38,101 nucleotides of DNA from an uncultured Bacilli bacterium (GCA_947631295.1 CANRKU010000010.1:1-38101); one strand, 5' to 3'. Positions 1 to 38,101 are shown, numbered from the stretch's first letter. Numbers and translations are program-made. The notes: a model not told the origin generated them from the letters alone.

Positions 1-752
1 GTTCCTTCAATATCAGTAACGATTGCTTTTTCTTCATCTAATAAACGATTTAAAATACTACTCTTTCCTACATTTGGTCTACCTATGATAATTGTTTTAA
101 TACCATTTGTTAAAACTTTACCATTTTCGGATTCTGTAATAATTTTTTTTAATTTAGTTTTGATTTCATTCATTTTAGGCTTTATTTTTTCATTTGTCAT
201 GATTTCAATATCTTCATATTCTGGATAGTCAATATTTACTTCAATAGATGCTAATAATTCTAATATTTCTTGTCTTAAATTTCTAATAATATTACTAACA
301 TAACCATTTAAGCCTTTCATTGCTACTTTTCGTTTTGATTCATTTTTAGCATTAATTAAATCCATTACTGATTCTGCTTGGGTTAAATCAATTCTTCCAT
401 TTAAAAAAGCACGTTTGGTAAATTCTCCAGGTTCTGCTAGTCTAGCACCATGATTTAAAACTAATTCTAAAACTTTATTTGTAGTTGAAATTCCACCATG
501 GCAATTAATTTCTACTACATCTTCTACAGTAAATGTTTTTGGTGCTTTCATCACGGATACTAATACTTCATCTATTTCTTCTTCTTGATCTATAATATGA
601 CCATAGTGAATGGTATGAGTATCTACTTTTTCTAAATTTTGTCCTTTAAATATTTTGTTTACAATAGAGATAGCATTTTCTCCACTTACTCTAATAATAG
701 AAATAGCACCTACACCTAAAGCTGTAGAAATAGCAGCAATTGTATCATTCAT
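1..752 (-). CDS. mnmE: tRNA modification GTPase MnmE, N-terminal part (runs off the window)
   Basis: Together with MnmG, MnmE forms the 5-carboxymethylaminomethyl group on wobble uridine 34 of certain tRNAs. About 250 residues are visible, starting [20 protein letters not shown], a typical formyl-THF-binding N-terminal domain. The helical domain follows, and then the G1 P-loop GRPNVGKSS just before the window edge; IVTDIEGT at the very edge is the usual sequence after the G1 loop. The ATG at 752 is preceded by AGAGG at normal spacing. Frame and motifs leave little doubt. The gene lies in the left replichore, in the canonical order rpmH-rnpA-yidC-jag-mnmE, with one extra gene inserted before it. 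The C-terminal CxGK motif lies outside the window and cannot be checked. Confidence 0.96.
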
Positions 753-817
753 TTTTATTCCTCTTTCAATCATTTTATATTACTATTTTTTCATCATTTT
801 TTAATTAAAAATTATTG

Positions 818-1168
818 TTAATGCATATAAAATTTAACAATATCTTTTCTAAAAATAAATAAAATTATTAAAAAAAACATTAATATCATAAAAGACTTTG
901 CACTATAATTGTCTTCATGAGTTTTTCCTTTTATTATAATAAAGCCTATTTCATCTAAAAATATACCCATACTTATTGATAATAAGTATATATTTGTATA
1001 AAAATTAGATATACAAAACAATAAAATTGTAAATAAGAATCCAAACATCCAATGATGAGTTCTAAAATTTTTTATAGTTGGACTAGGTTTATTAAAAATA
1101 TATACAAATACTCGTGTTATTAAAATCGTTAACATAGTAATTAAATAATATTTATCATATAAATTCAT
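818..1168 (-). CDS. small polytopic membrane protein of unknown function
   Basis: I do not recognise this family. The 116-residue protein has about four hydrophobic segments: near residues 7-25, after the HHW motif around 40-60, around 60-75, and at the C-terminus (ILMFFLIILFIF). Polar residues sit at membrane edges: the HHWMFG motif, the LDEIGF motif, and HEDNYS. A paired His-His and Asp-Glu inside membrane segments is the kind of pattern kept for metal or proton chemistry, but that is inference. The longer frame begins at a GTG at 1177, which is really part of the ribosome site GGTGG. ATG at 1168, five bases after it, is the better start. It is inserted between jag and mnmE, which are normally adjacent, and a terminator behind jag suggests it has its own promoter. 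Confidence 0.7.
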   Translation of the reverse strand: MNLYDKYYLITMLTILITRVFVYIFNKPSPTIKNFRTHHWMFGFLFTILLFCISNFYTNIYLLSISMGIFLDEIGFIIIKGKTHEDNYSAKSFMILMFFLIILFIFRKDIVKFYMH

Positions 1169-1266
1169 AATAACCACCGTTTTAATTTTAACATAATTTT
1201 ATATTAATAGATAGTATCTAGTTTTGAATTTATATGTGTTATATATTTTTATTCTTCTAAGATATT

Positions 1267-1288
1267 AAAAAAGAAGATTACTCTTCTT
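1267..1288 (-). terminator. intrinsic terminator after jag
   Basis: Read on the minus strand: AAGAAGA, loop GTAA (containing part of the jag stop codon), TCTTCTT, then a T run. The stem is 7 bp and overlaps the last codons of jag, so the rpmH-rnpA-yidC-jag transcript probably ends here, before the small membrane protein gene. Confidence 0.7.
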
Positions 1289-1892
1289 CCTTTGGTTTGA
1301 TAACGACACAGCGATTAGGTTCTTCTCCTTCACTTTCTGTTATTACTTTTTTATTATCGGCTAGTGCAGTATGAATAATTCTTCTTTCATAAGAATTCAT
1401 TGGATCTAATTTTGCTTCTATTTTAGTACGAGCTACTTCTCTAGCAGTTCTTTTAGCAAGAGATTCTAATTTTTGTTCCCTGGCTACTTTATATTCTCCA
1501 ATATCTAATGAAAATGGAAAATATTCCCCTATTTCATTAAATATTACTTGTTTAATTACTTGTGTCATAGCATCTAATGTTTTTCCATTCTTTCCTATTA
1601 AAATAGCATTATTATCAGATATAACTGTAATATTTAAGCCATTTTCACGTTTCTTTACTTCTAAATTAACATTCATTCCCATATTATGAATTAATTCTTT
1701 CACAAATTCTTTCATATATTCAATGACATCATCACGTCTAATGACTTCTATTTCTACTTTTTTATTAAATAATCCATTTTTTATTTCAATTTCTTTAATA
1801 TATAAATTTTCTTCCATTTCTTGAAGTGCTATTTTAGCATTATTAATTGCTTCTTCTTTTGTTTTTCCGGTATATCTATTTTTTACTAACAT
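1278..1892 (-). CDS. khpB: RNA-binding protein KhpB/Jag (SpoIIIJ-associated)
   Basis: KhpB (Jag) is a cytoplasmic RNA-binding protein that, in other Firmicutes, works with KhpA and affects cell elongation and division. The order of parts is typical: Jag_N domain (residues 1-52, starting MLVKNRYTGKTKEEAI), a KH domain whose GxxG loop is GKNGKT at 100-105, and a C-terminal R3H domain with ERRIIH at 169-174. The length of 204 residues is normal. It overlaps the end of yidC by 7 bp, implying translational coupling. Its product is conventionally found in the same operon as the membrane insertase. Confidence 0.96.
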   Translation of the reverse strand: MLVKNRYTGKTKEEAINNAKIALQEMEENLYIKEIEIKNGLFNKKVEIEVIRRDDVIEYMKEFVKELIHNMGMNVNLEVKKRENGLNITVISDNNAILIGKNGKTLDAMTQVIKQVIFNEIGEYFPFSLDIGEYKVAREQKLESLAKRTAREVARTKIEAKLDPMNSYERRIIHTALADNKKVITESEGEEPNRCVVIKPKEEE

Positions 1893-2806
1893 ACTTCTTT
1901 ACTCCTTTTTACTATTAAATTTTGAATTACAGTAAATAAGTTTGTTGTAATCCAATAAATACATAATGCAGTTGGCATAAAAAATCCCATTACAATAATC
2001 ATAATTGTCATAACTGTAGTCATATTTTTCATTGGATCATTATCTGATTGGGCTGTTGTTTTGTTAAGATTGAATGAAAAATATGTGGTTAATCCAACTA
2101 ATAAAATTAATATAATATAAATCCAATTTCCTTTTGTTAATAATCCAACAGATGGTGTAGTTCCTAACTGTAACCCTAAAAAGTTTTCTTCAAATAAAGC
2201 TGGTACACGATTGATTGCTTCTAAAAAAGCTATAAATAATGGTAATTGAATAAAACCATATAGACATCCAGAGATTGGATTAATATTATATTTTTTATAA
2301 ATCATTGTCATTTCTTGACTCTTTCTCATAATAGACTCTTGATCTGTTTTATTTGCATATTTTTTTTCTAATCGATCTAATTCTGGTTTTGCTTTATTTA
2401 ATAATTCAGACTGCATTGCAGTTTTTTTCGTTACTGGATATGCTATTAATCGAATAATAATACTAGTTATTATTAAAGAAATTGCAGCACTTTTTACATA
2501 TTTACTAAACCATAAAATAACGAATGCTAATGGTTTTACAAAGATACTATTCCATAGACCTTCATAACCGCCACTTGTTATTTTAAATTCACTACATTTT
2601 GGATATTTAGATAAATCAACACCATTCTCTTCATAAGCTTTAATTGTTTCTTTATTTTCTGGTTGGCATAATATATTTTCTGTTAAACTTTGTCCTGTTT
2701 CTGGATTGGTAACTACTTTCTTATCACTACCTTTTAAAGTTTTCGTACAGCCTGTTGTTAGTAAAAGTATTAGTAATAAAATAATAAATAATTTTTTGTT
2801 CTTCAT
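1886..2806 (-). CDS. yidC: membrane protein insertase YidC/SpoIIIJ/OxaA
   Basis: YidC inserts and folds membrane proteins, alone or with SecYEG, working with the SRP pathway. The N-terminus is a lipoprotein signal with lipobox LTTGC, lipid-anchored Cys at residue 20. The conserved 60KD_IMP core starts near residue 90 and includes the segment IIIRLIAYPVT, whose Arg is the key hydrophilic groove residue of Gram-positive YidC. Later membrane helices end with the short basic tail KRSKEVC. At 306 residues it is about 45 longer than B. subtilis SpoIIIJ. The excess is the extracytoplasmic linker at residues 21-80, which carries two cysteines (C47, C71). It overlaps rnpA by 4 bp and jag by 7 bp. Confidence 0.97.
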   Translation of the reverse strand: MKNKKLFIILLLILLLTTGCTKTLKGSDKKVVTNPETGQSLTENILCQPENKETIKAYEENGVDLSKYPKCSEFKITSGGYEGLWNSIFVKPLAFVILWFSKYVKSAAISLIITSIIIRLIAYPVTKKTAMQSELLNKAKPELDRLEKKYANKTDQESIMRKSQEMTMIYKKYNINPISGCLYGFIQLPLFIAFLEAINRVPALFEENFLGLQLGTTPSVGLLTKGNWIYIILILLVGLTTYFSFNLNKTTAQSDNDPMKNMTTVMTIMIIVMGFFMPTALCIYWITTNLFTVIQNLIVKRSKEVC

Positions 2807-3156
2807 TTTATTTCTCCTTTTTTATTTACTTTTTTAATAATATCAAGATAGCTATTTTCTAATTCTAAATAATTGTATTCTAAACAGCTTCTTTTCATTA
2901 TTATAATATAATCTTTGTTATTTTGATATAAATTTTTATATTTATCAATAATACTTTTTAGTTGCCTTTTTAATTTATTTCTAATTACAGCTTTGTTAGA
3001 TATCTTTTTTCCAACTGATATTCCAAAGCGATAATTTTCTTTATTATTATCTATTATATAAATTATATAATGTTTATTTTGATAAAAATTTCCTTTATGA
3101 ATGGCTGTTTCAAAATCTTTACTATCCCTTACAATATTGATTTTTTTCATACGCAT
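2803..3156 (-). CDS. rnpA: ribonuclease P protein component
   Basis: RnpA is the protein subunit of RNase P, which matures the 5' ends of tRNAs. The RNA-binding signature GKKISNKAVIRNKLKRQLK (RNR motif) is plain in the middle of the protein, and the length of 117 residues is normal. The rnpA start overlaps nothing upstream; it lies about 50 bp after rpmH and is separated from it by a terminator-like hairpin. The end overlaps yidC by 4 bp. The start begins MRMKK, so a second ATG two codons in is an alternative. Confidence 0.97.
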   Translation of the reverse strand: MRMKKINIVRDSKDFETAIHKGNFYQNKHYIIYIIDNNKENYRFGISVGKKISNKAVIRNKLKRQLKSIIDKYKNLYQNNKDYIIIMKRSCLEYNYLELENSYLDIIKKVNKKGEIK

Positions 3157-3182
3157 CCCCTATTTCATTTTTCTAGATATGC

Positions 3183-3204
3183 AAAAAAAACCACAATATG
3201 TGGT
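3183..3204 (-). terminator. terminator or attenuator between rpmH and rnpA
   Basis: On the minus strand: ACCACA, loop TAT, TGTGGT, then eight T. It follows the rpmH stop by a few bases and precedes rnpA. This would let much rpmH mRNA end early while part reads on into rnpA-yidC-jag, in keeping with the far greater need for L34. Confidence 0.7.
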
Positions 3205-3208
3205 ATTT

Positions 3209-3331
3209 TTATTTAGATAATCTTTTACGACCTTTTGCTCTTCTTTTCTTTAATACGTTACCTTTAACTCTTGAAAAAAATCCATGTGCTTTCTTCATTT
3301 TACGATTATTTGGTTGATAAGTTCTTTTCAT
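3209..3331 (-). CDS. rpmH: 50S ribosomal protein L34
   Basis: A 40-residue, very basic protein starting [20 protein letters not shown] and ending AKGRKRLSK, the full L34 signature. It is four residues shorter than the usual 44, because the middle RMxTKNGRxVL part is condensed to [17 protein letters not shown] sits just upstream of the ATG at 3331. L34 is a 50S subunit protein near the 23S rRNA core. It is the first gene of the minus-strand operon and diverges from dnaA across oriC. Confidence 0.97.
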
Positions 3332-3360
3332 AGTTCCACCTCCAGACATAAAATCTACAT

Positions 3361-3390
3361 TATTATAATAAAAATTTTAGAGTTTTGTCA
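3361..3390 (-). promoter_or_regulatory. promoter of the rpmH operon
   Basis: On the minus strand a perfect TTGACA (3385-3390) is followed after 18 bp by a perfect TATAAT (3361-3366), about 30 bp before the rpmH start codon. It is one of the strongest-looking sigma-A promoters in the window. Confidence 0.8.
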
Positions 3391-3487
3391 ATTCTTTTAA
3401 GAAAAATCTTAAAAAAAGATGAATTATAAATTTTCCATTTCTATTTATTAGAAGGTATATATGTTAATTAAATGGTTATAAATAATT

Positions 3488-3664
3488 TTTTCCACATTTT
3501 CCACAATCCTGTTTATAACTTTATATACATTGTTAATAAAAAAAATTTTTATTTTGTGGAAAAATAGATTATACTTAGTATATAAAAGGCCTAATATTGT
3601 GGAAAAAATTGTGGAATAGTTGTTAATTAAAAAAATATCATTTTTTTCTATTTCTTTTTCCACA
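3488..3664. other. oriC upstream part: DnaA-box cluster
   Basis: Six 9-mers match the DnaA box family (TTWTCCACA). Forward-type boxes TTTTCCACA lie at 3488-3496, 3497-3505 (abutting) and 3656-3664. Reverse-type boxes lie at 3555-3563 and 3598-3606 (TGTGGAAAA), and 3610-3618 (TGTGGAATA). The stretch lies between the divergent rpmH and dnaA genes, as in other Firmicutes, and otherwise contains only AT-rich DNA. The boxes also place dnaA transcription under likely autoregulation. Boxes were found by eye. Confidence 0.88.
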
Positions 3665-3721
3665 AAATTAAGTTAAAATAGATTTTACAATTTAAATTAT
3701 CTTTGGTCAGGGGGGATAATC

Positions 3722-5113
3722 ATGAATGTTAAAATTATATGGTCTAACTTTTTAAACAGTATTAAAACAGAAATGAACCCTCTTTCTTTTGAAACTTGGT
3801 TTCAAAATATAGAATTATATGATTATAAAGATGGAATTTGTAAGATTATAGTTCCTATGGCTATTTATAAAAAACATCTTACTACGAAATATTACGATTT
3901 AATTGTTAGTAATCTGAGTAATATAGTAGGTGATAATGTAGATATAGAATTTTATACACAAGAAGAAATTGAAGAGTTAGAAAAAAAATCTAACGAAAGT
4001 GAAAATAGTATTTCAATTAACAATTTTGTGGATAATAGTAAAAATTTAGAATCAATTGCTCATTTTCAATCTAATCTTGATAAAAAATATACATTTGAAA
4101 ATTTTATAGTAGGTAATACTAATAAATTTGCTCAAGCTGCAGCGTTGGAAGTAGCTGAAAATCCAGGTGTTTTATATAATCCTTTATTTATATATGGAAA
4201 TAGTGGATTAGGAAAAACACATTTAATGCATGCAATTGGTAATTATATTGTAGAACATTCTAATAAAAAAGTTTTATATGTATCTAGTGATCAATTTATT
4301 ACAGATTTTTTAGGAATTAATAAAAAAGATGAACATGGAAAAAATTTTGATTATATTAATTATTTTAAAAATAAATATCGAAGTATTGATGTATTAATTG
4401 TAGATGATATTCAATTTTTTCAAGGAGCACCGCAAACTCAAAATGAATTTTTTAATACATTTACTAAATTATACGAAGAAAATAAACAAATTATCATATC
4501 ATCAGATCGATCGCCAGATGATTTAAAATTACTAGAGGATCGTTTACGAACAAGATTTTGTTGGGGATTAACAGCAGATATTTTTCCACCAGATTTCGAT
4601 TTAAGAGTTGCTATCATGAAGAAAAAAATAATAGGGGAGTCTATTGAAAAAAATATTCCAGATGATGTTATTGAATATATTGCTTCTAATATAGGAAGTG
4701 ATGTTAGACACTTAGAAGGTGCTATTACTAGACTTTTAGCTTATTCTACTATGATGGGAGGATTAGATATTAATTTAGATTTAGCTGTTGATGTTTTAAA
4801 AGATTTTGTCAATAAAGGATATAGTGAAAAAAATAGTGTGAATCGAATACAAAGAATTGTAGCAGAATATTTTCAAGTTTCTGTTGAAGATATGAAATCT
4901 AAAAAAAGAAGTGCAAATTTGGCATTTCCTAGGCAAGTAGCTATGTATTTATGTAGAAAATTAACCAATGAATCTTTTCCTAAAATAGGAATTGAATTTG
5001 GTGGGAAAGATCATTCAACAGTAATGCATTCAGTAGAAAAAATTGAAAAAGAAATTGAAAATAATAAAGAACTTGCAAATATTATAGAAAAACTCAAAAA
5101 AGAAATTGTATAA
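3722..5113 (+). CDS. dnaA: chromosomal replication initiator DnaA
   Basis: DnaA is the AAA+ ATPase that binds DnaA boxes, opens the origin and loads helicase. Domain I is at the N-terminus (WSNFLNSIKTEMNPLSFETWF). A low-complexity linker follows (about 85-115). Then come the AAA+ domain with Walker A GNSGLGKTH and Walker B VLIVDDIQFF, and domain IV with the signature GGKDHSTVMHS near the C-terminus. The length of 463 residues is typical. The ATG at 3722 has a GGGGGGAT ribosome site. DnaA boxes flank the gene on both sides. Confidence 0.99.
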   Translation: MNVKIIWSNFLNSIKTEMNPLSFETWFQNIELYDYKDGICKIIVPMAIYKKHLTTKYYDLIVSNLSNIVGDNVDIEFYTQEEIEELEKKSNESENSISINNFVDNSKNLESIAHFQSNLDKKYTFENFIVGNTNKFAQAAALEVAENPGVLYNPLFIYGNSGLGKTHLMHAIGNYIVEHSNKKVLYVSSDQFITDFLGINKKDEHGKNFDYINYFKNKYRSIDVLIVDDIQFFQGAPQTQNEFFNTFTKLYEENKQIIISSDRSPDDLKLLEDRLRTRFCWGLTADIFPPDFDLRVAIMKKKIIGESIEKNIPDDVIEYIASNIGSDVRHLEGAITRLLAYSTMMGGLDINLDLAVDVLKDFVNKGYSEKNSVNRIQRIVAEYFQVSVEDMKSKKRSANLAFPRQVAMYLCRKLTNESFPKIGIEFGGKDHSTVMHSVEKIEKEIENNKELANIIEKLKKEIV

Positions 5114-5230
5114 TGTGGATAAATTTAAAAATTTGAATAATTTATCCACAAAGAAAAATTAGAAAAAATGTGATAAAATATAATTAATATTTAGTTATAC
5201 ACATTTTCCACAGTAATAATAATAATAAAT
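5114..5230. other. oriC downstream part: DnaA boxes and unwinding element
   Basis: The dnaA-dnaN gap holds TGTGGATAA (5114-5122) and TTATCCACA (5142-5150), both perfect consensus boxes. After them come TTATACACA (5195-5203) and, abutting, TTTTCCACA (5204-5212). One base later five tandem TAA triplets run from 5214 to 5228 into AT-only DNA. A box pair followed by triplets of the form TAG/TAA is the layout of the basal unwinding system with DnaA-trios described for B. subtilis. I therefore place the duplex-unwinding site here. Confidence 0.85.
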
Positions 5231-5253
5231 ATATTAAGAAAGAAGGAATAATT

Positions 5254-6375
5254 ATGAAATTGAAAATTAAAAAAGAAATATTATTAGATGGGCTTAATAA
5301 AGTATCAAAAGCATTATCTACTAAAAATTTAGTACCAGTACTTTCTGGAATTAAATTTGAATTAATAGAGAAAGGTTTAATTTTAACAGCGAGTGATAAT
5401 GATATTACTATTCAAGTCTTTATAGATAAAACTGAAGATATGGATATAGAAAAAGAGGGTAGTATTATTATTCAAGGTAAATATATTTTAGATATTGTCA
5501 GAAAATTACCGGATGAATTTATTAATATAGAAGTAATTGATGAATTAAAAATTATTATTTATACAGATAATAGTGAATTTAATTTAAATGGTATTGATAA
5601 AAATGAATATCCTACTATCAATTTAGATTTAAGTAAAAATCCATTGGTTATTAATAGTAATTTATTTAGAAATATTATATCTCAAACTTCCTTTGCTTCT
5701 TCTAATGATGAATCTAGACCAATTTTAACTGGAATTAATTTTAAAATAGTTGGAAATACTATGGAATGTAATTCTACAGATTCTTATCGTTTAGCTAGAA
5801 AATTAATTAATTTAAATGAAGGTGTAGAAGACAATTATAATATCGTTATTCCTAGTAAAAATTTATTAGAATTTGTTAAAATTATGGATGATACTGATGA
5901 AAATATGGAATTACATATATTTAATAATAAAATTTTAATAAAATATCAAAATATTTTATTTCAATCTAGATTAATTAGTGGTACATATCCAAATACAGCT
6001 AATTTATTACCGGATGAATTTATGTTAGGAATGAAAGTTAATGTTAGTGAATTATATAATGTTATTGATAGAGCAAGCATTTTAACAAGTGATAAAGAAA
6101 AAAATATTGTAACTTTTGAGATAGATGGCAATAAATTATTTGTAAGAAGCAATGCAGCAGAAATTGGTAGGGTAGAAGAGAAAATGAATATTGAAAAAGA
6201 TAATGATGAAAATTTAAAAATATCTTTTGTGGCTAAATATATGATGGAGGCTTTAAAATCATTTGAAGATGATCAAGTAGAAATATCTTTTGTAGGGGAA
6301 GTAAAACCTATTATTTTAAAATCTCAAAAAGATGAGGGATTAACTCAATTAGTATTACCAATTAGAACTTATTAA
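5254..6375 (+). CDS. dnaN: DNA polymerase III beta sliding clamp
   Basis: The clamp encircles DNA and tethers polymerase III and repair polymerases. The protein has 373 residues, the usual length, with three repeats of the clamp fold. It starts MKLKIKKEILLDGLNKVSKA and ends VLPIRTY, the typical beta-clamp C-terminus (LPxR). AAGGA precedes the ATG. It follows dnaA with oriC DNA between, and a strong terminator stands behind it, so the dnaA-dnaN unit ends before the comK homologue. Confidence 0.98.
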   Translation: MKLKIKKEILLDGLNKVSKALSTKNLVPVLSGIKFELIEKGLILTASDNDITIQVFIDKTEDMDIEKEGSIIIQGKYILDIVRKLPDEFINIEVIDELKIIIYTDNSEFNLNGIDKNEYPTINLDLSKNPLVINSNLFRNIISQTSFASSNDESRPILTGINFKIVGNTMECNSTDSYRLARKLINLNEGVEDNYNIVIPSKNLLEFVKIMDDTDENMELHIFNNKILIKYQNILFQSRLISGTYPNTANLLPDEFMLGMKVNVSELYNVIDRASILTSDKEKNIVTFEIDGNKLFVRSNAAEIGRVEEKMNIEKDNDENLKISFVAKYMMEALKSFEDDQVEISFVGEVKPIILKSQKDEGLTQLVLPIRTY

Positions 6376-6438
6376 TTATAAAAAATTCATATATAATATT
6401 TGAAAATAGAAGAAATTTTTTAAATGTTAAAAATAGAT

Positions 6439-6474
6439 AAAAGTAGCAAATTTAATGCTACTTTTCCTTTTTTT
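6439..6474 (+). terminator. intrinsic terminator after dnaN
   Basis: Perfect 10-bp stem AAAAGTAGCA / TGCTACTTTT with a 7-base loop, followed by CC and a T run. It closes the dnaA-dnaN transcript. The remaining 140 bp up to the next gene is AT-rich with no clear promoter that I can defend. Confidence 0.85.
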
Positions 6475-6617
6475 AAATATTACAAAATTTTAAAATTGTA
6501 TTCTTTTTTTCCGAAAAATTTTATTTTTCTAATTTATATGACATAATTCTTGTTTTTTCGACTAATCTATCTGTTATTATAAGACTCGCAATTTTTAATT
6601 GCACAGGGGGAAAAATT

Positions 6618-7073
6618 ATGGAAAAATATGAAGTAAATGAAGAAACATTAGCAGTAATTGGATTAGATAAGGACAAAACACAAATTTTAGAAAAAAATAG
6701 GGAATATTTACTAGATGATAGTGCTTATGAAGTAATGGATTATTCATGTCAATATTTTGGTAGTTCTTATTTAGGAAGAGTGGATGGAAGTAAAAAAATG
6801 TTAGGAGCTAATTATAAATTACCTATTATTGTAGAAGAAAGCTCTGAAATAATTTTTTTTCCAATTTCATCACCAGAAAATAATAAATGTATTTGGATAG
6901 CTTTAAAATGGTTTCAAGATGTATATGAAAGAAATGGAAAAACATATATTTTATTAAAAAATGGTCAAAAAATAGAAACAACAACATCAAAATCATCAAT
7001 TCAAAATCAAATCATGAGAGCTTCTCGTTTAAATTTAATTTTAAATGAAAGAAAATTATCTAATTCTAAATAA
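6618..7073 (+). CDS. comK: ComK family competence transcription factor
   Basis: ComK is the master activator of competence genes in Bacillus and binds AT-rich K-boxes. This 151-residue protein starts MEKYEVNEETLAVIGL, like ComK's opening. It carries the family core SCQYFGSSYLGR (43-54), then DGSKKMLGANYKLPI (56-70), FFPISSP (80-86) and CIWI (91-94), with IQNQIMRA (128-135) aligning to the ComK region FENQIHR. From memory, B. subtilis ComK has 192 residues, so the C-terminal tail, which includes the MecA-dependent degradation region, is missing. That implies different turnover control. It sits between dnaN and recF, bounded by terminators on both sides, so it is its own transcription unit. The ATG has a GGGGG ribosome site. 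Function as competence regulator is inferred from family only. Confidence 0.85.
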   Translation: MEKYEVNEETLAVIGLDKDKTQILEKNREYLLDDSAYEVMDYSCQYFGSSYLGRVDGSKKMLGANYKLPIIVEESSEIIFFPISSPENNKCIWIALKWFQDVYERNGKTYILLKNGQKIETTTSKSSIQNQIMRASRLNLILNERKLSNSK

Positions 7074-7100
7074 AAAAAAGAAGAAAAATCTTCTTTTTTT
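7073..7100 (+). terminator. intrinsic terminator after comK
   Basis: Stem of an A run plus GAAGA, loop AAAA, then TCTTC and a T run. It begins at the comK stop codon and isolates comK from recF. Confidence 0.75.
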
Positions 7101-7120
7101 GTGTTTTTAAGCTCATATTA

Positions 7121-7129
7121 TGATATAAT
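7121..7129 (+). promoter_or_regulatory. likely extended -10 promoter of recF-gyrB-gyrA
   Basis: TGA followed by a perfect TATAAT (7124-7129) forms an extended -10 just downstream of the comK terminator. The -35 is poor (TTGTGT at 7099, 19 bp away). Transcription would start near 7136 and carry recF, gyrB and gyrA. Confidence 0.5.
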
Positions 7130-7174
7130 GTACTTGTAGGTATAGGAGTACAAAAAAGTATAAAAGGTGATAAT

Positions 7175-7216
7175 ATGAGTTTTTTTGAGGGTTTTTATGT
7201 ATTTATCAAAAATTGA
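7175..7216 (+). CDS. possible 13-codon leader peptide overlapping the recF start
   Basis: ATG at 7175 has a better ribosome site (AAAAGGTGATAAT) than recF itself, opens a frame reading MSFFEGFYVFIKN, and stops with TGA at 7214-7216. The recF ATG at 7197 lies inside it in another frame. Either this is a real leader that couples translation into recF, or it is chance in AT-rich DNA. Only the position and ribosome site support it. Confidence 0.35.
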   Translation: MSFFEGFYVFIKN

Positions 7217-8312
7217 ACTAGAACATTTTAGAAATTATAAAAAAGAAAAAGTTAAATTATGCGATAAAATTAATATTTTTATAGGTGATAATGCTCAAGG
7301 AAAAACAAATATACTAGAAAGTATTTATATACTTGCACTTACAAAATCACATCGTTTAGGTTTTGAAAATAATATTATTCAAAATCATTATCATTCTTGT
7401 CGAATATTTGGATTATTAAAAGATTGTAATAATATTAAAGAATTAGAAATAAAGTTGCAAGAGGATAATAAAAGAGTATTTATTAATCAAAAAGAAGTTA
7501 AGAAAATAGCATCTTATATTTCTAATATGAATGTGATTATGTTTTGTCCTACAGATTTAGATATTATTAAAGGGTCTCCTCAAATTAGAAGAAATTTATT
7601 AAATATAGAGATTAGTCAATTATATCCTCTATATGTTAATTATCTAAATGAATACAACAAAATTTTAAAGACGAGGAATGAATATTTAAAACAAATGTCT
7701 ATTAATGGTTTTACAGATTATCGATATCTGGATATTATTAATGATAAATTAATAGATAGGGGCATTCAAATTTATTTATATCGAAAAAAATATTTGGATT
7801 ATATTAATTCAAAAATAGGAGATATTTTTGAAAATATTATGAATGTTAAAAACCTTCATGTTGTTTATGAAAATAATATTGAATTAGAAAATTTTAGTGA
7901 AGAAGAAATCAAACAAAAATTTTTTAATAAATTAAAATCTAATATAAAGAGAGAAATATCTCAAGGTATGACATTATATGGACCACATCGAGATGATTTT
8001 TCATTTTATATAAATCAAGAAAATATGAAGTTTTATGCTTCACAGGGTCAACAAAGGTTAGCTATTATTTCTTTTAAATTAGCTGAAGTATCATTTTTTA
8101 AATTAGAAAAGCAAACAAGTCCAATTCTTTTACTTGATGATATTTTTAGTGAATTAGATATTAAAAAAAGAAATAAGTTAATGAAATATATTCCTGATGA
8201 TATTCAAACTATTATCACAACAACAGATTTAAAAAATATTCAAAAAAAGATTTTGAATCAGGCAAAAATATTTTTAGTTGATCAAGGAAAAATTACAGAA
8301 AAGGTGGAATAA
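7197..8312 (+). CDS. recF: DNA replication and repair protein RecF
   Basis: RecF is an SMC-like ABC ATPase that helps load RecA at gaps with RecO and RecR. Start MYLSKIELEHFRNYKKEKV matches the family start, and Walker A GDNAQGKTN follows at about residue 30. The ABC signature region TLYGPHRDDF and the Walker B LLLDDIFSELD lie in the C-terminal half. ATG at 7197 is chosen over an upstream in-frame TTG because GAGGG stands five bases before it. The protein is then 371 residues, the normal length. gyrB follows after 3 bp, with its ribosome site inside the recF end. Confidence 0.96.
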   Translation: MYLSKIELEHFRNYKKEKVKLCDKINIFIGDNAQGKTNILESIYILALTKSHRLGFENNIIQNHYHSCRIFGLLKDCNNIKELEIKLQEDNKRVFINQKEVKKIASYISNMNVIMFCPTDLDIIKGSPQIRRNLLNIEISQLYPLYVNYLNEYNKILKTRNEYLKQMSINGFTDYRYLDIINDKLIDRGIQIYLYRKKYLDYINSKIGDIFENIMNVKNLHVVYENNIELENFSEEEIKQKFFNKLKSNIKREISQGMTLYGPHRDDFSFYINQENMKFYASQGQQRLAIISFKLAEVSFFKLEKQTSPILLLDDIFSELDIKKRNKLMKYIPDDIQTIITTTDLKNIQKKILNQAKIFLVDQGKITEKVE

Positions 8313-8315
8313 TAT

Positions 8316-10253
8316 ATGGATATTGAAGAAAAAGTAACAAATCATTATGATGCATCTGATATACAAGTATTAGAAGGATTAGAAGCAGTTAGAAAAAGAC
8401 CAGGAATGTATATTGGTACAACAGATGTAAAAGGTCTTCATCATTTAGTATGGGAAATTGTGGATAATGCAATTGATGAAGCATTAGCTGGATATTGTCA
8501 TAATATAGAGGTTATTATTAATAAAGATAATTCTATTACAGTTAAAGATGATGGTAGAGGAATTCCTGTTGATATTCATCCTAAGACTAAGATTTCTACA
8601 GTAGAAACTGTTTATACAGTACTTCATGCTGGAGGAAAATTTGGTGGAGGAGGTTATAAAGTATCTGGAGGACTTCATGGAGTAGGTGCAAGTGTTGTTA
8701 ATGCACTTAGTAAATGGGTAGAAGTAACTGTTTATAAAGATGGAAAAGTTCATCAAATTCGCTTTGAAAATGGTGGACATACTAAAGAACCATTACATGT
8801 AATTGGGAAATGTAGTAGTGATCGAACAGGAACAGTTGTTACTTTTAAACCGGATCCAGAAATATTTGATACAGATATTTATGACTATGAAACATTAAAA
8901 ACAAGAATAAGAGAATTAGCTTTTTTAAATCGTGGCTTATCTATTAATATTCGCGATGATAGAGATTTAGAAGATACAACTGGTGAAACTTTTCTTTATG
9001 AAGGTGGAATTAGTGAATATGTTAGATTTATTAATCAAGAAAAAACACCAATTCATGAAGATATTATTCATTTAAGTGGTGAAAAAGATGGTGTATTTTT
9101 CGAAGTAGCTATGCAATATAATACTTCTTATAATTCTAATATTTATTCTTTCGTTAATAATATTAATACTCACGATGGAGGAACACATGAAGAAGGAGTT
9201 AGACGTGCTTTAACTAGAGTGATTAATAGTTATTCTAGAAAAAATAATATATTAAAAGAAAAAGATGAAAATTTAAAAGATGATGATGTAAAAGAAGGAC
9301 TTACAATGATTATTTCTTGTAAGCATCCAAATCCTCAATTTGAAGGACAAACAAAGGGAAGACTTGGAAATTCTGAGGTTAGAGGTCTAGCAGATAGTGT
9401 ATTTGCAGAGGGTTTTGAAAGATTTTTATTAGAAAATCCTGAAGAAGCAAGAACAATTATCAATAAAGCAATCTTAGCAAGAAATGCTAGAATGGCTGCT
9501 AAAAAAGCAAGAGAAGCAACTCGTAAGAGTGATTTAGCTACTACTAATTTCTTTGGTAAGTTATCTGATTGTAAGAGTAAAGATCCTACTATTTCTGAAA
9601 TATTTATTGTCGAAGGGGATAGTGCAGGTGGTTCTGCTAAAAAAGGAAGAGATTCTATGACGCAGGCAATTTTACCTTTAAGAGGAAAAATTTTAAATGT
9701 GGAAAAAGCAAGACTTGATAGAGCACTTGGTAATGAAGAAATAAAAACAATTATTACAGCTTTTGGTACAGGAATTGGTGAATATTTCGATTTATCTAAA
9801 TTAAGATACGATAAAATTATTATTATGACTGATGCTGATGTAGATGGTTCTCATATTCGTGTATTATTATTAACTTTATTTTATCGTTTCTTTAGACCTA
9901 TTGTAGAAGCAGGTCATGTTTATGCTGCACAACCTCCACTTTTTAGAATTCAGCATGGTAAGACAAGAAAATATGTCTTAAATGAAGAGGAATTGAATAC
10001 TTATTTAAATTCACTTCCTGAAAATGTACGTTCTAAAGCGGAAATTGCTCGTATGAAAGGGTTAGGGGAAATGGATGCAGATGAATTAAATGAAACAACT
10101 ATGGATATTGAAAAAAGAGTTTTAAGAAAAATAACTATTGATGATTGTGTTGCTGCTGATTCTGTATTTGAAAGATTAATGGGAGACGAGGTTGATCCTA
10201 GAAGACAATTTATTGAACAAAATGCTATTAAGGTAACCAATCTTGATATTTAG
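8316..10253 (+). CDS. gyrB: DNA gyrase subunit B
   Basis: GyrB is the ATPase subunit of gyrase, which introduces negative supercoils. The GHKL ATPase domain shows DDGRGIPV and [12 protein letters not shown]. The Toprim domain shows [14 protein letters not shown] and the metal-binding [10 protein letters not shown]. The C-terminus [12 protein letters not shown] is typical. It has 645 residues, the normal length for Firmicutes. It lies 3 bp behind recF and 11 bp ahead of gyrA, so the three genes are co-transcribed. Confidence 0.99.
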
Positions 10254-10264
10254 GTGGTGATTTT

Positions 10265-12889
10265 ATGGATAATAAAGATGATATAAATGAATTATTACAT
10301 AGAGCAGAAGAAGATTCTAATGACAATGATTCTATATTAGAAGAGTCTAATGATTTAGAAATAAAAGATGACTCTTCTGATGATAGCGACAATGATAGTG
10401 GAAATAATTTTAGTGGTTATTTTCATGAAAGAGATCGATTAGATCATAATAATATAGTAGATGAAGTAGAAACTTCCTTTTTGGAATATTCTTTAAGTGT
10501 TATTACCTCTCGTGCTTTACCAGATTTAAGAGATGGATTAAAACCTGTTCATAGACGTATTTTGTGGTCAATGTATGAATCTGGTTATACTCCTGATAAA
10601 CCTCATAGAAAGAGTGCTAAAACAGTCGGTGAAGTTATGGGTAATTATCATCCTCATGGTGATTCTTCTATTTATGAAGCTATGGTTCGACTTGCACAAG
10701 ATTTTAACCAAAGATATATGCTAATTGATGGTCATGGTAATTTTGGTAATATTGAGGGTGATGGAGCAGCAGCTATGCGTTATACAGAGTCAAGACTTGC
10801 TAAAATTTCCTTAGAATTATTGAGGGATATTGGTAAAGATACAGTAGATATGGATGATAACTTTGATGTTACTAGAAAGGAACCTAAAGTTTTACCTTCT
10901 AGATTTCCTAATGTATTAGTTAATGGTTCTATGGGCATTGCTGTAGGTATGGCTACTAATATTCCACCTCATAATTTAGGTGAAGTTATTGATGGTTGTA
11001 TTGCATATATCGATAATCCAGATATTGATACGCTCGGGTTAATGGAATATATTAAAGGACCTGATTTTCCAACTGGTGGTATTATTTTAGGAAATTCTGG
11101 AATTAAAAAGGCTTATGAAACGGGTAGAGGTTCTATTACGATTCGTAGTAAAGCGACAATTGAAGAGGTAGGAAACCATAGTAATATTATTATTGAAGAA
11201 GTTCCTTATGGTGTAAATACGATGGAACTTAAAAATAAAGTAGCTGAACTTGTTCACAATAAAATAATTGATGGCATTTCTGATTATCATACTGATTTAA
11301 AAAATGGTATTAAGATTACTATTACTTTAAAGAAAGATGCAAATGCTCAAGTAGTTTTAAATAATTTATATAAACATACTAATTTTCAAATTAATTATGG
11401 TATTATTTTCTTGGTTTTAGATGGACAAACTCCTAGAACTTTAGGCCTAAAAGATATTATTTCTAAGTATATTGATCATCAAAAAGAGGTTATTATTAGG
11501 AGAACAAGATATGATCTTGGTAAAGCAGAAGAAAGAGTTCATATTTTAGAAGGTTTACGAATTGCATTAGATAATATTGATGAGGTTGTTCGTATTATTA
11601 GAGCAGCTGATAGTGATGATGATGCTAGAATTAATTTAATGTCTAGATTTAATTTAGATGAAATTCAAGCAAATAGTATTCTTGAAATGAGATTACGTCG
11701 TTTAACAGGATTAGAGCGTGGCAAAATTGAGTCTGAATTAAATGATTTACTTATTAAAATTACTGATTATAAAGATATTTTAGCTAACCCTCAAAGAGTT
11801 TTAGATATTATTAAAGAGGAAATGCTAGAAATTAAGAAAAAATATGCAGATGATCGTCGTACTAAGATTGATATGACTGCTATTGATTATATCGAAGATG
11901 AATCTTTAATTCCTGTCCAAAATACTTTAATTACATTGACAAATAAGGGATATATTAAGAGAGTATTAGTTGATGAATATAGAACTCAAAATCGTGGTGG
12001 TGTAGGTATTAAAGGTATGTCTACTAACGAAGAAGATTTTGTGGAAAAAATGATTAATATGGAAACTCATGATTATATTTTATTCTTTAGTAATAAAGGT
12101 AAGGTATATCGTATGAAAGGTTATGAGGTTCCAGAATTTAGCAGACAAAGTAAGGGATTGCCAATTATTAATTTATTACCTGTGGAAAAAGATGAAAAAA
12201 TTAATTCTATTGTTTCTTTAAGTACGAAAGAAAATAATTATCAATATTTATTCTTTATTACTCGTAATGGTATTGTTAAACGTACTGATTTATCAGAATT
12301 TGATAATATTAGGAATAGTGGTAAGATTGCTATTAGTTTAAAAGATGATGATGAATTGATTTCTGTTCGTAAAACAACTGGTGAAAATGAGATTATCATT
12401 GGTGCTTCAAATGGAAGAATGGTTCGCTTTGTGGAAAACGAAGTTCGTATTATGGGACGTACTGCTTCTGGTGTTAGAGGTATTGATTTAAATGGTGCAA
12501 AAGTAGTTGGTGGAGAAATTATTACCAATAATGAGCAAGTATTGATTGTTACTGAAAAGGGTTATGGTAAGAAGACTCCAATTGATGAATATCGTTTAAC
12601 TCATCGTGGAAGCAAAGGTGTAAAAGCTTTAAATGTTACAGAAAAAAATGGTATGTTAGTTTCATTAAAAGCAGTAACAGGTAATGAAGATTTAGTTATT
12701 ATTACTGATAGTGGTATTATTATGAGAATGTCTATGGATCAAATTTCGACTTTAGGAAGGGCTACTCAAGGTGTTCGATTAATTAAATTAAAGGATGAAC
12801 AAAAAGTGGCTACAGTCTCTACTGTTATGAAAGATGAATTAGAAAATGAAGCATTACCTGAAAAAGATGTAGAAAGTATATCAGAATAG
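10265..12889 (+). CDS. gyrA: DNA gyrase subunit A with acidic N-terminal extension
   Basis: GyrA is the DNA-cleaving subunit of gyrase. The catalytic Tyr is Y173 in AAAMRYTESR. The quinolone-determining region reads HGDSSIYE, so the residues equal to E. coli S83 and D87 are Ser (134) and Glu (138), a sensitive-type pair. The GyrA box in the C-terminal wrapping domain reads QNRGGVG. The normal family start (NIVDEVETSFLEYSLSVI) begins only at residue 63. Before it stands a Asp/Glu/Ser-rich tail that is absent in ordinary GyrA. There is no other in-frame Met before M103, and AGGTGGTGA precedes the ATG, so the extension is real. A terminator overlaps the stop codon. Confidence 0.98.
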   Translation: MDNKDDINELLHRAEEDSNDNDSILEESNDLEIKDDSSDDSDNDSGNNFSGYFHERDRLDHNNIVDEVETSFLEYSLSVITSRALPDLRDGLKPVHRRILWSMYESGYTPDKPHRKSAKTVGEVMGNYHPHGDSSIYEAMVRLAQDFNQRYMLIDGHGNFGNIEGDGAAAMRYTESRLAKISLELLRDIGKDTVDMDDNFDVTRKEPKVLPSRFPNVLVNGSMGIAVGMATNIPPHNLGEVIDGCIAYIDNPDIDTLGLMEYIKGPDFPTGGIILGNSGIKKAYETGRGSITIRSKATIEEVGNHSNIIIEEVPYGVNTMELKNKVAELVHNKIIDGISDYHTDLKNGIKITITLKKDANAQVVLNNLYKHTNFQINYGIIFLVLDGQTPRTLGLKDIISKYIDHQKEVIIRRTRYDLGKAEERVHILEGLRIALDNIDEVVRIIRAADSDDDARINLMSRFNLDEIQANSILEMRLRRLTGLERGKIESELNDLLIKITDYKDILANPQRVLDIIKEEMLEIKKKYADDRRTKIDMTAIDYIEDESLIPVQNTLITLTNKGYIKRVLVDEYRTQNRGGVGIKGMSTNEEDFVEKMINMETHDYILFFSNKGKVYRMKGYEVPEFSRQSKGLPIINLLPVEKDEKINSIVSLSTKENNYQYLFFITRNGIVKRTDLSEFDNIRNSGKIAISLKDDDELISVRKTTGENEIIIGASNGRMVRFVENEVRIMGRTASGVRGIDLNGAKVVGGEIITNNEQVLIVTEKGYGKKTPIDEYRLTHRGSKGVKALNVTEKNGMLVSLKAVTGNEDLVIITDSGIIMRMSMDQISTLGRATQGVRLIKLKDEQKVATVSTVMKDELENEALPEKDVESISE

Positions 12890-12904
12890 ATATACTTTCT
12901 TTTT
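12871..12904 (+). terminator. intrinsic terminator of the recF-gyrB-gyrA operon
   Basis: Perfect 11-bp stem AGAAAGTATAT / ATATACTTTCT with an 8-base loop that holds the gyrA stop codon (12887-12889), followed by a T run. The 5' arm is inside gyrA coding sequence. Confidence 0.85.
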
Positions 12905-12911
12905 AATTAGA

Positions 12912-12927
12912 TGTTTCACGTGAAACA
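12912..12927. other. parS: parS site 1 (chromosome partitioning)
   Basis: Perfect 16-bp palindrome TGTTTCACGTGAAACA, the bacterial parS consensus bound by ParB/Spo0J. It is embedded in a longer perfect palindrome of 34 bp (12903-12936). It lies directly behind the gyrA terminator. Confidence 0.95.
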
Positions 12928-12988
12928 TCTAATTAAATCAAAATAAATGATTTATGTCATATAAAAAATGAATAATTGTAATTTAATT

Positions 12989-13002
12989 ATTTCCCGGGAA
13001 AT
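12989..13002. other. Noc-binding site 1
   Basis: ATTTCCCGGGAAAT, identical to the B. subtilis Noc-binding consensus (nucleoid occlusion). The palindrome extends to 22 bp (12985-13006). G+C-rich CCCGGG is very rare in this AT-rich DNA, which makes chance unlikely. Confidence 0.88.
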
Positions 13003-13032
13003 AATTTATATTGCATTTTTAAAATTTTATAA

Positions 13033-13048
13033 TGTTTCACGTGAAACA
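13033..13048. other. parS: parS site 2
   Basis: Perfect TGTTTCACGTGAAACA, 121 bp after site 1 and 44 bp after the first Noc-type site. It lies in the first repeat copy. Confidence 0.95.
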
Positions 13049-13210
13049 TTAATTGAGGTAGTATAAATAAAATCAAAAATATAAAATTAAATTTTATTAA
13101 AAATTACTTTATTGTGCAAATTAATTACATTTTATTAGAAAGTATTTAAATACTTATTTGTATTAATAAAAATTATTTATTTTATGGTTCATTAGTATAG
13201 TAATATTCAA

Positions 13211-13226
13211 TGTTTCACGTGAAACA
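13211..13226. other. parS: parS site 3
   Basis: Perfect TGTTTCACGTGAAACA inside a longer palindrome (arms extended by ATTCAA / TTGAAT). It is at the end of the first repeat copy, 178 bp after site 2. Confidence 0.95.
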
Positions 13227-13284
13227 TTGAATTAAAAAATGAATGACTTATCTTATATAAAAAATAAATAATTATAATTCAATT

Positions 13285-13298
13285 ATTTCCCGGGAAAT
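13285..13298. other. Noc-binding site 2
   Basis: ATTTCCCGGGAAAT in the second repeat copy, exactly 296 bp after the first. Confidence 0.88.
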
Positions 13299-13328
13299 AA
13301 TTTATATTGCATTTTTAAAATTTTATAA

Positions 13329-13344
13329 TGTTTCACGTGAAACA
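13329..13344. other. parS: parS site 4
   Basis: Perfect TGTTTCACGTGAAACA, the counterpart of site 2 in the second repeat copy. Confidence 0.95.
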
Positions 13345-13506
13345 TTAATTGAGGTAGTATAAATAAAATCAAAAATATAAAATTAAATTTTATTAAAAAT
13401 TACTTTATTGTGCAAATTAATTACATTTTATTAGAAAGTATTTAAATACTTATTTGTATTAATAAAAATTATTTATTTTATGGTTCATTAGTATAGTAAT
13501 ATTCAA

Positions 13507-13522
13507 TGTTTCACGTGAAACA
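13507..13522. other. parS: parS site 5
   Basis: Perfect TGTTTCACGTGAAACA, the counterpart of site 3. It stands just upstream of the SRP RNA promoter (-35 at 13534), so ParB spreading or binding could touch ffs transcription. Confidence 0.95.
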
Positions 13523-13533
13523 TCTAAAAAGTC

Positions 13534-13562
13534 TTGTATTTTTACTAATTTTATATTATTAT
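13534..13562 (+). promoter_or_regulatory. promoter of the SRP RNA gene
   Basis: TTGTAT (13534-13539), 17-bp spacer, TATTAT (13557-13562). The predicted start falls 7-8 bases later, exactly at the 5' end of the folded RNA. Confidence 0.7.
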
Positions 13563-13569
13563 TATATTC

Positions 13570-13648
13570 GTGCAATAAATATGGATGGAACTAGGTCAGG
13601 ATTGGAAAATAGCAGCCTTAACATTTTATATTTATGTGCACTTTTTTT
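13570..13648 (+). ncRNA. ffs: signal recognition particle RNA (4.5S / small cytoplasmic type)
   Basis: The conserved SRP core GGTCAGGATTGGAAAATAGCA (split here: GGTCAGG, GGAA, AGCAGCC) stands in the apical part. The ends pair: GTGCA plus ATAAATAT at the 5' side with ATATTTAT plus GTGCAC at the 3' side, one bulge. A run of seven T follows at 13642-13648. The RNA is about 72 nt, the short helix-8-only form, not the long Bacillus type with an Alu domain. It works with Ffh to target membrane proteins, which YidC and SecYEG then insert. Position beside tadA-dnaX is the usual one in Firmicutes. Confidence 0.92.
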
Positions 13649-13660
13649 ATAGGTGATTGT

Positions 13661-14107
13661 ATGTATACAGATGAATATTTTATGAATATTGCATTAAAAG
13701 AGGCAAAAAAAGCTTTAAAATTGAGAGAAGTACCAGTTGGTGCTGTAATTGTTAAAAATAATAAAATTATATCAAAAGCTTATAATTTACGTGAATCAAA
13801 AACAATTACAACACAACACGCTGAAATTTTAGCAATTGAAAAAGCATGCAAAAAATTGAAAAATTGGAGATTATTAGATTGTATAATTTATGTAACAATG
13901 TTTCCATGTCCTATGTGTGCAAGTGCCATTAATCAATCTCGTATTAACAAGATAGTTTATGGAACTATTCCAGAATATGCAAATAAAACTATTATTCATG
14001 AAATATTAAAAGATAAGTATTATGGTCAACCTGTGGATATCGTTGGCCCAGTAATGAAAGATGATTGCGAAAAATTGTTAAAAGATTTTTTTATAAAAAA
14101 AAGATAA
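13661..14107 (+). CDS. tadA: tRNA-specific adenosine deaminase TadA
   Basis: TadA deaminates wobble adenosine 34 to inosine in tRNA-Arg(ACG). Zinc-site motifs are HAE (TQHAEILAIEKA), with the catalytic Glu, and PCPMCASAI, with the two zinc cysteines. REVPVGAVIV and NWRLLDC are family hallmarks. An upstream in-frame start at 13634 lies inside the SRP RNA and is rejected. ATG at 13661 follows AGGTGATTGT and gives 148 residues. No promoter is clear between ffs and tadA, so read-through past the weak ffs end may supply its transcript. Confidence 0.96.
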   Translation: MYTDEYFMNIALKEAKKALKLREVPVGAVIVKNNKIISKAYNLRESKTITTQHAEILAIEKACKKLKNWRLLDCIIYVTMFPCPMCASAINQSRINKIVYGTIPEYANKTIIHEILKDKYYGQPVDIVGPVMKDDCEKLLKDFFIKKR

Positions 14108-14168
14108 TAATTATTATAATTATTACCTTTTTTAATGTTATAATATAACTATATTTTGGAGGTGTATT

Positions 14169-15806
14169 ATGTCTTATCAAGCTTTATATAGAAAATATAG
14201 ACCATCTACTTTATCAGATGTAATTGGCCAAGATATAGTTATTAAAATTTTAAAAAATGCTATTCAAAATAATAAAATTGGCCATGCTTATATATTTTCT
14301 GGCCCTAGAGGAATAGGTAAAACCTCTATTGCTAAGTTATTAGCTAAAACTGTGAATTGTCTTGATTTAAAAAATGGCGATGCTTGTGGAAAATGTGAAA
14401 ATTGTCTTAATATTCAAAATGGTTTTAGCCCTGATATCATTGAAATTGATGCTGCTTCTAATAATGGTGTGGATGAAATAAGAGAAATTAAAAATAAAAT
14501 AAATTTAGTTCCTAATCAATTACAATATAAAGTATATATTATTGATGAAGTTCATATGTTATCCATAGGTGCCTTTAATGCTTTACTAAAAACTTTGGAA
14601 GAGCCTCCTGAACATGTGATTTTTATTCTTGCTACCACAGATCTTCAAAAAGTTCCAACAACTATTATTTCTAGGTGCCAATGCTTTGAATTTAATCGTA
14701 TTAGCCCTGATAATATTGTTAAAAGACTAGAACATATTTGCAAATTAGAAAAAATTATAGTAGAAAAAGATGTGCTGGATTCTATTGCTGATTTATCTGA
14801 TGGTGGGTTAAGAGATGCTATTGGAATGTTAGATAAACTAAATGCTTATTCAAATTCAAATATTAAATTAGAAGATTTTGAAAAGATAAATGGTATTGTA
14901 TCTAATCAAGAAAAATTAAAATTTTTAGATTATATACAAAATGGTGATATATCTTCAGTGATTAATTTTATAGATAAAATATATGATGATGGAAAAAATT
15001 TAATAATTTTTGTTCAAAATATATTGGAATTATGTAAAAATAAAATTATTCAATATTATATCGATAATGATTGTAGTTATGATATTAATTTTTTAATTCA
15101 GTTGTCTAATATTTTAAATGAAATGCTTAAAAATATAAAATTAGTATCAAATGTTAAAACAGTATTAATTATTAATTTTTTATCTTTTATGCATAATTAT
15201 CATTTTGTAAATAACATAAATGATGTTAATGAAAATAAGTTGACAGAAAAAAATGAATCTAATTCAAGTAAGACAGAAAAAATTATTTCCCGGGAAATAA
15301 TTTCAAATGTAAAAGAAACAGAAATTATGGATGAAAATGTAAATTTTCAAATTGTTAATAACTGCTTTGCTAGAGCAGATAAAAAAGAAAAATTGTATTT
15401 TGAAAGTAATTGGAATCAATTAAATGATTATGCTCTTGATAGTGAATATGGAGCTGCTGCTTGTTATATTTCTGATGGAAAAGTAAGAGCAGTAGGAACT
15501 GGTGAAATTATTCTTTCATTTGATTACGCATCAATGGTAAATAGAGGATTTTCTTTACGAAAAAAAATTGAAAAATTGCTCGAAAAAATATATAATAAAC
15601 ATTATGATGTAGCATTATTAACAGATGATGAATGGAATAAACAAAAAGAAAAATTTATTTTTAATAAAAATAATAATATTCCTTATCAATATATTCCAAT
15701 TAATGATAATGTAGATAAAATAAAAAATGCAAAAAAAATAGATGATAATTCTATAACTTCCCAAGCAATTAATTTATTTGGTGAAGATATTATATCTATT
15801 AATTAG
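14169..15806 (+). CDS. dnaX: DNA polymerase III subunit gamma/tau
   Basis: DnaX is the motor of the clamp loader. It shows Walker A GPRGIGKTS (45-53), the zinc module with C64, C73, C76 and C79, Walker B region DEVHML (126-131), and sensor/arginine-finger motif SRC (168-170). A variable linker (about 355-385) precedes the tau-type C-terminal region. A Noc-binding palindrome lies inside this linker (15285-15298), written as codons for I-S-R-E-I. GGAGGTG precedes the ATG, and TATAAT at 14139 may be its -10. ybaB and recR follow closely, the usual dnaX-ybaB-recR operon. Confidence 0.98.
   Translation: MSYQALYRKYRPSTLSDVIGQDIVIKILKNAIQNNKIGHAYIFSGPRGIGKTSIAKLLAKTVNCLDLKNGDACGKCENCLNIQNGFSPDIIEIDAASNNGVDEIREIKNKINLVPNQLQYKVYIIDEVHMLSIGAFNALLKTLEEPPEHVIFILATTDLQKVPTTIISRCQCFEFNRISPDNIVKRLEHICKLEKIIVEKDVLDSIADLSDGGLRDAIGMLDKLNAYSNSNIKLEDFEKINGIVSNQEKLKFLDYIQNGDISSVINFIDKIYDDGKNLIIFVQNILELCKNKIIQYYIDNDCSYDINFLIQLSNILNEMLKNIKLVSNVKTVLIINFLSFMHNYHFVNNINDVNENKLTEKNESNSSKTEKIISREIISNVKETEIMDENVNFQIVNNCFARADKKEKLYFESNWNQLNDYALDSEYGAAACYISDGKVRAVGTGEIILSFDYASMVNRGFSLRKKIEKLLEKIYNKHYDVALLTDDEWNKQKEKFIFNKNNNIPYQYIPINDNVDKIKNAKKIDDNSITSQAINLFGEDIISIN
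15285..15298. other. Noc-binding site 3, inside dnaX
   Basis: ATTTCCCGGGAAAT with palindrome extended to AATTATTTCCCGGGAAATAATT. It lies in the poorly conserved linker of dnaX and uses the rare CGG codon, which points to selection for the DNA site and not for the protein. Confidence 0.85.
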
Positions 15807-15821
15807 AAAAGAGGAAAAATA

Positions 15822-16121
15822 ATGAATATTCAAGCATTAATGAAACAAGCACAATCTTTACAAAAAGATATGATGAAAGTAAAAGATGAAATCGATAATA
15901 TGACATTTACAGGAGTTAGTTCCTTTGTAAGTGTTACTGTAAAAGGTACCAAAGAAGTTGTTAAAGTTACTATTGATAATGATAATTTATCTAGTGATGA
16001 TAAAGAAATGATAGAAGATATGTTAGTTATAGCGTTAAATGATGCTTTTAAACAAATTGATAAAGTAACAGAACAAAAAATGGGTAAATTTAGTAGTATG
16101 ATGCCTGGTGGATTATTTTAG
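15822..16121 (+). CDS. ybaB: nucleoid-associated protein YbaB/EbfC
   Basis: A small DNA-binding dimer of the YbaB/EbfC family, 99 residues, starting MNIQALMKQAQSLQKDMMKV. The family pattern (Mxx-MKQAQxMQ-xxM, then V-x-V-x-x-x-G..EV..V.ID) is present. C-terminus MGKFSSMMPGGLF is typical (M.GGlpG.F type). Shared operon with dnaX and recR; GAGG precedes the start. Its precise role remains loosely defined in the family. Confidence 0.96.
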   Translation: MNIQALMKQAQSLQKDMMKVKDEIDNMTFTGVSSFVSVTVKGTKEVVKVTIDNDNLSSDDKEMIEDMLVIALNDAFKQIDKVTEQKMGKFSSMMPGGLF

Positions 16122-16129
16122 GTGATAAG

Positions 16130-16726
16130 ATGTATCCTAGTAGTTTACAACAATTAATAGATTCTTTTAAATATTTACCTGGAATAGGTGAAAAAACGGC
16201 GGAAAGATTAGCTTTTGCTGTTATGAATATGGATGAAGAAAGAATAGAACAATTTTCTGATAGTTTAAAAAATGTTAAAAAAAATATTCATCGTTGTCCT
16301 ATTTGTAATAGTTTGACAGATTTAGAAAACTGTTCTATTTGTAGTAATAAAAGTCGAGATAATACTGTACTTTGTGTTGTTGAAGATCCTAAATCAGTAT
16401 TTCTTTTTGAAAGTTTAGGACTTTTCAATGGTAAATACCATGTATTAAAGGGTTTGATATCTCCACTTGATGGTATTAGTCCTGAAGATATTGAATTAGA
16501 AAAATTAATTGACCGAGTTAAAAAAGAATCTTTTAAAGAAATTATTTTGGCTTTTAAGCCTAGTATTGAAGGAGAAACAACGTCGTTATATATTAAAAGA
16601 ATTTTAGGTGATATGAATCTTTCGATTACTAAAATTGCTAGTGGTATTCCTATTGGAGCAGATATGGAATATATAGACGCTTTAACTTTAGAAAGAGCAC
16701 TAATGGATCGAAAAACTATAGAATAA
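16130..16726 (+). CDS. recR: recombination mediator RecR
   Basis: RecR forms a ring-shaped clamp with RecO/RecF for RecA loading. Helix-hairpin-helix near the N-terminus (YLPGIGEKTAERLAF), four-cysteine zinc motif (CPIC ... CSIC), Toprim domain starting VLCVVEDPKSVFLFES, and the C-terminal Walker-B-like end. The usual length is 198. It starts 8 bp after ybaB with GGTGAT as ribosome site. Confidence 0.98.
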   Translation: MYPSSLQQLIDSFKYLPGIGEKTAERLAFAVMNMDEERIEQFSDSLKNVKKNIHRCPICNSLTDLENCSICSNKSRDNTVLCVVEDPKSVFLFESLGLFNGKYHVLKGLISPLDGISPEDIELEKLIDRVKKESFKEIILAFKPSIEGETTSLYIKRILGDMNLSITKIASGIPIGADMEYIDALTLERALMDRKTIE

Positions 16727-16774
16727 GAATAAATTTTTTAAGATTATCATACTTTTTTATTAGGTGATACTATC

Positions 16775-16960
16775 ATGAAAAAAGTATTTAATTTAGTAAG
16801 ACGTATATTTTTTAGTTTTGTGATACTATATGGATTTAATACAATAGGTAGTAATTTTAGTTTAATCATTCCTATTAATTTTATTACTTTGTTATTAGTA
16901 GCATTTTTGGGTTTTCCTGCTTTGTTTTCTTTAGTTCTTTTATTAGTAATTGCATTTTGA
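16775..16960 (+). CDS. bofA: BofA family protein (pro-sigma-K processing inhibitor type)
   Basis: A 61-residue membrane protein with two hydrophobic segments: FFSFVILYGFNTIG (10-25) and the C-terminal part PINFITLLLVAFLGFPALFSLVLL. The PIN..T......G.PG...L pattern is the BofA signature. In B. subtilis BofA holds the SpoIVFB protease in check in the forespore's outer membrane until the sigma-K checkpoint. That gene also stands shortly after recR there, which strengthens the call. AGGTGATA precedes the ATG. Shorter than B. subtilis BofA (87 residues, from memory). Confidence 0.8.
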   Translation: MKKVFNLVRRIFFSFVILYGFNTIGSNFSLIIPINFITLLLVAFLGFPALFSLVLLLVIAF

Positions 16961-16970
16961 GGTGAATTTT

Positions 16971-17849
16971 ATGTTAGAAGTTTATAAGGAAAAGCAGCCT
17001 TTGTTTTATGAAGAAATTATTCATAGTATTAAAAATCAAAAAATTACACATGCTTATTTAATTGAAACTAATCAATATTTAGAAAAAGATGATTTAATTT
17101 TATCTTTTATCAAGACTCTATTTTGTGAAAATCATTATATGAATTCAAAAAATTGTAACGAATGTAATTTGTGTCATTTAATTGATACAAATGCATTATC
17201 AGATTTTATCGTTATTGAACCTGATGGTAGTTGGATTAAAAAAGAACAAATTTTAGAAATTAAAGAAAAATTTAAAACTACTTCTTTTCAAAATAGGCCT
17301 CGTATTTATTATATCAAGCAAGCAGATAAATTAAATAAGCAAGCTGCTAATTCTTTACTTAAATTTTTAGAAGAGCCCGATGGTAATATTATTGCTATTT
17401 TGGAAGCAGATAATCAATATAAAGTATTAGAAACGATTCGTAGTAGATGTCAAATTTATACTTTAGTCAATAATGATAATTCAAAGAAATTTTTAGATTA
17501 TGAATTATTATTAGAAATTACTAAAGTTTTAGAACAAAAAAAAGAACATGCTATTGCTTATTTACCTATGGTTCTAGAAAATGACTATAGAAATAAAGAA
17601 TTTTGGAATGCTATGTTTTGTGATATGATTTCCGTTTATGAAAATGCTTTACGTAGAAAACAAAATTCTAAGTATATTGATTATGGTGAGATTTTGGATT
17701 TTTTAACTAATTCTAATTCTACCAATAAAATTATTTATAAAATAGAAGTATTATTTAAAAATATTAAAAGATTAGAGTATAATTTAAATATGAATATGAT
17801 GTTAGATCAATTTATTATTGAATTTACAGGGGGTGAAATGGATGCATAA
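16971..17849 (+). CDS. holB: DNA polymerase III delta' subunit
   Basis: Delta' is the rigid stator of the clamp loader, partner of DnaX. The zinc module cysteines are C52, C62, C65 and C68, and the DnaX-like core YYIKQADKLNKQAANSLLKF leads to LEEP. The SRC motif is kept (158-160). A functional Walker A is absent, as expected. An upstream in-frame TTG (16950) is inside bofA; ATG at 16971 follows GAGGTGA and gives 292 residues. The 3' end overlaps ricT by 8 bp. Confidence 0.95.
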   Translation: MLEVYKEKQPLFYEEIIHSIKNQKITHAYLIETNQYLEKDDLILSFIKTLFCENHYMNSKNCNECNLCHLIDTNALSDFIVIEPDGSWIKKEQILEIKEKFKTTSFQNRPRIYYIKQADKLNKQAANSLLKFLEEPDGNIIAILEADNQYKVLETIRSRCQIYTLVNNDNSKKFLDYELLLEITKVLEQKKEHAIAYLPMVLENDYRNKEFWNAMFCDMISVYENALRRKQNSKYIDYGEILDFLTNSNSTNKIIYKIEVLFKNIKRLEYNLNMNMMLDQFIIEFTGGEMDA

Positions 17850-18621
17850 AGTAGTGGGAGTTTTAATTAATGAGAAAGGAAATACTTATTTTTTTTCTTG
17901 TAATCAATTGGATTTAAAAAAAGATATGAATGTTATAGTAGAAACTGAAAAAGGATTACAGTATGGGAAAGTTGTTGTTAATCCTTATGATGTAGAAGAA
18001 AAAGATTTAGGTTTTCCGTTAAAAAATGTTATTCGTATTGCTACCAAAGAAGATGATAAAGAATATTATAAAAATAAGGAAGATGCTAAACAAGCTTTAG
18101 AAAAGGCCAGAAATATTTCTAATCAATTATCTTTAAATATGCGTATTATTGATGCCAATTATACTTTTGATAGAGGTCAACTTTTATTTAATTTTCTTGC
18201 TGATGCTAGAGTTGATTTTAGAGAATTTGCCAAGAAATTAGCTCAAATTTATCGTACTCGTATTGAACTTAGGCAAATCGGCGTTCGAGATAAGGCTAAA
18301 GAAATTGGTGGAATTGGACCTTGTGGTAGATTTTTGTGTTGTAGTACCTTTTTAACAGACTTTAATAGTGTTTCTATTAATATGGCAAAAAACCAAATGC
18401 TTGCTTTAAATCCAACTAAAATTAATGGTGTTTGTGGAAGATTGTTGTGTTGTTTAAATTATGAAGATGAAATTTATACAGAAATGAAAAAGGATTTTCC
18501 TACTATTGGACAAGCATATAAGAATGCTGATATTGAGGGAAAAGTGATTTCTTTAAATTTATTAAAACGTACTATTACAATAGAAACAAAAAATAAAACG
18601 TTAGTAGAGGTAGAAATTTAA
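17842..18621 (+). CDS. ricT: RicT (YaaT), PSP1-domain component of the RicAFT complex
   Basis: In B. subtilis RicT with RicA and RicF forms an Fe-S protein complex that serves RNase Y and affects sporulation, competence and biofilm. This protein of 259 residues has the PSP1 domain and the two conserved cysteine blocks: GPCGRFLCC (C161, C166, C167) and GVCGRLLCC (C198, C203, C204). These bind the clusters in the known complex. Start at 17842 follows GGGGGTGA and overlaps the holB end by 8 bp, as in B. subtilis holB-ricT. RicA and RicF are not in the window. Confidence 0.95.
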   Translation: MHKVVGVLINEKGNTYFFSCNQLDLKKDMNVIVETEKGLQYGKVVVNPYDVEEKDLGFPLKNVIRIATKEDDKEYYKNKEDAKQALEKARNISNQLSLNMRIIDANYTFDRGQLLFNFLADARVDFREFAKKLAQIYRTRIELRQIGVRDKAKEIGGIGPCGRFLCCSTFLTDFNSVSINMAKNQMLALNPTKINGVCGRLLCCLNYEDEIYTEMKKDFPTIGQAYKNADIEGKVISLNLLKRTITIETKNKTLVEVEI

Positions 18622-18622
18622 A

Positions 18623-19342
18623 ATGGAAATTTTAAATGATTTAGTAGGGTATAAAGATTTAAAAATTTTTCAAAATACAGATTGGTTTTCTTTTTCTTTA
18701 GATTCGATTTTACTTCCTAATTTTGTAACTCTTAATAAAAATATTAAACTGATTATGGATTTAGGATGTGGTAATGCTCCCATTCCTTTGATTTTATCTA
18801 CAAAGACAAAGGCTAAAATTATTGGAGTTGAGCTTCAAAAAGATAGCTATGAGTTAGCTAGAAAAAGTGTTGAATATAATCATTTGGAAGATCAAATTAA
18901 CCTTCTTCATTTAGATATGAAGCAATTGACAAATTATTACCCCAGTGATAGTATTGACGTGATTACTTGTAATCCGCCATACTTTAAATATTTAGAAACC
19001 AGTCAATTAAATGATGATATTCATAAAGTAATTGCAAGACATGAAAAAATGATAACTTTAGAAGAAATTGTTTCTTTATCTAAATACCTTTTAAAAAATA
19101 ACGGAGTACTTGCTATGGTACATCGTACAGATCGTTTAATAGAAATTATTCAATTATTTGAAAAATATGGATTGGCAATTAAAAAATTACGATTTATTTA
19201 CCCTAAAGTAGGTGCGGAATCTAATATGATTTTAATTGAAGGAAGAAAAAATGGGAAAGTGGGATTAAAAGTATTACCACCACTTTATGTTCATTATGAT
19301 GATGGACAATATACAAAAGAAGTTTTAGAAATGTTTGAATAA
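18623..19342 (+). CDS. trmN6: tRNA1(Val) (adenine-37-N6)-methyltransferase-like protein
   Basis: A SAM-dependent methyltransferase of the TrmN6/YabB family. SAM motif I is MDLGCGNAPIPL (about 49-60), and the catalytic N6-adenine motif is NPPY (NPPYFKY). The 239 residues are full length. It starts one base after ricT, the usual Bacillus neighbour (yaaT-yabA-yabB), but yabA is missing between them. Substrate is assigned by family only. Confidence 0.9.
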   Translation: MEILNDLVGYKDLKIFQNTDWFSFSLDSILLPNFVTLNKNIKLIMDLGCGNAPIPLILSTKTKAKIIGVELQKDSYELARKSVEYNHLEDQINLLHLDMKQLTNYYPSDSIDVITCNPPYFKYLETSQLNDDIHKVIARHEKMITLEEIVSLSKYLLKNNGVLAMVHRTDRLIEIIQLFEKYGLAIKKLRFIYPKVGAESNMILIEGRKNGKVGLKVLPPLYVHYDDGQYTKEVLEMFE

Positions 19343-19426
19343 GGTTAATAGATATTTCAAGTATTCTAGATATTATTAATATATTAAAATATTATAAAAT
19401 ATGTATATTTGATTGGAGGTTGAATA

Positions 19427-20548
19427 ATGTTTAACTTTAAAAAATTTAAGAGTAGATATGATTCCTTAATAAAAGAAACATTACAATCAAATAAACCAAT
19501 TTTAATAGAATCATTTGTTGAATACTATGGAGAATCTTATAGAAAAGTTATTGAAAAAAAATATAATGAAATAACTTTTGTCTATTATATTAATTGGGAA
19601 ATGATTGAATTTATTGTTGATAAATTTATTCCAACTGTTCAAAACCCTGATAAATATATAGATTTTATAAATTTAAATCAATATTATCAGAAACAGAAAA
19701 ATAAATCTCATTCCTTATCAAAATTTATGAAATATAAAGATGATTTACCATTTAATTTTGTTGGTATTACTAATCCTTTAATATTGAAAAATCAACAAAT
19801 AAAAGAAAAAATAATTAAATGGACTACATATATTTCACCTGTAAATGTTCTTTATGGTAATAATGATTTGTCTGAAAGAATTATTTCTTTTCCAATTTTA
19901 CAATTATCAGAAAAAAATATTATTCATGAAATTAATCATGCTCTTACTGCAGAAGTTGCTTTTTTACTTGTAGAAACCAATCAAAATATTGAAGAATTTA
20001 CTAAAAGGGGATTAAGTAATGACTTTTTATCAAAAAGTAAAGAAGCAATATTGGAAGAATTGATTAATGATAAATCAAGCGAAGAAATCACTAAAATTTT
20101 TAAAAGGAGAGGTGGAAACCTTTCATCCTTTTGTTTCAACATTCCACTATCAAATACTTATAAATTCAATTTTTATCTAATAAATCAATTTTATGAAATA
20201 TTCAAAAATTATTTAAAAATCGCTCGTATTTCAGAAAATAAAAACGCAATTATTGATAGAGTTGGAACAGAAAATTATAACAATTATGTTGATTTGGTTA
20301 ATTCTTTATATACTGTAGATATTTCACAAGCTGAATCAAATGAAAAGGAAAATAGTAGTAAAATTAAATCTTTAATTAATGAAATGGATCATTATTCAAA
20401 AAATTTAAAAGATATCTCTCAACAAGATTTAAATAAATATTATGAACAATTACAAGATCAAGGATATCAAGTAGAAATATTGAATAATATGGATATTTCT
20501 AATAGTCAGTTATTGACAGAAGAAGATAAAAATCTTAGAACAAAATAA
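19427..20548 (+). CDS. unknown protein with HExxH metallopeptidase-like motif
   Basis: I do not recognise this 373-residue protein. It has no signal peptide or membrane segment. Residues 167-171 read HEINH within NIIHEINHALTAE, the zinc-site pattern of gluzincin-type peptidases, and E210/E211 in EAILEELIND lies about 40 residues on, where a third metal ligand of such enzymes often sits. The C-terminal 90 residues are charged, Gln/Asn/Lys-rich and likely coiled coil. It is inserted between trmN6 and rsmI, which are near neighbours in related genomes, with GGAGGTTG before its start and 84 bp of upstream DNA that may hold a promoter. Peptidase activity is inference from one motif only. Confidence 0.75.
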   Translation: MFNFKKFKSRYDSLIKETLQSNKPILIESFVEYYGESYRKVIEKKYNEITFVYYINWEMIEFIVDKFIPTVQNPDKYIDFINLNQYYQKQKNKSHSLSKFMKYKDDLPFNFVGITNPLILKNQQIKEKIIKWTTYISPVNVLYGNNDLSERIISFPILQLSEKNIIHEINHALTAEVAFLLVETNQNIEEFTKRGLSNDFLSKSKEAILEELINDKSSEEITKIFKRRGGNLSSFCFNIPLSNTYKFNFYLINQFYEIFKNYLKIARISENKNAIIDRVGTENYNNYVDLVNSLYTVDISQAESNEKENSSKIKSLINEMDHYSKNLKDISQQDLNKYYEQLQDQGYQVEILNNMDISNSQLLTEEDKNLRTK

Positions 20549-20588
20549 ATATTTATAGTTTATAATTATTTGTAATTGAGGTGTTAAT

Positions 20589-21428
20589 ATGAGACAAAAA
20601 AGTTATGATAATAGTCCAAGTTTATATTTAATACCTACTCCAGTTGGAAATATGGAAGATATTACCCTTCGTAGTATTCATACTTTAGAAATGGTAGATT
20701 TATTACTTTGTGAAGACACTAGAGTAACTTCTGAATTACTTCATAAACTCGGTATTAAGAAAAAACTTATTCATTCTGATGATCATAATGAAGATAGTTT
20801 AAAAGAAATGGTACTTTCTAAACTTCAAGAAGGTTTTAATATTGGACTTGTTACAGATAGAGGAACACCTATTATTAGTGATCCAGGTTATAAAATAGTA
20901 GAATTTATTAGTAAAAATGGCTTTAATGTTATTAGTTTACCTGGTCCAACTGCTTTTGTTCCTGCTTTAACGATGTCTGGAATATATCCTGCACCATTTT
21001 TATTTTATGGATTTTTAAATAGTAAAGAATCAAAAAGATTAAAAGAACTTGAAACTTTAAAAAAACTGCCTTACACTATTATTTTATATGAAGCACCACA
21101 TCGTATTTCTGAAATGTTAAAATCATTATTAGAAATATTTGGAAATCGAAAAATTGCATTATGTCGTGAAATTAGTAAAAAATATGAAGAAATAATTCGT
21201 GGTTCTATCCAAGAAATATTAAAAATTGTGGATACATTGAAGGGTGAAATGGTTGTTGTAGTAGAAGGAAATTTAGAACAGGAAGATTATTCTAGTATGA
21301 CTATTTTAGAACATATTAATTTATATTTAGAAGATGGTTTGACAGAAAAAGAGGCTATTAAAAAAGTAGCAATGGAGCGAGATGTTCCTAAGTCAGTGGT
21401 TTATAAAGAATATCATATAAAGCATTAA
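20589..21428 (+). CDS. rsmI: 16S rRNA (cytidine1402-2'-O)-methyltransferase RsmI
   Basis: RsmI methylates the 2'-O of C1402 in the decoding centre. It belongs to the tetrapyrrole-methylase fold. Motifs LYLIPTPVGNMEDITLRS, EDTRVTSELL, DRGTPIISDPG and LPGPTAFVPAL are all in place. The 279 residues are usual. GAGGTG precedes the ATG. It is an ordinary member of the yabB-yazA-rsmI neighbourhood. Confidence 0.96.
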   Translation: MRQKSYDNSPSLYLIPTPVGNMEDITLRSIHTLEMVDLLLCEDTRVTSELLHKLGIKKKLIHSDDHNEDSLKEMVLSKLQEGFNIGLVTDRGTPIISDPGYKIVEFISKNGFNVISLPGPTAFVPALTMSGIYPAPFLFYGFLNSKESKRLKELETLKKLPYTIILYEAPHRISEMLKSLLEIFGNRKIALCREISKKYEEIIRGSIQEILKIVDTLKGEMVVVVEGNLEQEDYSSMTILEHINLYLEDGLTEKEAIKKVAMERDVPKSVVYKEYHIKH

Positions 21429-21432
21429 CGTT

Positions 21433-21446
21433 ATTTCCCGGGAAAT
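21433..21446. other. Noc-binding site 4, between rsmI and pth
   Basis: ATTTCCCGGGAAAT, extended to an 18-bp palindrome, in the 43-bp gap after rsmI and just before the pth ribosome site. Confidence 0.85.
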
Positions 21447-21471
21447 AATATTTGAATAGAGGTGACTAACT

Positions 21472-22032
21472 TTGAAATTAATAGTTGGGCTAGGAAATCC
21501 AGGTCATGAATATGAAAATACTAGACATAATATTGGTTTTCGAATGATAGATCAATTTGCTAGTAAACTAGGTGTTTCTATTACGAAATCTAAATTTAAC
21601 GGTCTTTATGCAGAAACTTTTGTAAATGATGAAAAAGTAGTTTTGTTGAAACCCCAGTCCTATATCAATCTTAGTGGTGAAGTCATTCACAAATTTGTGG
21701 ATTTCTACAAAATAGCGATTGATGATATATTGGTTATTCATGATGATTTAGATTTGCCTATTGGAATTTATAAAATCAAACAAAAAGGTTCTAGTGGTGG
21801 TCATAATGGACTTAAAAATATTGAACTTCATCTAGGCACTCAAGAATATAAAAGAATTAAGATAGGAATTTCTAATAATAAAAATATGGATACTAAAGAT
21901 TATGTTTTAGGAAAATTATCGAAAGAAGAAGAAATAGTTATTGAGGAAATAGAAAAAAAGGTATTATCTATATTAGATGACTATTTTCAAGTATCATTTT
22001 CAGAATTAATGTCAAAATATAATCATAGATAG
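21472..22032 (+). CDS. pth: peptidyl-tRNA hydrolase
   Basis: Pth releases tRNA from stalled peptidyl-tRNA. Start GLGNPGHEYENTRHNIGF contains the catalytic region with N9 and H19, and HDDLDLP carries the second catalytic Asp. The start codon is TTG (21472), with GAGGTGACTAA before it; no ATG gives a complete N-terminus. 186 residues, normal. mfd starts 11 bp later, the usual pth-mfd pair. Confidence 0.97.
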   Translation: MKLIVGLGNPGHEYENTRHNIGFRMIDQFASKLGVSITKSKFNGLYAETFVNDEKVVLLKPQSYINLSGEVIHKFVDFYKIAIDDILVIHDDLDLPIGIYKIKQKGSSGGHNGLKNIELHLGTQEYKRIKIGISNNKNMDTKDYVLGKLSKEEEIVIEEIEKKVLSILDDYFQVSFSELMSKYNHR

Positions 22033-22043
22033 ATGGTGAATAT

Positions 22044-25000
22044 ATGAATCTATTTTCAAAAGATATTCCAATTAAAAATATGAATAATGTAGCTTTATCT
22101 GGTATGACAGATGAGCTTTTTTGTCGTTATATTCATACTGTTTTTAACAATAATCATAAATCTATTTTAATTGTTACAGCTAGCTTATTTGAAGCTAATC
22201 AATTATATAGTAGCTTATCTAGTTATGAAGATCATGTCTATTTATTTCCAATGGATGATTTTTTAACTAGTGAAGCGATTGCGATTAGTCCAGACTTAAT
22301 GGTGAATCGTTTAGATACTATTCATTCTATTTTAGAAGATCATTTTAGTATTGTTATTACTAATTTGATGGGATATCTGAGATTTTTACCGACAGTTATG
22401 ACCTATCAAAATAGTATTCAAACTATTAAATTAAATCAAGATTTTGATCAAGTAGCATTTTCCAAATATTTAAATTCTATTGGCTATCATAGAGAATCTA
22501 TAGTAACTAAAACAGGAGAATATGCAGTACGTGGTTTTATCGTTGATGTTTTTCCTTTAGGAGAAGAACATCCTATTCGATTTGAATTTTTTGGTGATAC
22601 TATTGATTCTATTCGTACTTTTGATGAAGATAGTCAAAAATCTATGAATACTATTCAACAAGTTCAAATTCATCCTTATAGTGAATTTATTTTAGATTCT
22701 GATATTGAGGTAGAACCTAAACAAAAATATTTACAACAATATTCTAAAGTATCTTCTATTTTAGATTATCTTAAAGATTGTATTGTTTTTTATAAAGATC
22801 AACCACAAATCGAAATATCTTATCAAAATATTTTAAAAGAAATTACAGAATATCATAGTGAAAAGGATCAGAATTTTACTGGAAATTATATGTTTGATTT
22901 TTATGATATGTCTCCAAAATATTTAAATCATTATTTGACGATTGATAATATTTTAAAAGATAAAAATATTCAGGTTTATTATTTTGATTGCAAAGAAATA
23001 GCTTCTTTTCACGAGAATATAGATGCAATTAATCATTTTTTATCAGAACAATTATATTTAAATAAAATTATTATTATTTATTTGAAAGAAATACAAGTTA
23101 AAAATTTTGTTAAAGAATTAACGAATTCTTATATTATTACAGATGAAGATAATATTCAAAAAGGTGTTATTAACGTTATTAAAAAACCAATGAATAAAGG
23201 ATTTATTTATCAAGACTATGTTGTTTTAACCGATAAAGAATTATTTAATTATTCTGTTGTTCATAAAAAGTATAAGACGAAGTTTAAGTATGCCTCTAAA
23301 ATTAAGGATATTGGAAAGTTAGAAGTAGGCGATTATGTTGTTCATGCAGTAAATGGAATTGGTATTTATAATGGAATAAAGACTTTATCTCATGGTAATA
23401 TTCTTAAAGACTACATTGAGGTTATTTATGCTGGCAATGATAAATTATATATTCCTGTTGAAAAAATTGATTTAATTAGTAAATATTCTGGTAATGAAGG
23501 AGTTACTCCTAAAATAAATAAATTAGGTGGTTCTGATTGGAATAAGATAAAATCCAGAGTAAAAAGTAAAATTCATGATATTGCTGACAAATTATTAAGA
23601 CTTTATGCAGAAAGAGAAATGAAAGAAGGATTTGCTTTTTCTAAAGATACCTCTCTTCAACAACAATTTGATTCCAGCTTTGAATATGAAGAAACAAAAG
23701 ATCAATTACTTGCTATTGAACAAATTAAAGCAGATATGGAATCCAATCATCCAATGGACCGACTTTTATGTGGTGACGTTGGTTATGGTAAAACAGAAGT
23801 AGCTTTTCGTGCTATCTTTAAAGCCGTAATGGATTCTAAACAAGTTTTATATCTTTGTCCAACTACTATTTTATCCAATCAGCAATATCAAAATGCTTTG
23901 GAAAGATTTCAAAATTTTCCAATTAATATTGGCCTTTTAAATCGTTTTACAACTTCAAAAGAAAAAAAGAGAATTTTAGAGGGTTTAGAAAATGGTACTA
24001 TTGATTTTGTAATTGGTACTCATCGACTTCTTAGTAATGATGTAAAACCTAAGGATTTAGGACTTTTGGTAATTGATGAGGAGCAAAGATTTGGCGTTAC
24101 TCATAAAGAAAAAATTAAAGAATATAAAAGTAATGTAGATGTACTAACTTTAACGGCAACACCTATTCCTAGAACATTGCAAATGTCTATGATAGGAATT
24201 CGTAGTTTATCTTTAATAGAAACTCCTCCAATAGATAGATATCCAGTTCAAACTTATGTAATAGAGGAAGATAAACAAATTATAAAAGATGCTATTTATA
24301 AAGAAATGTCTAGAAATGGTCAAGTATTCTTACTTTATAATCGAGTTGAAAGTATTGAGAGAAAAGTATATGAAATTCAAAATTTAGTGCCAGAAGCTAG
24401 AATTGTTTATGCACATGGTAGATTAACAAAAGAAGAACTTGAGGATCGCATGATGTCTTTTATTAACCATGAATATGATGTACTAATCTGTACTACAATT
24501 ATTGAAACAGGTATTGATATTCCTAATGCCAATACTTTGATTATTTTAGATGCAGATCATTTTGGACTTAGTCAGTTATATCAAATTCGTGGTAGAGTTG
24601 GTCGTAGTAATAAAATTGCTTATGCTTATTTAATGTATCATCCTTCAAAAATGTTAAATGAAGCAGCTGTTAAAAGATTAAATGCTATTAAAGATTTTAC
24701 AGAGCTTGGTAGTGGTTTTTCTATTGCAACTAGAGATTTATCTATCCGTGGTGCAGGAGATATCTTGGGTAGTGAACAAGCTGGATTTATTGATACGGTT
24801 GGAATTGATTTATATTTGAAAATGTTACAAGATGAGATTGATCGCTTAAAAGGAATTACTCCAAAAGAAGAAATTATTCAAAATGAGAAACCTCTTTTAG
24901 ATGTATCTACTCATATTTCAGATAATTATACAGATGATGATCAATTAAAAATTTCTATTCATAAAGAAATTAATACAATTGATTCTTTAGAAAAATTGAA

Positions 25001-25334
25001 AGAAGTAAAAGTTGATTTAGAGGACCGCTTTGGTAAACTTGATGAAACAATTATTATTTATATGTATCAAGAATGGTTTGAAAAACTAGCTAAAGATTTA
25101 GAAATAGAAACTGTTAATTCTACTAAAAATTCTATTGAACTTATATTTAGTAAAGAAACAACAGCTAAAATTGATGGTGAAACATTATTTGTGGATGCTT
25201 TTCATATTACGCCAATGTTTCGTTTTAAAATGATGCATGAACAATTAATCATCATATTAGATACGATTAAATTAGAAAAGCATTATATTTATTATTTAGT
25301 TGATTTATTAAATAAGATTAAATTTTTAGCTTAA
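22044..25334 (+). CDS. mfd: transcription-repair coupling factor Mfd
   Basis: Mfd removes stalled RNA polymerase and recruits UvrA. The UvrB-homology part is at the N-terminus, a CarD-like RNAP-interaction domain follows (KLEVGDYVVHAVNGIGIY). The translocase shows Walker A GDVGYGKTEVAFRA, DEEQRFG box, TATPIPRTL, and GRVGRS. C-terminal TRCF domain is present. At 1096 residues it is slightly shorter than the usual 1150-1180. It is the last gene of the block starting at rsmI; a promoter follows. Confidence 0.98.
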   Translation: MNLFSKDIPIKNMNNVALSGMTDELFCRYIHTVFNNNHKSILIVTASLFEANQLYSSLSSYEDHVYLFPMDDFLTSEAIAISPDLMVNRLDTIHSILEDHFSIVITNLMGYLRFLPTVMTYQNSIQTIKLNQDFDQVAFSKYLNSIGYHRESIVTKTGEYAVRGFIVDVFPLGEEHPIRFEFFGDTIDSIRTFDEDSQKSMNTIQQVQIHPYSEFILDSDIEVEPKQKYLQQYSKVSSILDYLKDCIVFYKDQPQIEISYQNILKEITEYHSEKDQNFTGNYMFDFYDMSPKYLNHYLTIDNILKDKNIQVYYFDCKEIASFHENIDAINHFLSEQLYLNKIIIIYLKEIQVKNFVKELTNSYIITDEDNIQKGVINVIKKPMNKGFIYQDYVVLTDKELFNYSVVHKKYKTKFKYASKIKDIGKLEVGDYVVHAVNGIGIYNGIKTLSHGNILKDYIEVIYAGNDKLYIPVEKIDLISKYSGNEGVTPKINKLGGSDWNKIKSRVKSKIHDIADKLLRLYAEREMKEGFAFSKDTSLQQQFDSSFEYEETKDQLLAIEQIKADMESNHPMDRLLCGDVGYGKTEVAFRAIFKAVMDSKQVLYLCPTTILSNQQYQNALERFQNFPINIGLLNRFTTSKEKKRILEGLENGTIDFVIGTHRLLSNDVKPKDLGLLVIDEEQRFGVTHKEKIKEYKSNVDVLTLTATPIPRTLQMSMIGIRSLSLIETPPIDRYPVQTYVIEEDKQIIKDAIYKEMSRNGQVFLLYNRVESIERKVYEIQNLVPEARIVYAHGRLTKEELEDRMMSFINHEYDVLICTTIIETGIDIPNANTLIILDADHFGLSQLYQIRGRVGRSNKIAYAYLMYHPSKMLNEAAVKRLNAIKDFTELGSGFSIATRDLSIRGAGDILGSEQAGFIDTVGIDLYLKMLQDEIDRLKGITPKEEIIQNEKPLLDVSTHISDNYTDDDQLKISIHKEINTIDSLEKLKEVKVDLEDRFGKLDETIIIYMYQEWFEKLAKDLEIETVNSTKNSIELIFSKETTAKIDGETLFVDAFHITPMFRFKMMHEQLIIILDTIKLEKHYIYYLVDLLNKIKFLA

Positions 25335-25336
25335 TT

Positions 25337-25365
25337 TGACTAAATCTTTAGAAACTGTTATGATA
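25337..25365 (+). promoter_or_regulatory. promoter of the gene at 25391
   Basis: TTGACT (25337-25342), 17-bp spacer, TATGAT (25360-25365), with TGT as extended -10. Only 25 bp then remains before the start codon. Confidence 0.65.
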
Positions 25366-25390
25366 ATCATATAATAAAGGGATTGATAAC

Positions 25391-26017
25391 ATGGATAGAG
25401 ATTTGAAAGAAATGTTTCGTGAAAAAAATAGATTAATTATTATTAATAACTTGAAATATGATTTAGAAAAAAATATCAATAATTTATTAGATACTATTAC
25501 TAATATATTTAATTTAGAATTTGATACTGCTATTAAAAATATCATAGCTATTAATGAAGATTCTGGTATTTATCATAGTAATAAATTTATTACGGATACT
25601 ATTAATCATATGAAAATAGATAGTTATCGGGAAATAGAAAAATCATTACAAAAGAAAAAAGAATCTCTTAATACAAAAATAGATCAATTAGAATTTACCG
25701 AATCTTCTTTAAATAGTTACTATGATTTTGTTTTAAGTACTACTAAAAATTTTAAAAATCATTTAGAACAGTATTGTATAACAGATGTACAGAAAAAGGG
25801 TTTAGAAATTTTAAATCAATTTGTTTTAGAACATGTTGAAGAAGAAAAAGAAAATATTGCAGTAAGTAGAATTACTGATTATTTACAAAATCGTTTATAT
25901 GGAAAACTATCAACAAAAATTCATATGGAAATTATGATTCGTGATAATAATTTAATTAATAAGGCAAAAGAAAGTTATTTACGCTTTCAAGAAATATCAT
26001 TAAGAACAGTAGATTAG
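25391..26017 (+). CDS. unknown helical cytoplasmic protein
   Basis: No family recognised. The 208 residues have no membrane segment or signal peptide and are rich in Glu, Lys, Asn and Ile. Long amphipathic helices with coiled-coil character are likely at about 80-105 (KSLQKKKESLNTKIDQLEF) and near 130-155. It stands between mfd and spoVT, which are next to each other in B. subtilis. It has its own promoter at one end and a terminator overlapping its stop at the other, so it is a single-gene unit. A role linked to sporulation is possible from position but has no support in sequence. Confidence 0.7.
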   Translation: MDRDLKEMFREKNRLIIINNLKYDLEKNINNLLDTITNIFNLEFDTAIKNIIAINEDSGIYHSNKFITDTINHMKIDSYREIEKSLQKKKESLNTKIDQLEFTESSLNSYYDFVLSTTKNFKNHLEQYCITDVQKKGLEILNQFVLEHVEEEKENIAVSRITDYLQNRLYGKLSTKIHMEIMIRDNNLINKAKESYLRFQEISLRTVD

Positions 26018-26042
26018 TATAGAAAAATTCTATACTTTTTTT
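26016..26042 (+). terminator. intrinsic terminator
   Basis: Perfect 9-bp stem AGTATAGAA / TTCTATACT, loop AAA, then T run. It overlaps the last codon of the preceding gene. Confidence 0.85.
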
Positions 26043-26092
26043 GTATAATATTGGTAATTCTTCTAACACTAATGATAGAAAGAAGGTTATAT

Positions 26093-26608
26093 ATGAAAGC
26101 AACAGGTGTTGTTAGAAGAATTGACGATTTAGGTCGTATTGTAATTCCGAAGGAAATTCGTAGAAATTTTAAAATCAATGAAGGAGATAGTTTAGAAATA
26201 TTTGTAGATAGTAACGGTATTATTTTAAAAAAATATTCTTTGCTGGATGATATGGTAGAAATAGCAAATCATTTAGTAGATTCCGTATTAAAAGTGTATG
26301 GAAAAAATATAATTATTACTGATAAAGAAAAGGTAATAGCCGTTTCCAAGGAACTTAATAAAGAATATTATGATAAAGAATTAACTAGTACTATTAAAGA
26401 AAAAATAGAGGAGCGAAATGAATTTCTTATACAAAATGATACCATGATTGTTTTGAATCAAAAAAATTCTTCTTCTTATTATTTAGTCCCTATTCTCGCA
26501 AATAGTGATTCTTTGGGAAGCGTTATTTTTGTAGATCAGGAAATTACAGGAGAAGATAAAAATTTGACTAAATTTATTACTTCTATTTTAGTAAAAAATA
26601 TTGAATAA
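26093..26608 (+). CDS. spoVT: stage V sporulation protein T (AbrB-type regulator)
   Basis: SpoVT is the forespore regulator that tunes sigma-G genes. N-terminal SpoVT/AbrB swapped-hairpin domain: MKATGVVRRIDDLGRIVIP, with KEIRRNF and INEGDSLEIF (1-42). A GAF-like C-terminal domain follows (55-171). The longer frame from 26051 begins with MVILLT and is not family-like; ATG at 26093 with AAGAAGG gives 171 residues, near the 178 of B. subtilis. Position behind mfd is conserved. AbrB itself is shorter and lacks the C-terminal part, so SpoVT is the better name. Confidence 0.9.
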   Translation: MKATGVVRRIDDLGRIVIPKEIRRNFKINEGDSLEIFVDSNGIILKKYSLLDDMVEIANHLVDSVLKVYGKNIIITDKEKVIAVSKELNKEYYDKELTSTIKEKIEERNEFLIQNDTMIVLNQKNSSSYYLVPILANSDSLGSVIFVDQEITGEDKNLTKFITSILVKNIE

Positions 26609-26629
26609 TATGAAAGAATATGCTATAAT
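26601..26629 (+). promoter_or_regulatory. promoter of the T-box dut-metG transcript
   Basis: TTGAAT (26601-26606, overlapping the spoVT stop), 17-bp spacer, perfect TATAAT (26624-26629), with TGC extended -10. Start near 26636. Confidence 0.75.
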
Positions 26630-26635
26630 TTAACA

Positions 26636-26852
26636 CATAAAAGTTTTGAAGGAAAGAGTTATTGGGAATCTATTTAAGAGAGTCTAGTTAGGTGAAAGTA
26701 GATATGGAAGATCAATAATAAATGGTTCTGGAGCTGATAATAATTTAGATTTATCCGAGAACTCGCGTTAAGAGTTTAAGTGTATAAGTATTTACTTATA
26801 AATTAAGGTGGTACCGCGATTATTCGTCCTTATAGCGAATAGTCGCTTTTTT
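26636..26852 (+). promoter_or_regulatory. T-box riboswitch, probable methionine specifier
   Basis: The T-box sequence AAGGTGGTACCGCG (26805-26818) is exact. The terminator that competes with the antiterminator is GCGATTATTCG (26816-26826) pairing with CGAATAGTCGC (26836-26846), one G-T pair, then six T. Stem I landmarks include AGAGAGTC and GGTGAAAG upstream. In the 3' side of Stem I, ATG at 26722-26724 stands in the specifier position (AATAAATGG), fitting a methionine response and metG below. Uncharged tRNA-Met would bind and allow read-through into dut and metG. The specifier was assigned by eye, not folded. Confidence 0.9.
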
Positions 26853-26866
26853 GTTGAGGTGGTTTT

Positions 26867-27355
26867 ATGGCAAGATATTTTGAAAAAATTAGTTTTGAAC
26901 AATTTAAAAAAGATGTCATTGATGATAGAGCATTATATAATGCATATAATATTCCTAGAAGAAGTACGAAAGAAAGTGCGGGATATGATTTTGAATCTAT
27001 TATCGATTTTGTATTGAAACCGGGTGAAACATTAAAGATACCACTTGGAGTAAAAGTTCATATGAATCCCGGAGATGTTATGTTTTTACTTGTACGTAGT
27101 AGTCAAGGCTTTAAGTATAATGTACGAATGTGTAACCAAGTTGGTGTTTTTGAAGCAGATTATTGCGATAATCCAGATAATGAAGGACATGCTTGGATTC
27201 GATTACAGAATCATGGTGAACGAGACTATGTTGTTCATCGTGGTGATAAAATTTGTCAAGCTATATTTACTAAATTTTTAACAGTTGATGATGAAGCAGA
27301 AATTAATACTGTTAGAACTGGTGGAATTGGTTCTACCGATAGAAAGGATGATTAA
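26867..27355 (+). CDS. dut: dUTPase-family protein
   Basis: dUTPase hydrolyses dUTP to dUMP, keeping uracil out of DNA and supplying thymidylate synthesis. Motifs in order over 162 residues: RRSTKESAGYDF (31-42), RSSQGFKYNVRM (77-88), NQVGVFEADY (90-99), and C-terminal RTGGIGSTD (150-158). Motif 3 reads F-E-A-D where the family has I-D-x-D, so the catalytic Asp position is Glu (E96). The Phe of motif 5 is Ile. After motif 3 the sequence CDNPDNEGHAW is the long Firmicutes form. GAGGTGGTT precedes the ATG. It is placed between the T-box and metG, so expression should respond to methionyl-tRNA state. Confidence 0.85.
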   Translation: MARYFEKISFEQFKKDVIDDRALYNAYNIPRRSTKESAGYDFESIIDFVLKPGETLKIPLGVKVHMNPGDVMFLLVRSSQGFKYNVRMCNQVGVFEADYCDNPDNEGHAWIRLQNHGERDYVVHRGDKICQAIFTKFLTVDDEAEINTVRTGGIGSTDRKDD

Positions 27356-27356
27356 A

Positions 27357-28901
27357 ATGGAAAAATATTATATTTCAACAGCTATTGCTTATACTTCTGG
27401 GAAACCTCATATTGGAAATACTTATGAGATTGTATTAGCAGATAGTATAGCACGCTATAAAAGATTAAAAGGATTTGATGTTTATTTTCAGACAGGAACA
27501 GATGAGCATGGTGAAAAGATTCAATTAAAGGCTGAAGAAAAAGGAGTAACTCCTCAAGAATTTGTAGATGAGGTATCAACCGAAATTAAAAGAATTTGGG
27601 ATATTATGAATACTAGTTATGATCGTTTTGTTCGTACTACCGATAAAAATCATGAAAAAATTGTTCAAAAGATATTTAAAAAAATGTACGATAAAGGGGA
27701 TATTTATTTAGGAAAATATGAAGGACTTTATTGCACTCCTTGTGAGTCTTTCTTTACGGAAAGTCAATTAGTAGATGGTAAATGTCCAGATTGTGGTAGA
27801 AGTGTTCAACCAAAAAGTGAAGAGGCATATTTCTTTAGACTTTCTAAATATCAAGATCAATTAATAGAATATATTGAATCACATCCAGATTTTATTAAAC
27901 CAGAATCTCGTAAGAATGAAATGATTAATAATTTTATTAAACCAGGGCTTCAAGATTTATGTGTTTCTCGTACTTCCTTTGACTGGGGAATTCCAGTTGA
28001 TTTTGATCCTAAACATGTTGTTTATGTTTGGTTAGATGCACTTACTAACTATATTACCAATATTGGGTATGATCCAGATGGAAGCAGCTTAGAATTTTCT
28101 AAATATTGGCCAGCTGATTTACATTTAATTGGAAAAGATATTATTCGCTTTCATACTATTTATTGGCCTTGTTTTTTAATGAGTTTAGATTTACCTTTGC
28201 CTAAACAAGTATTTGGTCATCCATGGTTATTAGTTGGAGATGGAAAGATGAGTAAATCTAAAGGTAATGTTATCTATGCTGATGATTTAGTAGATGCATT
28301 TGGTGTAGATAGTGTTCGTTATTATGTACTTCATGAAATTCCTTATGCAAATGATGGGAGCATTACTTATGAATTATTAATTGAGCGTATCAATAGTGAT
28401 CTTGCCAATATCTTGGGGAATTTAGTAAATCGTACTATTTCTATGGTTAATAAATACTTTAATGGTAGTGTTTCTAATCAAAAAGAATTAGAAAGTTATG
28501 ATAATGAACTTATTTCAATGATTAATACTTTAGAAGAAAAAATAGATAAGAAAATGGATACATTAGAAATAGGAGCAGCATTAGATGAAATTTTTGATGT
28601 TTTAAGAAGAAGCAATAAATATATTGATGAAGCAACACCATGGATACTTGCTAAAGAAGAGGATAAGAAAAATCGTTTAGAAACAGTTTTATATAATTTG
28701 TTAGAATCTATTCGTGTTTGTGGAATCTTTTTAAGTCCTTTCTTACCAGATACTAGTGAAAAAATTAAAAATCAACTTCAAAACCAGCATTCTGAAGGAT
28801 ACTATTTAGAAGATAATTCTTATACAGTAACTAATACTCCAGAAGCCTTATTTATGAGAATTGATAAGGATAAAAAATTAAAAGAATTAGAAGAAAATTA
28901 G
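27357..28901 (+). CDS. metG: methionyl-tRNA synthetase (short form)
   Basis: MetRS charges tRNA-Met. The class I HIGH motif is PHIGN (17-21) and KMSKS is GKMSKSKGN near residue 298. A zinc knuckle CTPC...CPDC stands in the CP insertion. The long frame starts at 27285 inside dut; ATG at 27357, just after the dut stop and preceded by GGATGAT, gives 514 residues and the family start MEKYYISTAIAYTSGKPHIG. It lacks the C-terminal Trbp111-like tRNA-binding domain that B. subtilis MetS carries. Control by the T-box above. Confidence 0.97.
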   Translation: MEKYYISTAIAYTSGKPHIGNTYEIVLADSIARYKRLKGFDVYFQTGTDEHGEKIQLKAEEKGVTPQEFVDEVSTEIKRIWDIMNTSYDRFVRTTDKNHEKIVQKIFKKMYDKGDIYLGKYEGLYCTPCESFFTESQLVDGKCPDCGRSVQPKSEEAYFFRLSKYQDQLIEYIESHPDFIKPESRKNEMINNFIKPGLQDLCVSRTSFDWGIPVDFDPKHVVYVWLDALTNYITNIGYDPDGSSLEFSKYWPADLHLIGKDIIRFHTIYWPCFLMSLDLPLPKQVFGHPWLLVGDGKMSKSKGNVIYADDLVDAFGVDSVRYYVLHEIPYANDGSITYELLIERINSDLANILGNLVNRTISMVNKYFNGSVSNQKELESYDNELISMINTLEEKIDKKMDTLEIGAALDEIFDVLRRSNKYIDEATPWILAKEEDKKNRLETVLYNLLESIRVCGIFLSPFLPDTSEKIKNQLQNQHSEGYYLEDNSYTVTNTPEALFMRIDKDKKLKELEEN

Positions 28902-28921
28902 CATTGAATTATACTTATACT

Positions 28922-28948
28922 AAGCAGTTTAAAATAACTGCTTTTTTT
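28922..28948 (+). terminator. intrinsic terminator after metG
   Basis: 8-bp stem AAGCAGTT / AACTGCTT, six-base loop, seven T. It ends the dut-metG transcript. Confidence 0.85.
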
Positions 28949-28974
28949 GTGGTATACTATTTTTAGGTGATTTT

Positions 28975-29739
28975 ATGTTTATTGATACACATATGCATAT
29001 TAGTGATACGGAAGGAGTCAATCCAGATTTATATATCGAACATGCTTTAAGAGCCAATGTTAAATTGTTAATATCTTCTTTTTGTGAAAAGGATGATATT
29101 TTGTTATCCACTAAATTTGTGGAAAAATATCAGTGTTTGTATGCATCAGTTGGTTATCATCCTGAGGTTGCTAACAATATTGTGGATAATGATTACAAAA
29201 TTTTAGAAGATATTGTGCAAAAGAATGAAAAAATTATCGCAATTGGGGAAATTGGACTCGATTATTATTGGAATAAAGACAATAAAGAAATTCAAAAAAA
29301 GGTCTTTAGGAGACAATTAGAGATTTCAGAAAAATTAAATATTCCTGTTATTATTCATAGTCGTGATTCTATTGGTGATGCTTATGATCTTTTATCACAA
29401 TATCATGTAAAAGGAATTATTCATTGTTTTAGTGGCAGTTTAGAAATGGCTAAAAAATTTATTGATTTAGGATTTTTACTTGGTATTGGTGGGGTAGTAA
29501 CTTTTAAAAATAGTAAGTTGTATCAAGTAATTGAGAAAATTCCACTTACTTCTATTGTTTTAGAAACTGATAGTCCTTATCTGGCTCCTGAACCTAATCG
29601 TGGAAAGGTTAATGAATCTAGTAATATTCCATATATTGCACAAAAAATAGCTGATATTAAAGCAATTTCTATTGAAGAAGTAGCTAAAATTACTACTCAA
29701 AATGTCCTTAAGTTATTTGACTTACATTTAGATGTATGA
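28975..29739 (+). CDS. tatD: TatD family metal-dependent deoxyribonuclease
   Basis: TatD proteins are TIM-barrel metallohydrolases with DNase activity. The metal motif DTHMHI is at the start (4-9), IGEIGLDYYW carries the Glu ligand, HSRDS and HCFSG carry His ligands, and LETDSPYLAPEPNRGK has the final Asp. 254 residues, normal. AGGTGATTTT precedes the ATG, and TGG-TATACT (28953-28958) may be its extended -10. Its place after metG is the standard metS-yabD order. Confidence 0.96.
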   Translation: MFIDTHMHISDTEGVNPDLYIEHALRANVKLLISSFCEKDDILLSTKFVEKYQCLYASVGYHPEVANNIVDNDYKILEDIVQKNEKIIAIGEIGLDYYWNKDNKEIQKKVFRRQLEISEKLNIPVIIHSRDSIGDAYDLLSQYHVKGIIHCFSGSLEMAKKFIDLGFLLGIGGVVTFKNSKLYQVIEKIPLTSIVLETDSPYLAPEPNRGKVNESSNIPYIAQKIADIKAISIEEVAKITTQNVLKLFDLHLDV

Positions 29740-29787
29740 TATATTTAACTTATATAATACTCGATGGTAAATGATGTAGGTGATATT

Positions 29788-30387
29788 ATGAAAAAGAAAA
29801 CTCATCAGTTGTATAAAGCTATGTTACATAGATCATTATTAGTAATTACGGTTTTTGTGTTATGCTATGTCATTGTTTCTAGCACTGAACATACAACACA
29901 TAGTATTACTAATATAAACGGTGTAAAATCAATTGAAGCTATTCATATTATTAATAAATATGATAATAAAAATAAAACTCTTCAAGTGAGAGAAGTTAGT
30001 AATATGCAAGAGGCTTCTTTATATGGACCTAGTGAACCCATTTCTTTTACAGGGCAGATGACAGCATATAACCCAATTTGTGCAGGTTGTACTGGTAAAG
30101 TATCTTGTCCACCTAGACAAGATGTTAGAAAAGGTAATATTTATTTTAATGATAATGTTTATGGTCAGGTTCGTATTTTAGCTGCTGATCCTGCTATTCC
30201 TTGTGGTACAATTGTTCAAATTACGAATGTTAGTTTTACTAATGAACCTATTATTGGAATTGTTTTAGATAGAGGTGGAGCTATTAAAGGTAATATTATG
30301 GACTTTTTAGTAACAGAAACGGATAATATGAATATTGTTGGTCGCCAAAGAAATGTTCATTATGAAATTTTAAGATGGGGTTGGTAG
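29788..30387 (+). CDS. membrane-anchored 3D-domain protein (YabE-like position)
   Basis: The 3D domain is a double-psi beta barrel with three Asp that acts on peptidoglycan as in MltA-type transglycosylases and Rpf/Sps proteins. Here the Asp are in AADPAIPCG, VLDRGGAIKGN and IMDFL in the C-terminal half. The N-terminus has one membrane segment (about 17-34), so the domain is outside the cell. Cysteines of CAGCTG and PCG may pair. ATG at 29788 has GTAGGTGA before it; 199 residues. B. subtilis YabE at the same place also has DUF348/G5 parts that this protein lacks. It directly precedes the TasA-like genes (15 bp). Confidence 0.88.
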   Translation: MKKKTHQLYKAMLHRSLLVITVFVLCYVIVSSTEHTTHSITNINGVKSIEAIHIINKYDNKNKTLQVREVSNMQEASLYGPSEPISFTGQMTAYNPICAGCTGKVSCPPRQDVRKGNIYFNDNVYGQVRILAADPAIPCGTIVQITNVSFTNEPIIGIVLDRGGAIKGNIMDFLVTETDNMNIVGRQRNVHYEILRWGW

Positions 30388-30402
30388 AATGGAGATGGAC
30401 CT

Positions 30403-31041
30403 ATGAATAATCAATCAGATTATAATCATGATATAGATGTATCAGAAGAAAAAGAGAGAAGAAGGTACTGGCCATATTTATTATTGATGACCATTCTTTT
30501 ATTCTTCTGTGTATTTGGTATTTCTTATTCAGTTTATTATGGTAGAAGTGATGAAAACCAAGAAATAGAAACCGGCCAAGTAGTTTTTACTTATTCTGAT
30601 GTAGGACAGGCTGGTAATGGAATCTTATTAAAAGATGCTATGCCAACAGTAGATGCGATTGGTAAATCTATGGTAGGTAGTGGTCAATACTTTGATTTTT
30701 TTGTAACGGCGACGACGAGAAATTCCAAAATTTTATATAAACTTTTAATTGATAAAAATGATGCATCTACTTTAGCTGATGAAAATGTAAAAATTTATTT
30801 AACACAATTAATGGGAAGCTTTGAACAAGAAAAGGTTTTTACTAATTTTTCTAATTTGAAAAAAGAAACTATCAATAATAAAGAATATTATGTTTTATAT
30901 GAGACAACTTTAGATGAAAATATTAAAAATCTCATTGAATCTTATCGTTTAAGAATGTGGGTTAAACAAGATGCCAATGATTTTGAAAATCAATTTTTTT
31001 CTATTAAAGTTGACGTATATGCTTATGAAATAGGAAAGTAG
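30403..31041 (+). CDS. TasA/CalY-like surface protein, paralogue 1
   Basis: 212 residues: a charged 22-residue cytoplasmic N-terminus, one membrane helix (23-43) ending GISYSVYY, then an extracellular beta-rich domain. Segments shared with the three paralogues of this window are: ETGQVVFTYSDVG, GNGILLKDAMPTVD, YFDFFV, and SYRLRMWV near the end. The pattern G-x-S-Y-x near the helix end, followed by T-G-x-V-x-F and a long beta sandwich, resembles SipW-processed TasA/CalY, and a SipW-like peptidase gene lies 760 bp on. Family by resemblance and context only. GGAGATGG precedes the ATG. The N-terminal tail is longer than in the others. Confidence 0.7.
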   Translation: MNNQSDYNHDIDVSEEKERRRYWPYLLLMTILLFFCVFGISYSVYYGRSDENQEIETGQVVFTYSDVGQAGNGILLKDAMPTVDAIGKSMVGSGQYFDFFVTATTRNSKILYKLLIDKNDASTLADENVKIYLTQLMGSFEQEKVFTNFSNLKKETINNKEYYVLYETTLDENIKNLIESYRLRMWVKQDANDFENQFFSIKVDVYAYEIGK

Positions 31042-31048
31042 TGTGAAT

Positions 31049-31693
31049 ATGAAACGAGAAACCATTAGTAAAAAAAAGATTGCAGTTATTATTTTATTAT
31101 TTTTATCTTTAATAGCTATTTTCATAGGAATTAGTTATGCTATATTTAATTATTTTGGTGAAGGAATGACTAATAATGCTATTCAAACTGGAAGAGTAAT
31201 ATTTTCTTATTCTGATGCGAATGGTGGTAATAATGGTATTTTAATTGAGGATGCTCTTCCTATTTCAGATGAACAAGGAAAATTATTAGCAGATGAAGGT
31301 GAATATTTTGATTTTACTGTTTCTGCTTCTACTACTAAGACAGATTTAATTTATGAAATTACAGTTAATAAAGATCAGGCGTCTACTTTACCAGATGATT
31401 GGATTAAGGTTTATTTAACTACTTTTGATGGTAGTAGTGAAGAGTCTACTCCATTAACCGAAGCTTCTACTGGTATAGTTACTTATGATGAATTACAAAA
31501 TACTACTAATCAGCTTTTATCAGGAAAAACAGTTTATTATGGTGATGTAAAAGCAGGAGAGGTTGCTTATGGTAAAAGATTTCGTCTTAGAATGTGGGTT
31601 AAGGATCCTAATCAAACTAATTTTGATTATACCACTTTAAATAATAAATCTTTTTCTTTAAAAGTTAATGTGGCTGCAGTAGGTACTTATTAA
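31049..31693 (+). CDS. TasA/CalY-like surface protein, paralogue 2
   Basis: About 214 residues: basic N-terminus (KRETISKKK), membrane helix 10-28, then GISYAIFNYF. ISYA|IF is a good match to a signal-peptidase site of SipW type (small residue at -1). Extracellular part carries QTGRVIFSYSDANGG, NNGILIEDALPISD, YFDFTVSAS and FRLRMWV. A GTG two codons earlier (31043) has AGGA at good spacing and could be the start. The stop of paralogue 1 is only a few bases upstream, so they form one transcript, closed by a terminator. Role as matrix or fibre subunit is inference. Confidence 0.72.
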   Translation: MKRETISKKKIAVIILLFLSLIAIFIGISYAIFNYFGEGMTNNAIQTGRVIFSYSDANGGNNGILIEDALPISDEQGKLLADEGEYFDFTVSASTTKTDLIYEITVNKDQASTLPDDWIKVYLTTFDGSSEESTPLTEASTGIVTYDELQNTTNQLLSGKTVYYGDVKAGEVAYGKRFRLRMWVKDPNQTNFDYTTLNNKSFSLKVNVAAVGTY

Positions 31694-31704
31694 TAAATAG
31701 TGTA

Positions 31705-31730
31705 AAGGAAAACAATGTTTTTCTTTTTTT
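31705..31730 (+). terminator. intrinsic terminator after TasA-like 2
   Basis: 9-bp stem AAGGAAAAC / GTTTTTCTT (one G-T pair), loop AAT, T run. Weak GC content, but placed right between the gene and the next promoter. Confidence 0.65.
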
Positions 31731-31733
31731 TAT

Positions 31734-31762
31734 TTTACATCTTTTTTTATCTGTGATATTAT
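31734..31762 (+). promoter_or_regulatory. promoter of the signal peptidase gene
   Basis: TTTACA (31734-31739), 17 bp, TATTAT (31757-31762), with TGA as extended -10. Start about 30 bp before the ATG. Confidence 0.65.
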
Positions 31763-31798
31763 TAAGATAATAATAGGTGAATAGAATCGGGTGATAGT

Positions 31799-32377
31799 AT
31801 GGAATTAGCAAAAAAGATATTTAAATTTTTATCGTCCATATTATTTTATTCTGTTTTTTTAATTTTAATAGTTGTTTTTGTGATGTTTGCTGTTTCTTTT
31901 GTGGACAAAAAAATACTAATGAAAAATGGTCAGTATCGACATTCATTATTTGGGGCTTATATTATTATTAGTGAAAGTATGATACCTCGAATTAATGTAT
32001 ATGATGCTGTTGTTACGATGCGTGTTGATGCTTATGATATAGAAGTAGATGATATTATTACTTTTCTTTCTAAGGATATAGAAACGGCTGGTACTCCTAT
32101 TACTCATCGTGTTATTGGTATTGTTTATGATACAGAGGATAATTCAAAAATTTTAGGTTTTAGAACGAAAGGAGATCATAATAATACTGCAGATTTTGCT
32201 TTGATAGGACCAGATGAAGTAATTGGAAGAGTATTTTTAAGAATTCCTATGATAGGGTATTTACAAACTATTATGACTAAGCCAATTGGTTGGCTTATAA
32301 TTGTGGTTATACCTTGTTTACTTATTGTTGGTAGTGATATTTTTAAATTAATTAAAACCTCTAAGATAGAAGAGTAA
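31799..32377 (+). CDS. sipW: signal peptidase I, SipW/ER type
   Basis: 192 residues: N-terminal membrane helix (about 13-35), catalytic Ser60 in SESMIPRI, catalytic His103 in THRVIGI, the KGDHNN-x-x-D box of ER/archaeal type enzymes, and a C-terminal membrane helix (about 165-180). Ser-His rather than Ser-Lys marks the SipW class, which in B. subtilis matures TasA and TapA. It is therefore the likely processing enzyme for the TasA-like proteins on either side. GGGTGATA precedes the ATG. It has its own promoter. The name is given by class and context, not by proven substrate. Confidence 0.88.
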   Translation: MELAKKIFKFLSSILFYSVFLILIVVFVMFAVSFVDKKILMKNGQYRHSLFGAYIIISESMIPRINVYDAVVTMRVDAYDIEVDDIITFLSKDIETAGTPITHRVIGIVYDTEDNSKILGFRTKGDHNNTADFALIGPDEVIGRVFLRIPMIGYLQTIMTKPIGWLIIVVIPCLLIVGSDIFKLIKTSKIEE

Positions 32378-32498
32378 ATCTCATAGCTATTAAAGATTTG
32401 TTCATTTTCTTGTATAAATTTATAATTATTTAAATTTAAAACATAATAATAATGCAATCAAAAAGTATAATATATTCAAAAAAAAATAGGAGGAAAAA

Positions 32499-33191
32499 AT
32501 GGAATTTTTTAAGCAATATTTAAAAATTATTAATTATGCAATGATTGGGCTTGTTTTTTCTTTTGCTTGTTTTTATTTATTTTCTAATATTTATCATTAT
32601 TTTGAAATTAGGAAAGACTTTGTTACAAATTTCTCTACCCAATCTTTAGTTTTAGATTTTCAAAAAAAGATGTCTAATGTTAGTCAAAATATCTCTAATT
32701 TTAATGCTAATACTTATCATGGTAATCTTTCAGCTAATCAGATGCAAAGTATTTATCATAATCTTGAGTCTTGTACAAAGAGCTTTCAAAATACAACTAT
32801 AAAATCTATGATGGAAAAAGATAGAATTACAATTATAGATGTCTATCAGCTTCGTGAATCTTATGAAAATGATATTTTAAGTAGTTGTATTGTTAATAAT
32901 TTGTATTGGACAACTTTGGTAACACCTGAAACTTATAATAGTGCTTATTTATTAAATAATAAAAATATGATGCAATTATATTTCAATGCATTATTAGATG
33001 AGACATCATATTTAAAAAAGGATTTATTAAATAATAGTAGTTATTTTTATAATACATCAATAGCTTCTTCATCCATTAAAGATACTACAAAAGATGGTTT
33101 TTATGAAGTAATGGGTGCTTATGGTAAAGCAGCAAGTTTTGTTGAATTTGTATCAGAATGGTTTAGAAATGAAGTGGAGGGAACTTTATGA
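32499..33191 (+). CDS. unknown membrane-anchored extracellular protein
   Basis: 230 residues with a single N-terminal membrane helix (about 13-31) and a long outside domain rich in Asn, Ser and Tyr, probably mostly helical. Contains two Cys (in ESCTKS and SSCIVN) that could form a disulphide. No family recognised. AGGAGG precedes the ATG. It overlaps the next gene by 4 bp (ATGA), so the two are translated together and probably act as a pair. The place behind sipW suggests a link to surface-protein export or assembly; this is inference. Confidence 0.75.
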   Translation: MEFFKQYLKIINYAMIGLVFSFACFYLFSNIYHYFEIRKDFVTNFSTQSLVLDFQKKMSNVSQNISNFNANTYHGNLSANQMQSIYHNLESCTKSFQNTTIKSMMEKDRITIIDVYQLRESYENDILSSCIVNNLYWTTLVTPETYNSAYLLNNKNMMQLYFNALLDETSYLKKDLLNNSSYFYNTSIASSSIKDTTKDGFYEVMGAYGKAASFVEFVSEWFRNEVEGTL

Positions 33192-33736
33192 TTAAAGTAA
33201 TTAATGGAATATTTTCATTTCTTAAAGTTATTTTATTACTTGTTACTTTTGTATTTACTTTCTTTATTATTATTAATATGTACCGTAGACTTGAGAAAAA
33301 TGTAATGGATTCTTTTGCTAACTTTATTCCCTTTTTTCTGTTATTTACTTTATTCGCAATTAATATTATATTTAGACAGAAAAGTGTTAATAATTGTTTG
33401 TTTTATAATATTACTTGTTGCTTAGTATTTGCAATGTTACTATTTTCAATCTATAGAACCTTTTTTGATCGTAACATGGTAGTTATGATTCGTTTGGGTT
33501 ATGATATTAATTTTAATTATTTTGCTGATATGATTGCTCCTATGCGTGCTATGTTATATATACTGTCTGTTTCTAATGTTTTATTGATGGTGGAAGGAAT
33601 TCATTATGAATCAAAGAAAAAAGAGGTTATTGATAAAACTGATTTCAGTAAGAAAACAATAGAATCTACTAATAATGGTGTGAATGTTGTTAATTTTGGA
33701 AAATCTATTTCTAAAACTAAGAAAAAAAGAGGATAA
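33188..33736 (+). CDS. unknown polytopic membrane protein
   Basis: 182 residues with about four hydrophobic segments: 8-28, 46-60, 69-87 and 117-130. The C-terminal 45 residues are cytoplasmic, charged and end in KTKKKRG. No family recognised. It overlaps the gene before it by 4 bp and is closed by a terminator. With its partner it may form a membrane complex serving the surface system; there is no motif to say how. Confidence 0.72.
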   Translation: MIKVINGIFSFLKVILLLVTFVFTFFIIINMYRRLEKNVMDSFANFIPFFLLFTLFAINIIFRQKSVNNCLFYNITCCLVFAMLLFSIYRTFFDRNMVVMIRLGYDINFNYFADMIAPMRAMLYILSVSNVLLMVEGIHYESKKKEVIDKTDFSKKTIESTNNGVNVVNFGKSISKTKKKRG

Positions 33737-33741
33737 TGTTA

Positions 33742-33773
33742 AGAATTTAAGCTTATAAATTCTCTTTTTTTTT
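33742..33773 (+). terminator. intrinsic terminator before rsmA
   Basis: 8-bp stem AGAATTTA / TAAATTCT, six-base loop, C and nine T. It separates the sipW unit from rsmA, which may use TGA-TATAGT (33794-33799) as extended -10. Confidence 0.75.
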
Positions 33774-33814
33774 GCTTTTTTGGATAGTTATGATATAGTT
33801 ATAGTGGTGATTTT

Positions 33815-34609
33815 ATGAATCAAAATGATTTTCATTTTAAAAAGAAATTTGGTCAAAACTTTCTAAAGGATCCTAATATTCCTCGAAAAATTGTTGATGT
33901 TGCTAATATTTCTGAAGATAGTTTAGTAATTGAAATTGGTCCTGGTGCTGGTACTTTAACAAAAGTTTTAGCTTCTAAAGCTAAGCAGGTTTGTTGTTAT
34001 GAAATTGATCAAGAACTTAAAACAATATTAGATCGGGAATTATTAGATTTTCATAATGTGTGTATTTTTTATGATGACTTTTTACAGCGGGATGTGAGAA
34101 AAGATTTAGATCAATTTGAATATTCTCATCTATACGTAATAGCTAATCTACCTTATTATATTACTACACCTATTATTACAAAATTAATTGAGAGTAATCT
34201 GGAAATAGAAAAAATTATCGTAATGGTTCAAAAAGAGGTAGCCGATAGATTATGTGCTAAAGTTGGTGATAGAGAATATGGTTCTATTACTGTTTTCTTA
34301 AACTATTATTTTCATCTAAAAAAAGAATTTTTAGTAAGTAGAAATCTTTTTGTACCAAAACCAAATGTAGATAGTATGGTAATTTCTTTAACTAAGAAAG
34401 AAAATAATTTTCCAACAGAAAATTTTCAGTTATTTGCACAATTAGTACGTGATAGTTTTCGTTATAAAAGAAAAATGCTCCGCAATAATTTAAAAAATTA
34501 TAATTTGGATTCTATAGAACAAGTTTTAAAAAAATATGGTTTTGACTTAACTGTTAGGGCTGAAGAACTCTCATTAGAAATTTTTATAGACATTAGTAAC
34601 CATTTGTAA
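33815..34609 (+). CDS. rsmA: 16S rRNA (adenine1518/1519-N6)-dimethyltransferase RsmA/KsgA
   Basis: RsmA dimethylates two adenines in the helix-45 loop of 16S rRNA. Motifs: KKKFGQNFLKDPNIPRKI at the start, SAM motif IGPGAGTLT, and catalytic NLPYYITTPI. FRYKRKMLRNNLK near the C-terminus is family-typical. 264 residues. GGTGATTT precedes the ATG. In B. subtilis it follows rnmV and precedes yabG; here surface genes sit on both sides and rnmV is absent. Confidence 0.98.
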   Translation: MNQNDFHFKKKFGQNFLKDPNIPRKIVDVANISEDSLVIEIGPGAGTLTKVLASKAKQVCCYEIDQELKTILDRELLDFHNVCIFYDDFLQRDVRKDLDQFEYSHLYVIANLPYYITTPIITKLIESNLEIEKIIVMVQKEVADRLCAKVGDREYGSITVFLNYYFHLKKEFLVSRNLFVPKPNVDSMVISLTKKENNFPTENFQLFAQLVRDSFRYKRKMLRNNLKNYNLDSIEQVLKKYGFDLTVRAEELSLEIFIDISNHL

Positions 34610-34637
34610 ATTTTTTTTCTGATAAATTTAAATTTCA

Positions 34638-34667
34638 TTGACAAATTGGGGTAAACTGCAATAGAAT
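34638..34667 (+). promoter_or_regulatory. promoter of TasA-like 3
   Basis: Perfect TTGACA (34638-34643), 18-bp spacer, TAGAAT (34662-34667). The same -35, spacer length and -10 recur in front of the sortase fusion gene. Confidence 0.75.
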
Positions 34668-34700
34668 ATGCTTATAAGGATAAAAAGTTGGAGTTTGGAT

Positions 34701-35333
34701 ATGAATAATAGAATAAGATTGGGGATTTTATTTAGTATTATTGGTATTATTTTTTTATGTGTTGGAATTAGTTATTCCTTTTTTTATCGTGGTTTAGATG
34801 AAGTATCTAAATCTCCATCTGGAAAAATAACTTTTGTATATACAGGTGTAGCAGGAGCTGGAAATAAAATAAATTTAACGGAATCTATTCCTGTATCTGA
34901 TGAAGTTGGTAAAAAACAGATAGTAAGTGAAAATTATCTTGATTTTAAAATAATTAGTAGTATCTCTAATTATTATAATATACCTTATGAAATTACAGTT
35001 CGAAAGCAGAAAGATTCTGTTTTAGATGATACACTTGTTAAAGTATATTTAACAGAATTATCTGAAACAGGTGAAAAAGAATTGTTTCTAACTACATTTG
35101 ATGCTTTAAAGCAAACAGAAAAAATTAATGTTGAAAAATATATTGAAAAAACACTTTATCAAAATAATATTTCTCCAAATAGTAGTAACTATGAAAAAAG
35201 CTTCAGATTAAGAATGTGGATAGATTCCAGCAAAGTAAATAATTTTGATAATGGTATTTTACAGACTTTTGTTGTTACAGTGAATGTTTATGCAAATGGT
35301 GCAGTTGTAATTAATGAACAAGCTAATAATTAA
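34701..35333 (+). CDS. TasA/CalY-like surface protein, paralogue 3
   Basis: 210 residues: short N-terminus MNNRIRLG, membrane helix 7-24 ending CVGISYSFFYR, then an outside domain with SGKITFVYTGVAGAGN, ESIPVSDEVG, YLDFKIISS, IPYEITVRK and FRLRMWI. ATG at 34668 lies on the -10 and is rejected; ATG at 34701 has GGAG at good distance. It is closest to the fourth paralogue (PYE-x-T-x-RK, KYIEKTLYQ near-identical), so these two arose by a later duplication. Monocistronic: own promoter, own terminator. Confidence 0.75.
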   Translation: MNNRIRLGILFSIIGIIFLCVGISYSFFYRGLDEVSKSPSGKITFVYTGVAGAGNKINLTESIPVSDEVGKKQIVSENYLDFKIISSISNYYNIPYEITVRKQKDSVLDDTLVKVYLTELSETGEKELFLTTFDALKQTEKINVEKYIEKTLYQNNISPNSSNYEKSFRLRMWIDSSKVNNFDNGILQTFVVTVNVYANGAVVINEQANN

Positions 35334-35368
35334 AGTAATCATAAGTAAAAAAAATCTGTAGTTTTATG

Positions 35369-35396
35369 AATATTGCTATATAAGCAATATTTTTTT
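35369..35396 (+). terminator. intrinsic terminator after TasA-like 3
   Basis: Perfect 9-bp stem AATATTGCT / AGCAATATT, five-base loop, then T run. The next 140 bp up to the promoter at 35539 is AT-rich; it has a second TTGACA at 35514 without a matching -10, and I see nothing else. Confidence 0.85.
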
Positions 35397-35538
35397 ATAT
35401 AAAATAATTTTACACATATATATGACTATTTTACACCTCAATAAAATCTTCTTTACTTTTTAATATGTTTTTAACTCTTTTATATCAATAAAATTTTATT
35501 TTTATTTACACTATTGACAATTCTTTTTTCGATATTAT

Positions 35539-35568
35539 TTGACATTATTTTTCAATAGATAGTAGAAT
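35539..35568 (+). promoter_or_regulatory. promoter of the TasA-like/sortase fusion gene
   Basis: TTGACA (35539-35544), 18-bp spacer, TAGAAT (35563-35568), the same design as at 34638. Downstream leaders also share GGA...AAAGTTGG and the start ATGAATA. Confidence 0.75.
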
Positions 35569-35601
35569 TGAATTAGAAGGAATAGAAAGTTGGTGCCAAG
35601 T

Positions 35602-36906
35602 ATGAATAGAAAAATAGAATTAGGTATCTTATTAGGTATTATTGGTCTTATTAGTTTAACTTTTGGGGTTAGTTTTTCTTTTTTTCATTATACTAATGTT
35701 GGCGCTCAAGAAAATATAATTACATCAGGCGAAATCACCTTTTTGTATACAGAAACATCAGGTGTAGGAAATGGAATTAGTTTGACTGATGCTTATCCTA
35801 TGTCAGATAGTTCAGGGACTAATCAATCTATAAATGATCAATATTTTGATTTTAAAATTACTAGTACAGAATCTAGTAATTATGATGTTCCTTATGAAGT
35901 AACAGCTAGAAAAAATAAGAAATCGACTTTAGATGATAGTAAAGTAAATGTTCATTTAATAGAATTAGATGATAATAGTGAAAAGGATCTATTGTCAGAT
36001 ACATTTAGTCAATTAAATCAAACAGAAAAAGTGGAAGAAGAAAAATATGTTGAGAAAACACTTTACCAGGGCGAAATTTCTGCCAATAATGTTCATTATG
36101 AGAAAAATTTTAGATTAAGGATGTGGGTGGATAAAGAAAATACACAATTAAATGTTATTAATCAACCTTCTTCTAATCAAACTTTTACGATAATGATTAA
36201 TGTATATTCAAATGGAACTGTGGTAATGAGTGATGAAAAGAATACAGAAATAGATGCAGATATGGTTTCTAATGATACCGATATCGATACTAGTGTTGAA
36301 AGTGTGGATACACAGTCTAATATTCCACCAGTTGAAAATAGTGTTGAATCTAATGTAATTCCAGAGGTCAATACTGTTCCTGATGTTGTTCCATCTGTAG
36401 AAATTCCTACTCCTCCTGTAACAAATAATGATTCTACTCCAGAGGTAAATAACTCACCAGATATTATTATGGATCCTGAAACTCATCAATTATCTAAGTA
36501 TCCAGATTGGGGAACAATTTGGGGAACTCTTAAAATTCCAGATATCGGATTAGATGTGTCTATCTATCGTGGTGATTCAGAAGATATTATTGATCGTGGT
36601 ATTGGACATTATGCAGGAAGTTATTTTCCTGGAGAAGGTGGATCTATTATCTTAGCTTCTCATAATACAAAAGAACATTTTATGCGTTTACCAGAACTAA
36701 AAATAGGTGCTCATATTACTATTGAAGCAGTGTATGGTACTTATACTTATGAAATTGTTTCTACGAAAATTATCAATGATACTGATGATGATCAATTACC
36801 TATTCAGAATAATGAAGAATTATTAATGTTGTATACTTGTTATCCTATGGGGGTTGATGGCTATAAAACTCAGCGATATGTAGTCTATGCAAAATTAGTT
36901 GGTTAA
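35602..36906 (+). CDS. fusion of TasA-like domain and sortase
   Basis: 434 residues in three parts. Residues 1-210: MNRKIELG, membrane helix 7-24 (FGVSFSFF), and a complete TasA-like domain (SGEITFLYTETSGVGNG, YFDFKITS, FRLRMWV). Residues 211-300: an acidic, Pro/Asn/Val-rich linker typical of wall-spanning stretches. Residues 305-434: a sortase domain starting WGTLKIPDIGLDVSIYRG, with GIGHYAGS, catalytic His354 (ASHN), Cys413 (LYTCYP) and Arg425 (TQRYVVYAKL). The triad is complete. Architecture and motif order suit class D/E sortases. The start is ATG at 35602; its ribosome site (TTGGTG) is weak. Which substrate it joins cannot be seen; no LPxTG-type signal was found in the other paralogues. 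Confidence 0.85.
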   Translation: MNRKIELGILLGIIGLISLTFGVSFSFFHYTNVGAQENIITSGEITFLYTETSGVGNGISLTDAYPMSDSSGTNQSINDQYFDFKITSTESSNYDVPYEVTARKNKKSTLDDSKVNVHLIELDDNSEKDLLSDTFSQLNQTEKVEEEKYVEKTLYQGEISANNVHYEKNFRLRMWVDKENTQLNVINQPSSNQTFTIMINVYSNGTVVMSDEKNTEIDADMVSNDTDIDTSVESVDTQSNIPPVENSVESNVIPEVNTVPDVVPSVEIPTPPVTNNDSTPEVNNSPDIIMDPETHQLSKYPDWGTIWGTLKIPDIGLDVSIYRGDSEDIIDRGIGHYAGSYFPGEGGSIILASHNTKEHFMRLPELKIGAHITIEAVYGTYTYEIVSTKIINDTDDDQLPIQNNEELLMLYTCYPMGVDGYKTQRYVVYAKLVG

Positions 36907-36973
36907 TATGTTACTTAATTTTTGAATCTTTTTCTATGAATTAGCATATATTTTACTGATAGAGGTGAAATAT

Positions 36974-37756
36974 ATGCTTTTTCGTGTTGGAGATATTGTT
37001 ACTAGAAATTCTTATCAAAATGACACTTTTTTTATGATTGAGAAGATAGAAGGTAATGTTGCTTATTTAAAAGGAATTAATTTAAGACTTTATGCGGATA
37101 GTGATTTGAGTGATTTGGTAAAGGTAGAAAAACAGGATGTTATTGATGATGAGAGAATTACTGATTCTATTACGAGTTCCTTTCAATTAGATCGTAATGA
37201 ATTTTTCTACTTGCCTGGAAAAATATTGCATATAGATGGGGATGAGGATTATTTAAAAAGATGTATGAATTTTTATAAAAAATTGAATATTATGGCTTAT
37301 GGTTTATGTTTGAAAGAAGCAGATATTAAAACAGAAATTAGAAATTATTTAGAAAAGTTAAATCCTGATATTGTGGTCATTACTGGTCATGATGCTTATT
37401 ATCGGCGTAAAGGATCTATGGATAATATAGAAAACTATAAAAACACTTCTAATTTTATTGACGCAGTTAAAGTTGCTAGAAATTTTGAAAAAAATCAGGA
37501 TAAATTAATTATCATTGCGGGTGCGTGCCAAAGTAATTATGAAGAATTAATTAAGGCCGGTTCAACTTTTGCATCCAGTCCAAAAAGAATTAATATTCAT
37601 GCATTAGATCCAGCGATTGTTGCATCATACGTAGCTTTATATGATAGAAATAAGACGATTGATTTATTAGAAGTTTTAGGGAAAACAAAATCAGGAGCTG
37701 ATGGAATGGGTGGAGTGATGACGAAAGGTTGTATGTTTGTGGGGTATCCAAGATGA
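36974..37756 (+). CDS. yabG: sporulation-specific peptidase YabG
   Basis: YabG processes spore-coat proteins and, in clostridia, germination proteins. Family marks: LFRVGDIVTRNSY at the start, ITGHDAYYRRKG, IIAGACQSNYEELIKAG, FASSPKRINIHALDPAI, and DGMGGVMTKGCMFVGYPR at the end. A GTG at 36965 is part of GAGGTGA, the ribosome site, so the start is ATG 36974 and the protein has 260 residues. GCATATATT at 36944 faintly resembles a sigma-K -10, but no -35 can be matched. It is translationally coupled to veg by a 4-bp overlap. Confidence 0.94.
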   Translation: MLFRVGDIVTRNSYQNDTFFMIEKIEGNVAYLKGINLRLYADSDLSDLVKVEKQDVIDDERITDSITSSFQLDRNEFFYLPGKILHIDGDEDYLKRCMNFYKKLNIMAYGLCLKEADIKTEIRNYLEKLNPDIVVITGHDAYYRRKGSMDNIENYKNTSNFIDAVKVARNFEKNQDKLIIIAGACQSNYEELIKAGSTFASSPKRINIHALDPAIVASYVALYDRNKTIDLLEVLGKTKSGADGMGGVMTKGCMFVGYPR

Positions 37757-37974
37757 ATATAGAAAAAGTAAAATCTAAGATTGACTCTTATAAAGGTCAG
37801 ACTCTTAATTTTCGATTTAATGGTAGTAGAAATCAAATAGAAGAATTTTCAGCTACGATTATTGATACTTATCCATCTATTTTTTTAGTTCGATTAGAAG
37901 ATAACTCTCAGGTCAAATCTTTTAGTTATAGTGATGTTTTAATTAGAAAGTTAGTAGTGACAACAGTTTTGTAA
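37753..37974 (+). CDS. veg: Veg protein (biofilm-linked small protein)
   Basis: 73 residues starting MNIEKVKSKIDSYKGQTLNF. The Veg pattern G.R..F.G.R...EE..A.I..TYPS.F.V.L....Q..SFSYSDVL is clear. In B. subtilis Veg promotes biofilm genes by opposing SinR, and its gene follows yabG. Start at 37753 overlaps the yabG stop by 4 bp. The stop lies in the loop of a terminator. TasA-type genes in the same region give the match with biofilm some interest. Confidence 0.9.
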   Translation: MNIEKVKSKIDSYKGQTLNFRFNGSRNQIEEFSATIIDTYPSIFLVRLEDNSQVKSFSYSDVLIRKLVVTTVL

Positions 37975-38000
37975 ACTTTTGGTAAAACTGTTGCTTTTTT
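37961..38000 (+). terminator. intrinsic terminator of veg
   Basis: Perfect 10-bp stem CAACAGTTTT / AAAACTGTTG, 13-base loop holding the veg stop, then C and a T run. Confidence 0.85.
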
Positions 38001-38056
38001 TAATAAAGTATTATATGATTATATCATAAAGTATTTACTTTAGAAGGAGGATACAC

Positions 38057-38101
38057 ATGAAGATTACATCTGTCAATGTACGTAAGATTGAAAAAGAAGG
38101 T
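38057..38101 (+). CDS. spoVG: SpoVG, first residues (runs off the window)
   Basis: Only 15 codons remain: MKITSVNVRKIEKEG, matching the SpoVG start (M-x-V/I-T-x-V-x-x-R). SpoVG is a small nucleic-acid-binding regulator of sporulation and division. A strong AAGGAGG (38044-38050) precedes the ATG. The location after veg is close to that in other Bacilli (with purR, yabJ in between there). The short length limits certainty. The gap before it holds an AT-rich stretch with a small palindrome TATGAT-TAT-ATCATA (38014-38028 region) that may belong to its promoter. Confidence 0.78.
   Translation, partial: MKITSVNVRKIEKEG

Follow-up and report, generated by a model that had tools for sequence, protein, structure and literature searches.

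A candidate TasA-type surface-filament module with an expanded subunit repertoire in uncultured Bacilli

The pairing of a SipW peptidase with TasA-type subunits is already known from Bacillus and Clostridium perfringens (PMC13082335, PMC7395162). In the B. subtilis tapA-sipW-tasA operon (PMC9674648, PMC10151520), the fibre subunit TasA, for which donor-strand assembly has been shown (PMC9674648), has Phe at P2' of its cleavage site, is poorly cut by E. coli LepB and is handled by SipW (PMC10269814); the accessory protein TapA, whose N-terminus is similar to TasA, serves as an initiator (PMC10151520). The sipW/tasA/capP/calY locus of B. cereus (PMC13082335) holds at least two TasA-type subunits, a single SipW and the secreted accessory protein CapP, which has a DUF4047 and a predicted helical bundle. 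In C. perfringens, sipW-bsaABCRSD encodes a SipW-dependent filament subunit alongside further secreted gene products, and filament polymerisation is independent of a nearby sortase (PMC7395162). Archaeal bundling pili (7ueg) are TasA-like donor-strand fibres as well, of archaeal origin and distant in sequence.

The locus described here lies in a 38,101-nucleotide stretch of DNA (the window) from an uncultured Bacilli bacterium whose 1.1 Mb genome is represented by 48 contigs in an assembly that is 92% complete. Positions 30403-36906 encode four related secreted proteins (Tas1, Tas2, Tas3 and TasSrt), one Ser-His signal peptidase and two coupled membrane proteins, MP1 and MP2 (Table 1), and all of these parts, reported in a first-pass annotation, are present, including the membrane helix of each paralogue. 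The set is flanked or interrupted by tatD, a 3D-domain protein, ksgA (rsmA), yabG and Veg, and is located ~25-30 kb from dnaA (3722-5113) and the origin region. The high gene dose and the tie to biofilm that the first-pass annotation read from the nearness of oriC and Veg are possibilities suggested by position. Tas2 begins at either GTG 31043 or ATG 31049, and ATG codons at 34701 and 35602 are the likely starts of Tas3 and TasSrt, judging from the sequence.

Table 1. Features of the locus, in window coordinates
Feature	Coordinates	Strand	Remarks
3D-domain protein (YabE-like), flanking gene	29764..30387	+	PF06725; 15 nt upstream of Tas1
Tas1, 212 aa	30403..31041	+	SipW-type N-terminal helix ending GISYSVY; predicted TasA-like ectodomain
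Tas2, 216 aa, predicted TasA-like subunit	31043..31693	+	AlphaFold model matching TasA
SipW-like ER-type (Ser-His) signal peptidase, 192 aa	31799..32377	+	TIGR02228
MP1, 230 aa	32499..33191	+	One N-terminal membrane helix and predicted helical extracellular bundle; without known family
MP2, 182 aa, multi-spanning membrane protein	33188..33736	+	4-nt overlap with MP1
ksgA (rsmA), housekeeping, between MP2 and Tas3	33815..34609	+	PF00398
Tas3, predicted TasA-like, dispersed clade	34701..35333	+	ORF listed from 34668
TasSrt, predicted TasA-like domain, acidic/proline-rich linker and class-D-like sortase domain	35602..36906	+	ORF listed from 35590

The arrangement resembles the B. subtilis operon in the predicted TasA fold, the adjoining dedicated Ser-His peptidase and the aromatic P2' residue, and the accessory subunit gene beside sipW is paralleled in relatives of the window by a gene that we call X. 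It differs in its genomic position, in its several tandem subunits and two extra membrane proteins, and in long members fused to putative adhesins; X is itself related to TasA and apparently uncleaved, and the sequences are too far from TasA to match PF12389. Multiple TasA-type subunits, a single SipW and an accessory protein with a predicted helical bundle recur in the B. cereus locus, although MP1 is membrane-anchored whereas CapP is secreted. The resemblance to C. perfringens lies in the SipW-dependent subunit and the additional secreted proteins, but the two-component genes found there are absent from the module here, and no counterpart of MP1 or MP2 has been described there. We found no account of such a system in uncultured Bacilli in the literature searched, which left out most subscription papers. 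What is new, then, is the remainder of the module, its distribution across an uncultured lineage, the large-scale fusions and the joining of a TasA-like domain to a sortase. Our preferred reading, to which we assign a probability of roughly 0.6, is that the locus specifies a TasA-type surface filament with an expanded repertoire, in which subunits would be exported by Sec, cleaved by SipW and assembled by donor-strand exchange into fibres displaying adhesins.

Predicted fold and cleavage motif of the paralogues

The four paralogues have pairwise identities of 31-49% (BLAST), and their ectodomain alignment scores lie 28-52 standard deviations over those of shuffled sequence, a likeness beyond chance. 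Each has a single N-terminal membrane helix, ending GISYSVY in Tas1 and GISYAIF, GISYSFF or GVSFSFF in the others. In relatives the helix end reads G-x-S-x-A↓x-F (the arrow marks the predicted cut), with a small residue at P1 in 83 and an aromatic residue at P2' in 75 of the 85 aligned proteins, and the motif is present in all 16 family proteins checked from the window's own genome, the four window proteins included. A small P1 residue followed by an aromatic P2' is the SipW-type signature, which ties the Tas proteins to the adjoining SipW-type enzyme, and from the sequences we infer that this enzyme cleaves them.

As anticipated by the first-pass annotation, the ectodomain of Tas2 is predicted to be a TasA-like beta-sandwich. 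An AlphaFold model built from 89 sequences has a mean pLDDT of 89, and the three best matches returned by a structural aligner are all TasA: 8aur (Z 8.1, rmsd 3.8, 143 residues aligned), 5of2 (Z 7.6) and 5of1 (Z 7.6), followed by an unrelated entry at Z 5.8. In Foldseek, the same model retrieved the archaeal bundling pilus 7ueg first (E 9.4e-4), followed by the TasA fibre 8aur (1.7e-3). While a Z of 8.1 is by itself moderate, three TasA entries clear of the rest together with a TasA-like archaeal pilus constitute a coherent answer, and on the strength of this model the Tas domain is TasA-like by structure. Residues 40-49, the would-be donor strand, are modelled with low confidence in the Tas2 monomer, a result compatible with strand exchange or with its absence.

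At the level of sequence families the expected link to TasA/CalY did not hold, as PF12389 had no match listed among the window proteins or the 89 relatives scanned. Two other proteins of the window's genome score 20 bits against a PF12389 cut-off of 22.5. When the Tas profile was compared with a PF12389-type set, the probability was 98% over 162 columns, which include the signal helix; this set comprised seven proteins, mostly PF12389 matches, two of them from the window's own genome. The NCBIfam TasA model NF046066 left the window proteins unmatched and gave weak matches to four of the 89 relatives (best E 0.0028); neither Pfam nor NCBIfam holds a model that recognises the TasA-like domain of the window paralogues. 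Searching the PDB by sequence produced rows at chance level with the Tas profile and none with a TasA-like protein of this genome as query.

The peptidase and its conserved neighbourhood

The SipW-like peptidase contains SESM at position 58 and THR at 102, matches TIGR02228 with 89.4 bits (cut-off 51.85, E 2e-25), and has a Ser60, within the SxSM box region, and a His103 that do not vary across 19 sequences; against the NCBIfam SipW equivalog NF046067 it scores 71.1 bits, under the cut-off of 190. It is the sole match of its kind found in its genome. Across 288 genomes of the order, Tas and a strong SipW (SipW-like match with E<1e-20) occur together in 167, SipW alone in 7, Tas alone in 21 and neither in 93, corresponding to an odds ratio of ~106, a statistic inflated by kinship whose p-value should not be read literally. 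The two genes also lie close together in relatives, which bears out the earlier suggestion that this peptidase and the paralogues belong together.

Might the enzyme instead be a general signal peptidase of a reduced genome, its nearness to the Tas genes being functionally minor? An ordinary P-type SPase I (TIGR02227) was not found in the window's genome, one of only five such among the 288, so that the SipW-like enzyme may serve general secretion there. The absence may, however, be a gap in an assembly that is 92% complete rather than a real loss. A P-type SPase I is found in the other 283 genomes, so that in nearly all of the 288 the SipW-like enzyme is an extra and not a replacement, and it tracks the Tas genes and travels with them; we therefore consider a purely general role quite improbable. 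Variation among the peptidases themselves was also seen: in the two nearest relatives (L061:9957-10862 and L062:6981-7862) the enzyme has a Ser/Asn/Asp-rich C-terminal tail of ~100 residues that the window's copy lacks, and one locus of a Clostridia MAG (L159) contains three SipW-like peptidase genes and no detectable Tas gene.

The gene order in relatives is tatD-(3D protein)-Tas(1-7 copies)-SipW-X-MP1-MP2-ksgA-yabG-veg. A SipW profile yielded 80 named loci, in records assigned to uncultured Bacilli, Tenericutes, Erysipelotrichaceae, Clostridia and Candidatus Onthousia; on the DNA examined, 72 of these have a Tas gene and 42 have MP1. The first-pass annotation had implied that such a set is rare at this site, but the tatD-ksgA interval holds it in many relatives. 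At seven loci (L116, L122, L127, L128, L129, L133 and L144) the set is found with neither tatD nor ksgA on the DNA examined, suggesting that the module stays together when moved.

The position beside yabG and near a SpoVT-type regulator raises another reading, that the set builds a spore-surface layer or appendage, and spore formation is predicted for members of related orders (PMC10868615). These neighbours, however, are those of the ordinary tatD-ksgA-yabG-veg order, and the module occurs elsewhere too. A near-perfect vegetative sigma-70-like promoter (11/12) precedes each of Tas3 (promoter at 34638-34667) and TasSrt, although the regional total of promoter-like sites is at chance level. A spore-specific function is, in our estimate, the least probable of the readings considered, and very improbable.

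X accompanies MP1 at 38 of the 42 loci that have the latter. The four exceptions, L081, L082, L083 and L085, are those whose SipW is most nearly identical to the window's, and X is missing from the window's own locus as well. Profile alignment shows X to be a homologue of Tas (hhalign 99.1%, E 1.3e-18), but only one of 38 X proteins has the cleavage motif, which points to a putative membrane-retained base subunit; TapA offers a precedent. No Pfam or NCBIfam family was found for X, nor was a TapA model listed, these libraries possibly holding none.

MP1 is predicted (pLDDT 86) to consist of one helix and an extracellular helical bundle. It is encoded in 35 of the 288 genomes, all of which have Tas, and in 30 it lies within 1.5 kb of SipW. 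Given this restricted distribution, MP1 and MP2 appear dispensable for Tas and SipW in general. We claim no family for MP1, since no Foldseek row fell below 1e-3 and those retrieved were generic helical bundles; a CapP-like identity was considered and dropped because DUF4047 is not among its Pfam matches. No relatives of MP1 were found in viral contigs, and MP2 has no Pfam family.

A dispersed family and a sortase fusion

Tas1 and Tas2 cluster with genes that occupy the corresponding position in the nearest relatives (for Tas1, in L081, L082 and L083), whereas Tas3 and TasSrt are sisters nested among dispersed members of the window's genome. By these sequence relationships, Tas1 and Tas2 are old residents of the locus, and Tas3 and TasSrt belong to a genome-wide family and probably entered the ksgA-yabG gap later.

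The system had been pictured as purely local, a view that gives way to one in which the TasA-like domain is dispersed across the genome. A profile of the four window paralogues retrieved 13 further members from the 1.1 Mb genome, and in most of these the Tas domain forms the first 220 residues of a protein of 500-900 residues. With at least four more members of a second TasA-like type, the family amounts to at least 21 proteins and ~35 kb, or 3.2% of the assembly; the count is a minimum, since several members sit at the ends of contigs, where an assembly would break if gene starts are nearly identical. The C-termini of the long members include Laminin_G_3 (LamG), DUF285/BspA-type repeats, and glycine-rich, bacterial Ig-like, cadherin-like and unassigned domains. 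Among twelve fused members, the N-domains are related in 66 of 66 pairs (median identity 86%) and the C-termini in 13. The long form occurs in other genera too, where the Tas domain is joined to BspA repeats, to List_Bact repeats or to twelve cadherin-like domains. Judged by their domain types, these C-termini are putative adhesins.

Two further features of the dispersed members were seen. In most of the dispersed long Tas genes the ATG is directly preceded by a conserved leader with the end ACTTAAAAACTAAAGGAGTTATT (upstream of L014, L016-L019 and L021-L023), which is absent from the window, suggesting a separate, shared control. At unrelated loci (L012:7415-9964, L017, L021 and L162:319-2007), several Tas proteins have a common C-terminal domain that ends RGG...FRLVL; it has no Pfam match and looks like a formylglycine-enzyme/C-lectin fold.

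The prevalence of long proteins whose C-termini are unrelated is also what would be expected if the TasA-like domain were a mere export or presentation module, carrying monomeric adhesins that are secreted or tethered, whether cleaved or membrane-anchored, without any fibre. MP1 is lacking in most genomes with both Tas and SipW, which fits this idea as well. Yet the short one-domain Tas genes, present in 1-7 tandem copies beside SipW, would then be carriers without cargo, and the predicted fold is that of fibre-forming proteins. We regard this as the main competitor to the filament and as unlikely, although far less so than a general-peptidase or spore-related role.

The fourth paralogue, TasSrt, ends in a sortase domain (residues 314-437; PF04203, E 1.4e-24) that follows an acidic, proline-rich linker, and no separate anchoring sortase of the kind first envisaged is encoded in the interval. 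The sortase His, Cys and Arg are all present (HN 358, TCYP 416, RYV 429), and in this family match and triad the domain is like a class D sortase. It scores below the class D cut-offs, however (NF033746, 101.6 bits against 165; NF058671, 103.6 against 140), and a TasA-like domain takes the place of the plain membrane anchor found there. Among sortase matches in the 288 genomes, the long fused frame is seen in the window's genome only, and the fusion rests on this single assembly of 48 contigs; the nearest stand-alone sortase, 62% identical, is encoded in the same genome. None of the 16 family proteins checked from this genome has an LPxTG-like sorting motif, and a simple sortase-anchored model was dropped for this reason. 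At another site (L026:2351-3506, contig C12), a secreted protein with a tail composed of NPNTG, a spacer, a membrane helix and Arg/Lys precedes a stand-alone class-D-like sortase and may be a sortase substrate.

Proposed assembly and its implications

In the filament that we favour, Sec would export both the short subunits (Tas1, Tas2) and the long ones, the latter carrying adhesin-type domains, or a sortase in a single instance, after the TasA-like one, with the N-terminal helix placed in the membrane. The SipW-like peptidase would then cut after the small residue of GxSx(A/S)↓xF, freeing an N-terminal strand that could complete the beta-sandwich of the next subunit by donor-strand exchange, and the resulting fibres would display the C-terminal domains of the long subunits. 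MP1 and MP2, joined where it is present by the helix-retaining, TasA-related X, may form a membrane base at which the fibre starts and is anchored. A broader version, put forward tentatively and at somewhat less than even odds, is that throughout this lineage of uncultured Bacilli one TasA-type domain serves as a universal fibre plug for unrelated adhesins, and here for a sortase, on an X-MP1-MP2 base and with one SipW-like peptidase.

If these proposals are correct, X, MP1 and MP2 would be three new candidate assembly factors for Gram-positive donor-strand fibres, and TasSrt would be a case of a sortase joined to a fibre domain. The organism would devote ~3% of its 1.1 Mb genome to a TasA-type fibre system, providing a testable route to surface attachment in bacteria still beyond genetics. 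TasA-type fibres would then be a major modular surface technology of uncultured, reduced-genome Bacilli, beyond their role as a Bacillus biofilm scaffold.
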